Translations under genes and position numbers: made by a program | Assembly: GCA_001567485.1 (NCBI GenBank) | Contig: JZRA01000080.1 | Span: 1 to 64,000 of the forward strand | Direction: 5' to 3' | Origin: Chloroflexi bacterium OLB13 | Lineage (GTDB): Bacteria; Chloroflexota; Anaerolineae; Aggregatilineales; Phototrophicaceae | Length of the DNA stretch: 64,000 bases | Shown: positions 1 to 64,000 of the stretch, in pieces | Layout: every line of letters starts with the position of its first letter | Numbering within the stretch: position 1 is the first letter of the stretch | Notes under the pieces: model-generated | Seen by the model: only the letters and a program-made list of their open reading frames with translations | Database searches by the model: none | What the model was told of the DNA's origin: nothing

Positions 1-48
1 GGGTGTGTGCTGGTCGCGGTGCTGCGGTACACGCCGCCGGTGCAGTAG
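1..48 (+). CDS. C-terminal end of an upstream gene (partial)
   Basis: The window opens inside a reading frame that ends with TAG at 46-48, three bases before the next start codon. Only 15 residues are visible (GCVLVAVLRYTPPVQ). They are hydrophobic and could close a membrane protein, but the product cannot be named. The tight spacing suggests it is co-transcribed with the glycosyltransferase that follows. Confidence 0.45.
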   Translation, partial: GCVLVAVLRYTPPVQ

Positions 49-51
49 ATC

Positions 52-2001
52 ATGCAGAGCCGGTCGCACGCGTACCCCCGCTGGATGCCCGTTATTGGCC
101 TGCTGCTGCTGGCGGCTTGGCTCGCTGCCCGCTGGCTGAGCTACGATCTGCCGTTTGTTGACGAGTGGTGGTCGATCTTCAAGTCGGGCGGCGACATTTA
201 CGGCCCGCTGGCCCCGTGGGAGGTCTGGTCGCGGATCGTGACGGTCGATCCGGGCGGGATGGGCGCGGGCTATTACATCGCGCTCGGCGGATGGCAGGCA
301 CTGGTTGGCTCGACCCCGTTAGCAGTGCGCGCGTATTCGCTGCTGATGGGCGTATTGGCCGTCGCCGTGACGTATCGCATGGGCGCGCGCTGGTTCTCGC
401 CGGGGCTTGGCCTGAGCGCGGCGCTCGTGCTGGCGACCTCGGCGTTCTTCATCAACTTCATGCACGAGGCACGGGCCTATACACAGGTCGCGCTGATGGC
501 GGCGCTGGCGGTGTGGGCGTATGTCGCGCTGATGCGTTCGGCGCGTCCGCGCTGGCCGCAGGCCGCCGCGCTGACGCTGACGCTCGCGGGGCTGGCGTAT
601 TCGCACTATGTCGCGCTCAGCGTGGCGGGTGTGATCGCCGTCATCCATCTGGCGGTCGGGCTGCGGGCGCGAACCCGTGTGTGGTGGGCGGCGTCGCTGG
701 CGATGGTGGTGGGCGCGCTGCTGTACGTGCCGTGGATACCGGCGCTGTTGGAAGTCGCGCGGCGCGGCGCAGGGGATCTTAACCGGCAGTTCGACTCGAT
801 GAACGCCGGCCAAGCGATCCAGACACTGCTGAATGCGTTCAGCAATGGAAGCCCGGCGCTCATGCTGGTGCTGCTCGGCGCGGCGCTGATCGGCGTGCAT
901 GCGCGACCCGGCGCGCGGTCGCCGTTGAGCAGCGGGGCGGTGGTCGCGCTGTGGGCCGTGATCGGGGTCGGGCTTGCGCTAATGGTCAACGCGCTGGTGC
1001 CGTTCTTGGTGCATCTACGGTATTTGATGTTCGCATGGCCGGCGCTCGCGCTGGCGGTTGGACTCGGCGCCGAGGCACTGCGTAAGCGCGGCGTGCCAGC
1101 CCTGCTGATCCTCGGCGTGTGGGGGATAGTCGGCGCGGCCCAGAGCTTGACGCTTGACTTCAACCGTTCGCTGTTCGGAGAGATTTACCGCGCTCCGGCG
1201 GCGGGTTTGGAGGCCGCGCGCGACCGTCTGCGCGACCTTGTGCGCCCCGATGACCTGCTCCTGTTCCACTTTCAACAGCCCGGAACGACGCCGTTCGGCT
1301 TATTCATCGAGGACTATCTCACGCGCGATCTGCCGGGGGGGTTGAGCCACGCCCAGTTCGAGCTGATGAACAACTCGTTTGCCGAGACCGACGCCGAATA
1401 CCGGCGCGATGTCGAGACCATCCTCGGCACGCACGAACGTGTGTGGACGCTGCGTGTGCCGGAGGTCGCGCAGTCGCAGCGGTCGCTCGTGCTGCGTGAT
1501 GCGCTCGCGGACTCGTATGCCAACTGCGGTGTCGTCGTCTCCCGTCCAGATGCCGAGCTGGCGTTGTACCGGCGTATGCCGGATCTCACCGCGCTGCGTC
1601 AGCGGCCGCCGTACCAATATGGCAGTGAGGTCACCGGACGCGCTCGTATGGAGATCATCCCGCTGAGGGCCATCGATGACCGCGCTGGCGGCTTGGCGTC
1701 GCACAGTTACGTCGGCGTGGCGCTTGGATGGTCGGCGGGGGCGCTGCTCAGAGACGGGCGCTGGTCGGTCGCTGTGCATCTGGTCGATGCCGTCACCGAC
1801 CGCGTTGTGCAACAGGACGATTACGCGCTGCCGACCACCGGGTACGGATGCCACGTCTCGGTCTTCGATGTGCCGCAGGCCGAGGGCACGTATCGCGTGA
1901 TGGTGAGTGTCTACGCGTGGGAGACCGGCGAGCGCCTGCCCGTGACCGGCTATGCGGATGGGCGCATCCCGCTGGATACGTTCGTGATCGCGGGGACATA
2001 G
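52..2001 (+). CDS. GT-C fold glycosyltransferase (ArnT/PMT, family 39-like), integral membrane
   Basis: A 649-residue membrane protein. Residues 12-30 form a first membrane segment. It is followed by an outward loop with an acidic pair (FVDEWW, D37-E38), the hallmark of GT-C enzymes that use polyprenyl-phosphate sugars. About ten more hydrophobic helices run to roughly residue 365, and a soluble C-terminal domain of about 280 residues follows. By family the protein should move a sugar from a lipid carrier to an acceptor on the outer face of the membrane; donor and acceptor cannot be read from sequence. The ATG at 52 lies three bases after the previous stop and has no clear ribosome binding site, which fits translational coupling. 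Confident for fold class, low for substrate. Confidence 0.75.
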   Translation: MQSRSHAYPRWMPVIGLLLLAAWLAARWLSYDLPFVDEWWSIFKSGGDIYGPLAPWEVWSRIVTVDPGGMGAGYYIALGGWQALVGSTPLAVRAYSLLMGVLAVAVTYRMGARWFSPGLGLSAALVLATSAFFINFMHEARAYTQVALMAALAVWAYVALMRSARPRWPQAAALTLTLAGLAYSHYVALSVAGVIAVIHLAVGLRARTRVWWAASLAMVVGALLYVPWIPALLEVARRGAGDLNRQFDSMNAGQAIQTLLNAFSNGSPALMLVLLGAALIGVHARPGARSPLSSGAVVALWAVIGVGLALMVNALVPFLVHLRYLMFAWPALALAVGLGAEALRKRGVPALLILGVWGIVGAAQSLTLDFNRSLFGEIYRAPAAGLEAARDRLRDLVRPDDLLLFHFQQPGTTPFGLFIEDYLTRDLPGGLSHAQFELMNNSFAETDAEYRRDVETILGTHERVWTLRVPEVAQSQRSLVLRDALADSYANCGVVVSRPDAELALYRRMPDLTALRQRPPYQYGSEVTGRARMEIIPLRAIDDRAGGLASHSYVGVALGWSAGALLRDGRWSVAVHLVDAVTDRVVQQDDYALPTTGYGCHVSVFDVPQAEGTYRVMVSVYAWETGERLPVTGYADGRIPLDTFVIAGT

Positions 2002-2083
2002 ACCATTCCATACCGGTTGTGCGCCAGCCAATGATAAAGTAGTCGCATTCACGACTCGATCAGACGACAGCACGGTGTAGATC

Positions 2084-3907
2084 ATGGCAGTATTCTTTCG
2101 CGGCTTGGACGAAGGCGACAAGTACGACCGTCAGTACGGGGATGCGTACCTGTACCGCCGGATCGCCAGCTATCTGAAGGGCTTCAGGCGCGAGGTCACG
2201 ATAATCGTCGTCGGGCTGGCGATTCTGTCGTTCATCGGCTCGTTCCAGCCCGTGTGGTTCAGCGCCGCGCTGGACGAACTTGAACTTGACCCGAACTCCA
2301 CGGTCGTCCTTGTGCTGGTGGCCGCGTTGGTCGTCACCGGCATCTTGCAGTACTTCATCAACTACATGCGCCGGTATCTCATGTCGAAGGTGATCGGCAA
2401 CGTGGTTGCGTCGCTGCGCAAAGACGCGTTCGACGCCGCGCTCCAGCGTGATCTGGCGTTTTACGACAAGAACAAATCCGGCAAGATCGTCAGCCGCATC
2501 ACCAGCGACACACAGGAATTCGGCGATGTCGCGATCATCGCCAGCGACGTCGTCACCCAGTTGATCTCGCTGGTTGTGCTGTTCTTCGTACTGCTCAGCC
2601 AGTCGGTATTCCTGACGATCGTGTTGATCGGCACAACCCCGCTCACTATTGGCGCGTCGATGCTGTTCCGCCGCCTTGCTCGCCGCGCAACCCGCTATGG
2701 CTCGCGCGCGATGGCGAACGTCAACGACAACATTCAGGAGAGCGTCAGCGGGATCAGCGTCGCCAAGAACTTCCGCCGCGAGGAATTCCTGTATTCCGAG
2801 TTCTCGCGGGTCAACACACAGTCCTATCAGACCAACCTCGCGCGTGGGTTCGTGCTGGCGTCGGTGTTTCCGATGCTCAACCTGATCTCAGGCCTCGCGG
2901 TCTCGCTGGTGTTGATGACGGGCGCGCAGCAGGTCGTGTTCGGCGCGATCGGCGTGGGGGCGTGGTATCTATTCCTGCAAGGCATCGACCGTTTCTATTT
3001 CCCGATCCTCAACCTGTCGACGTTCTGGAGTCAGTTCCAGCAGGCGCTCAGCTCGACCGAACGCATCTTCGCGCTGATCGACACGCAGAACACAGTTGTG
3101 CAGACCGCCAATGAGCCGCTGACCGAACTCAAGGGCAAGATCGAGTTCGACAACGTCACGTTCACCTATGACGACGGGACGACGGTGCTGAAGGATTTCA
3201 ACCTGACGATTGCTCCGGGTGAGAGCGTGGCGTTCGTAGGGCATACCGGCGCGGGCAAGTCGACGATTGCCAAGCTGATCACGCGGTTCTACGAGTTCCA
3301 GAAGGGCCAGATTCGCATCGACGGGCGCGATATCCGCACGCTCGACCTGCGCGATTTTCGCTCGCGTATGGGGATCGTCCCGCAGCAGCCCTTCCTGTTC
3401 AGCGGCACGATCATGGACAACATTCGCTACAGCCGGCCCGACGCCACCGAAGCGGAAGTGCGCGAGGTTGCGTACAGCATCGGCGGCGGCGAGTGGCTTG
3501 AGACGCTGCCCGAAGGCTTAAACAGCAGTGTCGGCGAGCGTGGCGCACGGCTGAGCATGGGTCAGCGCCAGCTGGTCAGCCTTGTCCGGGTGCTGCTGCA
3601 GCATCCCGCGATTTTCATCCTCGACGAAGCCACGGCCAGCGTCGATCCGTTCACCGAGTCGCAGATTCAAGAAGCGCTCGACTTGATCTTGCAGCAGTCG
3701 ACCTCAATCCTGATTGCGCACCGGCTGAGCACGGTACGCTCCGCCGACCGGATCATCGTGCTGCGTGACGGCGAGATTATTGAGCAGGGCAACCACGAAT
3801 CGTTGATGGCGCAGGGTGGGCATTACGCTGAGCTGTACGATACGTACTTCCGCCATCAGTCGCTGGATTACATCGAGAACGCCCGCAGCGCGCTGGCCTC
3901 TGACTAG
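2084..3907 (+). CDS. ABC transporter, fused permease and ATPase (MsbA/LmrA-type exporter half)
   Basis: A 607-residue half-transporter. Six membrane helices fill residues about 40-320 (ABC type-1 exporter fold). The nucleotide-binding domain follows: Walker A GHTGAGKST at 386-394, signature LSMGQ at 490-494, Walker B ending D514-E515, and the switch histidine in IAHRLST. All catalytic elements are intact. Such proteins form homo- or heterodimers that export lipids, drugs or peptides; there is no second half next door, so a homodimer is likely. The start ATG follows the string GTAGATC, as does the gene at 52. It lies 82 bases after the glycosyltransferase and may share its transcript. Substrate unknown. 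Confidence 0.9.
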   Translation: MAVFFRGLDEGDKYDRQYGDAYLYRRIASYLKGFRREVTIIVVGLAILSFIGSFQPVWFSAALDELELDPNSTVVLVLVAALVVTGILQYFINYMRRYLMSKVIGNVVASLRKDAFDAALQRDLAFYDKNKSGKIVSRITSDTQEFGDVAIIASDVVTQLISLVVLFFVLLSQSVFLTIVLIGTTPLTIGASMLFRRLARRATRYGSRAMANVNDNIQESVSGISVAKNFRREEFLYSEFSRVNTQSYQTNLARGFVLASVFPMLNLISGLAVSLVLMTGAQQVVFGAIGVGAWYLFLQGIDRFYFPILNLSTFWSQFQQALSSTERIFALIDTQNTVVQTANEPLTELKGKIEFDNVTFTYDDGTTVLKDFNLTIAPGESVAFVGHTGAGKSTIAKLITRFYEFQKGQIRIDGRDIRTLDLRDFRSRMGIVPQQPFLFSGTIMDNIRYSRPDATEAEVREVAYSIGGGEWLETLPEGLNSSVGERGARLSMGQRQLVSLVRVLLQHPAIFILDEATASVDPFTESQIQEALDLILQQSTSILIAHRLSTVRSADRIIVLRDGEIIEQGNHESLMAQGGHYAELYDTYFRHQSLDYIENARSALASD

Positions 3908-3914
3908 ACGCTGG

Positions 3915-4192
3915 ATGGAGGGGGCAGCACAAGCGGCGCTGCGCCAGCGCATCACCGGACATGCGGTCACATGTGTGGATTGAGGCACTTGTTTGACGCC
4001 TACACGCCGATTTCGTGACGTCATGTGTATGAGCCGGTTGGCGATGTGCCTCTGCTCGTGCTGCCGGATTCTGTCGACATTGCACAATGCGTGCCGCGTG
4101 TCGAGTGGAGTACCATCGAGGAGTCTGTGACCGCGCCCGATGAATTGCGCCTTGCAGACCCGTTCGTGATTATTTCAGTTGGCGGGAGATAG
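3915..4192 (+). pseudogene. Possible decayed gene between the ABC transporter and the acetyltransferase
   Basis: This stretch has no full-length reading frame but contains coding-like pieces. A 22-codon frame opens with ATG at 3915 and stops at a TGA. A second frame opens at ATG 3971, reads LRHLFDAYTPIS, meets TGA at 4016-4018, and then continues in the same frame for 57 codons to TAG at 4190-4192 (reading PLLVLPDSVDIAQC and further). GTG at 4025 could start that last part as a 55-residue protein. The end lies three bases before the next gene's ATG. I do not recognise the product. A broken gene or a sequencing error are both possible. Confidence 0.3.
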
Positions 4193-4195
4193 TGG

Positions 4196-4744
4196 ATGGA
4201 AGCCACGATGAAAGTCGAGGTGGTCAGCGCGCCGGCGGCGCTGCTTCGCGACCACATCGGCGAACTCGTGGATCTCCTGCGCGATTCGGTCAACGGCGGC
4301 GCGTCGGTGAATTTTGTGCCCCCGCTGGACGAGCGGATCAACCGTCATTTCTGGGAACGTGTGTGCGGCGAGGTTGAGCACGGCGAGCGAGTCGTGGTCT
4401 GCGGGTTGATCGACGGTCGCGTAATCGGCTGCGCGCATCTCGCGCTGGCAGGTCAACCCAACGGAGCGCATCGCGCCGAAGTGCAAAAAGTGCTCGTGCT
4501 GACGTCGCTGCGCCGGCGTGGAATCGCCCGCACCCTCATGGCTGCCGTCGAGGATGAGGCGCGCCGGTTGGGCCGCTGGCTGCTGGTGCTTGATACCGAG
4601 GTGGGCAGCGGCGCTGAGCAGATGTATCCGCAGCTTGGATACGTTCGGGCGGGCGAAATCCCGGCCTTCGCGCGGGCCGCTAACGGGGAGTTCGTCTCGA
4701 CCGTCTTGTTCTACAAGCTGCTCAGTGGTTCGCCAGCGCCATGA
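4196..4744 (+). CDS. GNAT-family N-acetyltransferase
   Basis: A 182-residue protein with the GNAT acetyl-CoA fold. Motif A is visible at about residues 100-115, where VLVLTSLRRRGIARTLM holds the R-R-x-G-x-A pyrophosphate loop. The preceding strand (RVIGCAHLAL) and the following helix and strand (EARRLGRWLLVLDTEVG, then YPQLGYVRAGEIP) match motifs D and B. By family it transfers an acetyl group from acetyl-CoA to an amine; the substrate is unknown. The ATG at 4196 is preferred because GGGAG sits about eight bases upstream; ATG 4208 is an alternative. The stop overlaps the ATG of a short frame that follows. Confidence 0.85.
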   Translation: MEATMKVEVVSAPAALLRDHIGELVDLLRDSVNGGASVNFVPPLDERINRHFWERVCGEVEHGERVVVCGLIDGRVIGCAHLALAGQPNGAHRAEVQKVLVLTSLRRRGIARTLMAAVEDEARRLGRWLLVLDTEVGSGAEQMYPQLGYVRAGEIPAFARAANGEFVSTVLFYKLLSGSPAP

Positions 4745-4833
4745 CGCCGCCGGCCGTGCATATCGACGTCTGTACCGATGTCGAATGGTTGGTTGACGCG
4801 CTCGCCGAGGCAGAGGAAATCATTCTCGTCTAG
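4741..4833 (+). CDS. Short ORF overlapping the acetyltransferase stop (possible truncated gene)
   Basis: An ATGA overlap with the acetyltransferase stop opens a 30-codon frame (begins MTPPAVHIDVCTDVEWL, ends EEIILV) closed by TAG at 4831-4833. The composition is coding-like, rich in Asp and Glu and without rare codons. No family is recognisable. The four-base overlap is typical of coupled operon genes, so this may be the surviving start of a gene whose remainder has been lost. Confidence 0.3.
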   Translation: MTPPAVHIDVCTDVEWLVDALAEAEEIILV

Positions 4834-4875
4834 CACACACAGCGAGTTGGTGGGGTTCGGATACCGTCTGATCGC

Positions 4876-5541
4876 TCAGGTGATACCGCCAGCACGCGCA
4901 TCGAGGGCGTATTGACGCAGTTCAGGGCGGATACGTGGATGCGAGTCGAGGAAGGCGTCGATGATCTGCACGGCGCTCTCGCGCGGGCTGACGATGTGCC
5001 CGAGGCCGTGCAGCGCGCTCTCGCGGACAGCGTCGTGATCGATGGTGAGCTGCTGTTTCATCACATCGAGCAGCGCGCGATCCAACGCTGTTAGTCCGTT
5101 CATGCCGATGGCGAACGGGAAGATGTCCCACCACATATAGCACACCCGATCGAGCGCGCTGTCCCCAACCTCGTCCAAATGTCCGAGCGCCGGTGAGCAG
5201 CGGGCGGCAAAGTAGTCGCGAAACAGCGTGACGATGGACTCGAGACAGTTTGTGACGAGCGCGCTGTCGGCCGGAAACTGGGCGAGCACATGAAAGACAC
5301 CGGATGATCCAGCCAGTTCCCAAAGCGCCTCGGCAACGTGCTCATCGCGGAAGGTGGCGAGGGTCGATCCCGATGTCTGAAATGTGCGCGTCACGTACGC
5401 CAGCTCGACTTCGGGCGGCAGCTCGCACCAGTAGCCGGCGGCGTTGTGCGGCCACATGCCAGCGTGGTCGGACTGGGCCGTGGCGAACCATGTATCAAGC
5501 CAGAATTCGTAAGTGCAGTTGGTCAGTCGTTGATCGTTCAT
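4876..5541 (-). CDS. Hypothetical protein, HEAT-like helical C-terminus
   Basis: A 221-residue soluble protein without a signal peptide. I do not recognise the N-terminal two thirds, which are rich in aromatic residues (WFATAQSDHAGMWPHNAAGYW near residues 17-37). Residues about 165-215 read as paired amphipathic helices with HEAT-type spacing (DHDAVRESALHGLGHI, then IIDAFLDSHPRIRPELRQYA). Proteins of this kind often act as binding scaffolds; no enzymatic residue can be pointed to. The gene stands alone, converging with the acetyltransferase. Confidence 0.65.
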   Translation of the reverse strand: MNDQRLTNCTYEFWLDTWFATAQSDHAGMWPHNAAGYWCELPPEVELAYVTRTFQTSGSTLATFRDEHVAEALWELAGSSGVFHVLAQFPADSALVTNCLESIVTLFRDYFAARCSPALGHLDEVGDSALDRVCYMWWDIFPFAIGMNGLTALDRALLDVMKQQLTIDHDAVRESALHGLGHIVSPRESAVQIIDAFLDSHPRIRPELRQYALDARAGGIT

Positions 5542-5660
5542 CAGTATCTAAGCCATTGTTTGAAGATCGAGAGAGTTGGTCTCCTATGATGTCGTGTTGA
5601 TTGAGTGATACCGTGTTGTCTTTTCTCATCACTCATCACTCGACACTTTCAACTCCCCGC

Positions 5661-5777
5661 TCAGACTTCGACCCAGCCGACGCGGCCGGGATTATCAATA
5701 TGCAACCGCGTGTCTTGAGCCGACAAAAGATCTCTGTGAAACCCCCTTGCATAGAACCTGAGGTGGATACGTGTCAC
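5661..5777 (-). CDS. Small ORF coupled to the DUF5678 gene by a GTGA overlap
   Basis: The TGA stop of the DUF5678 gene overlaps a GTG start in the arrangement GTGA, and the new frame runs 38 codons to TGA at 5661-5663. It reads LRFYARGFHRDLLSAQDTR in the middle and ends NPGRVGWVEV. Codon use is less GC-biased at the third position than in neighbouring genes. The overlap argues for real translation, but the product is too short to assign and could be a truncated remnant. Confidence 0.35.
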   Translation of the reverse strand: MTRIHLRFYARGFHRDLLSAQDTRLHIDNPGRVGWVEV

Positions 5778-6100
5778 CGCTTTGATCCCGAGCGGACAAC
5801 CCCGAACAACATCGCTTTACTGCGGTCGACGAGCTTGGGGATCGCCGGCGTGATTATCATTCCGCCTACTTCCAATCGCTTTTCTGCATCGGAGACAGCT
5901 TCCGCAATTGTCGTTCCAGATCCCAGAACTTGCCGTCCATAGATCAAAACGTACTGATCACCGTACCGCTCGATCAGGCGATCTTCGTTCTCACGACCCC
6001 AAGCCAAGTCCTCAAGCTCTTCCGCGGTGGGTTCGAGGTGTCGAACGTAATACTGATACGTTGTCTGTTCATTGCAAGATCCCCTGTACAATACATCCAT
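5774..6100 (-). CDS. DUF5678 domain protein
   Basis: A 108-residue soluble protein. Residues about 25-85 carry the DUF5678 pattern: an acidic helix (TAEELEDLAWGRENEDRL), then a short two-strand unit (YGDQYVLIYGRQVLGSG) and a helix (TIAEAVSDAEKRL). Function is unknown in the family. The start is uncertain. ATG 6100 overlaps a TATAAT box on the minus strand at 6098-6103, so translation from ATG 6100 would require a promoter further upstream. Upstream candidate ATGs would run into the divergent thioesterase gene. Lower GC than its neighbours. The stop overlaps the GTG of the next small frame. Confidence 0.6.
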   Translation of the reverse strand: MDVLYRGSCNEQTTYQYYVRHLEPTAEELEDLAWGRENEDRLIERYGDQYVLIYGRQVLGSGTTIAEAVSDAEKRLEVGGMIITPAIPKLVDRSKAMLFGVVRSGSKR

Positions 6101-6103
6101 TAT
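6098..6103 (-). promoter_or_regulatory. TATAAT -10-like box between the DUF5678 and thioesterase genes
   Basis: Read on the minus strand, the intergenic sequence contains a perfect TATAAT. No convincing -35 box lies at the right distance. It overlaps the first possible ATG of the DUF5678 gene, so either that ATG is not used or transcription starts upstream of this box. Confidence 0.3.
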
Positions 6104-6128
6104 ACCGCTCAGGAAGGTACACAGCGTA

Positions 6129-6638
6129 ATGTCTGCGACCCCCGAAACCCCCATCGCTCTGCAAGATTTGGCCGCGCCGGATGGTGTGTGCTTTGGCTGC
6201 GGCTCGGCCAACAAAGACGGCCTGCGAATCAAGAGCTTCTGGGATCCGGAGGGTGTGTACGTGGTGATGACGCACACGCCCGAACCAAAGTATTCCGGTT
6301 GGCCGACACTGGTCTACGGCGGTCTGATCGCCATGCTGATCGACTGCCACTCGAATTGGACGGCGATGGCACACCATTACCGCGCCGAGGGCCGCGAAGC
6401 CGGATCACAGCCGCGCATCGACTGTGTGACCGGCACGCTGACGATCAAATACATCAAGCCGACTCCGCTGGGCGTGCCTCTCAACTTACGCGCTCGCGTC
6501 GAAGGTGAAGTCGGGCGCAAGACGCGCGTGCTGTGCGAGGTGTATGCCGGTGAGGTGCTGACCGCGGTCGGAGATTCCGTGTTTGTCCGCGTCGATATCG
6601 GGCATCTCGCGCAGACCGCCCACGCCAAGACGGAGTAG
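6129..6638 (+). CDS. PaaI-type hotdog thioesterase
   Basis: A 169-residue protein with the PaaI/4HBT hotdog signature. GVCFGCGSANKDGLRI near residue 20 is the usual entry segment, and the central helix lies in YGGLIAMLIDCHSNWTAM. The beta strands that follow (VTGTLTIKYIKPTPLGVPL) are typical. The family hydrolyses acyl-CoA thioesters; the chain preference here is unknown. The ATG at 6129 is chosen over 6072 because AGGAAGG lies about eleven bases upstream and the earlier start would overlap the divergent gene. Confidence 0.8.
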   Translation: MSATPETPIALQDLAAPDGVCFGCGSANKDGLRIKSFWDPEGVYVVMTHTPEPKYSGWPTLVYGGLIAMLIDCHSNWTAMAHHYRAEGREAGSQPRIDCVTGTLTIKYIKPTPLGVPLNLRARVEGEVGRKTRVLCEVYAGEVLTAVGDSVFVRVDIGHLAQTAHAKTE

Positions 6639-6641
6639 CCG

Positions 6642-7811
6642 CTACCCGCGCTTGAGCCGTGCGAGGCGTTCCGCTGCTTGTTCCAGCGTCGCGTCGTTCT
6701 TGCAGAAGGCGAACCGCACATGCTTCGAGCCGTGATGCCGGTGCGCCGCGCTGTAGAACGATGTTGGCGGGATGGTCGCCACGCCGACCTGTTCGATCAG
6801 GCGCCGGCTGAACGCGATGTCGTCGCCGTCAAACACGCCGCTGAAGTCGGCCATCACGAAGTACGTGCCTTGCGGTGTGACATACGACAGGCCGGCGGCG
6901 TCCAACCCTTGCAGCATCAGGTCGCGCTTACGGGTGTACAACTCGCGGTATTCTTCGTAGTACGTGCTGTCGAGTGTAAAGGCGAAGGCGACCGCGCGCT
7001 GTGCCGGATGGTTGGTGGCGAAGGTGATAAATTGATGCGCCTGCCCGACGCCCTTAATGAGATCGGGCGGGCCGTATGCCCAACCGACCTTCCACCCGGT
7101 CATGCCGAAGGTCTTGCCCGCGCTGCCAATTGTCACGGTACGTTCGAACATCCCCGGCAGCGTGGCGATGGCGATGTGCCGTGCGTCATCAAAGACGAGA
7201 TGCTCGTACACTTCGTCGCTGATGACCGTCGCGTCGAATTCTTTGGCGAGGTCGGCGATCAGCGTGAGTTCACTGTGGGTATAGACGCGGCCGGTCGGGT
7301 TGTGCGGAGTGTTGATGAGGACAGCACGGGTCTTGGGCGAGAACGCCGCGCGCAGTTCGGCCGGGTCGAACGTCCACTCCGGGGCGTGCATCGGCACGAA
7401 CACGGGCGCAGCGCCAGCCATCACGATACCCGGCACATAGCTGTCGAAGAACGGCTCAATGACGACGACTTCGTCGCCGGCGTCCACAAGGCCCATGATC
7501 GACGCGAAGATCGCTTCGGTCGCGCCCGGCGTGACAATCACGCCGCTGACCGGGTCGACCGCAAGGCCGTAGCTGCGCGCCGCGTGGTTGGCGATGCCCT
7601 GCCGCAGTTCGGGGATGCCCGGCCCCGGTGCATATTGGTTGCTTGTCCCGGATCGCAGCGCATCAATCGCCGCCTCGATGACGGACGATGGGCCGTCGAA
7701 GTCGGGCTTGCCTTGGCCGAGGTTCAGCGCGTGATGCTGCTGGGCGAGCTGGTTGATTTCGGTGAAGATCGTCGTCCCGAACGGCACGACACGATCAGCG
7801 ATGCGCGGCAT
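6642..7811 (-). CDS. Class I/II pyridoxal-phosphate aminotransferase
   Basis: A 389-residue fold-type I aminotransferase, likely cytosolic. The PLP lysine is K233 in SAGKTFGMTGWKVGW. The NPTG motif (INTPHNPTGRVY, about 166-177) and the PLP-binding aspartate in VISDEVYE are in place, as is the arginine near the end (HVRFAFCKND) that grips the substrate carboxylate. The closest named relatives by motif are kynurenine/methionine aminotransferases (YbdL-like) and DapC-type enzymes; the amino acid substrate cannot be fixed. It converges with the thioesterase, three bases away, and has no obvious operon partner. Confidence 0.88.
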   Translation of the reverse strand: MPRIADRVVPFGTTIFTEINQLAQQHHALNLGQGKPDFDGPSSVIEAAIDALRSGTSNQYAPGPGIPELRQGIANHAARSYGLAVDPVSGVIVTPGATEAIFASIMGLVDAGDEVVVIEPFFDSYVPGIVMAGAAPVFVPMHAPEWTFDPAELRAAFSPKTRAVLINTPHNPTGRVYTHSELTLIADLAKEFDATVISDEVYEHLVFDDARHIAIATLPGMFERTVTIGSAGKTFGMTGWKVGWAYGPPDLIKGVGQAHQFITFATNHPAQRAVAFAFTLDSTYYEEYRELYTRKRDLMLQGLDAAGLSYVTPQGTYFVMADFSGVFDGDDIAFSRRLIEQVGVATIPPTSFYSAAHRHHGSKHVRFAFCKNDATLEQAAERLARLKRG

Positions 7812-7881
7812 GAGACATGCTCCCCCGTGTGACTAGGCCATAATTATTGCGTAGGCAGCGTATCGACTCAAGCGATCCGCA

Positions 7882-9945
7882 TCACCCCGCCGAGTCCAGC
7901 TGCGCACGTAGGGCGGCCGGTTCGGTCACGGGCAGCTTGCACGTGAACTTCCGGCACACGTATGCGGTTGGTTGACCGTCACGCTGGACACGCCCGGCCA
8001 GCAGCGGGATCGAATGATCGGGCGGGGCGTCTTGCGGGGCGTGCGCCGCGATCAGGTTGGGCCGGTACACCGACCATGCTTCCGCCGCAAGATCGCGCAG
8101 CGCCGGCGAGTCCAGCGGCCCGACCAGCGCCAGCTCGATCACCCCGCCGGCAAGCAGCTCGACCGCGCCGAGTGATTCCCCGAACGCCTGCGGATACTCG
8201 CTCATACCGCTGACGAGCAGGCGGAGCGCGGCGCGGGCTGCGTCATCATCGCGTGCGTCGCCCGTGTACGCGGACATTAACGCCAGCACACGGCACAGCT
8301 TGCCACTGCCGGACGGCACCGCGTTGTCTTGCAAGCTGCGCGGGCGGACGATCAACGGCTCGTGATCGTCGCTGACGTCGAAGAAGCCACCGTCGCCGGC
8401 CCGGAAGTGTGTCAGCGCCCGGTCGGTCAACGCGCGGGCGAGGTCGAACGCGGTCGTATCGAACGTCGTCATGTACAGATCAAGCAAGCCTTCAGCGAGG
8501 CATGCGTAGTCCTCAAGCACGCCGTTGAGCTTTGCTCTGCCGTGGTTGTATGTGCGCAGCAGACGCGGGCCATCCGCCGTGTGCTCGACCATCGTGGAGG
8601 TTAGAAACTCGCCCGCGCGGATCGCCGCGATGCGGTAGTCGTCGCGGTTCAGCACGCGCGCCGCTTCAGCAAGGCTGCCAAGCATCAGGCCGTTCCACGC
8701 GGTGAGGATCTTGTCATCAAGGCCGGGATGCACCCGATGCGAACGTGCGGCGTACAGCGTATGTGTGATCCGTTCCACCGCGGCAGCCAGATCATCCACC
8801 GAAAGGCCGAGTTCCGCCGCGACATCGGCCGGCTCGCGCGGGATGTTCAAGATGTTCTTGCCCTCGAAATTGCCGCTTTCCGTCATGCCGAAATACGTGA
8901 CGGCGACACGGGCGTCGTCGGCGCTCAGCAGCGATTCGACCTCGGCAATTGTCCAGACGAAGAACTTGCCTTCCTCACCTTCGCTGTCGGCGTCGGTCGC
9001 GGAGTAGAAACCGCCTTCCGGAGCCGTCATCTCACGCAGGATGTAGTCGTAGGTCTCCTCGGCGATGACCCTGAAAAAGCGATCGCCGGTCACCTGCCAC
9101 GCGTGCAGATACAAGCGCGACAGCTGGGCATTGTCGTACAGCATCTTCTCGAAGTGCGGGACGAGCCACTTCTCGTCCACGCTGTAACGCGCGAACCCGC
9201 CGCCGATCTGGTCGTACATGCCGCCGCGCGCCATCTTGCGCAGGGTGTGAGTCACGGCGTTGAGCGCATCGGCGTCGCCGGTGCGGGCGTGATGTGCCAG
9301 AAGGAACGCGAGGTTCATGGGCTGCGGAAACTTGGGCGCGCCGCCGAACCCGCCGTTGATCCGATCGAACCCGCTCAGCAGCTTGCTGGCCGCGCGATCG
9401 AGCAGCGCGGTGTTCAAATCGTCGGCCGACGTCCCCACATCCAGCAGGCTGTTGTCGAGCGCGTGGGTCAGGCTGGACGCGGCCTGTTCGACCTCGGCGC
9501 GGCGGTTGGCGTAGGCGTCGTGGATCGCGTGAAGCACCTGCATGAACGACGGCATGCCATAGCGCGGCTCGCGCGGGAAGTATGTGCCGCCCCAGAACGG
9601 CCTTCCATCCGGCAGCAGGAACACGGTCATCGGCCAGCCGCCGTGACCGGTCATGGCCTGCACCGCGTTCATGTAGATGTCGTCGACATCGGGGCGTTCC
9701 TCGCGGTCGACCTTGATGTTGACGAACAGACTGTTCATCACCTCCGCGGTCTCTGGATGTTCGAAGCTCTCGTGGGCCATGACGTGACACCAGTGGCACG
9801 CGCTGTACCCCACCGACAGCAGCACGGCCTTGTCCTCGGCGCGGGCGCGTGTAAACGCCTCGTCGCCCCACGGGTACCAGTCGACCGGGTTCTCGGCGTG
9901 TTGACGGAGATAGGGTGAGGTCTCTTGGGCGAGTCGATTAGGCAT
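7882..9945 (-). CDS. YyaL/SSP411-type thioredoxin-domain protein (DUF255)
   Basis: A 687-residue protein. The N-terminal thioredoxin-like DUF255 domain (residues 1-165) begins with [21 protein letters not shown] and has the CxxC pair C50-H-W-C53. The remainder (about 170-680) is an alpha/alpha toroid like those of N-acylglucosamine 2-epimerase or cellobiose epimerase. The whole matches the conserved YyaL/spermatogenesis-associated protein 20 family, whose exact reaction is not established. The start is supported by AAGGA about ten bases upstream of ATG 9945. It stands as a single gene. Confidence 0.9.
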
Positions 9946-10207
9946 TGAGAGGTGTCCTTGCTGATCGTTGCTCTAGTGTAGCTGCCGATTCGCCGGAGTT
10001 CACGGGGGGAGCGAGGGATGTTCACGGCTTACTCATACCACCATGCACCCTGTCTCACATCAAGGGCGGGATGCGCTGTGTTAGCCGGCGGAACTGGACA
10101 CTCGCCGTGATTTTGATCCCCGTGTCTCGCCCGGTCATCTTACGGGCACGTCGGCTGTGGGTTGGCTATAATCCAGTGAACAACCGGAACACCATCACGG
10201 AGATCCA
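9946..10207. other. Intergenic region with a TATAAT box for the 10208 gene
   Basis: 262 bases with no convincing reading frame. The right end carries TATAAT at 10167-10172, 36 bases before the next ATG, in the local context GGCTATAATCC. No good -35 box is visible at 16-18 bases. Nothing else stands out. Confidence 0.4.
10167..10172 (+). promoter_or_regulatory. Putative -10 box upstream of the 110-residue gene
   Basis: A perfect TATAAT 35 bases before ATG 10208. The -35 hexamer is not recognisable, as with several other GC-TATAAT boxes in this window. Confidence 0.4.
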
Positions 10208-10540
10208 ATGTCTGCACCCTCAAGACCGAGCCTCATTGACCGTGTTCAAGAGCACGAACGTCAGTGGGGGACTGAGAACTATCCCGGCCGGCTGTCGTTG
10301 GCCGAGATATTGAACGCCGCCGTCGTCGCGTTTTGGCAGACGAGCAAGAACGGCAAACCGCTTGAGAAACCGATTATTACGGTTCACCACAACCTCGACG
10401 ACATCGAAAATTGGTTCATGAAGTCGATCTCGCGCGCGTACCTCGAAACCCCGGATCGCCGCCTTCTCGCGGTGTATCGCAACGGCAAGGTTGTCCGCGT
10501 CAAGAGCGTCAAGGTGACTTTTGAAGTCGAGGATGCGTAA
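10208..10540 (+). CDS. Hypothetical protein (110 aa), first gene of a two-gene unit
   Basis: A small soluble protein that I do not recognise. It has an N-terminal amphipathic part (SLIDRVQEHERQWGTENYPG) and a C-terminal beta-rich part (RLLAVYRNGKVVRVKSVKVTFEV). No cysteines or catalytic motif. The stop codon TAA shares its last A with the ATG of the next gene (TAATG), so the two are translationally coupled and probably work together at the membrane. Confidence 0.6.
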   Translation: MSAPSRPSLIDRVQEHERQWGTENYPGRLSLAEILNAAVVAFWQTSKNGKPLEKPIITVHHNLDDIENWFMKSISRAYLETPDRRLLAVYRNGKVVRVKSVKVTFEVEDA

Positions 10541-10839
10541 TGGATCGCTACTGGGCGCTCAGGTTAGTGAGTATTGTGGTTCGAGCGCTGGGCGTAGTGG
10601 CGGTCATCGCATCTGTGTTTTGGGCAGTGACGGTGGCTTCCGTCCATGTACTGCTTGCGCCGCTTGCGCTGCTGGGTGGTTTGATTAGCCTCGTCGTTCT
10701 GTTCGCGGCCGGCCAGTTTTTGCTCCTCATGATTCGGATTGAGCAGAACACGCGGGCCACCGCGCATCTCCTGAGTGATCGGCGCGCCCGCCGCGAACCG
10801 GCCTCCGTGTCGATTCACGGCTCATGGGGAGATGGCTAG
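10540..10839 (+). CDS. Small two-helix membrane protein
   Basis: 99 residues with two hydrophobic helices, about 8-32 (SIVVRALGVVAVIASVFWAV) and 36-62 (LAPLALLGGLISLVVLFAAG). A charged tail (NTRATAHLLSDRRARREP) follows. No known domain seen. The start overlaps the preceding stop (TAATG). Likely a membrane partner of the upstream 110-residue protein; function unknown. Confidence 0.6.
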   Translation: MDRYWALRLVSIVVRALGVVAVIASVFWAVTVASVHVLLAPLALLGGLISLVVLFAAGQFLLLMIRIEQNTRATAHLLSDRRARREPASVSIHGSWGDG

Positions 10840-11075
10840 GCGCGTCGAGTACAGCGTGGTGCGTGCTGATAGCCTACATCGGTTTTATCGTTATTTGTTC
10901 CGGTAGGGGAATGTTGGCTGGCCCTCGTCGAAAGGCCGATTTGTAGCTGGCTGACTCCGGCGATGATCCGTGATCTGGGGATATTCCGCGATATTGCGAG
11001 GCTTAATCGCTGCGATCCAGAAGTACGTTACAATTCATTGCATCGTAACTAGACGCTTTCTGAGGGGCTTCCACC
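10840..11075. other. Intergenic region, 236 bases
   Basis: No supported gene. A TACAAT box lies at 11029-11034, 42 bases before the ATG at 11076, and may be part of that gene's promoter. The -35 position shows no match. The region is more AT-rich than the flanking genes. Confidence 0.3.
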
Positions 11076-11738
11076 ATGCGGGGTTATGGTTCATTTTGGG
11101 TCTCAAGCATTGTGCTGAAAGGTCTGGCCGTGATGGTGGCGCTCGGTGTCGTGATAAGCGCCGGCTTCGACGTTCCGCTGCGCCCAACTGGCTTCGACCC
11201 TCGGTTCGTCACGGTGTATTTCCTTCAGGCGCCAGTTGAGGTTGACCGGACGCTCTTTGTCGCTGTCTCGCTGATCTGGCGCTTGATGGTGGGGCTGTCA
11301 TTCGCGGCACTGCTGTGGGCTGCTGGCTTGGGAGTTGGGGCATTAGGCGAGATTCATATCTATTCTGGTGATGTTTACAGCTACTTCCAACGTAAGGTGC
11401 GGCGCGAAGTAGAACGCCGGGAGCAGTTGGAACGTTACCGTCCCGAACCGCAGTTCTCGAACAATCCCCCACCTCCTGAACGTCTCCGTAAGTTCCGTAA
11501 TCGACGTCCGGCGGACTCGCGCTCCAACGCTGTGGAGTTGTTCCGAGATCGTGAACCGCTGTCTGCGCGGGTGCGCAGGGATCCGTCAGGGAGTGATCTC
11601 GCGCCTGAGCCGCAGAATGCCGAGCATCGGCCGCGTCCGAAACAGCAGCGCCCGCTTACCCCGAGGGCATTTGGCGCGGTAAAAGACTACCGGATGCACA
11701 AACGGTCGGAACGGCGAACTAATGAAGATGAGCTTTAG
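11076..11738 (+). CDS. Hypothetical membrane protein with a charged cytoplasmic tail
   Basis: A 220-residue protein. Hydrophobic segments at about 10-30 (VLKGLAVMVALGVVISAG) and 62-92 (LFVAVSLIWRLMVGLSFAAL) give two membrane helices with a short outward loop between them. From about residue 105 the protein is strongly basic and rich in Arg and Pro, probably disordered (REVERREQLERYRP onward). No domain recognised. It carries more AT-rich codons than its neighbours. Confidence 0.55.
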   Translation: MRGYGSFWVSSIVLKGLAVMVALGVVISAGFDVPLRPTGFDPRFVTVYFLQAPVEVDRTLFVAVSLIWRLMVGLSFAALLWAAGLGVGALGEIHIYSGDVYSYFQRKVRREVERREQLERYRPEPQFSNNPPPPERLRKFRNRRPADSRSNAVELFRDREPLSARVRRDPSGSDLAPEPQNAEHRPRPKQQRPLTPRAFGAVKDYRMHKRSERRTNEDEL

Positions 11739-11777
11739 CTTTTGCTGACTGGTTTCCCGTCTTGTCGAGCAGGAATC

Positions 11778-11807
11778 AAAGACGGGATACGACCGCGTAT
11801 CCCGCCA
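11778..11807 (-). terminator. Hairpin terminator for tRNA-Lys
   Basis: Stem CGGGATAC / GTATCCCG (8 bp, 11783-11790 and 11797-11804) with a six-base loop, followed on the minus strand by a short T-rich run. It lies just past the 3' end of the tRNA and most likely ends its transcript. Confidence 0.6.
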
Positions 11808-11810
11808 AAG

Positions 11811-11883
11811 TGCCCCCCGTAGGACTCGAACCTACAACCAATTGATTAAGAGTCAACTGCTCTGCCAATTGAGCTAGGGAGGC
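11811..11883 (-). tRNA. tRNA-Lys (anticodon CTT)
   Basis: A 73-base cloverleaf on the minus strand. The acceptor stem GCCTCCC pairs with GGGGGGC, the D-stem is GCTC/GAGC, and the anticodon stem GTTGA/TCAAT encloses loop CTCTTAA. The T-arm is GTAGG-TTCGAGT-CCTAC. Discriminator A; CCA is not encoded. The anticodon CTT reads AAG codons. Confidence 0.95.
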
Positions 11884-11981
11884 GTTGTATGGAACATTAT
11901 AGGTCAATCGCTTTCCGCGTCAAGGCCAAACCGGGCGGTGGCGCTTGTCTGACGTCCAGCCTACGCCGCAAGAATTGACGC

Positions 11982-11987
11982 TATAAT
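11982..11987 (+). promoter_or_regulatory. Putative -10 box upstream of the L,D-transpeptidase
   Basis: TATAAT in the context CGCTATAATGATG, about 48 bases before the chosen ATG (18 bases before an alternative GTG at 12005). No -35 box at normal spacing. The same ten-base context recurs before the gene at 43446. Confidence 0.4.
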
Positions 11988-12034
11988 GATGCGAAATTCA
12001 AGCGGTGTGTTCCGCAAGGCTGCCAAACCCGACA

Positions 12035-13729
12035 ATGACCCATTTTCGATCACGCCCGCCGCAGCCGCCCCAGCGCCCGCGCGGCCCGCGTCCTGAGCGC
12101 CCCTACGAGGAGCGCATCTTGCATTCCGAACAACACGCGCAAAACACGCTGCCGATTGGCGCTGCCCGCCCGCCGTCCTACGCGACGCGGCCCGGCCCGC
12201 CGCCGCCCATGCTTCCGCGTCTGCCGGTCACGCCGCATAAGCCGCGTCCCGGTGTGCCGCTGTGGCTGATCGCCGGGGTGGCGCTCGGCGTGTCGACTGT
12301 GTTCGCTGGTGTATTCGCGCTGATCCTCGGCGTGTCGATGGTCAATGGCGACAGCATTCTGCCGGGCGTGCGCGTCGGCGGCGTCTCCGTCGGCGGCCTG
12401 TCGGTGATCGAGGCTGAGGAGCGACTGACGCGGCAGTGGCCGGTCGTGCTGCTGCAGGATCGTGCGACAGATCGCCAGTGGCAGATCGAGCCGGCGCGCA
12501 TCGGGCTGATTATTGACCCGGCTGCCAGCGCGGCCCGTGCATTCGGCTATGGGCGCGTGTCGGGGGATGCCGTGTCCGGGATCATCGGCACGTCGGTGAC
12601 GCCTGTGTTGACGTTTGACCCTGAGATCGCGCGCAGCGGCTTGGCGAGCCTCGCCGATCAGATCACGCAGCCCGCGGTCGACGCGCAAATCGCGCTGGTC
12701 GGAGGGCGAGTGCAGGCGCTTCCCGCGCGTGACGGCCGCGCAGTCGATATCGAAAGCACCGCCGCGCTGATTGCGTCCGACCCGGTCGGGTGGCTGGAGC
12801 ACGGTGAAATCCCGATGAAGATGGTGGCGCTCGCCCCGGCGATCACCGACGCCGCGCCCATGGTTGCCGCGGCCGAAGCACTGCTCGCCAACCCGCTGAC
12901 GATCGACGTGTACGATCCGCGAACCGGCGGCATCTCACAGTGGACGGCCGCGCCGCAAAGCTGGGCGGGATGGCTGCGCGCGGAGTCTGATCCGGCCGCG
13001 CCGGGAGGGTTACGCTTGAGCCTTGAAGACGGCGCGCTGCGCGGATTCCTTGCGCAAGGCGAAGCGCGTCTCGAAAGCGATCAGTATATCGACGTGGACG
13101 CGGTTGTTGAACGGGTTCAGGCGGCTATCGGTCAGCGCAGCTCACGCGTGACCGCGCGCATCTACCATCGCGACCGGCAGCGCGTCGTCTTGCCCGGCGA
13201 GACGATTATCAGCATCGCGTACGACGAAGGCGTGCCGTATCCATGGATTCAGCAGGCGAACGGCGGCATTCAGCTCGTCAACGCCGGGCAGGCTATCACC
13301 ATCCCGTCGGTCGATCATTTCATGCCCTTCGAGCCGGTGCCGGGCAAGCGCATCATCGTCAGCCTGAGTCAGCAGCGTGTCTGGGTGTATGAGAACGGCG
13401 CGGTCAAGTGGGAGTGGCCCGCCAGCACGGGGATCGCCAGCAGCCCGACGTGGCCCGGTATCTATCAGGTCATCTCGCACGTGCCGAACGCCTACGCGGG
13501 CAACTGGAACCTCTGGATGCCGAACTTCATGGGCGTGTATCAGCCGATTCCGGGCGCCGACTTCACCAACGGATTCCACGGCTTTCCGACTCGTGGCGGC
13601 GGCCAAATCCTGTGGGAGAACAGCCTCGGCACGCGCGTGACCTACGGCTGCATCCTGCTCAGCAATACGAACATCCAGCAGTTGTACGATTGGGCCGAGG
13701 ACGGGGTCGTCGTCGAAATCCGCGCCTGA
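12035..13729 (+). CDS. Membrane-anchored L,D-transpeptidase (PG_binding_4, LysM, YkuD)
   Basis: A 564-residue cell-wall enzyme. A Pro-rich cytoplasmic leader (residues 1-70) is followed by a membrane helix (about 75-105, LWLIAGVALGVSTVFAGVFA). Next come two peptidoglycan-binding PG_binding_4 modules (from ILPGVRVGGVSVGGL), a LysM-like stretch (RVVLPGETIISIAYDEG) and a C-terminal YkuD domain. The YkuD domain has the catalytic histidine in HGFPTRGGG and cysteine 539 in VTYGCILL. The usual core reads S-x-G-C-x-R; here Thr and Leu replace Ser and Arg. By family it makes 3-3 peptide cross-links or attaches proteins to peptidoglycan. GTG 12005 is an alternative start; neither has a clear ribosome binding site. 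Confidence 0.85.
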   Translation: MTHFRSRPPQPPQRPRGPRPERPYEERILHSEQHAQNTLPIGAARPPSYATRPGPPPPMLPRLPVTPHKPRPGVPLWLIAGVALGVSTVFAGVFALILGVSMVNGDSILPGVRVGGVSVGGLSVIEAEERLTRQWPVVLLQDRATDRQWQIEPARIGLIIDPAASAARAFGYGRVSGDAVSGIIGTSVTPVLTFDPEIARSGLASLADQITQPAVDAQIALVGGRVQALPARDGRAVDIESTAALIASDPVGWLEHGEIPMKMVALAPAITDAAPMVAAAEALLANPLTIDVYDPRTGGISQWTAAPQSWAGWLRAESDPAAPGGLRLSLEDGALRGFLAQGEARLESDQYIDVDAVVERVQAAIGQRSSRVTARIYHRDRQRVVLPGETIISIAYDEGVPYPWIQQANGGIQLVNAGQAITIPSVDHFMPFEPVPGKRIIVSLSQQRVWVYENGAVKWEWPASTGIASSPTWPGIYQVISHVPNAYAGNWNLWMPNFMGVYQPIPGADFTNGFHGFPTRGGGQILWENSLGTRVTYGCILLSNTNIQQLYDWAEDGVVVEIRA

Positions 13730-13828
13730 AGCGAGCAGGCGAAAGTGATGAGTGGCGAGTGACGAGGAAGTGCCGGCTCTTTTTCACCCGTAGGCGCGGC
13801 GCGTCGGATAGTCTAGCCCGCGGACTCC

Positions 13829-14593
13829 TTACGGACGCCGGCGAACGCGTCGGAACGGCCGGCGTAGGATGCGGAACCGCCGCCATCTGCCCGGCTCGCG
13901 CGGCTCACGAGGCAGGGTGCCGCGGCGCGCGCGATAGTCGACCCAGAAGCTGGCGGCCACGTAGTAGATGGGGAAGTACAGGCTGAACAGCACCAGTGTG
14001 GGGTTCGGCTGAGGCTGACCGAGCATCACCAGCAGCAGAATGAGCCACACGGCCACTAGCGGCCATGTCACGCGCCATAGAATCTGATTCTTGCTGGGGT
14101 ACAGGTAGCGGGTCGGGATGAAGGTGAGGATGGCCGGGACAACCACCATCGCCGCGGCGATGGGCGCGGCCGGCTCAAGCCAGAACATGTACAGCGCAAC
14201 GATGTTCCAGTAGCTTGGAAAGCCGAGAAAGAACGAGTCCGGCGTCTTCATGTCGACCTGCCCGTAGGCGTAGAGCAGCGCAGCCGCCGGGACGAGCGCC
14301 CAAAATGGATGCGGAAGCAGGCGCTCGTTGGCCATGATGAAGATCGGGATGTAGCCGTAGGTCAGCAGGTCGATGGCGTTATCGAGCGAAGCGCCGTCGA
14401 AGCGTGGCAGCACCTCCCACACCTTGACGCGGCGGGCGAGGATGCCATCGGTGCCGTCGATAATCATGGTGACGACCAGCAGACCGAACGCGCCGCGCAC
14501 GTCGCCGGACGCGGCCAGCAGCAGGGCCATGACTCCGATCAAACCGCCGAGGCCGGTATAAAGGTGGACTGCCCAAGCTGCTGCTTTTCGCAC
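13829..14593 (-). CDS. pcs: CDP-alcohol phosphatidyltransferase, phosphatidylcholine-synthase-like
   Basis: A 254-residue membrane enzyme with about eight helices. The CDP-alcohol motif is complete: D46-G-T-D49-G-I-L-A-R54, then, after an enlarged spacer, FDGASLDNAID with D66, D71 and D75. The 12-residue spacer between AR and G, and the TYGYIP that follows, resemble bacterial phosphatidylcholine synthase rather than PgsA or PssA, whose spacer is eight. Pcs condenses CDP-diacylglycerol with choline. The basic tail (RRFRILRRPFRRVRRR) is unusual. Start is GTG 14593. It lies just past the terminator of rpsD, so it may rely on its own promoter. Family confident, alcohol substrate inferred. Confidence 0.75.
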   Translation of the reverse strand: MRKAAAWAVHLYTGLGGLIGVMALLLAASGDVRGAFGLLVVTMIIDGTDGILARRVKVWEVLPRFDGASLDNAIDLLTYGYIPIFIMANERLLPHPFWALVPAAALLYAYGQVDMKTPDSFFLGFPSYWNIVALYMFWLEPAAPIAAAMVVVPAILTFIPTRYLYPSKNQILWRVTWPLVAVWLILLLVMLGQPQPNPTLVLFSLYFPIYYVAASFWVDYRARRGTLPREPREPGRWRRFRILRRPFRRVRRRP

Positions 14594-14609
14594 GACGGAT
14601 TCGCCCCTA

Positions 14610-14640
14610 GAAACGAAAGCGCCCGCGGTGTGGCGGGCGC
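14610..14640 (-). terminator. Rho-independent terminator of rpsD
   Basis: Perfect 8-bp stem GCGCCCGC/GCGGGCGC (14619-14626 and 14633-14640) with a six-base loop. On the minus strand TTTCG-TTTC follows. It lies 27 bases past the rpsD stop. Confidence 0.8.
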
Positions 14641-14666
14641 ATGGTGGGTGTTTTTGCCCTGAGGGT

Positions 14667-15293
14667 TTAAGTCAGGCGGTTGTAGAACTCGACCACAAGC
14701 TGAATGTTGACCTGAACGGGGATATCTTCTTGTTCAGGCATGCGGCTCAGGGTGGCGGTCAACGCGGACTTGTCCATCAGCAGGTATTCGGGCGGGTTGG
14801 ACGACGATTCCGACCACTCGACCACATGCACGTTCTTGCGCATCTTCTCGGTCAAGCCGATCGCGTCGCCCACGCGCACGGCGTAGGACGGCAGGTTCAC
14901 CACCGTGCCGTTGACCGTGACATGACCGTGGCTGACCAACTGGCGGGCGGCCCAGATCGTGGCGGCGAGGCCCGAACGGTAAACGACGTTGTCGAGCCGG
15001 GTCTCAAGCAGCGCCATCATATTGCTGCCGGTACGACCGGTCATGCGGGTCGCGCGGCGGTAGTACGTGCGCAGCTGGCGTTCACGAATGTTGTAGATGA
15101 ACGACAGCTTCTGCTTTTCGTCCAACTGCGTGCCATAGTCGCTGCGACGGCCGCTCTTGAACTGCTTTTCCTTGCCGTGCTCGCCGGGCGGATATGACCG
15201 CTTGTCGAGGATCTTCTGATACTTGGCGCGCGGGATCAGCACCTCACCGAAGCGGCGCTGAACCTTCGCCTTAGGGCCGTGATACGATGCCAT
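14667..15293 (-). CDS. rpsD: 30S ribosomal protein S4
   Basis: A 208-residue S4. The N-terminal segment (YPPGEHG, DYGTQLDEKQKLSFIYNI) and the S4 RNA-binding domain (about 98-160, ALLETRLDNVVYRSGLAATI then LVSHGHVTVNG) are typical. The N-terminus lacks the four zinc cysteines, so this is the zinc-independent form. S4 binds 16S rRNA early in 30S assembly and in many bacteria represses its own operon. Here it is a single gene away from the usual rpsM-rpsK-rpoA cluster, with its own terminator. AGGA upstream of ATG 15293 fits a ribosome binding site, and TATACT at about 15372 on the minus strand may be its -10 box. Confidence 0.96.
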   Translation of the reverse strand: MASYHGPKAKVQRRFGEVLIPRAKYQKILDKRSYPPGEHGKEKQFKSGRRSDYGTQLDEKQKLSFIYNIRERQLRTYYRRATRMTGRTGSNMMALLETRLDNVVYRSGLAATIWAARQLVSHGHVTVNGTVVNLPSYAVRVGDAIGLTEKMRKNVHVVEWSESSSNPPEYLLMDKSALTATLSRMPEQEDIPVQVNIQLVVEFYNRLT

Positions 15294-15434
15294 CCTGTGC
15301 GCGTTTCCTATCCTATGCGAAACAACCGGAAAGAAGCCCGGTCGGTTCCAATCAAACGAAGCGAAGGGCCAGTATAGCGGCTTTTTGCCGCAATGCTAGG
15401 GGGAATTCTCGGCATGCCGTGGCGGTCACGCTGA

Positions 15435-16067
15435 TCACCCCAACGGTTCTTTGTAGATGATGTAGCGGCCCATGTCGTCGCCGACGCCGATGCACGTGGA
15501 CATATCGACTTGGAACTCGCGGCCGCCGCTAACCCAGCGCAAGCCCTCTTGCAGCAAACCCTGACCGACGTGGCAGATCGGCTTGTCCGACTTGCGCTGC
15601 CAGCACATCGGGCAGCGTTCCAGCGTGTAGATCATGCGGTCGGTGCCCTCTTCGTGCACGTGCGAAATCTGATCGCTGAACTGGTTGAAGATGTTCGCCA
15701 TCGACGGCAGGCCGATGCGCAGCTTGGCATTCAACGGCAGCACCTTGAAGGCGAGATCGCTCACACCGGCCAGCGCGCCGAACCCGCGCAGGGCCTCGGC
15801 GAACGTCGCGCGGCCTGCGCGCAGCGCCAGCGCCCGCCCGCCGCGCGCCCCGTACATATCCTCCAGCGCCTCGGTCAGCGACGAAAAGTCCGCGAAGTCG
15901 AACCCCTTCTCTAAGTTGTCAGGGGGATAATTGCCAACGTAATTCTGCAAGCCTGCACGGTTGAGCACCGTGTTCAGACCGTTGGTCCCCATGACATCTT
16001 CCATCGACTCAAGAATGATCTTGGCGAATTTGTTGGGGTAGTAGTAGCCGCTCTTGTCGCGAGCCAT
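15435..16067 (-). CDS. V4R-domain (4-vinyl reductase / hydrocarbon-binding) protein
   Basis: A 210-residue soluble protein whose C-terminal third (about 140-207) has V4R-domain features: CPMCWQRKSDKPICH, GQGLLQEGLRWVSGGREF and a closing cysteine in DMSTCIGVGDD. The cysteines at CPMC and PICH may bind a metal. The family includes BchJ and ligand-sensing domains; no bacteriochlorophyll genes are nearby, so a small-molecule or lipid sensor role is more likely. GGAGG sits about twelve bases before ATG 16067. Its partner, if any, is not in the window. Confidence 0.75.
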   Translation of the reverse strand: MARDKSGYYYPNKFAKIILESMEDVMGTNGLNTVLNRAGLQNYVGNYPPDNLEKGFDFADFSSLTEALEDMYGARGGRALALRAGRATFAEALRGFGALAGVSDLAFKVLPLNAKLRIGLPSMANIFNQFSDQISHVHEEGTDRMIYTLERCPMCWQRKSDKPICHVGQGLLQEGLRWVSGGREFQVDMSTCIGVGDDMGRYIIYKEPLG

Positions 16068-16204
16068 CGCTTGCGGACCTCCAGAGTGTGTGATGGGAAT
16101 GACACCTACGGATTCCGGGCCATTCTTCGCTAGGAAAGTATATCAAACGACAGGCTATTCCCCAACAACTTAGCGTTAAGGCTTTGCACTGCCGCTCGAC
16201 ATAG

Positions 16205-17587
16205 CTAGCCAGCGAAAACGTCTAGCGGGAATTCGGCCTGCGGCCGTGGCGAGGCGGGTAGGCGACCCTGCATGCTGTACGGCGTGGTGTGCACGATCTC
16301 CACGCCGACGAGCTGTCCCTGCCAATCGGCCTTATCTTCAAAGAACACGAGCTTGTTTTGGGGCGTGCGGCCGCGCCACTTGCCGTTGTGCTGATCCTCG
16401 ACCAAGACCTGCACCGTCTCGCCGAGCCAGCGCGCATTACGTTTGCCCAGCACGCGCTTCTGTAGTTCTTCAAGCAGCTGGTGACGGCGCACCTTCTCCT
16501 CATCGGGGACGTCGTCTTCCATCTTGCGCTCGCTGACCGTGTTGGGGCGCGGGCTGTAGCGGGCGAGGTGCGCCTTATCGAGTTCGAGATCCTCCAGAAG
16601 TTGGTAAGTCTCCATGAACTGCGCTTCGGTCTCGCCGCAGAAACCGACGATGATATCGGTGTGAACAGCGACGTCCGGGATGCGCCGCCGGATGTCTTCG
16701 ATCAGCGCACGGTACTGCGCGTTGGTATAGCCGCGCTTCATCCGGGCGAGAACGGCATCCGAACCCGCCTGCGCCGGTACTTCGATCACCGGCATGACGC
16801 GCGGCAGTTCGGCCACGGTATCCAGCAGGCGCGGGGTCATCCAATTGGGATGGCTGGTCAAGAAGCGGATGCGGTGGATGTCGTATTCCTCGGCGGTGTC
16901 ATGCACGACCCGCAGCAGGTCTGCCAAGTCGGGGCCATCGGGGACGTCTTTGCCGTAACGGTCGACGATCTGACCGAGCAGCGTAACCTCCTTGACGCCC
17001 TGCAGCGCGAGGCTGCGGACGTGCGCGACGATCTCGCCGACCGGCCGCGAGCGTTCGATGCCGCGGCGGAACGGGATGATGCAGAACGTGCAGGCATGCG
17101 AACAGCCGTAAACGACCGGGACGTGCGCGCTGACCAGCCCGCCAGCCTCATGCGCGGGAAGGATCAAGTCGCCGTCTTGAATCGCGTCGCGCTTGAGGCG
17201 CTCGGTGTATTCGGCAGCGACCGCTTCGCCTTCCCAACCGCGGTCGCGCAGATACTCGACCATCGGCGCTGGCTCGCTGGGCGGCAGAAAAACGTCGACC
17301 CACGGCAGGCGCTTACGCAGGCGCAGCGGATCCTTGACGCCGACCATGCAGCCCATCACGCTGATGACCTTCTCAGGGTCGTTCTGCTTGACGTTGCGCA
17401 GCAGGTGAAGCCGGCCCATCGCCTTGTCTTCCGCGGACTGGCGCACGACACAGGTGTTGACAACGAGGATATCCGCATCGTCCTCGTGTTCGGCGGCCTG
17501 ATGGCCCATGCGCTCAAGCTCCGAGGCGAGATGCTGGGAATCGGCTGTGTTCATCTGACAGCCGTATGTCCAGATGTAATACTTCAT
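16205..17587 (-). CDS. miaB: tRNA-2-methylthio-N6-dimethylallyladenosine synthase
   Basis: A 460-residue radical SAM methylthiotransferase. The N-terminal UPF0004 domain holds the auxiliary cluster cysteines C10 (WTYGCQMN), C46 (VVNTCVVR) and C80 (SVMGCM). The radical SAM cluster is C162-x3-C166-x2-C169 (GCSHACTFC). A C-terminal TRAM domain (about 370-440) binds tRNA. MiaB adds a methylthio group to i6A37 in tRNAs that read codons starting with U. It lies 72 bases after a small-protein operon on the same strand and may be its last gene. All catalytic residues intact. Confidence 0.93.
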   Translation of the reverse strand: MKYYIWTYGCQMNTADSQHLASELERMGHQAAEHEDDADILVVNTCVVRQSAEDKAMGRLHLLRNVKQNDPEKVISVMGCMVGVKDPLRLRKRLPWVDVFLPPSEPAPMVEYLRDRGWEGEAVAAEYTERLKRDAIQDGDLILPAHEAGGLVSAHVPVVYGCSHACTFCIIPFRRGIERSRPVGEIVAHVRSLALQGVKEVTLLGQIVDRYGKDVPDGPDLADLLRVVHDTAEEYDIHRIRFLTSHPNWMTPRLLDTVAELPRVMPVIEVPAQAGSDAVLARMKRGYTNAQYRALIEDIRRRIPDVAVHTDIIVGFCGETEAQFMETYQLLEDLELDKAHLARYSPRPNTVSERKMEDDVPDEEKVRRHQLLEELQKRVLGKRNARWLGETVQVLVEDQHNGKWRGRTPQNKLVFFEDKADWQGQLVGVEIVHTTPYSMQGRLPASPRPQAEFPLDVFAG

Positions 17588-17659
17588 GTTTTGACTATCC
17601 CACGACTTTCAGTGGCCCGATTGTAGTTCAGGCGGCGGAACCCGTCAATCGGCGCGCGC

Positions 17660-18001
17660 TCATACGTCGGGCGGTTCGGCGGCCGTGTGATCCACGCGCA
17701 GCATGCCGATCGCGGCGGTGTCGAGGCCGGTAGGTGAGGGATCGGCGGCTGTCGGCACGTTCCACGAGGCCACGACATCGGCGCGGAATTTGGCGACTTT
17801 GGATACGCCGATGTGTGCCCCGCCGAGGATCAGCGGCTGCATAAAGGCCACGGCGTTCGACAGACTGCTGAACGTGAGCAGGCGTCCATCCAGCAGCACC
17901 GCCTCCCAGATCAGTTCATCGTCGGCGCGCAGCGCCCATGCCGGCTTGTTGGGCGACTGCCGGATCAGCAGATACACGGTTGAGAGCGAGTCGTCGGCCA
18001 T
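17660..18001 (-). CDS. Hypothetical protein (113 aa), operon with a methyltransferase-like gene
   Basis: A small soluble protein with no recognised domain. The first half reads as a beta-rich fold (TVYLLIRQSPNKPAWAL, LIWEAVLLDGRLLTF); the C-terminus looks flexible. The ATG at 18001 follows directly on the stop of the upstream gene (TAAATG), so the two are translationally coupled. Confidence 0.6.
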   Translation of the reverse strand: MADDSLSTVYLLIRQSPNKPAWALRADDELIWEAVLLDGRLLTFSSLSNAVAFMQPLILGGAHIGVSKVAKFRADVVASWNVPTAADPSPTGLDTAAIGMLRVDHTAAEPPDV

Positions 18002-18412
18002 TTACGGTCTTTCGCCGCGCATCAAGACGCCGACGGGCAGCGGACATTCCGCCGCCGTCTCGACCAAAACGTGCGTGTAACCGTGCTGCTGAAAAGCTTC
18101 GACCTGCTCCGGCGTCGGATCGTCAGCGATAGAAAGCACGACCAAACGCCCGCCGGGGCGAAGGACAGTCATCGCGTTCGCCAGCAGATCGGCGTCGAGA
18201 CCGTGATCGAACGCAACGACCACGTCCACTTGCGCGCGGTCAACGGCGATCAGGTCGTTCGGGGTTTCGGTGACTTGGATCTCAGGACGGCGTTCGTTGA
18301 TCAGCGCCCCAAGCCTGCCGCCGACATCGAGGACGTGCATGGCCGCTTGGCCCGGCGGCAGGTGCTTGAGCATCGCCTCCGAAAGCAGGCGTTCCACGCG
18401 CGGCGAGACCAT
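18002..18412 (-). CDS. Truncated-type SAM methyltransferase-like protein
   Basis: 136 residues with the core of a class I SAM-dependent methyltransferase: glycine loop MHVLDVGGRLG (motif I), then DVVVAFDHGLDADLL and the motif with LRPGGRLVVLSIAD. The glycine loop reads DVGGRLG rather than the usual D-x-G-x-G-x-G, and the protein is short for an active enzyme (commonly 200 or more). It may bind SAM weakly or act as a partner protein. The gene starts four bases after the stop of the 66-residue gene and abuts the 113-residue gene. Confidence 0.6.
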   Translation of the reverse strand: MVSPRVERLLSEAMLKHLPPGQAAMHVLDVGGRLGALINERRPEIQVTETPNDLIAVDRAQVDVVVAFDHGLDADLLANAMTVLRPGGRLVVLSIADDPTPEQVEAFQQHGYTHVLVETAAECPLPVGVLMRGERP

Positions 18413-18415
18413 CGA

Positions 18416-18616
18416 TCAGCGTTTGCCTTTGCTGCCCGCGGCGATAGCGCCGTCCATCAACCCGAGCAGTTCCTCCCACTCCTCGCGGAAAAAGTGCAGC
18501 GTGACGGAACCGAGTTCGAGGTGGAAGGTCTCTTCGCCATCCGGCTCGACGACGCTGTACGCGAGATAATTTTCGGTCTCGGCGATGGTCTTGATCGAAT
18601 CGGCAGCATCGGTCAT
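18416..18616 (-). CDS. Small acidic protein (66 aa), operon member
   Basis: A 66-residue protein (begins MTDAADSIKTIAETENYLA) with an acidic, beta-strand-rich middle (EETFHLELGSVTLHFFREEW) and a short helix. No domain recognised. It lies 12 bases after the LysM lipoprotein and four before the methyltransferase-like gene, all on the minus strand, so these genes probably form one transcript. Confidence 0.6.
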   Translation of the reverse strand: MTDAADSIKTIAETENYLAYSVVEPDGEETFHLELGSVTLHFFREEWEELLGLMDGAIAAGSKGKR

Positions 18617-18628
18617 AGCGGTTGTCCT

Positions 18629-19408
18629 TTACGGGGTATCGGCAGGTGACGGAATCAGCAGGTGTTGGCCGACTGACAGCGCGTTCGGGTTGGTCAGGTT
18701 GTTCGCTTCGATGATGAGGCTTTGGCCGACGCCGTAGCGTTCAGCGATCGCGCCCAACACCTCGCCTGACTGGACGATGTGGACAATGAACCCCTCCGGG
18801 ACTTCTGTGGCATCCGGGGAGTCTGTGCCATCAGCTCCGGCGGTGTCGTTGCAGCCCGGAATGATCAGGATATCGCCGGGGAAGATGGTGTCGTTAGCGA
18901 GGTCGTTGGCTTCACGGATGACTGCAATCGTTGTGTTATTGCGCAGTGCGATGCTGTACAGCGTATCGCCACCGCGCACTTCGTATTCACAGGCTGAGTT
19001 CACGCCCGCCGCGTCGGCATCGAAAAAGTCGGTTGGGGTGATTAGCCCGCCCGGCGTGATCGTCAGCGTTAATCCGGGGGTAGGTGTAATCGTCGGGACG
19101 GTGAACGTGCCAAGCGGCGAGCCGGGCGTGATGAACGTCCGTTCCGGCGTGACGGTCAGCGGCTGTTCGGATGTGCCCTCGGTCGCCAGACTTCCCGGCG
19201 TGTCGGTCACGGCCACCGTGATGAGCAGGGGAACCGTGTGGGTTGGCCCGAGAACGCTGGTCACCGGCACGGACGTGATCCCTTGGCCCGAGCTGGTCGC
19301 CGGGGCGAGGGTCACTTCGTCAAAGGTTTCGTCAGCCTGACGGAAACAGCCGCTCAGGACGACAGCGGCACAGAACGCCAGAACCGGCAGCAATTTTGAC
19401 GTGGACAT
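18629..19408 (-). CDS. LysM lipoprotein with two LysM repeats
   Basis: A 259-residue secreted lipoprotein. The signal peptide ends in a lipobox (AVVLSGCFRQ), placing the lipid-anchored cysteine at about residue 21. A Thr/Ser/Pro-rich linker (to about 135) leads to two LysM repeats. The first contains GGDTLYSIALRNNTTIAVI and PGDILIIPGC; the second contains SGEVLGAIAERYGVGQSLI and VGQHLLIP. LysM repeats bind peptidoglycan glycans, so the protein likely sits at the envelope. ATG 19408 is preferred, with GGGAACAGG upstream. First gene of a probable operon running to 17660 and perhaps miaB. It is divergent from an ECF sigma factor 120 bases away. Confidence 0.85.
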   Translation of the reverse strand: MSTSKLLPVLAFCAAVVLSGCFRQADETFDEVTLAPATSSGQGITSVPVTSVLGPTHTVPLLITVAVTDTPGSLATEGTSEQPLTVTPERTFITPGSPLGTFTVPTITPTPGLTLTITPGGLITPTDFFDADAAGVNSACEYEVRGGDTLYSIALRNNTTIAVIREANDLANDTIFPGDILIIPGCNDTAGADGTDSPDATEVPEGFIVHIVQSGEVLGAIAERYGVGQSLIIEANNLTNPNALSVGQHLLIPSPADTP

Positions 19409-19527
19409 ACCTGTTCCCAGAAGGTCAGGAAACTGTAACATTTAGCATACCATCGGTGATGCAGCGGGCGCAAAATTATTGTCTGCTGAATCGCAACCAA
19501 GTGGGCAACCGTGGGTTATTGGTAGTG

Positions 19528-20166
19528 ATGAAACTGTTTAAGCGTGTCCCCAAGCGTCCGAACCTCAAAGACCTGTCCGACGTGGAATTGGTCGAGCGCT
19601 GCCGTGTCGATCAAGCGGCGTTCGGCGAGCTGTACGAGCGCTACGTCAAACGGATCTACAACTATATCTACTTTCGCACCGGCAGCCCGCACGACGCGGA
19701 AGATTTGACCTCGCGCGTGTTCTTCCGTGCGATGGGGCATATCGACACGTACACCGACCGCGGTATCCCGTTCCAAGCATGGCTGTATCGCATCGCGCAT
19801 AACCTGACCGCCAATTGGCACCGCGATCAGGGACGGCGTAAGATCGTGGCGCTGGAGGATTACATCGCCAGTGAGCTTGTCAGCGATTCGCCAGATCGCA
19901 GTGTGGAAGAACAGGAGGAGGTCGACCGGCTGCGGGCGATCGTCAAGACCCTGCCTGAGGAGCGCCAACAGCTCTTGACGCTCAAGTTCGTCGAAGGGCT
20001 GTCGAACGCCGAAGTCGGCGCGATCATGGATCGTACCGAGGGCGCAGTGAAGTCGTTGTATCACCGCACGCTGTTGACGCTGCGCGACGAAATGCAGAAA
20101 CCGTGGCCGGCCACCGATCCCGCCTCGAAGGACGAGAAATCGAACCGAAGGAAAGCGACCCGATGA
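19528..20166 (+). CDS. ECF-type sigma-70 family RNA polymerase sigma factor
   Basis: A 212-residue sigma factor. Region 2 spans about 20-95 (DQAAFGELYERYVKRIYNYI, then FRTGSPHDAEDLTSRVFFRA and IPFQAWLYRIAHN). Region 4 spans about 140-195 (LPEERQQLLTLKFVEGLSNA, then GAIMDRTEGAVKSLYHRTL). Region 3 is missing, as in ECF sigma factors. It directs RNA polymerase to its regulon under envelope or stress signals. ATG 19528 is chosen because the conserved region begins shortly after it. The stop overlaps the next gene (ATGA), which encodes a membrane protein in the position of an anti-sigma factor. Confidence 0.9.
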   Translation: MKLFKRVPKRPNLKDLSDVELVERCRVDQAAFGELYERYVKRIYNYIYFRTGSPHDAEDLTSRVFFRAMGHIDTYTDRGIPFQAWLYRIAHNLTANWHRDQGRRKIVALEDYIASELVSDSPDRSVEEQEEVDRLRAIVKTLPEERQQLLTLKFVEGLSNAEVGAIMDRTEGAVKSLYHRTLLTLRDEMQKPWPATDPASKDEKSNRRKATR

Positions 20167-20549
20167 ACGTCGAAACTCCCCTCGATGAAGCACTCCACGC
20201 GATGACCGAGGCCCTGCTCGGCCCATCAGGCGAGACGGGTATGCATCGCAGCGCACGGGCGCACGATCCTGATCTTGTCGAGCCGTTCATCCCGATCCTG
20301 CTGGCGCTGCGCTCGATGTTCACGCCGGTCGAGCCGTCGCACAAGTTCGTGCGTGATCTGCGCGCGGATTTGCTCGGCACGCCGGATCGCAGCGTGGTGG
20401 CACGGGTGCGCGCGATGCCCCCGCGTGTGCAGTGGGCGGCTGGCGTGTTCGCGGTCGTCGGCGCGGTTTGGATCGTCCTGCGCTGGCTGACGGGCATAGC
20501 GTCCAGCCGCGCCGAGCGTGATCTGGAGGCCACGTCGCAGGAGGCGTGA
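20163..20549 (+). CDS. Putative membrane anti-sigma factor / sigma-linked protein
   Basis: 128 residues. Overlaps the sigma gene by four bases (ATGA). A soluble N-terminal part (residues 1-80) precedes one membrane helix at about 87-107 (VQWAAGVFAVVGAVWIVLRW). A zinc-binding ZAS motif (H-x3-C-x2-C) is absent, so this is not a canonical zinc anti-sigma. Position and topology make an anti-sigma or signal-coupling role likely, by inference only. The outside tail is very short (about 20 residues). Confidence 0.65.
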   Translation: MNVETPLDEALHAMTEALLGPSGETGMHRSARAHDPDLVEPFIPILLALRSMFTPVEPSHKFVRDLRADLLGTPDRSVVARVRAMPPRVQWAAGVFAVVGAVWIVLRWLTGIASSRAERDLEATSQEA

Positions 20550-20575
20550 CGCATAAGGCGCTCATCATCGAATCG

Positions 20576-20610
20576 AAACGGCCCGCGGGATCATCCACGG
20601 GCCGTTTGCT
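20576..20610. terminator. Bidirectional hairpin terminator between convergent genes
   Basis: Ten-base perfect stem AAACGGCCCG / CGGGCCGTTT (20576-20585 and 20598-20607) around a 12-base loop. On the plus strand the stem is followed by a T-containing run and on the minus strand by T-rich sequence. It separates the sigma operon from the M3 peptidase. Confidence 0.8.
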
Positions 20611-20624
20611 CTTGTCCGCTGAAT

Positions 20625-22454
20625 CTATGCGAACTTCTCAGGGTACAGCTCGCGCGCAATCTGCTCCTCCTGAGCGACCAGCGCGCGGATGGCATCCAAC
20701 CCCTTGTTCCAGAACGCCGGATCGTTCAGGTCGACATCGACTTTAGCGAGTATCTTGTCCGGATAATCCGAGCCGCCGGCGGCCAGCACATCCACGTACT
20801 TCGGCGCAAACTCCGCGCCGCGCTCCAAGTACAGGTTGTACAGCGCCAGCACGAGCAGTTCGCCGAACGCATACGCATAGACATAGCCCGGCGCTTGCAG
20901 GAAGTGTGGGACGTAGCTCCACCATGCGCCGTAGTCGTCGCGCAGGTCGACGCTGCTGCCGAACATCGCGCGCTGCGTGGCGATCCACAACTCCGAGAGG
21001 CGTTCGTGCGAGAGTTCGCCTTCGGTGCGGCGCGCATTGTGCATCGCGTCCTCAAAACGGTTCATGCTGATCTGGCGGAACACCGTGGCGAACGTGCTCT
21101 CGACCTTCTCGAACAGCATCGCGAGGCGCGCTTCGGGGTTCGGTTCCTTCTTCTGCAAGTCCTGAAACACCAGCATTTCGGCGAAGACCGAGGCCATTTC
21201 GGCGGTGGTCAACGGCGTATACAGCCCCTGCCATGCGTGGGCTTGGCCGGACAGGTACATGTGCATGCCGTGGCCCAGTTCATGCGCCAGCGTCTGAACG
21301 TTGTCGGTCTTGCCGAGGTAGGTGAGAAAGACGAATGGATGCGCGCTGGGAACGGTCGGGCTGGCGTATGCGCCCCCGCGTTTGTTCGGCAGGGGTGCGG
21401 CGTGGATCCAGTTGTTGTCGAAGAACTTGCTGGCCGTGTCCTTCAGCGTGGGGCTGAACGCGTCGAACGCTTCGAGGATGATCTCTCGCGCGGCGCTCCA
21501 CGGATAGAACGCGTCGGACTCCTCAAGCGCAAGCGGCGCATAGCGGTCGTAGTCATACAGGGTGTCGACTCCGAGCAGACGGCGCTTGAGGTCATAGTGC
21601 CGCGCAACGATGTCGTAGCTGGTGGTTACGGCGCTAACGAGCGCCTCGACCACGCTGTCCGGTGCGAGATTAGCGAGGTTACGCGACGCGATCCATGAGT
21701 CGTACTTGCGACGCTTGTCGTTCTGCGCTTTGTCCGCCGCCAGAACGTTGAAGATGTACGTCAGCTCCATCGACTTGTCGCGCAGCGTCTGGGTCACGGC
21801 GTCGGCGGCGCGGCGGCGCAGGTCGCGGTCGGGATTGCGCAGCTTGTCCATGATCTGCGCCTGATTGAGCTTTTCGCCGTCCAGTTCATAGCGCATTGCG
21901 CTGGTGAGCTGGGTGAAGAAGCGCCCCCACGCCGCGTTGCCCGTGACCGACTTCTCCATCAGCAGCTGCTCTTCGATTTCGCTGAGTTGATGCTTCTTGT
22001 AGCGGCGCGCGGACTCGAGTTGAAAGCGGTATTTGGCGACCTGCGGCGCGACCATGATGTCCATCGCCGCTTCGTCGTCCATTTCGTTCCACTCCAGCTC
22101 GAAGAACACCATCTTCTGGCTGATCTCGGAGCCAAACTCGGTCACGCGCTGCACGAGCGCGCCGGCCTTCGGGTCAATCGCGTCTTCGCTGAACTTGAGG
22201 TATGCGTAGGACGAGATGCGGCCTTCGAGGTCTTGGATTTCTTCGGACGCCGCGATCGCCTCGACAATCTCGTCAGCAGAGAGCGCGGCGACCTTGCCCT
22301 TGTAGCGCAGGGCGAATGTGTCGGCGCGTTCGTGGGCGCGCTGGATGTCGGCCTCGATTTGCGGATCGTCGAGGCTCGAATAAAAGACGGAGAGATCCCA
22401 GACGACGGTTTCAGCGCCGGTGAGATTGGTTTCCGCTGCGAGGGCATCGGTCAT
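20625..22454 (-). CDS. M3 family oligoendopeptidase (PepF-like)
   Basis: A 609-residue zinc metallopeptidase. The catalytic HExxH is in LAHELGHGMHMY, with a downstream glutamate ligand in the MASVFAEMLVFQDL helix. The N-terminal helical domain (residues 1-200) and the M3 core (200-600) match the PepF/M3B family, which cleaves short peptides in the cytosol. There is no signal peptide. An isolated gene, flanked by a terminator at its 3' end. Residue order and length are normal. Confidence 0.92.
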   Translation of the reverse strand: MTDALAAETNLTGAETVVWDLSVFYSSLDDPQIEADIQRAHERADTFALRYKGKVAALSADEIVEAIAASEEIQDLEGRISSYAYLKFSEDAIDPKAGALVQRVTEFGSEISQKMVFFELEWNEMDDEAAMDIMVAPQVAKYRFQLESARRYKKHQLSEIEEQLLMEKSVTGNAAWGRFFTQLTSAMRYELDGEKLNQAQIMDKLRNPDRDLRRRAADAVTQTLRDKSMELTYIFNVLAADKAQNDKRRKYDSWIASRNLANLAPDSVVEALVSAVTTSYDIVARHYDLKRRLLGVDTLYDYDRYAPLALEESDAFYPWSAAREIILEAFDAFSPTLKDTASKFFDNNWIHAAPLPNKRGGAYASPTVPSAHPFVFLTYLGKTDNVQTLAHELGHGMHMYLSGQAHAWQGLYTPLTTAEMASVFAEMLVFQDLQKKEPNPEARLAMLFEKVESTFATVFRQISMNRFEDAMHNARRTEGELSHERLSELWIATQRAMFGSSVDLRDDYGAWWSYVPHFLQAPGYVYAYAFGELLVLALYNLYLERGAEFAPKYVDVLAAGGSDYPDKILAKVDVDLNDPAFWNKGLDAIRALVAQEEQIARELYPEKFA

Positions 22455-22555
22455 GCGGTATGTGTCCTTTCAGGCACGTTTGAATAATTTCAAATGATAC
22501 GCGAGTTGACAGCGCCGCGCCAGTATTCCAACACAACGCTCACAAACAAGGCCGA

Positions 22556-24146
22556 TCAGCCGCCGACCCAGCCGAGCAGCCGGAACGTCCCGCGCAGGGT
22601 GCCGGTCATGTTGCGCTGGTCGTAGCCGTTGTTGTTGACGACGAAGATGTCCTCGCGTCCGTCGGGCGCGGTGGCCGAGGGCCGGCTGACGCCGATGAGC
22701 GCCGCCCATGTCCCGTCGCCGCTGAACACCGGCTCGCACATGCTGGTGGGGTTGGGGGGCAGCGGTGACGCAGTGTACACAAACTGCTGCTGCGCGACGG
22801 TCGCTGCGACATCGACCACGACGCGGCCGAACGGACACTGTCCGGCCAGCCCGCCGATCACGATGCGCGTTCCGGCGGCGTCCCACGACGCCGCCATGCC
22901 GAAGCGCGGGAAGTTCAGGTCGGATGTCGTAGCGATGGGGTCGCCAGCCACGGTCATCAGCACGACTTGGTTGGCGGAGCCGGTGCTGTTCTGCAGCAGC
23001 ACATAGCGCCCGTCCGGTGAGTACGCCTCGCTGGAGTAGATCGTCGCGCCCTGCGTCCCACGGATACGCACTGGAGACACGGTTTCGCTCACGACATCGG
23101 CGAGATAGAGTGTTCGCTCTTGGCTGAGGATGTCGGTGGGGTCGGTGACGGCGAATGACAGCTGCCTCGGCGTGATCCAGCGCGGCGGCTCAACGACGGC
23201 GTCCTCGGACACCTTCGTGACGCTGCCGTCGGTGACGTCGAACAGGTAGATATGGCCGGCGGTCTGCGGCGCGTCCACACCGGCGACACAGCCGCCTTCG
23301 CCCGGAATCCACGAAGGGCACGTCTCACGGTCGGACAGGAACGCCACAAAGCGCCCGTCTGGCGACCACTGCGGCGCCCAGTCGTACGAACCGGCATTGG
23401 TCATGTTGAACCACTGCGCTTGGTCGAGGTCATAGAGGAAGATGTCGAGGTCGTAGCCGGTCGCCATCGCCACGGCGAGCCTGCGTCCATCGGGCGAGAA
23501 GTCCGGCGCGCTGAACCGTTCGCGCTGTGTGAAACTGCTCATCGTGCTGATCCGCGCGCTCAGCCCAAGCGCGACATCGGCGACGTACAGGCCGCTGGTG
23601 AGGCCTAACGGATCGCTCACAAGATAGGCGGCGGCGCTGCCGCTGGGCGCAATGTAGAACTGGTCGTCGATCTGGCTGTTGACCTCGACGATCTCAATAC
23701 GCCCGGCGGGGTTGGAAGGCGAGGCGAAGTACAGCGTCACAATGCCCGTCTCAGGCTGGGCGGTGGACAGATTCGTGATCGTCTGCCGATCGTTCGAGAC
23801 GGTGTATGCGACGTGCGGGAACTCCAGGCCGTCGCGGACATCGCCGGCGATGTCAAGCAGTGCGCTGTTATCGACTCGCATCAGCGCGACGGGCTGCGGT
23901 GTCACGGTCGGCGTGAACGTCGGTGACGGCGTCGGAGTGATCGTCGGGGTGGCGCTCGGCGTGAACGTAGCCGATGCCGTGAACGTGGCCGTCGGCGTCG
24001 CGCTGGCGGACGCGTCGCAGTGACGGTTGGCGTGTCGGTTTCGGTCACTTCCGGGGTGGGGGTATGGGTAGCTCGGCCGCCGTGAGGTTACAGCCCGCAG
24101 CTGCCGCGACAATCAATACCCCCACAATCACACGCTTAATCCGCAT
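22556..24146 (-). pseudogene. Secreted beta-propeller (WD40/TolB-like) lipoprotein with a frameshifted N-terminus
   Basis: The body is one long open frame (up to 24112, 518 codons) with a six-bladed propeller-like repeat: NDRQTITNL, SPDGRRLAVAMATGYD, SPDGRFVAFLSDRE, SPDGRYVLLQNSTG and so on, as in TolB. Upstream, in another frame, ATG 24146 opens a lipoprotein signal (MRIKRVIVGVLIVAAAAGC) that hits TGA at 24045-24047. A third frame between them reads TPEVTETDTPTVTAT, the expected Thr/Pro linker. The gene therefore needs two frameshifts, near the C-rich stretch around 24050-24063 and near 24010-24022. Either two sequencing errors or a genuine inactivating event would explain it. If intact, it would be a periplasmic or surface propeller with a C-terminal domain. 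Function unknown. Confidence 0.7.
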
Positions 24147-24270
24147 CGGCGGGTTGCTCCATAGTCCGCGTTAGGGAGCGAATCATACCATACCGATGCG
24201 GCTGAACTTGCGTACGGTCGCTGTACGGTCGGTCAACTCTGGTGGGGTGACGCCAGCGCGACGGGGCGGG

Positions 24271-24897
24271 CTAGTACTCGACCCAACCCGTTCCTTTTTC
24301 GTCTTCCGGCGTAACCCAATACCGGCCGCCGCCCCGCTCTCGGCGAAGAAACCCGAACTCGATCAGGTTGCGGCGCAGTGTCGCGTAGTCGTCGTGGATC
24401 TCAGACACGATCGCGTTGACTTCGCGCTCGGTGTAGTCGCGGTGCGGGTCGAACCGCGTCGTCAGCCACTGCAGCACGACGAGCAGCTTCTTCTGCTTGG
24501 TCGGAAGCTGAATCAGTCGGCCGTTGGAGAAGTAGTCCTTGAATACCTTACGGTCTTCCTCGCCGACGTTGAGGCTGTCGATCCATGCCGCGTCCCCGGC
24601 CTCGGCGGAGAGGTCGAGGTGGTCGATCTGGCCGACCATCGCCTTGAAGTATGTCACCCGTCCCATGTCGATGGTGTACAGGCGGTGAGTCCCGCTGGCT
24701 CGCATCTTCACGAGGCCGACCTGCCGCAGCTTGCCGAGGTGATGCGAGATGGTCGGCTCCGAGACGTTAAGCGCCTTAGCGAGCGCGCCAACCGACTGTT
24801 CCCCCTGTACAAGCTGCGCGTAGAGCGCAAAGCGGGTGTCATCCGCCAGTGCTTTGAACAATTGCAGTACGTCCGACTGCTGTGTTCTCGTGAGCAT
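24271..24897 (-). CDS. ArsR-type HTH regulator fused to DUF2087
   Basis: A 208-residue fusion. The N-terminal winged helix (about 8-85) has the ArsR pattern: LFKALADDTRFALYAQLVQG, then SVGALAKALNVSEPTISHHL and KLRQVGLVKMRASGTHRLY. There is no C-x-C metal site in helix 3 (LNVSEPT), so metal sensing is unlikely. The C-terminal DUF2087 domain (about 125-205) includes LPTKQKKLLVVLQWLTTRF and LIEFGFLRRERGGGRYWV. It probably represses or activates a nearby gene in response to an unknown ligand. It is separated by 155 bases, including the korB terminator, from korAB. Confidence 0.85.
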   Translation of the reverse strand: MLTRTQQSDVLQLFKALADDTRFALYAQLVQGEQSVGALAKALNVSEPTISHHLGKLRQVGLVKMRASGTHRLYTIDMGRVTYFKAMVGQIDHLDLSAEAGDAAWIDSLNVGEEDRKVFKDYFSNGRLIQLPTKQKKLLVVLQWLTTRFDPHRDYTEREVNAIVSEIHDDYATLRRNLIEFGFLRRERGGGRYWVTPEDEKGTGWVEY

Positions 24898-25003
24898 GAG
24901 AGGCTTCCTTTTGATGTGATAAATGTCGAATTAGATAATCGTCGAAATAGCGTGAACTGTCAAGCATCTGCGCACACTCTCCTCCTTTTTCAGGGGTATG
25001 AAT

Positions 25004-25035
25004 CAAAACCGCCCAACACATGGCCGGGCGGTTGG
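25004..25035 (-). terminator. Hairpin terminator of the korAB operon
   Basis: Stem AACCGCCC/GGGCGGTT (25007-25014 and 25026-25033) with an 11-base loop, followed on the minus strand by TTTTGATT. It lies about 20 bases past the korB stop. Confidence 0.75.
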
Positions 25036-25052
25036 GTTGTGCGATGATCGCT

Positions 25053-26105
25053 CTAGCGGAAGCTCGCCATGATCTTGGCAAGCGCGTCCTCGCTGGGGCG
25101 CAGCTTGCTGGCCGGCAGCGCGGCAAGCGGCGTGTCGGTCAAGTTCAAGGTCTCGGACAGCGTTGGGCGCGGCTCCTCATAGTAGATCAGGCCGGTGATC
25201 ATGATGCCGTCGCGTTCGGCATCGTTCAGCACCTGCATCGCCTGCATCTTGTTGCGCGGGTCGTGATCGCGATCCAGTTTCTTGAGCCGGATCGACGCTC
25301 CGCCGTGCAGACCGACCTCGATGATCTCGCCCGGATCGTAGTCGCCAATGACGATTTCCTGCTCCTCGGCGACGTAGCCCGGCGCTAGGTAATGAATCTC
25401 GTGGAGGGGGATTTCATTGGCCTTGCCGTAGCTGTAACTCTTGGTGGAGGTGCTCTCGTTGTTGAACGTCACGCACGGGCTGATGATGTCGATGACGGCG
25501 GTTCCGCGATGATTCACGGCGGCCTTCAACAACGTCTCGACCTGCTTGGCGTCGCCGCTGAAGCTGCGCGCAACGAACGTCGCGCCGCCGATGACGGCCT
25601 CAAGCGCGAGGTCAATCGGCGGGAGGTGGTTCGTGCCGTAGTACTTCAGCGTTTGATCCTGATCGGCGGTGGCGCTGAACTGGCCCTTCGTCAGCCCGTA
25701 CACACCGTTGTTCTCGATGATATACACCATCGGCACGTTGCGGCGCAGCAGGTGTTTGTACTGGCCGAGGCCGATTGAGCCGGTGTCGCCGTCACCACTG
25801 ACTGCAATTGCCGTCAGCGAATGATTGGCGGTCATCGCGCCGGTTGCGACCGACGGCATACGCCCGTGGATCGCGTTGAAACCGTGCGACCGGCCGAGGA
25901 AGTAGGCGGGAGTCTTGGACGAACAGCCGATCCCGCTCAGCTTGATGATCTTGTACTGTTCGAGGCCCAGATCGAAGGCCATGCTGGTGATCTGATTCGA
26001 GATCGAGTCGTGGCCGCAGCCGGGGCACAGGGTAGACTTACGCCCCTTGTAGTCTTCGCGGGTGAGGCCGATCTGGTTGGTCTTGATGCGAGAGTTCGCG
26101 GACAT
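25053..26105 (-). CDS. korB: 2-oxoacid:ferredoxin oxidoreductase, beta subunit
   Basis: A 350-residue TPP-binding subunit. CPGCGHDSI (about residues 27-36) begins the cluster region. The TPP/Mg motif is at about 100-140 (SGDGDTGSIGLGQYKHLL, then ENNGVYGLTKGQ). With KorA it oxidises a 2-oxoacid, most likely 2-oxoglutarate, to the acyl-CoA with ferredoxin as acceptor, and can run in reverse. The 36-base gap after korA and the same strand make one transcript. The C-terminal 100 residues are extra relative to short PorB and are common in KorB-like proteins. Substrate class is inferred from architecture. Confidence 0.9.
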   Translation of the reverse strand: MSANSRIKTNQIGLTREDYKGRKSTLCPGCGHDSISNQITSMAFDLGLEQYKIIKLSGIGCSSKTPAYFLGRSHGFNAIHGRMPSVATGAMTANHSLTAIAVSGDGDTGSIGLGQYKHLLRRNVPMVYIIENNGVYGLTKGQFSATADQDQTLKYYGTNHLPPIDLALEAVIGGATFVARSFSGDAKQVETLLKAAVNHRGTAVIDIISPCVTFNNESTSTKSYSYGKANEIPLHEIHYLAPGYVAEEQEIVIGDYDPGEIIEVGLHGGASIRLKKLDRDHDPRNKMQAMQVLNDAERDGIMITGLIYYEEPRPTLSETLNLTDTPLAALPASKLRPSEDALAKIMASFR

Positions 26106-26141
26106 GATTTTCCTCTATCACACGCTTACGATGGATCGGGC

Positions 26142-27989
26142 CTACTTCAGAACGGCGGTGACCTGCTCGTACACCCAGTCGGGCGTCATCGGCAGGCTGT
26201 CTCCCAGCGGCAGGGACGTCTTACGCCCCGGAAGCTGTTGGATATCAATGTTGATCACCTGATTGAGCTGTCCATCGAAGTTGTTCTCGATCACGATGAC
26301 ATGCTCATGTGTCCGAATGAATTCGAGGACATCAGGATGCAAGGGCAGCGCACGCACGCGGAGATAGTCAGTTTCGACGCCATCCTGCGCCAACCAGTCG
26401 CGCGCCTCACGGATCGCATCCTCGTTGCTGCCGAGCGTCACAATGCCGACTTTCTTTGGCGCCGACTTGTCCCAGTCTGTGACGGGCGCTGGCAGCACCG
26501 TGCGCGCGTTCTCGAACTTACGATGCAGGCGGCCCATGTTCTGCAGCCAGTCGTCCGACCGTTCGCTGTAGACGGCCATCTCGTTGTGGCCGGTGCCGCG
26601 CAGGAAGTACGCCGAGCGCGAATGATCGGTGCCGGGGATCGTACGATAGCCGACGGCGTCGCCATCGACATCCTTGTAGCGGCCCCACGTGCCGAACTTC
26701 TCGATGTGCTGCTGCAGCTGCTCGGCGTTGAGCACCTTGCCGCGGTTAAGCGGTTCGGTCGGATAACTGAACGGCTCCGCCATCCAGTTGTTCATGCCGA
26801 TATCGAGGTCACTGAGCACGAACACCGGGGTTTGCTGCGCCTCTGCGATGTCGAACGCACGCCAGCCGAACTCGAAGCATTCTTCGACCGAGCCGGGCAG
26901 CAGGATGAGCTGACGGCTGTCACCGTGGCCGAGGAAGTAGGTGAAGATCAAGTCACCTTGCGACGTGCGCGTTGGAAGGCCGGTCGACGGCCCCATCCGC
27001 GTGACGTCCCAAACCACGATGGGAATTTCGGCATAGTAGGCGAGGCCGGTGAACTCGGCCATCAGGCTGATACCGGGGCCGCTGGTGCTGGTCATCGCCC
27101 GTGCGCCGGCCCAGCCCGCGCCGACCAGCATACCGATGGCGGCGATTTCGTCCTCGGCCTGAATGACGGCGATCGTTTCCTTGCCGGTGTCCGGATCACG
27201 GCGCAGGTGCTGATAGCCCATGATCGTGTCGATAATGCTGGTCGACGGCGTGATGGGATACCACGCGACGACGGTCACGCCGCCGAAGATCGCACCGAGC
27301 GCGGCTGATTCGTTGCCGGTGATGACGATCTTATCCCCGTTGAGGTTCAGCGGCGCGAACTTGTACGGATCCTGTTTGGCGATGTGCTCGCGCGTCCACT
27401 CCGCCGCAGCCTTGACCACGGCCATGTTCATATCGGCCGGCTTGGTCTTGCCTTTGAACGAGTCGAGCAGGGCGGTGTAAATCTTGTCCTGCGGAATGTC
27501 GAACAATTCGGCGATAGCGCCGACGTACACCATGTTGCTCATGCGGTCGCGGAAGTCGGGGTTGACGTCGAGCGACTTGACGAGGTCTTTGACCGGGATT
27601 TCGTAGTAGGTGATGTCGTCGCGGCTGCGGCCCCAATTCCACTCGCTGGGCAGGATGCACACACCGCCGGACGGCAGCTTGCTGATGTCCTCGGCGGCGG
27701 TGTCCTGATTAAACGCCACGCAGATTTCAGTTACGGCCTTGCGGGCGGTGTAGCCGTCCTTACTCACGCGGATGGTGTACCATGTGGGCAGACCTTTGAT
27801 GTTCGACGGGAATAAGTTCTTTCCGTTGACCGGGATGCCCATCTTGAACAGCGCGTAGACCAGCGTGTTGTTGGAGGTCTGACTGCCCGAACCGTTCTTG
27901 GTGGCGACCGTGAAGGCGAAATCGTTGTAGATGAAACCATCGTCCGCAGGCTTTACCCGAGGTGACAGTCCAATATTGAGAGCGCACAT
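26142..27989 (-). CDS. korA: 2-oxoacid:ferredoxin oxidoreductase, fused gamma-alpha subunit
   Basis: A 615-residue subunit. Residues about 20-190 are the gamma domain (FAFTVATKNGSGSQTSNNTL, LPTWYTIRVSKDGYTARK). From about 215 the alpha pyrimidine domain follows (GNESAALGAIFGGVTVVAWY, PITPSTSIIDTI, TSTSGPGISLMAEFTGLAY), and a C-terminal domain completes it (VGIVTLGSNEDAIREA). This gamma-alpha fusion is the KorA form used with KorB. ATG 27989 is preferred over longer options because AAGGAG lies about ten bases upstream. It is the first gene of the korA-korB pair. Confidence 0.9.
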   Translation of the reverse strand: MCALNIGLSPRVKPADDGFIYNDFAFTVATKNGSGSQTSNNTLVYALFKMGIPVNGKNLFPSNIKGLPTWYTIRVSKDGYTARKAVTEICVAFNQDTAAEDISKLPSGGVCILPSEWNWGRSRDDITYYEIPVKDLVKSLDVNPDFRDRMSNMVYVGAIAELFDIPQDKIYTALLDSFKGKTKPADMNMAVVKAAAEWTREHIAKQDPYKFAPLNLNGDKIVITGNESAALGAIFGGVTVVAWYPITPSTSIIDTIMGYQHLRRDPDTGKETIAVIQAEDEIAAIGMLVGAGWAGARAMTSTSGPGISLMAEFTGLAYYAEIPIVVWDVTRMGPSTGLPTRTSQGDLIFTYFLGHGDSRQLILLPGSVEECFEFGWRAFDIAEAQQTPVFVLSDLDIGMNNWMAEPFSYPTEPLNRGKVLNAEQLQQHIEKFGTWGRYKDVDGDAVGYRTIPGTDHSRSAYFLRGTGHNEMAVYSERSDDWLQNMGRLHRKFENARTVLPAPVTDWDKSAPKKVGIVTLGSNEDAIREARDWLAQDGVETDYLRVRALPLHPDVLEFIRTHEHVIVIENNFDGQLNQVINIDIQQLPGRKTSLPLGDSLPMTPDWVYEQVTAVLK

Positions 27990-28175
27990 GCGCGCCTGCT
28001 CCTTGCGTTTATTGCGTGAATCGGACGAAAGTGTCTCAATTCGTTGAGGCATTGTTCATCATAACACTGTCCCTGCGGGCCATACAACGGGGTATTGCGA
28101 GTCACATAATCACGGGGATAGGGATATTACAGTCTGTGACACGCGAGCGTGGGATGCCGACATGAGGCTTGCGGG

Positions 28176-28823
28176 CTACAACAGCGGCACCATGCCCGGA
28201 TGCAGCGCCTGCTGGATATCCTCGCAGACGACGTCGAACTGCGCTGGGTCGTGCTGGAAGTCGACCACGTCCATGTTGACTACCACGACTGGGCAGCGCG
28301 TCCACGTATTGATCCATTTGTCGTATTGGGCATTCAACTGCGCGACGTACTTGCGCGGAATCTCGGCCTCATACGCGCGGCCGCGCTGTGCGATGTGACT
28401 CATCAAGGTGTCGACGCTGGCCTTGAGGTAGACGATCACGTTAGGGTGGGGCAGGAACGCGCTGACGGCCTGATACAGCGACCAGTACGTTTTCCAGTCG
28501 CGCTTCTTCATATTGCCCTGCTTGTACAGGTTACGCGCAAAGACCTGCGCGTCTTCGTAGACAGTGCGATCTTGAATGACGCTGCCGGGGTAATCGGCCA
28601 GCAGGCGGTGATGCTCAAGGCGCTTTGCCAAAAAGAACACCTGAGAGTGGAAGCTCCACCGCCGCATGTTCTTGTAGAACTTGGCGAGATAGGGGTTTTC
28701 GGCGTGGGCCTCGTAGAAGGGCTGCCATCCGAATCGAGTCGCGAGCATTTCGGTCAGTGTACTCTTTCCAGCGCCGATATTGCCCGCGACGGCGACGAAG
28801 TTGAATTGGCGCTCGACGGTCAT
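28176..28823 (-). CDS. Deoxynucleoside kinase (dNK family)
   Basis: A 215-residue kinase. The P-loop GNIGAGKST (about 15-23) binds ATP. DRTVYEDAQVFARNLY carries the D-R motif that contacts the substrate, and the lid arginines lie near IAQRGRAYEAEIPRKY. It phosphorylates deoxynucleosides for salvage; whether it prefers dA, dG or dC is not readable. Single gene. No signal peptide, complete fold. Confidence 0.88.
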   Translation of the reverse strand: MTVERQFNFVAVAGNIGAGKSTLTEMLATRFGWQPFYEAHAENPYLAKFYKNMRRWSFHSQVFFLAKRLEHHRLLADYPGSVIQDRTVYEDAQVFARNLYKQGNMKKRDWKTYWSLYQAVSAFLPHPNVIVYLKASVDTLMSHIAQRGRAYEAEIPRKYVAQLNAQYDKWINTWTRCPVVVVNMDVVDFQHDPAQFDVVCEDIQQALHPGMVPLL

Positions 28824-29223
28824 GTCCTACCTAACTGCGCGTGCGATGAGTCCTAACCGGGCAAGTATTGCGAGATTCGCCGGTCGAATCAACCGCGATG
28901 CGTACGAACCCTGCCAATTTATCAACGCATTACGGGAATGAAACACTTTACAATAGGTAGGGGACTCTTGGCGCGGCGCGCGGTAGGCTTCGCATGGGAA
29001 AAACGAACGGTCTGAACTCTGGGGGGATTCGTCGACCGACGATGATCGAACTCAAGGTGTTCCCGGCCGTGCTGATCGCCGGTTGCACGTCCGTGATTGA
29101 ATCTCTGGTGCAAGCGGTGCCGCTGTTGGTGTATTGTTTGCTGGTGTCTGGAGCTTTGGATGCGACCGTTTGCCCAGCGCTCTTCACACCGACCCTTTTT
29201 GTCCCAAGTAGAGGCAGGTAGTC
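28824..29223. other. 400-base intergenic region upstream of the SH3b gene pair
   Basis: Between the divergent kinase and the first SH3b gene. A TACAAT box lies at about 28949-28954, and a weak 75-residue frame is listed separately. I see no strong dyad or -35 box. The stretch probably carries the promoters of both neighbours. Confidence 0.35.
28994..29221 (+). CDS. Doubtful small ORF just upstream of the SH3b gene
   Basis: A 75-residue frame with a hydrophobic middle (VLIAGCTSVIESLVQAVPLL), ending in TAG two bases before the ATG of the next gene. The tight spacing could mean coupling. Codon use is unremarkable, no ribosome binding site is clear and no family is recognisable, so it may be noncoding leader sequence. 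Confidence 0.2.
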   Translation: MGKTNGLNSGGIRRPTMIELKVFPAVLIAGCTSVIESLVQAVPLLVYCLLVSGALDATVCPALFTPTLFVPSRGR

Positions 29224-30903
29224 ATGCGGCAGTGGTTACGACTCAGCAGGCTTGGCAAGCTCGGCAGCGTGATCATCCTTGCGCTTGTCGCCGTGGTGGC
29301 GCTGGCCCAACACATGCCTGACGCCTGTTTCACGCTGGTGCAAGGCGCATTGCAAGCCGCCGCGCAATTATGTACGGAGATTGCCCGCAATCAGGTGTGT
29401 TACGGCAACGTACTGAATGTCGCGACGCCGTTTGATGGGGTCGATGACTTCGTATTCGATACGGCCGGCGACATCGAGCAGCTGCTGCGGGTGCAGACCC
29501 TCGAACTCAGCCCGTTTGATGAACAACTTCGGCAGTGGGGCGTCGCGCTGATGAAGCTGCAAGCGACGCTGCCCGACGCGCTGCCGGGGCAAAACGTCAC
29601 GTTCGTCCTGTTTGGCGACACGTACATCGAGGCCGCCACGGGGGTTCAGGGCCGGTCGGACGGCGCCGCGCGCACCGCTGCTAACATTCGCATCGGCCCA
29701 AACGACACCAGCCCAATTGTCGGCTCGGTGCGCGCAGGCGCGGCGGTTGTGGTGACGGGCCAATACACCAACAGCCTTGACGAGCTGTGGCTGCGGATAC
29801 GGTTCGAGGATTACCGCACGCGCACTGGCTGGGTGCTGGGCGATCTGGTGGATGCCGACCTGACGGAGATTCCAGAGGTCACCGCCGATTCGCTGACGTA
29901 CAGCCCAATGCAGGCGTTCTACTTCAAGACCGGCATCGGCCGCCCAACGTGCTCCGCTGCGCCAACGGACGGCATGATCGTGCAGACTCCTTCCGGCGTG
30001 GGCAAGGTGAGCTTCACCGTCAACGGAATCGAGGTCGCGATGGGATCGACGGCGTATATCGACTCGCGCGGTGACTTCGATCAAACGTGTGTCACGTTGA
30101 TCGCCGGCGACGCTGATCTGCGCGTGGCCGGCGTCCTCATCGACTTGAATCCGGGCGAGAGCAGCTGTACACGCAAATCCGGGCCGCCGGGGCCAGCCCA
30201 CCCCTTCGACGCTGAGGCAATGGCGCTCTTGGAGCCGGTTCTCGACCTGCTTCCTGAGGACGTCACGATTCCACCGCCGGCCATCCGCCGCACGCCAACG
30301 CCCGTCGTGAGCAGCGTGCCGGGCGGTTCGGGGCCGGGCGCGACGCCGGGGGGCACTCCGGTAGTTATCGCGACGCCGGGCGGCCCGACCATTACGCCGG
30401 GCGGGCCGTCACGATTCGTCAACGCCGGCTACTCGCGCAATTACTTCACCGCGAACTTCACCGCCAGCGGCGGGCCGGATGCCCCGGCAACCTTCAACTG
30501 GTACTTCGGCGACGGCGGCGTCGGCGGTGGCGCGACGACCAGCCACACGTATGCCGTGACCGGCAGTTTTAGCGCGCTGGTCGAGGCGTGCTGGTCGGAC
30601 GGCTTCTGTTTGCAGCAGTCCTTCGGGGTGGACGTGCCGCCGTGCGCAATTGACTTCAGCATTCCAATCAGCACTATCCAGTTCAATTTCACGGGAACGT
30701 CAGAATCCTTCCTGATTGGGCGGCAGGACGAGTGGTGCAACCCATCAGCTTCGTCAGCCGTCACGCTGAACTCCACTAACACATCGTATGGAACGAGTGT
30801 GTATCTCGGCGAACACTGGTTTGCTGTTGATCTCAGCACGTCCGCCGTTGTCTACGAGGTCACGGTGTCGAACGCAAGCCCGATCTACATGAATCTTCCG
30901 TAA
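29224..30903 (+). CDS. Secreted SH3b-domain protein with PKD domain (paralog 1 of 3)
   Basis: A 559-residue secreted protein. The signal peptide covers residues 1-27 (VIILALVAVVALAQ). The conserved N-domain (about 30-145) has the C-x-L-V...C...RN-x-VCYGN pattern and a core reading LPGQNVTFVLFGDTYIE. An SH3b domain follows (about 150-225, IRIGPNDTSPIVGSVRAGAA to RTGWVLGDLVD). After it come the family-specific PMQAFYFKTGIGRPTC and an FecR-like strand unit (to about 300). A Pro/Thr/Gly linker (345-400) leads to a PKD domain (about 405-470, FNWYFGDGG). SH3b domains commonly bind cell-wall peptides; the N-domain role is unknown. GAGG precedes ATG 29224. Paralogs lie at 30941 and 38291. Confidence 0.8.
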   Translation: MRQWLRLSRLGKLGSVIILALVAVVALAQHMPDACFTLVQGALQAAAQLCTEIARNQVCYGNVLNVATPFDGVDDFVFDTAGDIEQLLRVQTLELSPFDEQLRQWGVALMKLQATLPDALPGQNVTFVLFGDTYIEAATGVQGRSDGAARTAANIRIGPNDTSPIVGSVRAGAAVVVTGQYTNSLDELWLRIRFEDYRTRTGWVLGDLVDADLTEIPEVTADSLTYSPMQAFYFKTGIGRPTCSAAPTDGMIVQTPSGVGKVSFTVNGIEVAMGSTAYIDSRGDFDQTCVTLIAGDADLRVAGVLIDLNPGESSCTRKSGPPGPAHPFDAEAMALLEPVLDLLPEDVTIPPPAIRRTPTPVVSSVPGGSGPGATPGGTPVVIATPGGPTITPGGPSRFVNAGYSRNYFTANFTASGGPDAPATFNWYFGDGGVGGGATTSHTYAVTGSFSALVEACWSDGFCLQQSFGVDVPPCAIDFSIPISTIQFNFTGTSESFLIGRQDEWCNPSASSAVTLNSTNTSYGTSVYLGEHWFAVDLSTSAVVYEVTVSNASPIYMNLP

Positions 30904-30940
30904 GCGATTGAACCATCGAAGTAGTGACCGAGGACACGCC

Positions 30941-32611
30941 ATGACACCCTTCACCACCCACATCAGGCGAGCGATTTGGACGCTCTTTGTGCTGGTGGTT
31001 GGCTCGTCGGTCGGCGCGCAGCCCAGCCAGCATGCCCCGTGCTTCGCGCTCGTCCAATCCGCGCTGCAAGCCGCCGATGCTGCATGCGCGGCGACAGGGC
31101 GTAATGAGGTTTGTTACGGTAACGTGTCGGGCGTAGCGACCCCGGCCGCCGGTGTGAGCGATCTGGTGTTCGATCAGGTTGGCGACATCGCGCCGGTCGG
31201 CAGTATCCGCGCGCTTCAGCTCAGCCCGCTGAACGAAGCAAAGCAGGAGTGGGGCGTCGCGGTGATGCGTTTGCAGGCTAATCTGCCCGATACGCTGCCG
31301 GGCCAGAACGTCACGTTTGTGTTGTTCGGCGATGTGACCATCGAGGACGCTGTTCACGATCAAGCACGCATAGCCGGTCAGGTGCGTGTGGGGTCGAACG
31401 TGCGCTATCTGCCATCCGGCGATGCCGATATCGTCGGATCGCTGCGGCGCGGCGAGATGGCGCTCGTCACTGGAAAAGCGGAGGACGCCAACGGCAATCT
31501 GTGGTACCGCGTGAAATATGATCATTACCGCACGCGTACCGGCTGGGTGCTGGGTGAGCTGATCGACGTCGACGCGGATCTGCTGCCTGAGGTCGAACGC
31601 ACATCGCTCGTCACCAACCCGATGCAGGCGTTCTACTTCCGCACCGGCATCGGACGTCAGACGTGCGAAGAGGCGCCGGCTGACGGGATAGTCGTGCAAA
31701 CTCCGGAGGGGATCGGCATGGTGACGTTCAACGTCAACGGTGTCGATGTCTCGCTGGGTTCGACGGCGGTGATTACCGATACGGCGGACGGACTGTCGTT
31801 TGCGTTGATGGAGGGCCGCGGTCTGGTGCAAGCGCAGGGTGTGATGCGCGTCCTTGTGCCCGGTTCCGAGACGATTGTGCGGATGGATGAGCAGGGCTAT
31901 GCGGCGGAATCACCGACCCCGCCGCAGCCGATCGCGCCGGAGACATTCGCGATGGCATCCGAGGCGATGGGTGTGATGGATCGGCCTGTCGAAGTGCCGC
32001 TGCCTGCCGGCATGGCGGAGATCGAACAGGCCAATACGCTGCCTGTCCTTGACGGGGACTTGCCGGGGATGCCGCCTGCTTGCCCCGCCGATGCTGATCC
32101 GGCGGCATGCGGCTGTGCGGATGATGATCGCGACGGCCGCTGCGACATGCCATGCGAAGATCGTGACGGCGACGGGATTTGCGATCCGCTGGTGTGTATC
32201 GACGCCGATGGGGACGGCCAATGCGACGGCGCGAACTGCGAAGACCGCGACAACGACGGCCAATGCGACGTCGCGGATCCCTGCGAAGAATCGGCGGCTG
32301 GGTGCGGATGTCCCGATTTGAACAACAACGGACTCTGCGATGTCGATGAGGCCACATGCACGTCGACCGACTGCTCGAACTGTATCGACCGCGATAACGA
32401 CGGCCAGTGCGATGATCTTGACGCATGTGTCGACAGCGATGGCGACGGCGCGTGCGAGACCTGCCTCGGCCTACCATGTAACCCGTCAGCTACATCGGCC
32501 CCATCGCTTCCCACGCTTCCTTTAGTCACGGCGCCGACGCGAACGATCACATCGTCCCCGACGCGAAGCCCGACTCCGTTTCCCACGCAGACGTCGACGG
32601 CTGGCTCATAA
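30941..32611 (+). CDS. Secreted SH3b-domain protein with calcium-type repeat tail (paralog 2 of 3)
   Basis: A 556-residue secreted protein 37 bases after paralog 1. It has a signal peptide (TLFVLVVGSSVGAQ), the same N-domain (FALVQSALQAADAAC, RNEVCYGNVSGVATP, LPGQNVTFVLFGDVTIE), an SH3b domain (to RTGWVLGELIDVD) and PMQAFYFRTGIGRQTCEEAP. The PKD domain of paralog 1 is replaced by a Cys/Asp-rich tail at about 385-510 with repeated D-x-D-x-D-G-x-C units (EDRDGDGICD, DADGDGQCD, DRDNDGQCD), as in thrombospondin type 3 calcium-binding repeats. A Ser/Thr/Pro end follows. GAGG lies before ATG 30941. Probably surface-exposed and stabilised by calcium; function unknown. Confidence 0.8.
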   Translation: MTPFTTHIRRAIWTLFVLVVGSSVGAQPSQHAPCFALVQSALQAADAACAATGRNEVCYGNVSGVATPAAGVSDLVFDQVGDIAPVGSIRALQLSPLNEAKQEWGVAVMRLQANLPDTLPGQNVTFVLFGDVTIEDAVHDQARIAGQVRVGSNVRYLPSGDADIVGSLRRGEMALVTGKAEDANGNLWYRVKYDHYRTRTGWVLGELIDVDADLLPEVERTSLVTNPMQAFYFRTGIGRQTCEEAPADGIVVQTPEGIGMVTFNVNGVDVSLGSTAVITDTADGLSFALMEGRGLVQAQGVMRVLVPGSETIVRMDEQGYAAESPTPPQPIAPETFAMASEAMGVMDRPVEVPLPAGMAEIEQANTLPVLDGDLPGMPPACPADADPAACGCADDDRDGRCDMPCEDRDGDGICDPLVCIDADGDGQCDGANCEDRDNDGQCDVADPCEESAAGCGCPDLNNNGLCDVDEATCTSTDCSNCIDRDNDGQCDDLDACVDSDGDGACETCLGLPCNPSATSAPSLPTLPLVTAPTRTITSSPTRSPTPFPTQTSTAGS

Positions 32612-32702
32612 CGTGAGTCGAACGGTGGCTTAGAAACCGCGCCGGGCGATCCGGCACGGATGAAGATGCGCTAGAATGGGGCTGTACGAATGAGGCCCCA
32701 TT

Positions 32703-35700
32703 TTGACATCCATGACCCACGTATCCACCGAAGATTTTGTCCATCTGCACGTACATACCGAGTATTCGCTGCTAGACGGCTTGAGCAAGATCAAGAAGCT
32801 CGTTGCGCGCGCGAAACAGCTTGCGATGCCGGCGCTCGCGATCACCGATCATGGCACGATGTACGGCGTGCAGGAGTTCTACAAAGCCGCCACCGAGGCC
32901 GGCATCCAGCCGATCCTCGGCATGGAAGCGTATCTGTCGCCGCGCGGCATGGCCGACCGTGACAGCGTACTCGACCGCCGGTCGCTCCACATGCTCTTGC
33001 TCTCGCGGAATTACACGGGCTATCGCAATCTGCTGCGGATCGCGAGCGCTGCGCAGCTCGAAGGGTACTACTACCGGCCGCGGATCGACTTCGATTACTT
33101 GGCCGCGCACAGTGATGGAATTATCGCGACGACCGGATGCCTCGCCGCCCGTGTGCCTCAGCTCATCATTGCCGGCAAAGACGACGAGGCCCGCGAGTGG
33201 ATCGGCAAGTTCGTCGACGTGTTCGGGCCGGAGAATTTCTATCTCGAACTACAGCATCATGCGATCCCGGAACTGGAGACGGTCAACCGCTGGTTGATTG
33301 ACTATGCCCGCAGCGGACACACGCCGGTGCGACTGCTCGCCACCAACGACGTGCACTACATCCTCAAGGAGGATCACGACACGCACGACACGCTGCTGTG
33401 CATCCAGACCGGCGAACTCAAGTCGACGCCCAAGCGCGAGGATCACAACGAGGAGGGCGGGGGCGGCGGACGTTTGGCAATGTCCGACCCGAGCTATCAC
33501 TTGACCAGCGCGGCCGAGATGGCCGAGTTGTTCAGCGAGACACCGGACGCGCTGCGGGCATCGCTCGACATCGCCGAGATGTGCCGCTATGACATGCCGG
33601 AGAAGGAATACCACTTCCCGAAGTTCCCGGTTCCGCCCGGTTTCGATGCGCAAACGTATCTACGTCACCTGTGCGAGATCGGCATGGTGTGGCGTTTTGG
33701 GTCACACGCCGATGACCCTGAACTGCGCGCGCAGCTCGATTTCGAGCTGGACGTTATCAACTCCATGGGGTTCAACACCTACTTCTTGATCGTGTGGGAT
33801 TTGTGCGAATACGCGCGCCACAGCGATATCTGGTTCAACGTGCGCGGCTCAGGCGCGGGGAGTCTCGCGCTGTACTCGCTTGGGATCACCAGCATCGACC
33901 CGATTCAGAATGTGCTGTTCTTCGAGCGATTCCTGAACCCTGAGCGCAAGACGATGCCCGACATCGACATCGACTATCCGGATGACCGGCGCGCTGAGAT
34001 GCTCGCGTACAGCGTGCAGAAGTACGGCACGGACAAGGTCGCCTCGATCATCACGTTCGGGACGCTGGGCGCGAAGAACGCCGTGCGCGATGTGGCGCGT
34101 GTGCTGGGCGTCGATCTGCAAAAGGTCGACCGTGCGCTGAAGCTGGTGCCGCAGGAACCGAAGCCGAAACCGATCGAGGAGTATGTCTCCGAGAATCCAG
34201 ATCTGCGTGCGATGGTCGAGGGCGACTCTGAACTCAAATCGGTGGTTGAGATCGCCGCGAACGTGCAGGGGATGCGGCGGCACGCGTCGGTGCACGCCGC
34301 CGGTGTCATCATCGCTGACCGCGACCTGCGCGACTATCTGCCGCTGCATCGCATGACCGGCAAGGAGAACGCCGATTCTCCGATCAAACAGGTGACGCAG
34401 TTCACGATGGAGACGTGCGAGCAGATCGGCCTGCTCAAGATCGACTTCCTCGGGCTGGCGACGCTGAACATCTTACGCACGGCGTGCGAGCTGATCGCCC
34501 GCTATCACGGCGTGCATTACAACATGGACACCATCCCTCACCGCCACGACGATCCGAGGCTCACCGACGAGCAGCTTGAGCAGCTCAACGAGGCATACGC
34601 CCTGATCGCCCGTGGGGAAACGGTTGGCGTGTTTCAGCTTGAAAGCGGCGGTATGCAGGGGATGCTGCGCGATATGCGCCCGCGCGAGTTCGAGAACATC
34701 GTGGCGGCCGTGTCGTTGTATCGACCGGGGCCGCTTCAGTTCATCCCGCTTTATAACGAACGCTTGCATGGGGCGGAGGTCGAGTACATCCACCCCGGGC
34801 TGGAACGGATCACGTCGCCGACGTACGGGATCATGGTCTATCAGGAACAGATCATGCAGATCGCGCGTGACCTGTTCGGCTACAAGCTAGGCGAAGCCGA
34901 CCTGATGCGCCGCGCCGTGAGCAAGAAGAAGGAAGCCGACCTCGCCAAGCACCGGGCGTACTTCCGCGAGCGCGGGCCGGCGCACGGTGTCTCGGTCGAG
35001 ATCGCGGACGCTATCTTCGATCAGGTCGAGAAGTTCGCTAATTACGGGTTCAACAAGGCGCATGCCGCCGACTACGCCGTGTTGAGCGTTCAGACGGCGT
35101 TTATCAAGGCGCATTATCCTGAGGAATACATGGCCGCGCTGCTGACCGTACAGCGCACTGACGCAGCGAAGGTCGCCGGGTTCCTCGAAGAGTGCCGGCG
35201 CTTGAAGATCCCCATCCTGCCGCCAGATATCAACTCGAGTGAACTCAACTTCGCAATCGAGGGGAAGCCCGGCGAACGGCGCGGGATTCGATTCGGGCTG
35301 GTCGCCATCAAGGGCGCGGGAGAGGCCGCGCTTGGCCCGATTGTCGATGCGCGCCACGAAGGCGGGCCGTTTACCGGATTGGAGGACTTCGCGCGCCGTG
35401 TTGATCTGCGCAAGGTCGGCAAACGCACGATCGAGGCGCTGGCGCAGGTCGGCGCCTTGGACTCGGTGCATGCAGACCGGCAGCAGTTGTTTGAGCAGGC
35501 CGGCGCGTTGATCGAAGTGAGCGCGCGTATTCACGCCGACATCGAGCGCGGGCAGATGAGCTTGTTCGGCGGCGAGGTGATCGACGATCACGTCGTCTTG
35601 AAACCGATAGACGCGCGCCAGCGCAAGTCCGTCCGCGACCTGTTGATGTGGGAGAAGGAACTGCTTGGCGTCTACGTCAGCGGCAGGCCAATCGACAAGT

Positions 35701-36614
35701 TCCGCCGCGACCTTGAACGCCTGAACACGCATGAAGTGTTTGAGCTGAAGCAGAACGCCGCCGAGCATCACGATCAGACGGTGGTCATCGCCGGCGAGAT
35801 CGTGTCGATGCGCAAGATGTTCACGCAGCAGCAGAAGGCGATGGCGGTGCTGCACGTCGAGGACTGGCACGCCAGCGCATCCCCGATCGAGGTCGTGTTG
35901 TTCCCGCGCCCCTACGCCAACGTCGAGGCGTTGATCGAACACGAGCAGATCACGCCGCTGCGGGAAGGCGAAGTGTACGTGTTCTTCGGGAAATTCGACA
36001 ACTCGCGGGGTGAGCCGCAGATGATCTGCGAGCGCCTTAGCCAAGACTTGCAGCTGATCGACCCGATTGAGCCGCTGGCGCCCCGTTCTGAGCGTGCCGA
36101 ATCGAGCGCCGAGCCAGATTGGGATCTGCTGCCGCAGGTGGATCATGCGCCTGTGCCGGACACGGACGCCGCGCCGAATGCCGCCAGCGAAGCCGACGTG
36201 GCCGAAGCTGATCGCGAGATGACCTCGGAAAGCGATCTTGAGGCCGATCTGCCCGCGAACGCGCCGGACTGGATGCGGTCGAACGCGGCTGACGATTCGG
36301 CGCGCTGGCTTATCGTCAACTTGCGGCGCAGCGGCGACCACCAGCGGGATACGCAGCTTTTACGCCGCGTGTATCACGCCGTGTTTGAGCGCCGCGGTCG
36401 CGACTACTGCCTGCTGCGGACTGAGGTTGACGGGATACCGTCGTGGATCCAATTCGACATGCGCACGCGCTGCGACGACGCGTTGATCGCAGAGCTTCAA
36501 AGTCTTGACGGCGTGGAATCAATGGATGTTCGCAGCAGCCCGCCGCCGGGTGTGCCGATCCCCGGCAGCGCCGGCGCAGCGAATGGGTCTGCGCGCCGGC
36601 GCTACCAGCGTTAG
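32703..36614 (+). CDS. dnaE: DNA polymerase III alpha subunit
   Basis: A 1303-residue replicative polymerase. The N-terminal PHP domain opens with FVHLHVHTEYSLLDGL, which keeps the metal-binding H-x-H; proofreading by this domain is known in related bacteria. The palm acidic residues are D420, D422 and D424 in PDIDIDYPDD. The tandem helix-hairpin-helix and OB-fold regions follow, with LLMWEKELLGVYVSGRPID near residue 985. The last 130 residues (from about 1170) are acidic then basic and exceed typical DnaE length. TTG 32703 is favoured because GAGG (32692-32695) is seven bases upstream; ATG 32712 is possible. The gene lies inside the cluster of SH3b paralogs. Confidence 0.96.
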   Translation: MTSMTHVSTEDFVHLHVHTEYSLLDGLSKIKKLVARAKQLAMPALAITDHGTMYGVQEFYKAATEAGIQPILGMEAYLSPRGMADRDSVLDRRSLHMLLLSRNYTGYRNLLRIASAAQLEGYYYRPRIDFDYLAAHSDGIIATTGCLAARVPQLIIAGKDDEAREWIGKFVDVFGPENFYLELQHHAIPELETVNRWLIDYARSGHTPVRLLATNDVHYILKEDHDTHDTLLCIQTGELKSTPKREDHNEEGGGGGRLAMSDPSYHLTSAAEMAELFSETPDALRASLDIAEMCRYDMPEKEYHFPKFPVPPGFDAQTYLRHLCEIGMVWRFGSHADDPELRAQLDFELDVINSMGFNTYFLIVWDLCEYARHSDIWFNVRGSGAGSLALYSLGITSIDPIQNVLFFERFLNPERKTMPDIDIDYPDDRRAEMLAYSVQKYGTDKVASIITFGTLGAKNAVRDVARVLGVDLQKVDRALKLVPQEPKPKPIEEYVSENPDLRAMVEGDSELKSVVEIAANVQGMRRHASVHAAGVIIADRDLRDYLPLHRMTGKENADSPIKQVTQFTMETCEQIGLLKIDFLGLATLNILRTACELIARYHGVHYNMDTIPHRHDDPRLTDEQLEQLNEAYALIARGETVGVFQLESGGMQGMLRDMRPREFENIVAAVSLYRPGPLQFIPLYNERLHGAEVEYIHPGLERITSPTYGIMVYQEQIMQIARDLFGYKLGEADLMRRAVSKKKEADLAKHRAYFRERGPAHGVSVEIADAIFDQVEKFANYGFNKAHAADYAVLSVQTAFIKAHYPEEYMAALLTVQRTDAAKVAGFLEECRRLKIPILPPDINSSELNFAIEGKPGERRGIRFGLVAIKGAGEAALGPIVDARHEGGPFTGLEDFARRVDLRKVGKRTIEALAQVGALDSVHADRQQLFEQAGALIEVSARIHADIERGQMSLFGGEVIDDHVVLKPIDARQRKSVRDLLMWEKELLGVYVSGRPIDKFRRDLERLNTHEVFELKQNAAEHHDQTVVIAGEIVSMRKMFTQQQKAMAVLHVEDWHASASPIEVVLFPRPYANVEALIEHEQITPLREGEVYVFFGKFDNSRGEPQMICERLSQDLQLIDPIEPLAPRSERAESSAEPDWDLLPQVDHAPVPDTDAAPNAASEADVAEADREMTSESDLEADLPANAPDWMRSNAADDSARWLIVNLRRSGDHQRDTQLLRRVYHAVFERRGRDYCLLRTEVDGIPSWIQFDMRTRCDDALIAELQSLDGVESMDVRSSPPPGVPIPGSAGAANGSARRRYQR

Positions 36615-36629
36615 ACGCACGGGCGAAAG

Positions 36630-38291
36630 CTATCCCGGCCCATAGTAGAGCGTTGACCGGTACGGGCCTAGTTCGCAGAGGGTCGTCAAGTTCTGGTTGG
36701 CGTCGAAGACCAACGCCTGTATCACCCAGCTGATGCTTTGCGGTTCGAAGCTGCCCAGATCACGCAAGATTGACGTGTAGATTCCGGTTTCCGTCGGCCC
36801 TACGCGATACAGCTTGAGCGATCCGCTGATAATGTTTCCGCTGTAATCGACTGCCTGCATCGCGAGTTGATAGCCAGCGACGTTGGTTGCAGGAGTCCAT
36901 GCGAACAACTGGTTGTACGGGTCAACTTGCTGGCCCGGGCCGATCAGGTTGAATCCGGCGCAGGACGGCTGATTCGGATTCGCGGTCGGCGCGGCGGTGG
37001 GCTTTTGGCCGGGAACCGAGGTCGGCCGCGGGCCGCTGCTCGTCGGCTGAACCGGGATAATCGGCGCAATCCGCGGGAGCCGCGTCGGCGTCGGCTTGAC
37101 GCGAGGGCCGTTCTGAACCGACTGCTGAATCTCCTCCGGGCTGGGGAGCGTAAGCGGATAACGCGGGAACGGGAAGTCCTCAAGGCTCTCGAACGGCGTG
37201 AAATCCTCGACGAGCTGCGGCGGCGTGAACTCGGTCGTGAACAACGGCTGGCGTTCGTCGCTCAGGCACGCCACGCTCTTACTCTGGTGACCCAGCGGAA
37301 CGAATGTGCCGCCGCCGTTTGCCAGCATATCGCCGTGCAGAATCGTGATCTCGGAGAGCAGGCAGGCAGTGTTTTCCGGCAGGTCGAAGCTCTCCAGCAC
37401 GGGGCGCACGCTGCCGTCGCCCATTAGGGCGCCGAACGTCAACTCGCTGGATTTCAGCGCGATGGTCGAGCCGATCTCGACTTCCGCGCCGTTGATGTTG
37501 AGCGCGATCCGCACTTCCTCCGGGCCTTGAATGACCAGTAGGTCGGGGGCTTCTTCGCAGACAGGCCGGCCGATGCCGGTGCGGAAATAGAACGCCTGCA
37601 TCGGTGAAACGGGCGTGTCCGGCGCGACGGGAAGATCGGCGAACTGCGCACGCGTCCCTTCCTGCGGCCCGACCAGATCAGCGAAGATCCATTCATACGG
37701 TGACTGACCGGATAGGCGCAGCCAATCCCCCGCTTCGTTGCGCGCGTCGACATCGAACAACTGGCCCGGATCGGCGGTGCTGCTCACGTTGAACACCGTG
37801 CCGGGACCGCTGCGCACATTGACGCGCCCGCCGGTAGTCACCGATACCCGGATCGGATCGACGGCCTCGAAATCGGTGTTCGGATCGACGGCGTTCTCCA
37901 CACGGGTATCACCGAGCAGGACGAACGTGACCGCTTGGCCCGGCAGGGTGTTGGGCACGTTGGCCTGCACGTTCAGCAGCGCGACTCCCCACTGCTCAAG
38001 GGCCTCGTCAAGCGGTGCGGTCTGAACGGCGGCGACATCCGTCAGCGCGGCGCGGTCGGCCGGGGCGCTGAAGAAGGCCTCGTCCACCGTTTCGAAGAAC
38101 GTGGCGTCGACGCGGTTGAACCCGTAACACATGCTGTTACGCGTCATCCCGCCGCAGTTGTCGCCGACGGACTGCATTGCACGGGCGACCAGCGCAGGGC
38201 AGGTCGTAGGCTGTGCAGCGACGCTGATTACCGTTACCCCAAGCAGGGCATACGACAGGGTTGTGATCCAAGCGCGGATTCGTCGGTACAT
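36630..38291 (-). CDS. Secreted SH3b-domain protein (paralog 3 of 3)
   Basis: A 553-residue secreted protein converging on dnaE, 16 bases away. It has a signal peptide (ALLGVTVISVAAQ), the N-domain (CPALVARAMQSV, RNSMCYGFNRVDATF, LPGQAVTFVLLGDTRVE), an SH3b domain (RVNVRSGPGTVFNVSSTADP) and PMQAFYFRTGIGRPVCEEAP with the FecR-like unit. A Pro-rich linker (about 410-455) precedes a new C-terminal domain (VAGYQLAMQAVDYSGNIISG). The common first half with paralogs 1 and 2 and the different tails suggest a shared anchoring part with exchangeable outer modules. Confidence 0.8.
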   Translation of the reverse strand: MYRRIRAWITTLSYALLGVTVISVAAQPTTCPALVARAMQSVGDNCGGMTRNSMCYGFNRVDATFFETVDEAFFSAPADRAALTDVAAVQTAPLDEALEQWGVALLNVQANVPNTLPGQAVTFVLLGDTRVENAVDPNTDFEAVDPIRVSVTTGGRVNVRSGPGTVFNVSSTADPGQLFDVDARNEAGDWLRLSGQSPYEWIFADLVGPQEGTRAQFADLPVAPDTPVSPMQAFYFRTGIGRPVCEEAPDLLVIQGPEEVRIALNINGAEVEIGSTIALKSSELTFGALMGDGSVRPVLESFDLPENTACLLSEITILHGDMLANGGGTFVPLGHQSKSVACLSDERQPLFTTEFTPPQLVEDFTPFESLEDFPFPRYPLTLPSPEEIQQSVQNGPRVKPTPTRLPRIAPIIPVQPTSSGPRPTSVPGQKPTAAPTANPNQPSCAGFNLIGPGQQVDPYNQLFAWTPATNVAGYQLAMQAVDYSGNIISGSLKLYRVGPTETGIYTSILRDLGSFEPQSISWVIQALVFDANQNLTTLCELGPYRSTLYYGPG

Positions 38292-38370
38292 CGGTCTCTC
38301 AATCCACTCGTATCTGCGATATCGGGTCGAAGACTAGAATACACCGCTTTTGAGAATGCGATTGGCGGCC

Positions 38371-38407
38371 GAAAAGAAAAAACCCCCAAACCGACGCGTT
38401 TGGGGGT
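38371..38407 (-). terminator. Rho-independent terminator of tRNA-Phe
   Basis: Nine-base stem ACCCCCAAA / TTTGGGGGT (38382-38390 and 38399-38407), followed on the minus strand by TTTTTTCTTTTC. A textbook intrinsic terminator placed directly past the tRNA 3' end. Confidence 0.92.
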
Positions 38408-38408
38408 G

Positions 38409-38481
38409 TGCCACAGGCGAGAGTCGAACTCGCGACCCATGCATTTTCAGTGCATTGCTCTACCAGCTGAGCTACCGTGGC
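38409..38481 (-). tRNA. tRNA-Phe (anticodon GAA)
   Basis: A 73-base cloverleaf. The acceptor GCCACGG pairs with CTGTGGC, the D-stem is GCTC/GAGC, and the anticodon stem ATGCA/TGCAT encloses loop CTGAAAA. The T-arm is GCGAG-TTCGACT-CTCGC. Discriminator A, no encoded CCA. A single copy of this tRNA lies here with its own terminator. Confidence 0.96.
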
Positions 38482-38643
38482 AGGTGGCATCATCATACAG
38501 GATCGCGCGCACGGGTGTCAAGGCACGGGCGCGTAGTCGCGTAGTGTAATCGTAGGTCGTGGATGCTCGCCGTGTTACAAGCGTGTGATAGAATCGAGAA
38601 AGCCTTTAGGCACGATTTTTGAATTGAATTTGAGGCCATTGGC

Positions 38644-41600
38644 ATGAACCGTCATCGTTTTTCTGCAGCCGCTTTGGCGATGCTCAGTGTTTTCTCCCTC
38701 ATAGCGTTGGCGGTGGCGCCTGTATCTGCGCAGGATCGCGCGCGCGGTGACGGGCCTGCTGACTTGCGCGCAGCGCCGGAGGCCAGCGCGGTCGATCCCG
38801 CGTATCTGCGCGCGCAGGCCGATCAACACGGCACGGTGAGCGTGATCGTCGGCTTGGTGGTGAATCTGCCGGGCCGTATGGCCTTTGCCGACATGGACGA
38901 TGGGGCGCAGCGCGCCGTGATCTCACAGATGCAGGATGCCGTGTTGGCCCAGATCGGCCAGACGCGCAGCATGCCGGAGGTCAAGCGATACGCGACGTTC
39001 CCGATGATGGCGCTGCAAGCGTCGCCGGAGGAACTCGACGTGCTGCTCGAGTCGACGCTGGTGTCGTTCGTGCAGGAAAACCGCTGGCGCGAGCCGTCGC
39101 TGATCCAATCGACGGCGATTATCGGCATGCAGGGGGCAACCGGTGCTTGGGCGCTGGGGGCAGACGGTCAAGGCACGAACGTCGTCGTCATCGACTCCGG
39201 CATCGAAAAAGCGCATCCGTTCCTGACCGGCAAGGTCGTGAGCGAGGCGTGCTGGGGCACGACCGGCGTGTTCACCGGCTTCACGGCGACCTCAAACTGT
39301 CCGGGCAACGTTGCGTACACCAATGTCCCCGGCTCTGGGGAGCCGTGCAACGTCGCCGGCGGAGAGTGCGACCACGGCACGCATGTGGGCGGCACGATCG
39401 CTGGCGAGAGCAACCCGCCAAGTGACACGTTCAACGGCGTGGCGAAGGAAGGCCGCTTAGTCTCCTTGCAGGTTTTCAGCCGCATTCAGGACGATGCCGA
39501 TCCGATGACCACGCCCGTGTGTGTTCGTCCCGGCTATCCTCATACCGAGTGCATTCTGGCGGCTGATGGCGACATCATCGCCGCGATGGATTACGCCCGC
39601 CTGCTTCACAACGCAGACACCTTCCCGATTGCCGCGGTCAACATGAGCCTAGGCAACGAATCGTACCCGTCTCAGGCGAGCTGTGACGCCGCGCTTCCTG
39701 CGTATGTCGTCGCGGTCGCTGGGCTGAACTCGATTGGGGTTCCGGTGGTGGCCTCGTCGGGCAATCAGGGCAGCACGATCTCGATGAACGCGCCGGCGTG
39801 CATCACCGGCGTGATCTCGGTCGGGGCCACCACCGATTTCGACCAGATCGCCACGTTCACCAACTCGGCGCCGTTCCTGACGTTCGTCGCGCCGGGCGTC
39901 AATATCGAGTCGTCCGTACCCGGCGGCATTTACGGCGTCAAGACCGGGACGTCGCAGGCCGCGCCACACGTCAGCGGGGCGATTGCCGCGCTGAGAAGCC
40001 TGCGCCCTGAGGCCGACATCACACAGATCATCGACGCGCTGAAGAACAGCGCCGTCAACATCACCGACATCGGCGGGACATTCAAGCGCATCGACGTCGA
40101 CGGCGCAATCGGCGAGCTGGATATCCCCGACAAGCCCAAACTGCGCCTTCCCGCTGATGGCGCCGCCTTTGCCGCCTCGCCGATCACCTTCAAGTTCAGC
40201 ACCGGTGACTTCACCACCCGTGCGACGCTTGAGATCTGGGACGGGAATACGCGAATCGTCAAGGAGAACGTCGATGATCCGGGCAGCTGCCCGCAGGATC
40301 CCGCCTTCGGAAACAAGGTGGTTTGCGCCGTCAACGTGACCTATCCGTTTGTTGACGAGAAAACCTATACATGGCTGGTCGTCGCCAAGAATATGGACAA
40401 CGGCTCCCGGACGAACAGTGTGACGCGGTCGTTCGAGTTCGATACGCCGGGCCGTGCCACTTTGCTGACCCCTGCCAACAAGGTCACGATCAACACGCAG
40501 GCCGAGCTAGCGGTCTTGCAGTGGGGTGAGGTTGACCTCGCCACCAGCTACCGCGTCACGTTGTTCGATACCGACGACGGCGCTGTGATCATCAACGCGA
40601 CCGTCGCCGAGGGGACTGTCTGCGCATCGCAGGTGTGCACCTACACCGTTCAGCCGTTCGAACAATCGCAGCTGCTCGACGACAAGAAGTACAAGTGGTA
40701 CGTCGTCTCGATGGACGGCAGCGATACGTCGAAGAGCGAGAAGTTTAAGATCTTCACTGAGTTCCCGGCCGCGCCGATGCTGACCTATCCGGACAACAAC
40801 TGGACGTTCAACGCCCTCGACGACATCGAACTGCGCTGGACAGAGGTCGCCACGGCCGAGGAATACCGGCTGCGCATCTGGAAGAACGCGAACAATAAGA
40901 AGATCATCGACGTGACCTACGTTGTCCCCGGCCGTTCGATCGGGTGTTCGGCGGGTACGTGCACATGGACGCCTGAACCGGTCGATCTGACGCTGCTGCA
41001 GAACCAGACCGACTACCGGTGGACGGTGCGGGCCGAGAACGCGTTGGGCAAGACCGAGAGCTTGCCGCGTATCTTCCGCATCCAGTCGCCTGCACCGCCC
41101 GCGTTGATCGCACCGGCGGACGACGCCAAGCTCAACGATGCCAATGTGACGTTCTCGTGGAGCGCGATCAGCGACGCCGACTCGTACAAGCTGATCGTCA
41201 AGGATACCAAGAACGGCGCCAAGGTCTTGAAGACGACAGTGGTCGGCACGACCTTCATGCAGCCCGCTGGGTTGTTCAAGAATGACCGGACGTACAAGTG
41301 GTTCGTGAAGTCGAAGAATGAGCTGGGCAGCGCCAAGAGCGTGAAGTACACGTTCGAAACGGAGTTTCCGCACAAGCCCAATTTGCAGTCTCCGGCTGAC
41401 AATACCAAGCTCCACGATCCGTCGGAACTGACGACGATGGTCTGGCGGTCAGGCAACACCACCGAGCCAATCACATATAAGGTGATCGTCAAGCGCGTCG
41501 ATAACGGCGTGAAGGTCTTCAAGCAGGTCGTGTCGGTCGGGGTCGATACGGTGTGCGACGCGACCATCTGTACCTTTACCGTGCCGCAGTCGCTGCGTAA

Positions 41601-41706
41601 TGCGCTCAAGGACGGCAAGGACTACAAGTGGCACGTCAGGGCGGAGACCCCGTCGGGCAGTCAGAAGAGCGCTACGAAATTCATCTTCAAAGCGCGCTTT
41701 CCGTAA
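38644..41706 (+). CDS. Secreted subtilisin-family serine protease with C-terminal FN3-like repeats
   Basis: A 1020-residue extracellular protease. It has a signal peptide (1-30), a propeptide-like region (40-150) and an S8 catalytic domain (about 155-490). The triad is intact: D184 (VIDSGIE), H244 (HGTHVGG) and S437 (GTSQAAPHVSG). From about 495 five roughly 100-residue Ig/FN3-like modules follow, each with a tryptophan near YKWFVKSKNELG or a close variant and a start like P-x-L-x-x-P-A-D. Such modules hold the enzyme at a surface or bind polymers. GAGG precedes ATG 38644. It stands as a single gene with its own terminator past the stop. Likely used for protein degradation. Confidence 0.92.
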   Translation: MNRHRFSAAALAMLSVFSLIALAVAPVSAQDRARGDGPADLRAAPEASAVDPAYLRAQADQHGTVSVIVGLVVNLPGRMAFADMDDGAQRAVISQMQDAVLAQIGQTRSMPEVKRYATFPMMALQASPEELDVLLESTLVSFVQENRWREPSLIQSTAIIGMQGATGAWALGADGQGTNVVVIDSGIEKAHPFLTGKVVSEACWGTTGVFTGFTATSNCPGNVAYTNVPGSGEPCNVAGGECDHGTHVGGTIAGESNPPSDTFNGVAKEGRLVSLQVFSRIQDDADPMTTPVCVRPGYPHTECILAADGDIIAAMDYARLLHNADTFPIAAVNMSLGNESYPSQASCDAALPAYVVAVAGLNSIGVPVVASSGNQGSTISMNAPACITGVISVGATTDFDQIATFTNSAPFLTFVAPGVNIESSVPGGIYGVKTGTSQAAPHVSGAIAALRSLRPEADITQIIDALKNSAVNITDIGGTFKRIDVDGAIGELDIPDKPKLRLPADGAAFAASPITFKFSTGDFTTRATLEIWDGNTRIVKENVDDPGSCPQDPAFGNKVVCAVNVTYPFVDEKTYTWLVVAKNMDNGSRTNSVTRSFEFDTPGRATLLTPANKVTINTQAELAVLQWGEVDLATSYRVTLFDTDDGAVIINATVAEGTVCASQVCTYTVQPFEQSQLLDDKKYKWYVVSMDGSDTSKSEKFKIFTEFPAAPMLTYPDNNWTFNALDDIELRWTEVATAEEYRLRIWKNANNKKIIDVTYVVPGRSIGCSAGTCTWTPEPVDLTLLQNQTDYRWTVRAENALGKTESLPRIFRIQSPAPPALIAPADDAKLNDANVTFSWSAISDADSYKLIVKDTKNGAKVLKTTVVGTTFMQPAGLFKNDRTYKWFVKSKNELGSAKSVKYTFETEFPHKPNLQSPADNTKLHDPSELTTMVWRSGNTTEPITYKVIVKRVDNGVKVFKQVVSVGVDTVCDATICTFTVPQSLRNALKDGKDYKWHVRAETPSGSQKSATKFIFKARFP

Positions 41707-41718
41707 ATACAGGCGTAA

Positions 41719-41752
41719 GCAGGGCGGTTGAGCAGACCGCCCTGCTTTGTTA
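41719..41752 (+). terminator. Rho-independent terminator of the subtilase gene
   Basis: Ten-base stem GCAGGGCGGT / ACCGCCCTGC (41719-41728 and 41736-41745) with a seven-base loop, then TTTGTT. It lies 13 bases after the stop. Confidence 0.85.
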
Positions 41753-41828
41753 TCCCAAATTCGGCGGCCTGCGCTCTTATCCAACGCTATCCCAAATATC
41801 CCACGCGCTTGGGATATTGCTTGGGATA
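41751..41828. repeat. Array of five TATCCCA motifs, direct and inverted, upstream of gatA
   Basis: TATCCCA occurs at 41751-41757, 41788-41794 and 41797-41803, and its inverse TGGGATA at 41810-41816 and 41822-41828. The central pair forms a perfect inverted repeat ATATCCCA (41796-41803) / TGGGATAT (41810-41817) around six bases; the outer pair is a second, nested dyad. A near-match lies at about 41778. The array lies 100-180 bases before the gatA start. It may be an operator or binding array for an unknown regulator. Confidence 0.6.
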
Positions 41829-41884
41829 AATCGCGGACTTTCGCCGATGCCAGAATGTCTCGCAGAGGTCGGGCCGGGCTGTGC

Positions 41885-41890
41885 TATACT
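41885..41890 (+). promoter_or_regulatory. Putative -10 box of gatA
   Basis: TATACT in the context GTGCTATACTGA, 39 bases before ATG 41929, and about 57 bases after the TATCCCA array. No -35 box is visible. Confidence 0.35.
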
Positions 41891-41928
41891 GACCGCGACG
41901 TGAGGCGCCCACTTGACGAAGGAACTCC

Positions 41929-43392
41929 ATGACCGACATCACCTCGCTGACGATTGGTGAGATTCTGGCCGGCTTGCGCGGCCGGCAGTTCTCCAGCGTC
42001 GAATTGACACAAGCCTATCTGGATCGGATCGACCGGTTGGAGCCGACCATCCACGCGTATATCACGGTGACGCCAGAGCGCGCGCTCGAAGACGCCCGGC
42101 GTGCCGATCAGCGGCGGGCCGCCGGCGAGGACGCGCCCTTGCTCGGCGTGCCGCTTGGCATCAAGGACGTGCTGTCTACACGCGGCGTTGAAACGACCTG
42201 CGCCTCGAAAATCCTCGAAGGCTACGTGCCGATCTTCGACGCAACGGTGGTCGAACGGCTGTACGGCGCGGGTATGGTGATGCTCGGCAAGCTCAACATG
42301 GACGAGTTTGCGATGGGGTCGTCAACCGAAAACTCCGCGTATGGCGTCACCCGCAACCCGTGGGACACGGAGCGCGTCCCCGGCGGCAGCAGCGGCGGCA
42401 GCGCGGCGGCGGTCGCGGCGGGATTAGCGGCCGGCACGCTCGGCACGGACACGGGCGGCAGCATCCGTCAGCCCAGCTCGTTGTGCGGGATCACCGCGCT
42501 TAAGCCGAGCTACGGCCGGGTGAGCCGCTATGGGCTGATCGCCTTCGGGTCGTCGCTCGATCAGGCCGGGCCGATGACGCGCACTGTCGAAGATGCGGCG
42601 CGTATCTTGCAGGTGATCGCCGGGCATGACCCACGCGATGGCACATCCCAGCCCGCGCCGGCGCCGGATTATCTGGCGGAGATGACGGCCGGCGGCCAAC
42701 GGCTTGACGGCCTGCGCGTCGGGGTGCCGAAGGAGTATTTCGTCGCCGGCATGCAGCCCGACGTCGAGGCGGCTGTCCGCGCGGCAATCGCGCACCTCGA
42801 ATCGCTTGGCGCATCGATTGTCGAAGTTAGCCTGCCGCACACCGAGTACAGCCTGCCCGTCTATTATCTGTTGGCGACCAGCGAGGCCAGCACGAATCTG
42901 GCCCGCTTCGACGGCGTGCGGTTCGGCAAGCGCGTCGAGACGGGCGATATGTGGGACAACTACCGGCGCACGCGCGCCTTGTTCGGGGCGGAAGTCAAGC
43001 GGCGCATCATGCTCGGCACGTATGCGCTGAGCGCCGGCTATTACGACGCGTTCTACGGCAAGGCCACGCAGGTGCGCACGCTCATCAAGCGCGACTTCGA
43101 CCAAGCTTTCGAGCAGGTCGACGTACTGGTGTCGGCCACTTCTCCGACGACCGCCTTCAAGCTGGGCGAGAACACCGAGGATCCGCTGGCGATGTATCTG
43201 GCGGATGTGCTGACGATCTCGGCCAATTTGGGCGGCGTGTGCGGGCTGAACGTGCCGTGCGGATTCGATCAGGCGGGCCTGCCGATCGGGATGCAGCTGT
43301 TGGGGCCAGCGCTCGGTGAATCGGCCGTGCTGCGCGTGGGACACGTCTACCAGACCACGACGGACTTTCATACCCGGCGGCCGGTGCTGTAA
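41929..43392 (+). CDS. gatA: Glutamyl/aspartyl-tRNA amidotransferase subunit A
   Basis: A 487-residue amidase-signature protein. The catalytic Lys-cisSer-Ser triad is K79 (LGVPLGIKDVL), S154 (PGGSSGGSAAA) and S178 (TDTGGSIRQPSSLCG). It converts glutamine to ammonia for amidation of misacylated Glu-tRNA(Gln) or Asp-tRNA(Asn), as part of GatCAB. gatB and gatC are not in this window, so the operon is split. AAGGA sits before ATG 41929. The motifs match GatA well; a general amidase is less likely. Confidence 0.93.
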   Translation: MTDITSLTIGEILAGLRGRQFSSVELTQAYLDRIDRLEPTIHAYITVTPERALEDARRADQRRAAGEDAPLLGVPLGIKDVLSTRGVETTCASKILEGYVPIFDATVVERLYGAGMVMLGKLNMDEFAMGSSTENSAYGVTRNPWDTERVPGGSSGGSAAAVAAGLAAGTLGTDTGGSIRQPSSLCGITALKPSYGRVSRYGLIAFGSSLDQAGPMTRTVEDAARILQVIAGHDPRDGTSQPAPAPDYLAEMTAGGQRLDGLRVGVPKEYFVAGMQPDVEAAVRAAIAHLESLGASIVEVSLPHTEYSLPVYYLLATSEASTNLARFDGVRFGKRVETGDMWDNYRRTRALFGAEVKRRIMLGTYALSAGYYDAFYGKATQVRTLIKRDFDQAFEQVDVLVSATSPTTAFKLGENTEDPLAMYLADVLTISANLGGVCGLNVPCGFDQAGLPIGMQLLGPALGESAVLRVGHVYQTTTDFHTRRPVL

Positions 43393-43408
43393 AGCCTCAC
43401 GATCTCGC

Positions 43409-43414
43409 TATAAT
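43409..43414 (+). promoter_or_regulatory. Putative -10 box of the VWA-FHA operon
   Basis: TATAAT in the context CGCTATAATGATG, identical to the one upstream of the L,D-transpeptidase. It lies 31 bases before ATG 43446. No -35 match. Confidence 0.4.
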
Positions 43415-43445
43415 GATGGAAGGGAGTTGTTGAGGGATCCGTATC

Positions 43446-45101
43446 ATGCAGATCGATGTCGCGCTTGAATTCGATACGTTTCCGGCGGGCAGGCCGCTGC
43501 GCATCTACCTGATGGTGTTGATTAAGGCGGAAAGCGTGGTCGGCGAAGCGCGCAGGCGTCCGCTGAATCTAAGCCTCGTGGTTGACCGCAGTGGTTCGAT
43601 GGCCGGGCCGAAGATCGACTATACGCGGCGCGCGGCGCAGATGCTCGTACAGAACCTCGGCGCGTCGGACACGCTGTCGGTCGTGCTTTACAACGACACC
43701 GTCGAAACGCTGTTGAACCCGGAGAAGGTGCAGCGCAAGGACATCATCAACCAACAGATCAGCCGGATCACGCCCAGCGGGGCGACCAATCTGAGCGGGG
43801 GATGGCTGCAAGGCGTCAACTTCGTGGCGCAAAATCTCGACAAAGCCCAGACCAACCGCGTGATCCTGATTTCGGACGGGTTGGCGAATCGCGGCGTGAC
43901 CGAGGCCTCGAAGCTGGTGACGTTCGCCACACAGAAGTACGGCGAGGGCGTCAGCACGACGACGATGGGTCTCGGTGACGACTTCAACGAAGAACTGCTC
44001 ATCAGCCTAGCCAACGCGGGCGGCGGAGCGTACTACTACATTGAAAGCCCGGAGGTGATGCCCACCATCCTCAACGAGGAGCTGACCGGTCTGCTCAAGA
44101 TGGTCGGGCAGAACATGACGATCCATGTCGGTGGTGTGCCATCGGGTTCGGTGCGTCAGATGAACGCGTATACCGAAGAGCCGGGCAGCACGGGCAAGAC
44201 GTTCCACCTCGGCGACGTGTTCGGGGACGAGATCAAGGCGCTGGTGCTTGAGCTTGAACTACCGGGGTTTGAACAGGCCGGCGCACAGCGCGCGGCTACG
44301 CTGACGATGACCTATGACAAGCTCACGGACTCCGGCGTCACACGGGAAAAAATCGAGCGCGAAATCACCATCACCATCGACGCGAACGCGCTCGCGGCAG
44401 GGCGTAAGTCGAATACGCAGGTGGTCGAGCAGGTCATGCTGCTGAAGGCCGCTCATGCGCGCCGTCAAGCGGTGGATCTGGCGGATCACGGCAAGTTCAG
44501 CGAGGCGTCTCAAGTGCTGGAGGCCGTAATCGCCGAGATCGACGAGTCCAGCGTGGCGGATGTGTCGATTCTTGAGGACGAGAAGAAGTCGCTCTCCGAG
44601 CAGGCCAAGGAGATGAGCCAAAGCTCGCAAACCGACATGAACGTCCCCGCGTTCTCGCGCAGGCGCAAGACGCTGTCCTCGCAGGCGTATTACACGATGA
44701 CCAGCCGCCATAACGAGACCGTTGTCATGCGCCAGCGGATGAACACGCCGGAAGAGTCATCGCCCGCCAAAAACCCGAAAGAGATCGACACCAAACCGCA
44801 GCGCGGATCACCACGCTTTGCGCATTACAGCGGCCGCGATTACCCGATCGAGGGCGACGAGGTTCACTTTGGCCGGGCGGTCGAGAATACAATCGTCGTC
44901 GATGAGCGCGGCGTGTCGCGGTTCCACTGTGTGCTGCGTCGTGATGGCGAGATCTACTGGCTGGAAGACACCGGCAGCACGAACGGAACGGTTATCAACG
45001 GAACGTCGCTGAGCGGTCGCCATCCTATTCGGGCCGGCGACATCATCCACCTCGGCGAGGCCAAGATCGTGTTTCACGACGGAACCACGGAGCAGTTATG
45101 A
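43446..45101 (+). CDS. VWA domain protein with C-terminal FHA domain
   Basis: A 551-residue cytosolic-looking protein. The N-terminal VWA domain (about 37-215) has a complete MIDAS motif: D47-x-S49-x-S51 (VVDRSGSMAG), the T in SGATNLSGG and the D in VILISDGLANRG. A middle helical region (300-390) follows. A C-terminal FHA domain (about 465-535) has FGRAVENTIVVDERGVSRFH and STNGTVINGTSL, which bind phosphothreonine. Such VWA-FHA proteins link metal-dependent binding to Ser/Thr phosphorylation, but no kinase is in the window. GAGGG precedes ATG 43446. The stop overlaps the next gene (ATGA), so they are coupled. Confidence 0.87.
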   Translation: MQIDVALEFDTFPAGRPLRIYLMVLIKAESVVGEARRRPLNLSLVVDRSGSMAGPKIDYTRRAAQMLVQNLGASDTLSVVLYNDTVETLLNPEKVQRKDIINQQISRITPSGATNLSGGWLQGVNFVAQNLDKAQTNRVILISDGLANRGVTEASKLVTFATQKYGEGVSTTTMGLGDDFNEELLISLANAGGGAYYYIESPEVMPTILNEELTGLLKMVGQNMTIHVGGVPSGSVRQMNAYTEEPGSTGKTFHLGDVFGDEIKALVLELELPGFEQAGAQRAATLTMTYDKLTDSGVTREKIEREITITIDANALAAGRKSNTQVVEQVMLLKAAHARRQAVDLADHGKFSEASQVLEAVIAEIDESSVADVSILEDEKKSLSEQAKEMSQSSQTDMNVPAFSRRRKTLSSQAYYTMTSRHNETVVMRQRMNTPEESSPAKNPKEIDTKPQRGSPRFAHYSGRDYPIEGDEVHFGRAVENTIVVDERGVSRFHCVLRRDGEIYWLEDTGSTNGTVINGTSLSGRHPIRAGDIIHLGEAKIVFHDGTTEQL

Positions 45102-45655
45102 CCCAAGAAACTTTGCCGGTCAGCATCGCGGGCGTCAAACGCGAACTGCGGCTGTTCGAGATCAAGCCGGGGGTGCGAATCGCAATTCTCAACATCCTCG
45201 GCGACACAGAGTTGGTCGACGCCGCGGCGAAAGCCCTCGGGCCGCGCGTGCTGGATACCGGCGCCGAGATAATCGTCACGGCCGAAGCGAAGGCCATTCC
45301 GCTTGCCCACGCGGTCAGCAGTGTCATCGGGCTGCCATACGTCGTTTTGCGCAAGACGTATAAACCGTACATGGGCGATGCGCTCAAGAGTGAGACGCTC
45401 AGCATCACGACCGGCGCTCCGCAAACGCTGTATCTCGATGAGAAAGATCGCGGGTTGGTCGCTGGGAAACGTGTGGTGCTGCTGGACGATGTGATTTCGA
45501 CCGGGTCGACGCTTCAGGGCATGCGGCTCATCATGGGCAAGGCAGGGGCTGAAGTCGTGGGCGACGCGGCGATCTTTACCGAAGGCGACCGCGCCAAGTG
45601 GACGGGCGTGATCGCGCTCGGCCACCTGCCGGTGTTCATCGACGGGCAGAGTTAG
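45098..45655 (+). CDS. Type I phosphoribosyltransferase, adenine/xanthine-like
   Basis: A 185-residue PRTase. The PRPP loop is RVVLLDDVISTGSTLQGM (about 122-139), the type I signature. The N-terminal hood region and the VVLRKTYKPYMGDALK segment resemble the APRT/XPRT group. It likely joins a purine base to PRPP. It overlaps the VWA-FHA gene by four bases (ATGA), an unusual pairing. It ends convergent with the methyltransferase, overlapping four bases. Base specificity not readable. Confidence 0.8.
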   Translation: MTQETLPVSIAGVKRELRLFEIKPGVRIAILNILGDTELVDAAAKALGPRVLDTGAEIIVTAEAKAIPLAHAVSSVIGLPYVVLRKTYKPYMGDALKSETLSITTGAPQTLYLDEKDRGLVAGKRVVLLDDVISTGSTLQGMRLIMGKAGAEVVGDAAIFTEGDRAKWTGVIALGHLPVFIDGQS

Positions 45656-46383
45656 CGGGCGCGCTTTTCCACGACCAGAAAGTGCGATAGGCCGAACGTA
45701 TCGAGCGGCGTGCCTTCGAGCCGGTAGAGCAGATTGCGGATGACCTCGGCCGGGCGGCCCAACCGCGCGATGATATTGTCGTATCCGCCGTACACACGGC
45801 GATGATGCAACACGCGTGTCGGCGTCCCGTCGAACAGGTGCAGCAGGCCGCGCTTGGTGTATGCCCGCACATGAGGCGCAAGGCGGTTGCGCAGCACATC
45901 CGGCAGGTAGTTGATCAGCGGCGTGTTGCCGAAATGATACGCGCCGCGCCAGTAATGACCGTGCGTTTCAAACGGATACCAGCGGTTGGGACAGAAGATC
46001 ACGATGCGGCCGCCTGGGCGCGTCACACGCACCATTTCGAGCGCAGCGGCGCGGTCGTCGGCGACGTGTTCGATGACCTCGTGAGAGTAGACCGTATCAA
46101 ACGTGTTGTCGGGGTAGGGCAGGTGTTCCGCCGTGCTGACCACTGCGTTAGGCGTCCCGTCACGCGCCTCGGCGACGCGCTCCAGCTCGATGTCCATGGC
46201 GTAGACGTGCGGCGAGTACCGCTTGACGAACTCGGTGCTGTACATGCCGACGCCACACCCGTCGACGAGGATCGCGGCGCCGTCGAGCTTCGACCACTGG
46301 GCGACCATGGAGAGACGGCGCTCCTGACCGGCGCGCCAAACATAACTCGGTTCGCCACGCTGAGCGGCGAGGTGCGATGGCAT
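45652..46383 (-). CDS. Class I SAM-dependent methyltransferase
   Basis: A 243-residue methyltransferase of the Methyltransf_11 type. Motif I is AILVDGCGVGMYSTEFV; the acidic loop is YAMDIELERV; motif II reads DTVYSHEVIEHVADD; the post-motif has VTRPGGRIVIFCPN. The C-terminal 90 residues are extra and basic (LAPHVRAYTKRGLLHLF). ATG 46383 is chosen; GTG 46395 is possible. The substrate is unknown. An isolated gene. Confidence 0.82.
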   Translation of the reverse strand: MPSHLAAQRGEPSYVWRAGQERRLSMVAQWSKLDGAAILVDGCGVGMYSTEFVKRYSPHVYAMDIELERVAEARDGTPNAVVSTAEHLPYPDNTFDTVYSHEVIEHVADDRAAALEMVRVTRPGGRIVIFCPNRWYPFETHGHYWRGAYHFGNTPLINYLPDVLRNRLAPHVRAYTKRGLLHLFDGTPTRVLHHRRVYGGYDNIIARLGRPAEVIRNLLYRLEGTPLDTFGLSHFLVVEKRAR

Positions 46384-46446
46384 CGAAGGTATCACTTCCA
46401 GACTTTGGACGTCAGACCGTCATTGTAGGGGACGGCGCGCGGCGGG

Positions 46447-47049
46447 TCAACTCGACAGCGACCGCTGCGGAAAAACGTAGCGATGGACGGGCGCGTTGGT
46501 GCGCAGCGCGATTCCATTGGCGCGTTCGAATACGCGGTGGATGTCCTCGACACGGCGGACTTGTTCGGTGGTCGGCTCGCCGGTGAACACGACCAGCGTC
46601 ACCGCCAAATCGCCGACGAACGCGACCAGCCAGCCGTTGACGATCTCGCGGCTGATGAGGCCGATCTTGCCGCTGGCGCGTAGGGTCTTGAAGGCGCTGT
46701 AGATGGCGCGCGCGACATCCGGCGTCACCTTGCCTTCGATGTACAGCGGCTTGTCCTCTTTGAGGCGCAGCGTTGCGCACAGCGTGACGCCGGGGCGGAA
46801 CTCCTCTTTGAGAAACTCGGTTACACCCGGCGCAGCAGCCTTGCGCCATGCGTCGCTTTGAGGATCTTTCTCGATCAGGCGCTGCACAATCTCCATCTGC
46901 TGCGCGTAATGATGATAGACGGCATTGAACTGATCCTTATTGATTTTTCCCTCGGCAAAGTCTCCGGCGAGGGTTTCCATCTTCTGCCGGATGTGGTCTA
47001 ATGTTTGCCGTGGATCGAGCGGCGTTTTCCGGTTGTTTTGCTGCGCCAT
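46447..47049 (-). CDS. Hypothetical protein with possible roadblock/longin-like C-terminus
   Basis: A 200-residue soluble protein. A basic, helical N-terminus (RQTLDHIRQKMETLAGDFAE) is followed by a helix (QMEIVQRLIEKDPQ). Residues about 100-170 alternate strands and helices (VTLCATLRLKEDKPL, IVNGWLVAFVGDLAVTLV, RRVEDIHRVFERAN), which could be a roadblock-like alpha/beta layer. That fold assignment is tentative. ATG 47049 is chosen over the earlier TTG. It lies divergent from the alginate-lyase-like gene. Confidence 0.55.
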   Translation of the reverse strand: MAQQNNRKTPLDPRQTLDHIRQKMETLAGDFAEGKINKDQFNAVYHHYAQQMEIVQRLIEKDPQSDAWRKAAAPGVTEFLKEEFRPGVTLCATLRLKEDKPLYIEGKVTPDVARAIYSAFKTLRASGKIGLISREIVNGWLVAFVGDLAVTLVVFTGEPTTEQVRRVEDIHRVFERANGIALRTNAPVHRYVFPQRSLSS

Positions 47050-47132
47050 AGGTTGCGGATAGTGAACCGAACGCAATTCAGATGCGGTCAGTGTAACACC
47101 TCTTTCACCGATTCAGTAAAAATGATCCTCAG

Positions 47133-48080
47133 ATGAACGTCCACCACTTTGCCCTGACATTTTCACCCGCGGAGGCCGCGCAGGCGCGTGAACGGCGGAG
47201 TGCGCCAGAACGCGTTGGGGCGTGGGGCGCGTTTGAGTCGCTGTGCGCGCAGACCATGCCTGACCCGCTGCAGCAGGCCGTTGTCGATGCGCTGAGTTGG
47301 CGGCTCACAGGTGACGGGGCTGCGGCCGAGCGTGCGGCGGCTGTGCTGGCCGGTGACGCGATCCAGTCAGATGAACCCACTACGCCGTTGATCGACGCGT
47401 GCCGCCGTGCAATCGGGTTCGCGCAGGCGCTTGAATGCGTGCGCGATCACGGGGCGATGCCGGATGCTGCGCGCGCCGCGATCATTGACCGGTGGCACGG
47501 CCGCGTATCCGCGCTGAACAGCCGTCTGGCGCAGTCCGCGATCCACGAGCAGGCTTGGATCGCGGCGGTCAACCTCGCCGCCGGCGTCGTGCTTGAACGT
47601 GAGTCCATGTTTGATGCAGGCGCGGACAGCTACCGGCGCATTGTGGACTCTGTCCAGCCGCACGGATATATCGCCGCGATTGTCGAGCCGCGCGACGCGG
47701 ACGCGCTCACGCGCACGCTGGCCGCCGTGCATGGACTGGTGCTCGCCGCCGAGATCGCCGCGCAGGCAGACATCGACCTGTGGGCGTATGAGCGCCGGGG
47801 CGTCAGCGTGATGACGGCCGCGCTCTACCCGCTGTACTATTACTTCTATCCTGAAAAATGGCCGTGGTTCGAGGGGCTGGAGCTTGGGCCGGTGCAGGTG
47901 GAGTTCAGGCAGTACGCGGCATTCCTTGAACTGGTCAATCATAAGAACGGCGGTAGTGTGCGCGCTGTGAAACTCATCTTGGACGATGTCAGGCCGGTGT
48001 TCGACGCGCTGGGCGGCGGGCCGGTCACGTTGACGCATGCGGTCGTGCCGGTCGCTCGGCGCGGCCTATTTAGGAGATAA
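47133..48080 (+). CDS. Alginate-lyase-like / alpha-toroid protein
   Basis: A 315-residue protein without a signal peptide. The pattern is that of alpha/alpha toroid polysaccharide lyases of the alginate-lyase type: DALSWRLTGDGAAAERAAAV, IHEQAWIAAVNLAAG, DSVQPHGYIAAIVEPRDAD, GLVLAAEIAAQADIDLWAYE and PLYYYFYPEKWPWFEG. The catalytic Asn-x3-His pair of known lyases is not clearly kept, so activity is uncertain. The stop (48080) lies five bases before the next start, so it is probably co-transcribed with the flavoprotein. Confidence 0.6.
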   Translation: MNVHHFALTFSPAEAAQARERRSAPERVGAWGAFESLCAQTMPDPLQQAVVDALSWRLTGDGAAAERAAAVLAGDAIQSDEPTTPLIDACRRAIGFAQALECVRDHGAMPDAARAAIIDRWHGRVSALNSRLAQSAIHEQAWIAAVNLAAGVVLERESMFDAGADSYRRIVDSVQPHGYIAAIVEPRDADALTRTLAAVHGLVLAAEIAAQADIDLWAYERRGVSVMTAALYPLYYYFYPEKWPWFEGLELGPVQVEFRQYAAFLELVNHKNGGSVRAVKLILDDVRPVFDALGGGPVTLTHAVVPVARRGLFRR

Positions 48081-48084
48081 CCCC

Positions 48085-49482
48085 ATGATCGCCGAACCCG
48101 TGATGTACACCCGCATCAACGACACCCACCTTGAGGCGCTGCGCGGACTGGCCGGCGCGGAGAACGTCACGACCGCACAAGCCATGCTCGATCTGCACAA
48201 CCGCGACGCGTCGCGTCACCCCGCCGGGAACGCCGAGGCTGTGATCTTCGCGACCGATGCGGAACAGGTCAGCCGGGTGATGGCGTACTGCAACGAACAT
48301 CGCATCCCGGTCACGCCGTGGGGCGTCGGGACGTCGCTGGAAGGCAATCCGCTTGCACGCTTCGGTGGCATCTCGTTCAGCTTTGAACGTATGACGGCGA
48401 TCGTAAAAGTTCACGCCGATGATTTTCAGGTCACCGTTCAGCCGGGGATCGGCCACAAGGATTTGAATGCGCAGCTTGCGCGTTACGGCCTGTTCTTCCC
48501 GCCTGATCCGGGCGCGAACGCGACGGTCGGCGGCATGCTCGCCAATAACGCGGCCGGCATCCGCACGGTCAAGTACGGCGCGACAAAGGACAACGTGCTC
48601 AAAATGCAGGTGGTGCTGGCGGATGGCCGGATCATCTCGGTTGGCTCGCGTTCGATCAAGCAGTCGTCGGGCTATGATCTGCTGCACCTGTTCGTCGGCA
48701 GTGAAGGCACGTTGGGCATCATCACCGAGGCGACGCTCAAGCTCGTGCCGGTGCCGAGCTTGATGAGTTCGGTTGTGGCGTCGTTCCCCAGCGTTGAGGC
48801 GGCCGTCGAGGCGGTCGTCGCGGTGCGCGGCAGCGGGCTTGATCCGGCGGCGCTCGAATTCATCGACGCGAGGCAGTCCGCGCTGCTGCGCGATCACAAC
48901 GGCGTCGACCTTGAAGAAGCGCCGACGTTGTTCATGGAGTTTCACGCGGTGCTGCCAGAGGCGCTCGACTTCGGCCTTGCACAGGTTAAGGAAATTTGCG
49001 AGGAGCTGGGCGCCACACGCATCAAGACGACGACCGACAATGCCGAACGCGCGAAGTTGTGGAGCGCGCGGCATCACGCGTTCGAACTGCTGCAGCGGCT
49101 TCATCCGGGGCAGGAGATCTACATCGGCGATGTCGCTGTGCCGATCAGTGCCTATCCCGATCTCATCGGCTTTGCGGAGCACGCTATCGCTGAGGCAGGC
49201 ATCAAGGCGTTTATGAAGGGACATGCGGGGGACGGCAACATCCACTGCGAGTTCCCGTTTAAGGATGAGGCTGAGTTCGCGCGCGCAAGCCATGTCAACG
49301 ACATGATCGTGCAGAAGGCGATCGAACTGGGCGGCACGGCGACCGGTGAACACGGCGTCGGCGTTGGCAAGGTGCGCCACATGATCCGCGAGCATGGCGC
49401 ATCGCTCGACGTGATGCGTCAGATCAAGTACACGCTCGACCCCAACGGGATTCTCAATCCGGGCAAGATATTCCCGGAGTAG
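48085..49482 (+). CDS. GlcD-type FAD-binding oxidase (glycolate/D-lactate dehydrogenase family)
   Basis: A 465-residue flavoprotein. The FAD_binding_4 domain (about 35-215) includes VTPWGVGTSLEGNPL and FFPPDPGANATVGGMLANNA. The FAD-oxidase C domain (215-460) has FMKGHAGDGNIHCEFPF and GEHGVGVGKVRHM. The family oxidises 2-hydroxy acids such as glycolate or D-lactate and passes electrons to the respiratory chain. A C-terminal Fe-S subunit (GlcF) is not present nearby. ATG 48085 is chosen, with AGGAGA upstream. Confidence 0.87.
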   Translation: MIAEPVMYTRINDTHLEALRGLAGAENVTTAQAMLDLHNRDASRHPAGNAEAVIFATDAEQVSRVMAYCNEHRIPVTPWGVGTSLEGNPLARFGGISFSFERMTAIVKVHADDFQVTVQPGIGHKDLNAQLARYGLFFPPDPGANATVGGMLANNAAGIRTVKYGATKDNVLKMQVVLADGRIISVGSRSIKQSSGYDLLHLFVGSEGTLGIITEATLKLVPVPSLMSSVVASFPSVEAAVEAVVAVRGSGLDPAALEFIDARQSALLRDHNGVDLEEAPTLFMEFHAVLPEALDFGLAQVKEICEELGATRIKTTTDNAERAKLWSARHHAFELLQRLHPGQEIYIGDVAVPISAYPDLIGFAEHAIAEAGIKAFMKGHAGDGNIHCEFPFKDEAEFARASHVNDMIVQKAIELGGTATGEHGVGVGKVRHMIREHGASLDVMRQIKYTLDPNGILNPGKIFPE

Positions 49483-49483
49483 G

Positions 49484-49511
49484 ATGCGTTAGCCTAAATG
49501 CGTTAGCCTAA
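49484..49511 (+). repeat. Tandem duplication of a 14-base unit after the flavoprotein
   Basis: Two perfect back-to-back copies of ATGCGTTAGCCTAA begin two bases after the stop codon. The origin is likely replication slippage. No function is suggested. Confidence 0.85.
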
Positions 49512-49526
49512 GAAGGACGGCACGGC

Positions 49527-49841
49527 CTAGAAGTCCGTGTCGTCCTCGTAGAAGTCCTCGTCGTTCTCTTCTTCTTCGTCTTCGTCGTCATCGCCATACA
49601 GGTCGATGTCGTCCTCTTCGTCGTCGTCTTCGTCGTACCCTTGTTCGTCCGGGTCTTCGTCGACGCTGAAGATCAAATCGAGGTTGACGAGATCATCGTC
49701 GTCGTCCTCTTCGTCGAAACCCACATCGTCTCCGAGTAGTTCGTCGTCCTCAACCAACGCCTCGTCGTCTCCGATATCGTCGCCGAGGTCGTCTTCGATC
49801 ATGACGGGCAGGCCCGCGCTGTGGAAGATTTCGTCGAGCAT
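49527..49841 (-). CDS. Very acidic low-complexity protein (104 aa)
   Basis: More than half of the residues are Asp or Glu (for example EEDDDDDLVNLDLIFSVDED and DDDEDEEEENDEDFYEDD). A short less acidic N-terminus (MLDEIFHSAGLPVMIED) may fold. No domain recognised. A GTGGGG stretch lies upstream of ATG 49841. Polar tracts of this kind occur in DNA-mimic or RNA-polymerase-binding proteins such as RpoE-delta, but that is speculation. No cysteines, so it is unlikely to bind an iron-sulfur cluster. Confidence 0.6.
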   Translation of the reverse strand: MLDEIFHSAGLPVMIEDDLGDDIGDDEALVEDDELLGDDVGFDEEDDDDDLVNLDLIFSVDEDPDEQGYDEDDDEEDDIDLYGDDDEDEEEENDEDFYEDDTDF

Positions 49842-49921
49842 GGTATTCCCCACACCTGTTCCCTAGTCGCGCGGTATTTTAACCAATCCGCCGATTCTGT
49901 CTAGCCTGCATCGCGGCGAAT

Positions 49922-50503
49922 TTACGGCGTGCTTACCGAGGCCGCGAGATCAAGGAAGAATCGGTGAATGCGCGCATCGTCCGAGAGTTCGGGATGGAAC
50001 GCCGTGGCGAGCAGATGCCCCTGCCGCGCGGCGACGATGGATTGATCGTCCAAGCGCGCCAGCACGTCGACGCCCGCGCCAGCGGAGGTCGCCACCGGCG
50101 CGCGGATGAAGATGGCGGGGAACGGGCCGCCTTCGATGCCGGCGATGTCGAGATTCACCTCGAAACTGTCGATCTGCCGCCCGAACGCGTTGCGGTTCAC
50201 CGTCAAGTCCATGACTCCGAGTAGGGGCTGGCGGTCGCCGCCGATGTCTTTAGCGAGGAAGATCATGCCCGCGCAGGTGCCCCATGTCGGCTTGCTCCGC
50301 GTGAACTCACGCAGCGGATCGAGCAGGCCGTAGCTAACGGCCAGTTTGCCGATGGTCGTGCTTTCGCCACCGGGGATAATCAGGCCGTCCAAGCCGTCGA
50401 GATGTTCGGGCAGGCGGACTTCCCGGACGGTCGCGCCCAGCGATTCGAGCTTCTTGCGATGTTCGATGAATGCGCCTTGCAGCGCCAATACGCCAATTTC
50501 CAC
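49922..50503 (-). CDS. pdxT: Pyridoxal 5'-phosphate synthase glutaminase subunit
   Basis: A 193-residue class I glutamine amidotransferase. The PdxT motifs are present: VLALQGAFIEHRKKLESLG, IIPGGESTTIGKL, and the nucleophile C77 in WGTCAGMIFLAKD. H and E of the triad lie in TAFHPELSDD. It supplies ammonia to PdxS for de novo PLP synthesis. pdxS is not adjacent, though PdxS-PdxT usually sit together. GTG 50503 is the start (VEIGVLALQG), since longer upstream frames show no conservation. Confidence 0.93.
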   Translation of the reverse strand: MEIGVLALQGAFIEHRKKLESLGATVREVRLPEHLDGLDGLIIPGGESTTIGKLAVSYGLLDPLREFTRSKPTWGTCAGMIFLAKDIGGDRQPLLGVMDLTVNRNAFGRQIDSFEVNLDIAGIEGGPFPAIFIRAPVATSAGAGVDVLARLDDQSIVAARQGHLLATAFHPELSDDARIHRFFLDLAASVSTP

Positions 50504-50682
50504 ACGCGCTCCTATTCGGATTGATCGCCTCCGGTATGATCGTACTGTACGGTAGGGCGCGGGGCGCTTCAAGGGGGCGATAAGTCCATTGTCAAAACCC
50601 CTCGCAGTTGGCAAATCGGGCCGGTCTGAGTAGACTTGTCGCCAGTGTTTGCCTCGTTGATCGCGTTGGAGCACCGTCGCCA

Positions 50683-51705
50683 ATGACCACAATCTGGAAC
50701 ATGCCGCGCATTGAGCTGACTGACCTGTCGCGCCTGCGCGAACAGCGCCCCGCTGCCCTTCTGACCGGTAAACGCAGTTGGCAGGCGGTGAATACGATGC
50801 TCAAGTTTCCGGTCGTCGTTCAAGCCGAGCCTGAGAGCGCGGATCGCAGCTATTTGGAGTTTCTATCGGAGAATCTGCCCAAGCAGGTGCAGGTTGTGTA
50901 TGCCGTCGGCGGCGGATTGGTTTGCGACGCCGCGAAGTACATCGCATGGAAGCGCAAGCTGCCCGCGGTTCTGGTGCCGACGGCGTTGAGCGTCGACGGC
51001 TTTTTCACAGCGACGGTTTCGCTGCGTGATGGCGGGGCGGGCGTGTACGTGGAGTCCGGCCCGGCGGAGCGCGTCATCATCGACTGGGATGTCATCAGCA
51101 CGGCGCCGGCGCATATTCGCGGCGCAGGGATTGTTGAGCTTATCAGTATCGTAACCGGATTGCTCGACTGGCAGTACGCGGCTGAAAAAGGCAAGAACAC
51201 GCTCAACGAGCGTTTTCAGCCGTGGGCCGCAGCGATTGCCGCCGGCATCGCCCAGCAGGCATTCCGGATCGCCAAAGGGGTCGGCGAAGGACAGGTCTCG
51301 GCGCTCCGTGAGCTGCTCGACCTGATCTGTATGGAAGTGCGGCTGACGACTCAGATCGGGCACACCCGGCCCCAGGAAGGCAGCGAACAGTTCTTTGCGC
51401 AGGCTATCCAGCCGCGCGCCAGCCGGCGGGGCAAGAAGCCGTATGCAGAGCTGGTCGGCCCGGGCATCCTACTTGCGATGGCGCTGCACAATCAGAACGT
51501 TCAGCCGATCCGCGACACGATGCTGGCAGCAGGCATCCGCCTGAATACGCTTGACGAGATCGACATCCGCGACAGCCTGCTCGAACTGCCGCAGTTCGTC
51601 AAGGACAACGCGCTTCCATACAGTAAGCTCAACGACATGTCGTTCACGCCGGACACGGCTGGCGAACTGATTAAGAAGGCCGGGCTGTCCACCGCCGAAG
51701 CGTAG
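50683..51705 (+). CDS. Glycerol-1-phosphate-dehydrogenase-like protein, metal ligands substituted
   Basis: A 340-residue protein of the G1PDH/AraM family. The NAD-binding loop is present (YAVGGGLVCDAAKYIAW), as is PTALSVDGFFTATVSL. Recalled AraM motifs allow a comparison: the metal Asp (G-x-G-D) reads G-I-V-E here, the Glu-His (GGEHHLSH) reads GSEQFFAQ, and the His-Gly of the last ligand reads PYAELVG. Thus both histidines are lost and the Asp is replaced by Glu. The enzyme may be inactive, use another cofactor, or bind a ligand as a sensor. The chosen ATG is 50683, divergent from pdxT. Confidence 0.75.
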   Translation: MTTIWNMPRIELTDLSRLREQRPAALLTGKRSWQAVNTMLKFPVVVQAEPESADRSYLEFLSENLPKQVQVVYAVGGGLVCDAAKYIAWKRKLPAVLVPTALSVDGFFTATVSLRDGGAGVYVESGPAERVIIDWDVISTAPAHIRGAGIVELISIVTGLLDWQYAAEKGKNTLNERFQPWAAAIAAGIAQQAFRIAKGVGEGQVSALRELLDLICMEVRLTTQIGHTRPQEGSEQFFAQAIQPRASRRGKKPYAELVGPGILLAMALHNQNVQPIRDTMLAAGIRLNTLDEIDIRDSLLELPQFVKDNALPYSKLNDMSFTPDTAGELIKKAGLSTAEA

Positions 51706-51813
51706 CGGCGTGCGGGGGGCTGGCTTCACAAACACATTACCGTATTGGGCATGATCGTCTGCCGCGCCGATCTGTAGCCGCGCCGTAGACGTTGTTAGAA
51801 ATGGAGCTGTACC

Positions 51814-54381
51814 ATGCGAATACTGCGTTTTATTCTGCTCGGCTTGCTGCTCGTCGTCGTGGTGATCGCGGTCGGCGGGTTCATCCTCTTCAACGATCTT
51901 ACCCGCGGGCCACTGCCGCAGCATTCTGGTACGTTGAAGGTCGCTGGGTTGCAAGCGCCGGTTGAGATCATCCGTGACGACTACGGCGTGCCGCATATCT
52001 ACGCGGCGAACGCCCATGATCTGCTGTTCGCGCAAGGTTACACGCAGGCGCAGGATCGCTGGTGGCAGATGGAGTTCTCGCGGGCCATCGGCAGCGGGCG
52101 CATCCAAGAGCTGACCGGCCAGAACGACGACGTGATGGGCAACGACGTGTTCATCCGCACGGCGGGCTGGCGCGCGGCCGCCGAGCGTAACATCGCCGAA
52201 GCCTACGACGCGGAGACGCTGGCTTACCTGCAAGCCTTCGCGGATGGCGTGAACGCCTATATCGGCGGCAAGAACGGCGGTGATCTGGCGCTCGAGTACT
52301 CGCTCTTGGGCGTGAACGGCGTCACGATCCCCATTCAGCCGTGGACTCCGGTCGACAGCGAGGCGTGGATCAAGGCGATGCAGTGGAACCTCGGCACCGG
52401 TCTGCAAGACCAAGACCGCAGCTATGCGTACGAGGCCCTGAGCGACGAGGAGTTCGATGTCCTCGAACCGCAGTACCCGTTCGATCGCCACCCGACCATC
52501 GTCACTGAGGACGACCTGCCGATTTGGGAGAAGGTGCCTCTCGCGGCCGCGCCGGCTGATCGTGTGGTGGCGGCCAACCCTGCACGCCCCGTCGAAACGG
52601 CGTTCGCCGGCGGCATCAACGGTGAGGTTGCGTTCGGGTTCGGCATGGGCGCTGGATTGGGCAGCAACAACTGGGTTGTTCACGGCAGCAAGACCGCGAC
52701 CGGCATGCCGCTGCTCGCCAACGACCCGCACCTCGGCATTCAGATGCCGTCGATCTGGTATGAAATCGGGCTGCACTGTCAGCCGGTCAGCGAAGCGTGT
52801 CCGTTCGACATGCGTGGTTACTCGTTCCCCGCCGCACCGGGCATTGTGCTGGGCCACAACAACCGCATCGCGTGGGGCTTCACCAACATCGACCCGGACG
52901 TGATCGACCTCTACGAGATCAAGGTCAACCCCGACAATCCGCTCCAGTACGAGTTCGACGGGGAAATGCGCGACATGACCGTTCGCAACGAGGAGATCAA
53001 GTTCGGCGACGGCGGCTCGGTCACGATTCAAGTCCGTGAAACGCACCTCGGCCCGATCATTACCGATAACGTCGAAGTGACCCCTGAAGGCTCGTCGGGC
53101 TACGGCGAGGTCGCGCTCGCGATGCGTTGGACGGCGCTCGACCCGGCGGCGATCTACAGGGCACTGTTCGGGCTAAACAAGGCGCAGAACTTCGAGGACT
53201 TTCGCGCCGCGGCGGGTGAGTTTGTCGCGCCGGCGCAGAATATCGTGTACGCCGATGTCGACGGCAACATCGGCTATCAGACGCCCGGCTTGATCCCGAT
53301 ACGTCCGGCGGTGAATACGGGGCTGGTCATTCAGGACGGCTCGACCAGCGCGACCGAATGGCTAGGTTATGTGCCGGCTGATCTGCTGCCGCGCATCTAC
53401 AACCCGGAGCGCGGGTGGATTCACAGCGCCAACGAAGCGCTTGCGCCGCTGGAATACTACGATCAACTCAAGGCCCAACTTGCGCCAGAGTACGGCGACG
53501 ACATCAACGTCGTGTTCAACCGGTACTGGGACTTCGGCTTCCGGGGCGAACGGATCGTTGAGCTGCTTGAGGCCAGCGATCAGCACACCATCGAGTCGCT
53601 GCAAGCGATCCAGATGGACAACAAGATCCTCGTTGCCGAGGCGATGGCGCCGTACCTTGCCACACTTCAGTTCGATGACGCCGATCTCGCCGCTGCGCGC
53701 GATTGGATGCTCGAGTGGGACTTCCAAGCCAACCGTGACAGCGGGCCGGCCGCGCTGTTCAGCGCGCTGTGGCGGCGTATCCCGGCGGCCGTCTTCAACG
53801 ACTCCTACGGCGATCGCTGGTCTGTCGGCGGTGGCAGCGCCGGCCAGTACGCCCTGATCGGCCTGCTCGATCAGCCGGACAACGCGCTGTGGGACGACCT
53901 CTCGACCGACGGCGTCGAAGACCGTGACGCGCTGCTGGCCGCGCTGTTCGCCGATGCGCACGCCGAACTGGTCGAGACGTTGGGCGCGGATCGCTCGCAG
54001 TGGGAGTGGGGCAAGCTGCACGCGGCGGTGTTCGTCAGCAATCCGCTGGGCCAATCCGGAATCAGCTTGATCGAGGATATCGTCAACCGGTCAACGGCAA
54101 CCGGTGGATGGACGGGCGCGGTCGACGCGACCAACTGGTCGACGGGCAGCGACACCTACGACGTCGGCAGCCTGCCGTCGATGCGCACGATCTACGACCT
54201 CGGCGACCTTGACCGCAGCGTGAATCATCACACGACGGGGCAGAGCGGGCATCCCTACAGCGCCGATTACGACAACCAGATCCCATTGTGGGCAAGCGGG
54301 ACGTACAAGCCGATGGTGTTCACCCGTGCGGCGGTCGAGGCTGCGGCACGCGATACGCTCAGGCTGGAACCAGCCAACTAG
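51814..54381 (+). CDS. Penicillin-acylase-family (Ntn) hydrolase, secreted
   Basis: An 855-residue secreted Ntn hydrolase. An N-terminal membrane/signal helix (FILLGLLLVVVVIAVGG) precedes the alpha domain (to about 283). The catalytic Ser is S284 in GLGSNNWVV, where autocleavage would expose the N-terminal serine of the beta chain. The catalytic asparagine region and the conserved ANDPHLGIQMPSIWYEI are present. The family hydrolyses amide bonds of penicillins, acyl-homoserine lactones and N-acyl amino acids. GGAG sits before ATG 51814. A strong terminator closes the gene. Confidence 0.92.
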   Translation: MRILRFILLGLLLVVVVIAVGGFILFNDLTRGPLPQHSGTLKVAGLQAPVEIIRDDYGVPHIYAANAHDLLFAQGYTQAQDRWWQMEFSRAIGSGRIQELTGQNDDVMGNDVFIRTAGWRAAAERNIAEAYDAETLAYLQAFADGVNAYIGGKNGGDLALEYSLLGVNGVTIPIQPWTPVDSEAWIKAMQWNLGTGLQDQDRSYAYEALSDEEFDVLEPQYPFDRHPTIVTEDDLPIWEKVPLAAAPADRVVAANPARPVETAFAGGINGEVAFGFGMGAGLGSNNWVVHGSKTATGMPLLANDPHLGIQMPSIWYEIGLHCQPVSEACPFDMRGYSFPAAPGIVLGHNNRIAWGFTNIDPDVIDLYEIKVNPDNPLQYEFDGEMRDMTVRNEEIKFGDGGSVTIQVRETHLGPIITDNVEVTPEGSSGYGEVALAMRWTALDPAAIYRALFGLNKAQNFEDFRAAAGEFVAPAQNIVYADVDGNIGYQTPGLIPIRPAVNTGLVIQDGSTSATEWLGYVPADLLPRIYNPERGWIHSANEALAPLEYYDQLKAQLAPEYGDDINVVFNRYWDFGFRGERIVELLEASDQHTIESLQAIQMDNKILVAEAMAPYLATLQFDDADLAAARDWMLEWDFQANRDSGPAALFSALWRRIPAAVFNDSYGDRWSVGGGSAGQYALIGLLDQPDNALWDDLSTDGVEDRDALLAALFADAHAELVETLGADRSQWEWGKLHAAVFVSNPLGQSGISLIEDIVNRSTATGGWTGAVDATNWSTGSDTYDVGSLPSMRTIYDLGDLDRSVNHHTTGQSGHPYSADYDNQIPLWASGTYKPMVFTRAAVEAAARDTLRLEPAN

Positions 54382-54395
54382 CAGGTGAGAATCGC

Positions 54396-54430
54396 AACCG
54401 GCGCACTCGATCCAGTGCGCCGGTTTTCTT
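54396..54430 (+). terminator. Rho-independent terminator of the acylase gene
   Basis: Twelve-base stem AACCGGCGCACT / AGTGCGCCGGTT (54396-54407 and 54414-54425) with a six-base loop, then TTCTT. It lies 15 bases after the stop. Confidence 0.93.
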
Positions 54431-54450
54431 GGTGGACTCGCGGGGCTTGC

Positions 54451-54660
54451 CTAGAGGACGATACGGCCCGTGGCGATCAGGAGCAGCAGGCCGAGCACCG
54501 TCACCAGCATGAAGAACAGGATCGAAATGATCATGCGCTCGAACGCAGACATCCCGAGGAAGCCTTTGGACTTGCGCCGGCGTTTCTTACCTGCGCGTTC
54601 CGCGTCATCGAGCATCTCGTCAAGGTCGCTTGCCGCACTGCGGCGAAGATCGTCAACCAT
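54451..54660 (-). CDS. Small single-helix membrane protein (69 aa)
   Basis: A basic N-terminal region (VDDLRRSAASDLDEMLDD, then KKRRRKSKGF) is followed by one membrane helix (FERMIISILFFMLVTVLGLL). It looks like a short anchored cytoplasmic peptide. No family recognised. ATG 54660 is chosen; the upstream ATG at 54705 lacks support. It converges on the acylase terminator. Confidence 0.5.
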   Translation of the reverse strand: MVDDLRRSAASDLDEMLDDAERAGKKRRRKSKGFLGMSAFERMIISILFFMLVTVLGLLLLIATGRIVL

Positions 54661-54813
54661 GTGCGCATTCCTCCAGCACGGATTTGCTGCAAATGTAACA
54701 CACACTGCGCTGTTGTGACGAACACCCCGCTAGTATCCGCCGCGTAATCCTCGTACAATGTCCTGCAAGAGGGTATGACCCTGAATCGTTCGGACAGGTG
54801 AAGGCAAACCCCC

Positions 54814-56688
54814 ATGCCCAAGCTCCCGTTCCTTGAACGGCTGGACAGCGGTATTCCGGTGGTGGCGGACGGCGCGATGGCGACCCAGCTGCACCGCAGC
54901 GGCCTGCCGATGGCGACCTGTTTTGAAGCCGTCAACCTCGCTGATCCAGATAAGATCTACGCGGTGCATTCCGCATATCTCGCGGCCGGCGCCGAACTAC
55001 TGGAGACCAACACGTTCGGGGCGAATCGGCAAAAGCTCAGCGAGCACGGCTTGTCCGACAAGCTCGCCGAGATCAACGGCGCGGCCGTCGAAATTGCGCG
55101 CCGCGCGATTGCTGACAGCGGGCGTGATGCGTATATCGCCGGCTCGATGGGGCCGCTCGGACAGAAAATCCGCCCCTACGGGCCGATCTCTCGCGAGGAT
55201 GCGCGGGGTATGTTCTTCGAGCAGGCGGCGGCCTTGATTGCCGCTGGAGTCGACGTGATCCTGCTGGAAACGTTCGCCGATCATCACGAACTGCTGGAGG
55301 CGCTGGCGGCAGTTCGGCTTGTTTCGCCGGATGTGCCGGTCGTCACGCACGCCACCTTTGCCAGTGACGACCGCACGCTGACCGGTTTCACGCCGGCCAA
55401 AGTCGCGGCCGACCTCGTGCGCGCCGGCGCGGATGTCATCGGCGTGAACTGCGCCGGCGGCCCCGCTCAGATTTCGCACATCCTCGAAACGATGCACACC
55501 TGTGTGCCGCGCGCACGCCTCTCCGCGATGCCGAACGCCGGCTTTCCAGAGTCGGTCAACGGCCGCGTGATGTATCCCGCCTCGGCGGAGTACTTCGGTG
55601 ATTATGCGCTGACGTTCCAAGCCCTCGGCGCGCGGATCGTGGGCGGATGCTGCGGCAGCACACCCGATCACATCGCGGCGATGCGCCGCGCGATTGACGC
55701 AGCTGCGGGCGGAGAACGGTCTCTACCGATTATCCACGTCGAGGAGGCCGCCGTCAGCGAAGATCAGATCGCGCCGGCCGCGCCGACCGACTTCGCCGAA
55801 CGGCTCGCAAGCGGCCAATTCACCGTCACGGTCGAGATGGCGCCGCCGCGCAGCTTCAGCGTCGAGCGTCTGATTCGCAGCGCGCACCTGCTGCGGGATG
55901 CTGGCGCGCATATCCTCGATGTCGCGGATACGCCGGCGGCGCGTATGCGCATGAGTCCGTACGCGGTGGCGCACGTCATCCAGTCGCAGGTCGGCGTGGA
56001 AACCGTGCTGCACTTCCCGACCCGCGGACGGAACCTGCTGCGTATTCAAGGCGATCTATTGGCCGCGCACGCGCTCGGATTGCGCAACGTTTTCGTGACG
56101 ATGGGCGACCCGACCCGCATCGGCGATTATCCTGACGCCAACGACAGTTACGATATCGTGCCGTCCAAGCTGATCGGCCTGATCAAGCACAGCATGAACC
56201 GCGGCGTCGATCAGGCCGGCAACAGCATCGGTGCGCCGGCCTCATTCACCGTCGGGTGCGCGCTTAACATGGGCGCGGACAACCTCGATCACGAGATCAA
56301 GATTCTCGGCGCGAAGCTGGCGGCAGGGGCGGATTTCGCGCTCGGTCAGCCGGTTTACGAGCCGTGGCGTATCGAACGGTTCCTCACCCGCTATGAGCAG
56401 GTGACCGGCCGTGTCTTCGACCTGCCGGTGCTGCTCGGTGTGCTTCCGCTGTTCAGCTTGCGGCACGCGCAGTTCTTACACAACGAGATTCCGGGGATCG
56501 TTATCCCGGAGACGATCCTGAGCCGCATGGAACAGGCCGGCGACGACGCGCCATACGAAGGTGTGCGTGTCGCGCAGGAGCTGCTGCAAGCGACGGCGAG
56601 CTATGTCCGTGGGGCGTATATCATCCCCGCGTTCGGCCGCTATGACCTCGCCGCCGAAGTGGTCGCCGCGACGCCGGTGCGCGCATGA
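54814..56688 (+). CDS. Bifunctional homocysteine S-methyltransferase / 5,10-methylenetetrahydrofolate reductase
   Basis: A 624-residue fusion. Residues 1-290 are a betaine/homocysteine methyltransferase-type domain with the zinc cysteines C213 (GVNCAGGP) and C279-C280 (VGGCCGSTP). Residues 310-620 are an MTHFR domain (FTVTVEMAPPRSF, NVFVTMGDPTRIGDY, NMGADNLDHEI). Together they would make methyl-THF and pass the methyl to homocysteine, giving methionine. AAGG lies before ATG 54814, and TACAAT at 54754 may be the -10 box. The stop overlaps xseA (ATGA). Confidence 0.93.
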   Translation: MPKLPFLERLDSGIPVVADGAMATQLHRSGLPMATCFEAVNLADPDKIYAVHSAYLAAGAELLETNTFGANRQKLSEHGLSDKLAEINGAAVEIARRAIADSGRDAYIAGSMGPLGQKIRPYGPISREDARGMFFEQAAALIAAGVDVILLETFADHHELLEALAAVRLVSPDVPVVTHATFASDDRTLTGFTPAKVAADLVRAGADVIGVNCAGGPAQISHILETMHTCVPRARLSAMPNAGFPESVNGRVMYPASAEYFGDYALTFQALGARIVGGCCGSTPDHIAAMRRAIDAAAGGERSLPIIHVEEAAVSEDQIAPAAPTDFAERLASGQFTVTVEMAPPRSFSVERLIRSAHLLRDAGAHILDVADTPAARMRMSPYAVAHVIQSQVGVETVLHFPTRGRNLLRIQGDLLAAHALGLRNVFVTMGDPTRIGDYPDANDSYDIVPSKLIGLIKHSMNRGVDQAGNSIGAPASFTVGCALNMGADNLDHEIKILGAKLAAGADFALGQPVYEPWRIERFLTRYEQVTGRVFDLPVLLGVLPLFSLRHAQFLHNEIPGIVIPETILSRMEQAGDDAPYEGVRVAQELLQATASYVRGAYIIPAFGRYDLAAEVVAATPVRA

Positions 56689-57926
56689 CGGACGACCGCG
56701 CTTACAGCGTCACCGAACTCGCTCGCCAGATTCAGGGCGTCGTCGAGGGCAGTCTGCTGCTGCAAGGTGTGCGCGTCATCGGAGAGTTCAGCAACGTGCG
56801 TCCGGCGGCGTCCGGCCACTGGTATTTCGCGCTCAAAGACGCCGACGCCCAAATCCGCTGCGTGATGTGGAAGGGAACCGCCGCCGCGCAGCGCATCCTG
56901 CCCAAAGAAGGCGACTCGGCGGTCGTTACCGGCGACGTCACGTTCTACGTAACGCGCGGCGAGCTTCAAATCACTGTCACGAGCTTGCAGCCGGTCGGGA
57001 TCGGCGACCTGTACGCGCAGCTTGAGGCGCTTCGCGCAAAGCTGGCGGCGGAAGGGTTGTTCGACCTCGGGCGCAAACAGCCGCTGCCGCCACTGCCGGC
57101 GCACATCGGCGTTGTGACGTCCGAGAACGCGGCTGCGTTTCAGGATGTGCTCAACGTCCTGCGCCGGCGCGCTCCGCTGGCTGAAGTCATCCTGTCGCAC
57201 ACGCTCGTGCAGGGCGCCGAAGCCCCGCCGCAGATCGCGCGCGCGATTCAAGCCCTCGACCGCTCCGGCCGGGTTGATGTCATCTTGATCGTACGCGGTG
57301 GCGGCAGCATCGAGGACTTGTGGGCGTTCAACGATGAGCGCGTCGTGCGTGCGGCGGCGGACTGTTTCACCGCGACGGTCGCCGGCGTCGGCCATGAGAC
57401 CGATACGACGCTGGTCGACTTCGCGGCCGACGTGCGCGCGCCGACACCGTCCGCGGCCGCTGAGATCGTGTCGCAGGGCTGGGCGCAGATTCCGCAGGTC
57501 ATCGCCGGGATCGAGGCTGCGCTTTCTGAGTGGATCGACGGGCGGCTGAGCGAAACGGATACGGCCTTCAACGCGGCATCGACGCGGCTTGCCCTCGCGG
57601 CGCCCTCGCGCAAGATCGCTGCGCTGCGCCAATCGACAGATTATCTGCTGGACGGGTTGGTGACGCGGCTCGCGTCCTCGCACCAGCTCCGGCGTGAACG
57701 GCTGAACGGCGTGACTGCGCGGCTTGAGGCGGCGAATCCGTTGGCGCTGTTGGCGCGGGGGTATGCAGTTGTGACCCGGCCGGATGGCGCGGCCGTGCGA
57801 CGGGTTCAGGACGTCAGCGCGGGTGACCGGCTTTCGGTGCGGGTGCAGGACGGCAGCTTCCCGGTTCGGGTGGAACGGAATGATGGGGACAACGACGATG
57901 GACAATATCGACTCGCTGGGTTTTGA
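56685..57926 (+). CDS. xseA: Exodeoxyribonuclease VII large subunit
   Basis: A 413-residue subunit. The N-terminal OB fold (about 1-100) shows GEFSNVRPAASGHWYFALKD and CVMWKGTAA. The catalytic middle has GVVTSENAAAFQDVLNVLR and RGGGSIEDLWAFNDERV, and AGVGHETDTTLVDFAADVRA follows. With XseB it degrades single-stranded DNA. It starts by ATGA overlap with the HcyMT-MTHFR gene and overlaps xseB by 29 bases, so all three are coupled. Confidence 0.96.
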   Translation: MTDDRAYSVTELARQIQGVVEGSLLLQGVRVIGEFSNVRPAASGHWYFALKDADAQIRCVMWKGTAAAQRILPKEGDSAVVTGDVTFYVTRGELQITVTSLQPVGIGDLYAQLEALRAKLAAEGLFDLGRKQPLPPLPAHIGVVTSENAAAFQDVLNVLRRRAPLAEVILSHTLVQGAEAPPQIARAIQALDRSGRVDVILIVRGGGSIEDLWAFNDERVVRAAADCFTATVAGVGHETDTTLVDFAADVRAPTPSAAAEIVSQGWAQIPQVIAGIEAALSEWIDGRLSETDTAFNAASTRLALAAPSRKIAALRQSTDYLLDGLVTRLASSHQLRRERLNGVTARLEAANPLALLARGYAVVTRPDGAAVRRVQDVSAGDRLSVRVQDGSFPVRVERNDGDNDDGQYRLAGF

Positions 57927-58092
57927 GCAGGCGTTCGCGCAGCTTCAAGACGTGCTGAAGCGGATCGAATCGGCTGACCTGCCGCTGGAGGAGTCGGTCG
58001 CGCAGTATGAATTGGGCCGCAAGCTGGCGGCACGCTGTCAGGCATTGTTGGATGACGCCGAACTGCGTGTGCGTAAGTTGGAGGAGGAGTGA
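57898..58092 (+). CDS. xseB: Exodeoxyribonuclease VII small subunit
   Basis: A 64-residue helical protein (FEQAFAQLQDVLKRIESADL, then PLEESVAQYELGRKLAARC) that coils around XseA. The ATG at 57898 overlaps the end of xseA by 29 bases. The length is typical. Confidence 0.93.
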   Translation: MDNIDSLGFEQAFAQLQDVLKRIESADLPLEESVAQYELGRKLAARCQALLDDAELRVRKLEEE

Positions 58093-58103
58093 TCAGGACA
58101 CAG

Positions 58104-58188
58104 GAGTTAGTGGTCAGAAGTTAGGGGTCAGGGGTCAGGAGTTAGGGGTCAGGGGTCAGGAGTCAGAGGATCGGGAGTTAGGGTTCAG
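58104..58188. repeat. Tandem heptamer repeat tract (RRGTYAG units)
   Basis: About eleven units of the form GGGTCAG, GAGTTAG, GAGTCAG and variants run in series directly after xseB. A 21-base block of three units occurs twice without a mismatch (58120-58140 and 58141-58161). The tract then degrades. The style recalls the heptanucleotide short tandem repeats of cyanobacterial intergenic DNA. Confidence 0.85.
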
Positions 58189-58397
58189 CGTGAAGGCGTC
58201 GTAACTTATCCGGTGGGCAGGCGAGTGATGGCGTGATGTGTGGCGAGTCAAGAACGGGATGACGCAGACGACGGCCAAAGCGCATCACTGTTGAGTCCAA
58301 CATGCACCAACTGAATCCGGTGAACTGGCAACTGGAACCTATCTACGGCACAATCTCCGCCGTTTGAAATCTGTTGAACGAGGAGACCTGCCTCATC
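58189..58397. other. Intergenic region between the repeat tract and the M14 gene
   Basis: About 210 bases with no supported gene. It includes GAGTGATG/GTGGCGAGT-type degenerate sequence at 58221-58250, also seen at 13745-13766 and, inverted, at 5625-5650. Nothing else is clear. Confidence 0.35.
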
Positions 58398-60035
58398 ATG
58401 CCGCCTGTATCCTTTGACCGCTATTACAGCTATATCGAATTGTCCAAGCTGCTCAGCGACTTCGCGGCCGAACACCCCGCGCTGGTGTCGGTCGAGTCGA
58501 TGGGCAAAAGCTACGAAGGCCGCGACATCTGGGTTGTGATCGTGACCAACACCGGCACCGGCCCGCACCACGAGAAACCCGCGCTCTGGATCGACGCCAA
58601 CATCCACGCGACCGAACTCTCTCCGTCGACCGCCGCGCTCTACTACCTCAATCTGGTTACCAGTCAGTTCGGCAAAGATGACGAGATCACCCGCCTGCTG
58701 GACACGCGCACGCTGTACATCTGTCCCCGGCTTAACCCGGACGGCGCGGAGTGGGCGATGGAATCTCCGCCGCGAATCCGCCGCAGCAGCACGCGCCCCT
58801 ACCCGTTTGACGAGGAGCCGATTCCCGGCTTCGAGGAATACGACATTGACGGCGACGGCCGCGTATTGAGCATGCGCATTGTCGATCCGGACGGCCCGTG
58901 GAAGGCGCACCCGGATGAGCCGCGCCTGCTGGTGAAGCGTGGGCCGCTGGACGTCGGCGGAACGTATTACCGCGTGATGGCTGAGGGCCGGTTCAACGCG
59001 CCGTACGATGGCGTGACGATCACGCCTGAGGGAGTCAAAGAGCGCCTCGACCTGAACCGCAACTATCCGGCGAACTGGCGGCAGGAATATCAGCAGTCCG
59101 GCGCGGGCGACTACCCGACCAGCGAGCCGGAAATCCGTGCGCAGGTGCAGTTCATCGTCGATCACCCGAACATCACCGGCGCGATCACGTTCCATACGTT
59201 CAGCGGGGTGCTGCTGCGTCCGTACGGCGTCCATCCCGACGACGAGTTCCCGCCCGAAGACCTGCGCGTATTCAAGGAGATCGGCAAGGTCGGCACCGAG
59301 ATCACCGGCTACCCGAACGTATCGGTGTTCCACGACTTCAAATACAACCCGAAGGAAGTCATCACCGGGGTGTTTGATGACTGGATGTACGACCATCTCG
59401 GCGTGTACGCGTGGACGGTCGAGATCTGGTCGCCTCAACGGCAGGCGGGAATCGAGGAGTACAAGTTCATCGAGTGGTACGCCGACCATCCCTTCGAGGA
59501 CGATCTCAAGATGCTCAAATGGAGCGACGAGCAGTTGGGTGGTAAGGGCTACGTCGACTGGTACGAGTTCGACCATCCGACGCTGGGCACGGTCGAACTG
59601 GGCGGATGGGATCGGATGTACGCGTTCCGCAATCCGCCGCCGCAGTTCCTTGAGAAGGAGGTCGCGCTGTTCCCCAAGTGGTTGACGTATCACGCGCTGA
59701 TCTCGCCGAAGCTGGAGCAGCACAGCGTCCACGTCGAGCCGCTGGGCGGCGACGTGTTTTTCGTGCGAATCGGCGTCAAGAACACCGGCTATCTGCCGAC
59801 GTACGTCTCCAAGAAGGCGCTTCAGGTCAAGGCGGTGCGGGGTGTGATCGCCGAGATCGCGCTGCCCGACGGCGCTGAGCTGCGCAGCGGCCAGCTTCGC
59901 GCGGATATCGGCCAGCTTGAAGGCCGCGCATACTTCCCGTCCGCGCTGACGTCGTGGGGCAGCCCCGCACCGACGCCTGATCGCGCCAAGGTCGAGTACG
60001 TGATCTACGCGCGAAGGGGGGAACGGCGCATGTGA
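58398..60035 (+). CDS. M14 family zinc carboxypeptidase
   Basis: A 545-residue metallocarboxypeptidase. The zinc ligands are H70 and E73 (NIHATELS) and H266 (TFHTFSG); the general base is E342 (TVEIWSPQ). Substrate-contacting arginine and asparagine lie in DLNRNYP. It probably trims C-terminal residues from peptides. No signal peptide, so it may be cytosolic. AGGAG precedes ATG 58398 by about twelve bases. The C-terminal 100 residues (from about 450) form a separate beta-rich domain. It shares the frame of the next gene after a stop. Confidence 0.9.
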   Translation: MPPVSFDRYYSYIELSKLLSDFAAEHPALVSVESMGKSYEGRDIWVVIVTNTGTGPHHEKPALWIDANIHATELSPSTAALYYLNLVTSQFGKDDEITRLLDTRTLYICPRLNPDGAEWAMESPPRIRRSSTRPYPFDEEPIPGFEEYDIDGDGRVLSMRIVDPDGPWKAHPDEPRLLVKRGPLDVGGTYYRVMAEGRFNAPYDGVTITPEGVKERLDLNRNYPANWRQEYQQSGAGDYPTSEPEIRAQVQFIVDHPNITGAITFHTFSGVLLRPYGVHPDDEFPPEDLRVFKEIGKVGTEITGYPNVSVFHDFKYNPKEVITGVFDDWMYDHLGVYAWTVEIWSPQRQAGIEEYKFIEWYADHPFEDDLKMLKWSDEQLGGKGYVDWYEFDHPTLGTVELGGWDRMYAFRNPPPQFLEKEVALFPKWLTYHALISPKLEQHSVHVEPLGGDVFFVRIGVKNTGYLPTYVSKKALQVKAVRGVIAEIALPDGAELRSGQLRADIGQLEGRAYFPSALTSWGSPAPTPDRAKVEYVIYARRGERRM

Positions 60036-60080
60036 CACTGCGTCACGACCGGGCCGGAACGGTGCGCGTCGAGGTTTCGC

Positions 60081-61271
60081 TTGACCGCTAACACGAGCCG
60101 CCGGCCACCGTCATACCCCGGCGCGATCCTGACCGACCTGAGCAACGCGTTCGCGTCGAACACGATGCAGGAGCGTATTCCAGCGATCCTGCAGCAGGTG
60201 GTCGAGGTCAATCCGGGGATGACGGCCCGGCAGCGGTCTGCCATTGAGCAGCTTCGCGACGATGTCGCCGCAGGACAACCGGCGCCGGCGCTTGCTCCCG
60301 GCCCGCCGGATGTCGACGGTTGGCGGATGGCGCTCAGCGATCAGCCGGGGCGCACATGGCATGACGTCGAATGGTTCTTTGCCGAGACCTATCTATACCG
60401 TGTGCTGATGGACGCTGTCGACTATTTCGTGACGCGTCACGATCCATTCGGCCCGATCAAGGCGGAGGAGTACGCCAGCGAGGGACATCGAACCCTGCTC
60501 GATCAGGCGCTTTCGGTGGCGGGCAGCCGTGAGGAAGTGTTGAACACGCTGTTGGGTATGGCGCTGTGGGGCAACCGCGTCGACCTCAGCTATGCCGAGA
60601 GCCGTGCGCACGGCGGCTCGATTAACTCGGACGATCTGCTGGTCGATGACCGGTCGGCGGCTATTGCGGCATTGACGGGCACGGCGCACACGGTGCATGT
60701 CGTCGCGGACAACGCCGGCAGTGAGCTGTCCGCCGATCTGGTGCTGATCGACCGGCTTCTGCGCGACAAATGGGCGGAGCAGGTCGTGCTGCACGTCAAG
60801 GCGCACCCGACGTTTGTCAGCGATGCAATCACCGATGACGTGATCCAATTCTTGCGGCGCGCTGTGGAAGGGGTTTACGGCATCCTCGCGACCGAGCTGG
60901 GGGCGCGTCTGATCGGCGCGGTGGGGGCGGGGACGCTGCGATTGTCGTCGCGTTTCTATTGGAACAGCGCGGCGATGTGGTGGGACATGCCGGACGAACT
61001 GCACACCTTCATGGCCGGGTCACCGCTGACGATTGTCAAGGGCGACGCCAACTATCGGCGCGTCGTCGGCGATGCGCGCTGGCCCTACGTCACGCCGTTT
61101 CACGAGGTCGTGGCCGGCGCAGGGATTCCCGTGCTGTGTCTGCGCACCTTGAAGAGCGATCCGATCGTCGGGCTTCAACCGGGGCAGGCGGAGCGCCTTG
61201 AAGCGATCGAACCCCGGTGGCGGTGGAGTGGTAAGCGCGGCGTCATTCAGGGCTGGATTCCCAAGCTCTAA
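60081..61271 (+). CDS. DUF89 / ARMT1-type damage-control phosphatase
   Basis: A 396-residue protein of the DUF89 family. Motifs: ALWGNRVDLS (metal region), HVVADNAGSELSADLVLID, VKAHPTFVSDAITDDV, and KGDANYRRVVGDARW. The family dephosphorylates damaged metabolites such as phosphosugars, with metal at D and N residues. The start is TTG 60081 with GAGG six bases upstream. It follows the M14 gene by 45 bases and may share its transcript. Confidence 0.83.
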   Translation: MTANTSRRPPSYPGAILTDLSNAFASNTMQERIPAILQQVVEVNPGMTARQRSAIEQLRDDVAAGQPAPALAPGPPDVDGWRMALSDQPGRTWHDVEWFFAETYLYRVLMDAVDYFVTRHDPFGPIKAEEYASEGHRTLLDQALSVAGSREEVLNTLLGMALWGNRVDLSYAESRAHGGSINSDDLLVDDRSAAIAALTGTAHTVHVVADNAGSELSADLVLIDRLLRDKWAEQVVLHVKAHPTFVSDAITDDVIQFLRRAVEGVYGILATELGARLIGAVGAGTLRLSSRFYWNSAAMWWDMPDELHTFMAGSPLTIVKGDANYRRVVGDARWPYVTPFHEVVAGAGIPVLCLRTLKSDPIVGLQPGQAERLEAIEPRWRWSGKRGVIQGWIPKL

Positions 61272-61375
61272 GCCGCGTTCGGCATCCCGCCGTAAGCCGC
61301 TTGATGAGAAGGTTGGTAGAAGCGGACAATCACGATAAAATCGCAGAAATGCAGCGATCTTTGCATGGTGTTCGC

Positions 61376-61404
61376 TTGTTGTTTGCGGTCGGGTTGTGTA
61401 AAAT
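61376..61404 (+). promoter_or_regulatory. Sigma-70-like promoter of the cytochrome oxidase operon
   Basis: TTGTTG at 61376-61381, a 17-base spacer and TAAAAT at 61399-61404. This is the clearest two-box promoter in the window. It lies about 72 bases before the coxB start. Confidence 0.7.
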
Positions 61405-61476
61405 TGCGCAAATTAGGCACACCCTCAGAACGATCAGATTACAGCGGACTGTAACGAGGCGAGGCGGTAACGCATT

Positions 61477-62682
61477 ATGAACTTGAGCGTTGGACGCGGC
61501 GGGCTCGGTAGCTCGACCATCATTATCATCGTGATAGCGGCGGCTGCTATCATTTTCGGCGGGTACGTGATCAGTACGCTCACGCCCTCGCTGCTGCCGG
61601 TGCAGGCCTCCGGCGAAGCAGAACAGGTCGACGGCCTGTTCCGCGTCCTGATGTTCCTCGGCGGCATCGTGTTCCTGCTGGTGCAGGGCCTGCTTGTCGT
61701 CACGATTATCCGCTTTCGCCGCAAGCCCGGTGACGAGAGCGACGGCGCGCACTTCAGCAGCAACCTGACGCTCGAAATCGTCTGGACGGCGATCCCGGCG
61801 ATCACGATCGTCTTTCTCGCCATCTACAGCTACAACGTATTCGTCAGCATCCGCGAGCCGAAGCCGGACGAGCTGCACATCGGCGTGTCGGGCGCGCGCT
61901 TCGCGTGGACGTTCACGTATGAAGACCCGCTGGGCCGCCTGCCTGCGGACGGCCCGCAGACGTTCAATGATGCGGTGCTGCACACGTATGTCGGCCGTCC
62001 GGTCGTGCTGACGATGCAGACGTCCGACGTCAACCACGCATTTTGGGTGCCGACGATGCGCATCAAACAGGATTTGCTCGCCGGGCGCACGACGGATGTC
62101 CGCTTTACGCCGATTCTGGCAGGGCGCTACCGGGTCGCCTGCGCTGAATTGTGCGGTGGCGGTCACGGCTCGATGTTCAGCTACGTTCAGGTCTACGCCA
62201 ACGAACAAGAGTGGATGGATCGGTTCATCGACGTCCGTGTTGAACGCATTCTGAACCCACCGACCGATCCGGTCGAAGTTGGTCGTTCACTGCTGACCGA
62301 GGGCAAATATCCGTGCGCGGGGTGTCACAAGCTCGATGACCTGGGTTGGGCTGGCGTCACCGGCCCGAACCTGAATGGCCTCGCCGATACGGCGGCGCGC
62401 CGTGCGTCGACCGCCGGGGAACCCAGCGCCGAGAGCTATATCGCCAACTCGGTTCGCCATCCAAATGACTATACGGTGCCCGGCTTCCAGAAGAACGTGA
62501 TGCCGCAGTTCGGCCCGACCGAGACGGAGCCTGCCGAGGTGGACGGCGCATACTATCTGTACATGCCGGATGAGGACTTGGTGAACATCATTTCGTATCT
62601 CTGCACGCAGTCGGCGACTGGGACGCCCACCTGCGGTGACACGGCATCGATTGAGCAAGCCGTCGCGGCCCAGAGCGAGTAG
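61477..62682 (+). CDS. coxB: Cytochrome c oxidase subunit II with fused cytochrome c (caa3 type)
   Basis: A 401-residue protein. Hydrophobic helices lie at about 14-34, 55-80 and 97-120. The CuA domain ends in C222-x3-C226-x3-H230-x2-M233 (CAELCGGGHGSM), with the first ligand histidine in VNHAFWVP. The C-terminal cytochrome c domain (about 265-385) has CAGCH at 280-284 and a methionine in MPQFGP as the likely axial ligand. This caa3 arrangement passes electrons directly from the fused haem c to CuA. GAGGCGG lies before ATG 61477. Followed by coxA at 62718. Confidence 0.94.
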   Translation: MNLSVGRGGLGSSTIIIIVIAAAAIIFGGYVISTLTPSLLPVQASGEAEQVDGLFRVLMFLGGIVFLLVQGLLVVTIIRFRRKPGDESDGAHFSSNLTLEIVWTAIPAITIVFLAIYSYNVFVSIREPKPDELHIGVSGARFAWTFTYEDPLGRLPADGPQTFNDAVLHTYVGRPVVLTMQTSDVNHAFWVPTMRIKQDLLAGRTTDVRFTPILAGRYRVACAELCGGGHGSMFSYVQVYANEQEWMDRFIDVRVERILNPPTDPVEVGRSLLTEGKYPCAGCHKLDDLGWAGVTGPNLNGLADTAARRASTAGEPSAESYIANSVRHPNDYTVPGFQKNVMPQFGPTETEPAEVDGAYYLYMPDEDLVNIISYLCTQSATGTPTCGDTASIEQAVAAQSE

Positions 62683-62717
62683 TCTACGCAAGCTTAGGTA
62701 CAGAGGGAAGTAGGGGT

Positions 62718-64000
62718 ATGGCGAGTATCAGCGTTCCAATGCCGGGCGTACAACCGGCGCCGAGGCCCAAGCTGGCCGAGTACCTGCGCTGGAGCGTCGA
62801 TCATAAGATCATCGGCGTTCAGTACATGGCAACCGCGTTCTTCTTCTTCATCATCGGCGGCGCGCTGGCGATGCTGGTGCGGTGGGAACTGCTCACGCCG
62901 GCGCTGGACGCCAGCGGGACAGGTTCCGCGTACAACTCATTGTTCACGATGCACGCGACCATCATGATCTTCATGTGGATCATCCCGATGTTCGCCGGGT
63001 TCGGCAACTACATCGTGCCGCTGCAGCTTGGCGCTAAAGACATGGCGTTCCCGTGGCTCAACGCCTTCGCGTTCTGGCTGCTCCCGCCGGCGGGCGTCCT
63101 GTTCCTGCTCGGCTACTTCGTGGGGCCGGCCGAGACGGGTTGGACGGCCTACCCGCCGCTGTCGGTGCTGTTCAGTGGGGATGGGCAAACGCTGTGGGCG
63201 ATCTCGATCCACATCGCCGGCGTAAGCTCGATCCTCGGCGCGATCAACTTCATCGTGACGATCAAGAACATGCGCCCAGAAGGCATGGGCTGGTTCCAGA
63301 TGCCGCTGTTTGCGTGGGCCGTGCTGGCGACTGCGATCATCCAGATCCTCGCCACACCGTTCCTCGCCGGCGGCTTGACCCTGCTGATCCTCGACCGCGT
63401 GGCAGGCACGGCGTTCTTCGATCCATCCCGTGGTGGAGATGTGCTGGTCTGGCAGAACGTGTTCTGGTTCTACAGCCATCCCGCCGTGTATCTCATGGTC
63501 GTGCCGGGCATGGGCATCCTCAGCGAGGTGCTGTCGATCCACAGCCGCAAGCCGGTGTTCGGCTACAAGATGGTTGCGCTCTCCAGTATCGCCCTCGCGC
63601 TGATCGGCTTTACAGTGTGGGCGCACCACATGTTCACGAGCCTGACGCCGCAGCTGCGCGTGCCGTTCATGATTACCTCGTTCATCATCGCCGTGCCGAC
63701 CGGGATCAAGATCTTCAGTTGGATCGCGACGCTGTGGGGCGGCAAGATCCGCTTCACAGCCGCTATGTTGTTCTCGATCGGGTTCTTGAGCCAGTTCGTG
63801 ATCGGCGGCATTACCGGCATGATGCTCGGCGCTATTCCGGTTGACATTCACCTTCACGACACGTATTTCGTGGTCAGCCACTTCCACTTTGTGCTGTTCG
63901 GCGGGTCGGTGTTCGCGATCTACGCCGGCATCTACCATTGGTGGCCGAAGATCACCGGCCGCATGATGAACGAGTTCTGGGGCCGCGTGCACTTTGCGAT
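62718..64000 (+). CDS. coxA: Cytochrome c oxidase subunit I, N-terminal part (A2-type, cut by window end)
   Basis: The first 427 residues are visible; the gene runs past the window end. The haem a ligand is in FTMHATIMIFMW. The CuB histidine lies in Y252-S253-H254-P-A-V-Y258, with the tyrosine available for the Tyr-His crosslink. The usual Glu of A1 enzymes (HPEVY) is Ala here and the YS motif is present, as in A2-type oxidases such as Thermus caa3. HHMFTS and VVSHFHFVLFGG give the further haem-copper histidines. AGGGG lies before ATG 62718. It is the proton-pumping terminal oxidase. Confidence 0.94.
   Translation, partial: MASISVPMPGVQPAPRPKLAEYLRWSVDHKIIGVQYMATAFFFFIIGGALAMLVRWELLTPALDASGTGSAYNSLFTMHATIMIFMWIIPMFAGFGNYIVPLQLGAKDMAFPWLNAFAFWLLPPAGVLFLLGYFVGPAETGWTAYPPLSVLFSGDGQTLWAISIHIAGVSSILGAINFIVTIKNMRPEGMGWFQMPLFAWAVLATAIIQILATPFLAGGLTLLILDRVAGTAFFDPSRGGDVLVWQNVFWFYSHPAVYLMVVPGMGILSEVLSIHSRKPVFGYKMVALSSIALALIGFTVWAHHMFTSLTPQLRVPFMITSFIIAVPTGIKIFSWIATLWGGKIRFTAAMLFSIGFLSQFVIGGITGMMLGAIPVDIHLHDTYFVVSHFHFVLFGGSVFAIYAGIYHWWPKITGRMMNEFWGRVHFA

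Follow-up and report, generated by a model that had tools for sequence, protein, structure and literature searches.

What kind of proteins are encoded on either side of dnaE in this Anaerolineae genome, and are they a local peculiarity or members of something larger? Within the window (i.e., the whole 64,000-nucleotide stretch analysed here), dnaE (32703..36614, + strand) lies between gene 1 (29224..30903, +, 559 amino acids) and gene 2 (30941..32611, +, 556 amino acids) on one side and gene 3 (36630..38291, −, 553 amino acids) on the other. The original prediction, made from the sequence alone, had described them as three secreted paralogues that share a base but carry different tails, and the open reading frames at these places bear this out: blastp aligns genes 1 and 2 with E = 6e-93 (47% identity over 332 amino acids), genes 1 and 3 with E = 3e-41, and genes 2 and 3 with E = 3e-42, values so far beyond chance that the three are true paralogues. 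The motifs on which the prediction was built are present in all of them with small variations, i.e., CYGN or CYGF, LPGQxVTFVL[F/L]GD and PMQAFYF[K/R]TGIGR. The statement that the proteins differ only in their tails was too strong, as gene 3, a member of another clade (see below), is just 34–35% identical to genes 1 and 2 within the shared half. Beyond gene 3, a tRNA-Phe gene (gaa; 38408-38481, −) separates it from an adjoining gene for a subtilase with fibronectin-like repeats (38644-41706, +), a relative of which adjoins dnaE on the opposite strand in a genome of the same genus (G002), while a further gene, 5 kb from gene 3 (43434-45098, +), combines a von Willebrand A-like N-terminal part with an FHA-like C-terminal end.

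The N-terminal domain of the shared half had been said to match no known family, and it indeed fell into no Pfam or NCBIfam family, either in genes 1–3 (none of which is named in NCBIfam) or in 108 homologues. Pfam recognised SH3_3 in the shared half of 93 of these homologues, the remainder being scattered; FecR matches were weak and confined to 4/108 (best E 0.057), and PF04773 (FecR) at its own cut-off had no match in the window genome. Matches of homologues to SH3_and_anchor and EntFM, for which the table does not give the matched stretch, may be due to their SH3b part. A PDB sequence-profile search with the family returned SH3-type chains only, the plasmid collection searched did not contain it, and we found no account of it in the literature searched. 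The SH3b domain itself, predicted for the shared half, was confirmed: SH3_3 (PF08239) passes its cut-off of 27 bits in gene 1 (35.3 bits; 29677..29850, +, residues 152-209) and stays just under it in gene 2 (23.9 bits) and gene 3 (21 bits; 37671..37826, −, residues 156-207).

As for the tails, the PKD domain announced for gene 1 (30445..30591, +) passes the Pfam cut-offs (PF18911, 29.3 vs. 27; PF00801, 23.6 vs. 23.5). The Asp/Cys calcium-type repeats of gene 2 (approximate limits 32090..32485, +) look thrombospondin-3-like by eye and had no thrombospondin type 3 or EF-hand match in Pfam up to E = 1, a test weakened by the low complexity of the sequence; for the beta-rich tail of gene 3, Pfam has no match. 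Among 137 family tails, most were likewise without a match, the others carrying LysM (8), SH3b (3), PKD (2) or single other domains.

The nature of the shared half was approached through structure prediction. Two AlphaFold2 models were computed, one of the shared half of gene 2 with 108 sequences (pLDDT 90.6, pTM 0.84) and one of a natural homologue devoid of SH3b (L101:3731-4495; pLDDT 92.5, pTM 0.91). In VIA-align, the SH3b part of the gene 2 model matches many SH3b chains (Z up to 10.9), while residues 59-317 match the FecR-type chains 4m0n (Z 10.4), 4m0h (10.2) and 6ovk (10.2) over 131–134 residues, in an alignment that spans both sides of the SH3b domain. When the SH3b-less model was compared with the PDB, FecR-type sigma regulators were the only chains above noise, i.e., 6ovk (PupR; Z 10.3 over 133 residues) and 4m0n and 4m0h (both BDI_1681; Z 9.9 and 9.7), the next best reaching Z 3.9. 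Foldseek searches with the SH3b-bearing model were swamped by SH3b chains, a difficulty resolved by the natural SH3b-less homologue, for which FecR-type chains rank first (probability 0.99–1.00). The matched range of PupR (111-251) covers the whole of its juxtamembrane CJM subdomain, residues 110-238, for which a novel fold, all-beta and resembling a twisted solenoid, was described (PMC7186176).

Taken together, the FecR-type matches of both models imply one fold, with SH3b lodged in a loop that joins two of its strands. The free-standing N-domain of the original prediction is thus not upheld: in the models, its second half is joined with the PMQAFYF string and the FecR-like unit into a single FecR-type fold. 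PMQAFYF, which might have proved to be an ordinary SH3b linker, is predicted to be a core beta strand (model residues 202-207). In gene 2, this predicted architecture begins with a Cys-bearing cap (31025..31201, +) made of a helix and a hairpin, whose three cysteines stand at model positions 6, 21 and 30 and whose roughly 60 residues are an addition beyond the FecR match; it continues with the first half of the beta fold (31202..31354, +; model residues 60-110), containing WGVAVM and LPGQNVTFVLFGD, then with SH3b (31358..31582, +; model residues 112-186), and resumes with the second half (31619..31975, +), which starts with the PMQAFYF strand and bears an invariant cysteine at model position 214. 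The corresponding PMQAFYF strand and second half lie at 29905..30264 (+) in gene 1 and at 37392..37604 (−) in gene 3. Scored against canonical FecR domains of the same genomes, the family profile reached 39.7 (P = 3e-5), compared with at most 19.3 for 40 column permutations and 16.9 for the reversed profile. The FecR relationship consists of a structural match of predicted models, to which a weak profile similarity is added.

The order observed in the window (cap and first half of the FecR-type fold, SH3b, second half) recurs in 146 of about 180 family open reading frames; 22 lack SH3b and six have an extra C-terminal one. The median gap between the two halves of the fold falls from 89 residues with SH3b to nine without. 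Because natural relatives without SH3b exist and its presence switches at least five times on the family tree, SH3b is an optional insert in the FecR-type fold. In a divergent copy of the window genome (L010 5491-6891, on contig G000:C111), two SH3b domains follow the fold and none interrupts it. The cysteines at model positions 21, 30 and 214 are present in 108/108 sequences and that at position 6 in 107, the remaining row being incomplete there. As one of these four conserved residues sits in the second half of the fold, a disulfide between cap and second half is likely from the alignment. A hydrophobic segment directly precedes the domain in 139/140 members (judged from hydropathy only), and seven members (L074, L095, L096, L098, L099, L100, L114) have a C-terminal hydrophobic helix.

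How far, then, are these proteins comparable to known systems? Like the FecR-type sigma regulators PupR and BDI_1681, their predicted models are all-beta over about 133 residues (Z 9.7–10.3), and the family retains weak profile similarity to canonical FecR. Unlike PupR and BDI_1681, the window proteins appear to be secreted, have neither an anti-sigma domain nor an STN domain, are not detected by PF04773, and possess the additional Cys-bearing cap and the SH3b in the loop. Moreover, FecR-type regulators have a cytoplasmic anti-sigma domain followed by one membrane helix, whereas the window proteins open with a signal-like segment before the domain; in a related branch from another family of the class (f9), a membrane helix is present, but the cytoplasmic part is TPR-like. 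The SH3b agrees with SH3_3 in both sequence and fold, but sits within another domain instead of in series with it and is dispensable. A related arrangement is that of canonical FecR–SH3b proteins of about 320 amino acids from the same lineage, which are also secreted and combine a FecR domain with an SH3b-like stretch, but which Pfam does detect as FecR, with the SH3b placed after the FecR domain and without the Cys cap. This series arrangement was seen in secreted proteins of about 300–430 amino acids from related genomes (L146, L148, L149, L152, L154-L158).

We then turn to distribution, since the original prediction saw in the locus a local expansion around a housekeeping gene. Copies were counted across related genomes, as it had proposed, and the family was found in 55 of 61 (window genome included), with up to 31 matches in one genome. 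In a class-wide sample, 36/297 genomes have matches, mostly in the window's order, plus f9 and a few single distant ones; three very distant single members (L271, L273, L274), from other families of the class, have a further C-terminal region. Besides genes 1–3, contig C107 of the window genome carries a fourth full copy, and C111 the divergent fifth. Adjacent members share one strand in 46/46 pairs, nearly all less than 200 bp apart, and thus form tandem arrays. The order nucleoside-kinase-like gene, family genes, dnaE and subtilase is repeated in G002, and a family gene and dnaE are also together in G001; among the neighbourhoods of relatives compared, dnaE next to family genes was not found outside the window's genus. 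In the family tree, genes 1 and 2 group with copies of the same genus, while gene 3 falls in another clade, which takes in sequences of other families of the order (36 rows, local support 96). This clade is older than, and distinct from, that of genes 1 and 2, so that gene 3 is not their local duplicate. The notion of a local expansion must therefore be given up: the family is order-wide, and its linkage to dnaE is a feature of one genus. Family arrays also occur on JAPUDW scaffolds (L074, L110) of a metagenome-assembled genome labelled Bacteroidetes; a spread to Bacteroidetes was rejected, as these arrays nest within Anaerolineae and the genome is probably mis-binned.

The neighbourhoods of relatives provide the main functional clue. 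In f9, which is the deepest branch, the gene is a single copy without SH3b, encoding a membrane helix, the domain and a Thr/Pro-rich stalk, in most cases with a TPR-like N-terminal part (weak Pfam matches) and a C-terminal beta domain, and in all six genomes with enough flanking sequence (L159-L162, L279, L280) it lies between genes for an FHA protein and a Ser/Thr kinase, i.e., an FHA / TPR-TM-FecR-fold / kinase operon. In the window's order, a kinase or FHA gene lies within about 150 bp in several branches. Examples from the gene 3 clade are L097 (kinase at 26 bp) and L117 (FHA at 117 bp), and in the window's own genus a family gene stands head to head with a 1066-amino-acid kinase at 105 bp (G002:C266). 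To quantify this, 80 regions were picked by similarity from the matches of the 61-genome search, with context ignored, yielding 82 clusters and 143 flanks. Between −150 and 250 bp, these flanks carry 10 kinases and eight FHA genes, compared with 0.4–1.3 kinases expected if there are 30–100 kinases per 4.5 Mb (Poisson P from 1e-11 to 1e-6, a calculation that ignores relatedness among loci). Nine of the 10 flanking kinases are on the same strand, and kinase-nSTAND1-WD40 proteins of about 1500 amino acids are among the kinase partners scanned. These STK-nSTAND1-WD40 and FHA signalling proteins are operon partners of part of the family, not homologues, and we found no account in the literature searched of a FecR-type ectodomain paired with kinases or with these signalling proteins. 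Genes 1–3 and most secreted copies have no kinase neighbour, the kinase-nSTAND1 gene that the window genome has on C64 adjoins neither a family gene nor an FHA gene on the flanking DNA covered, and a Pfam census of neighbours showed no dominant partner beyond SH3b and FHA.

At face value, the kinase linkage might be incidental, as kinases are many in Anaerolineae (26 matches in the window genome, at least 34 in many relatives) and related loci may have been counted repeatedly. This we regard as improbable, for an internal control, the kinase density beside family genes relative to that elsewhere in the same DNA, gives a ratio of 15.8 (about 16-fold), and the flanking kinases come from 10 different genomes in three arrangements, to which the 6/6 of the outgroup family are added. 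A stronger competitor, possible if rather doubtful, is a wall-anchored scaffold or adhesion protein without any signalling, whose FecR-type fold would be a rigid spacer, whose SH3b would bind the wall and whose tails (PKD, calcium-type repeats, Ig-like, LysM) would bind matrix or cells. The variable tails with the LysM, SH3b and PKD counts given above, the Pro-rich linkers, the tandem arrays on one strand in all 46 adjacent pairs and the lack of a kinase neighbour at genes 1–3 all suit such a role, yet pure scaffolds would not be expected to share operons with kinases and FHA proteins time and again, as happens among relatives and in the transmembrane branch; this linkage points to sensing or signalling instead of the purely structural scaffold originally proposed. 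The fold match to PupR and BDI_1681 could also suggest secreted anti-sigma-like regulators of a FecR pathway, contacting an outer-membrane transporter and controlling an ECF sigma factor. This is very unlikely: a cytoplasmic anti-sigma domain is absent from the window proteins, which match neither STN nor any anti-sigma family in Pfam (STN is also absent from the Pfam matches of the 137 family tails), and sigma factors are outside the 25 commonest of 176 neighbour families (106 neighbours sampled). Since the anti-sigma domain, STN and the Pfam match are all absent, the family was not classed with the FecR anti-sigma factors; the best reading is that it functions as the extracytoplasmic half of FecR does, but is no anti-sigma factor.

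We thus favour, with a probability of about 0.6, a large, unnamed family of secreted Anaerolineae proteins in which SH3b interrupts a FecR-type fold, acting as wall-bound sensors or adaptors linked in part to FHA proteins and kinases. The observations beneath it are that the three genes are paralogues, that the predicted fold matches FecR-type chains and has SH3b inserted in it, that the cysteines are invariant, and that genes of relatives are linked to those of kinases and FHA proteins. According to this sensor or adaptor reading, the proteins would be exported by the Sec route as a disulfide-rich beta domain of the FecR type (PupR juxtamembrane, CJM), with SH3b in one loop and a variable outer tail. 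SH3b and, in relatives, LysM or a C-terminal membrane helix would keep them at the wall or surface, and they would offer sensor or adaptor surfaces for cell-envelope signals. In the deepest branch, as in several of the branches within the window's order, the partner would be a Ser/Thr kinase and FHA pathway, and the kinase operons of relatives hint at a role in sensing the cell surface for kinase signalling. The copies beside dnaE would be secreted members, which by analogy with their relatives may do the same job. More tentatively, and with odds that we place somewhat below even, the family could be a new class of extracellular sensors, in which a split FecR-type ectodomain, carried by a TPR-membrane protein or a secreted, wall-bound SH3b protein, has an FHA/kinase output (the kinase-nSTAND1-WD40 giants included) instead of an anti-sigma one and has multiplied, within one Anaerolineae order, to dozens of paralogues whose tails are exchangeable.

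Altogether, a domain without a name becomes a relative of a known fold, and the family offers a case of one domain inserted into a loop of another for which natural insert-free forms exist. For bacterial Ser/Thr kinases, few of which have a known input signal, it would also supply a partner open to testing, and it would put a name to the many secreted Anaerolineae paralogues that family libraries do not recognise.
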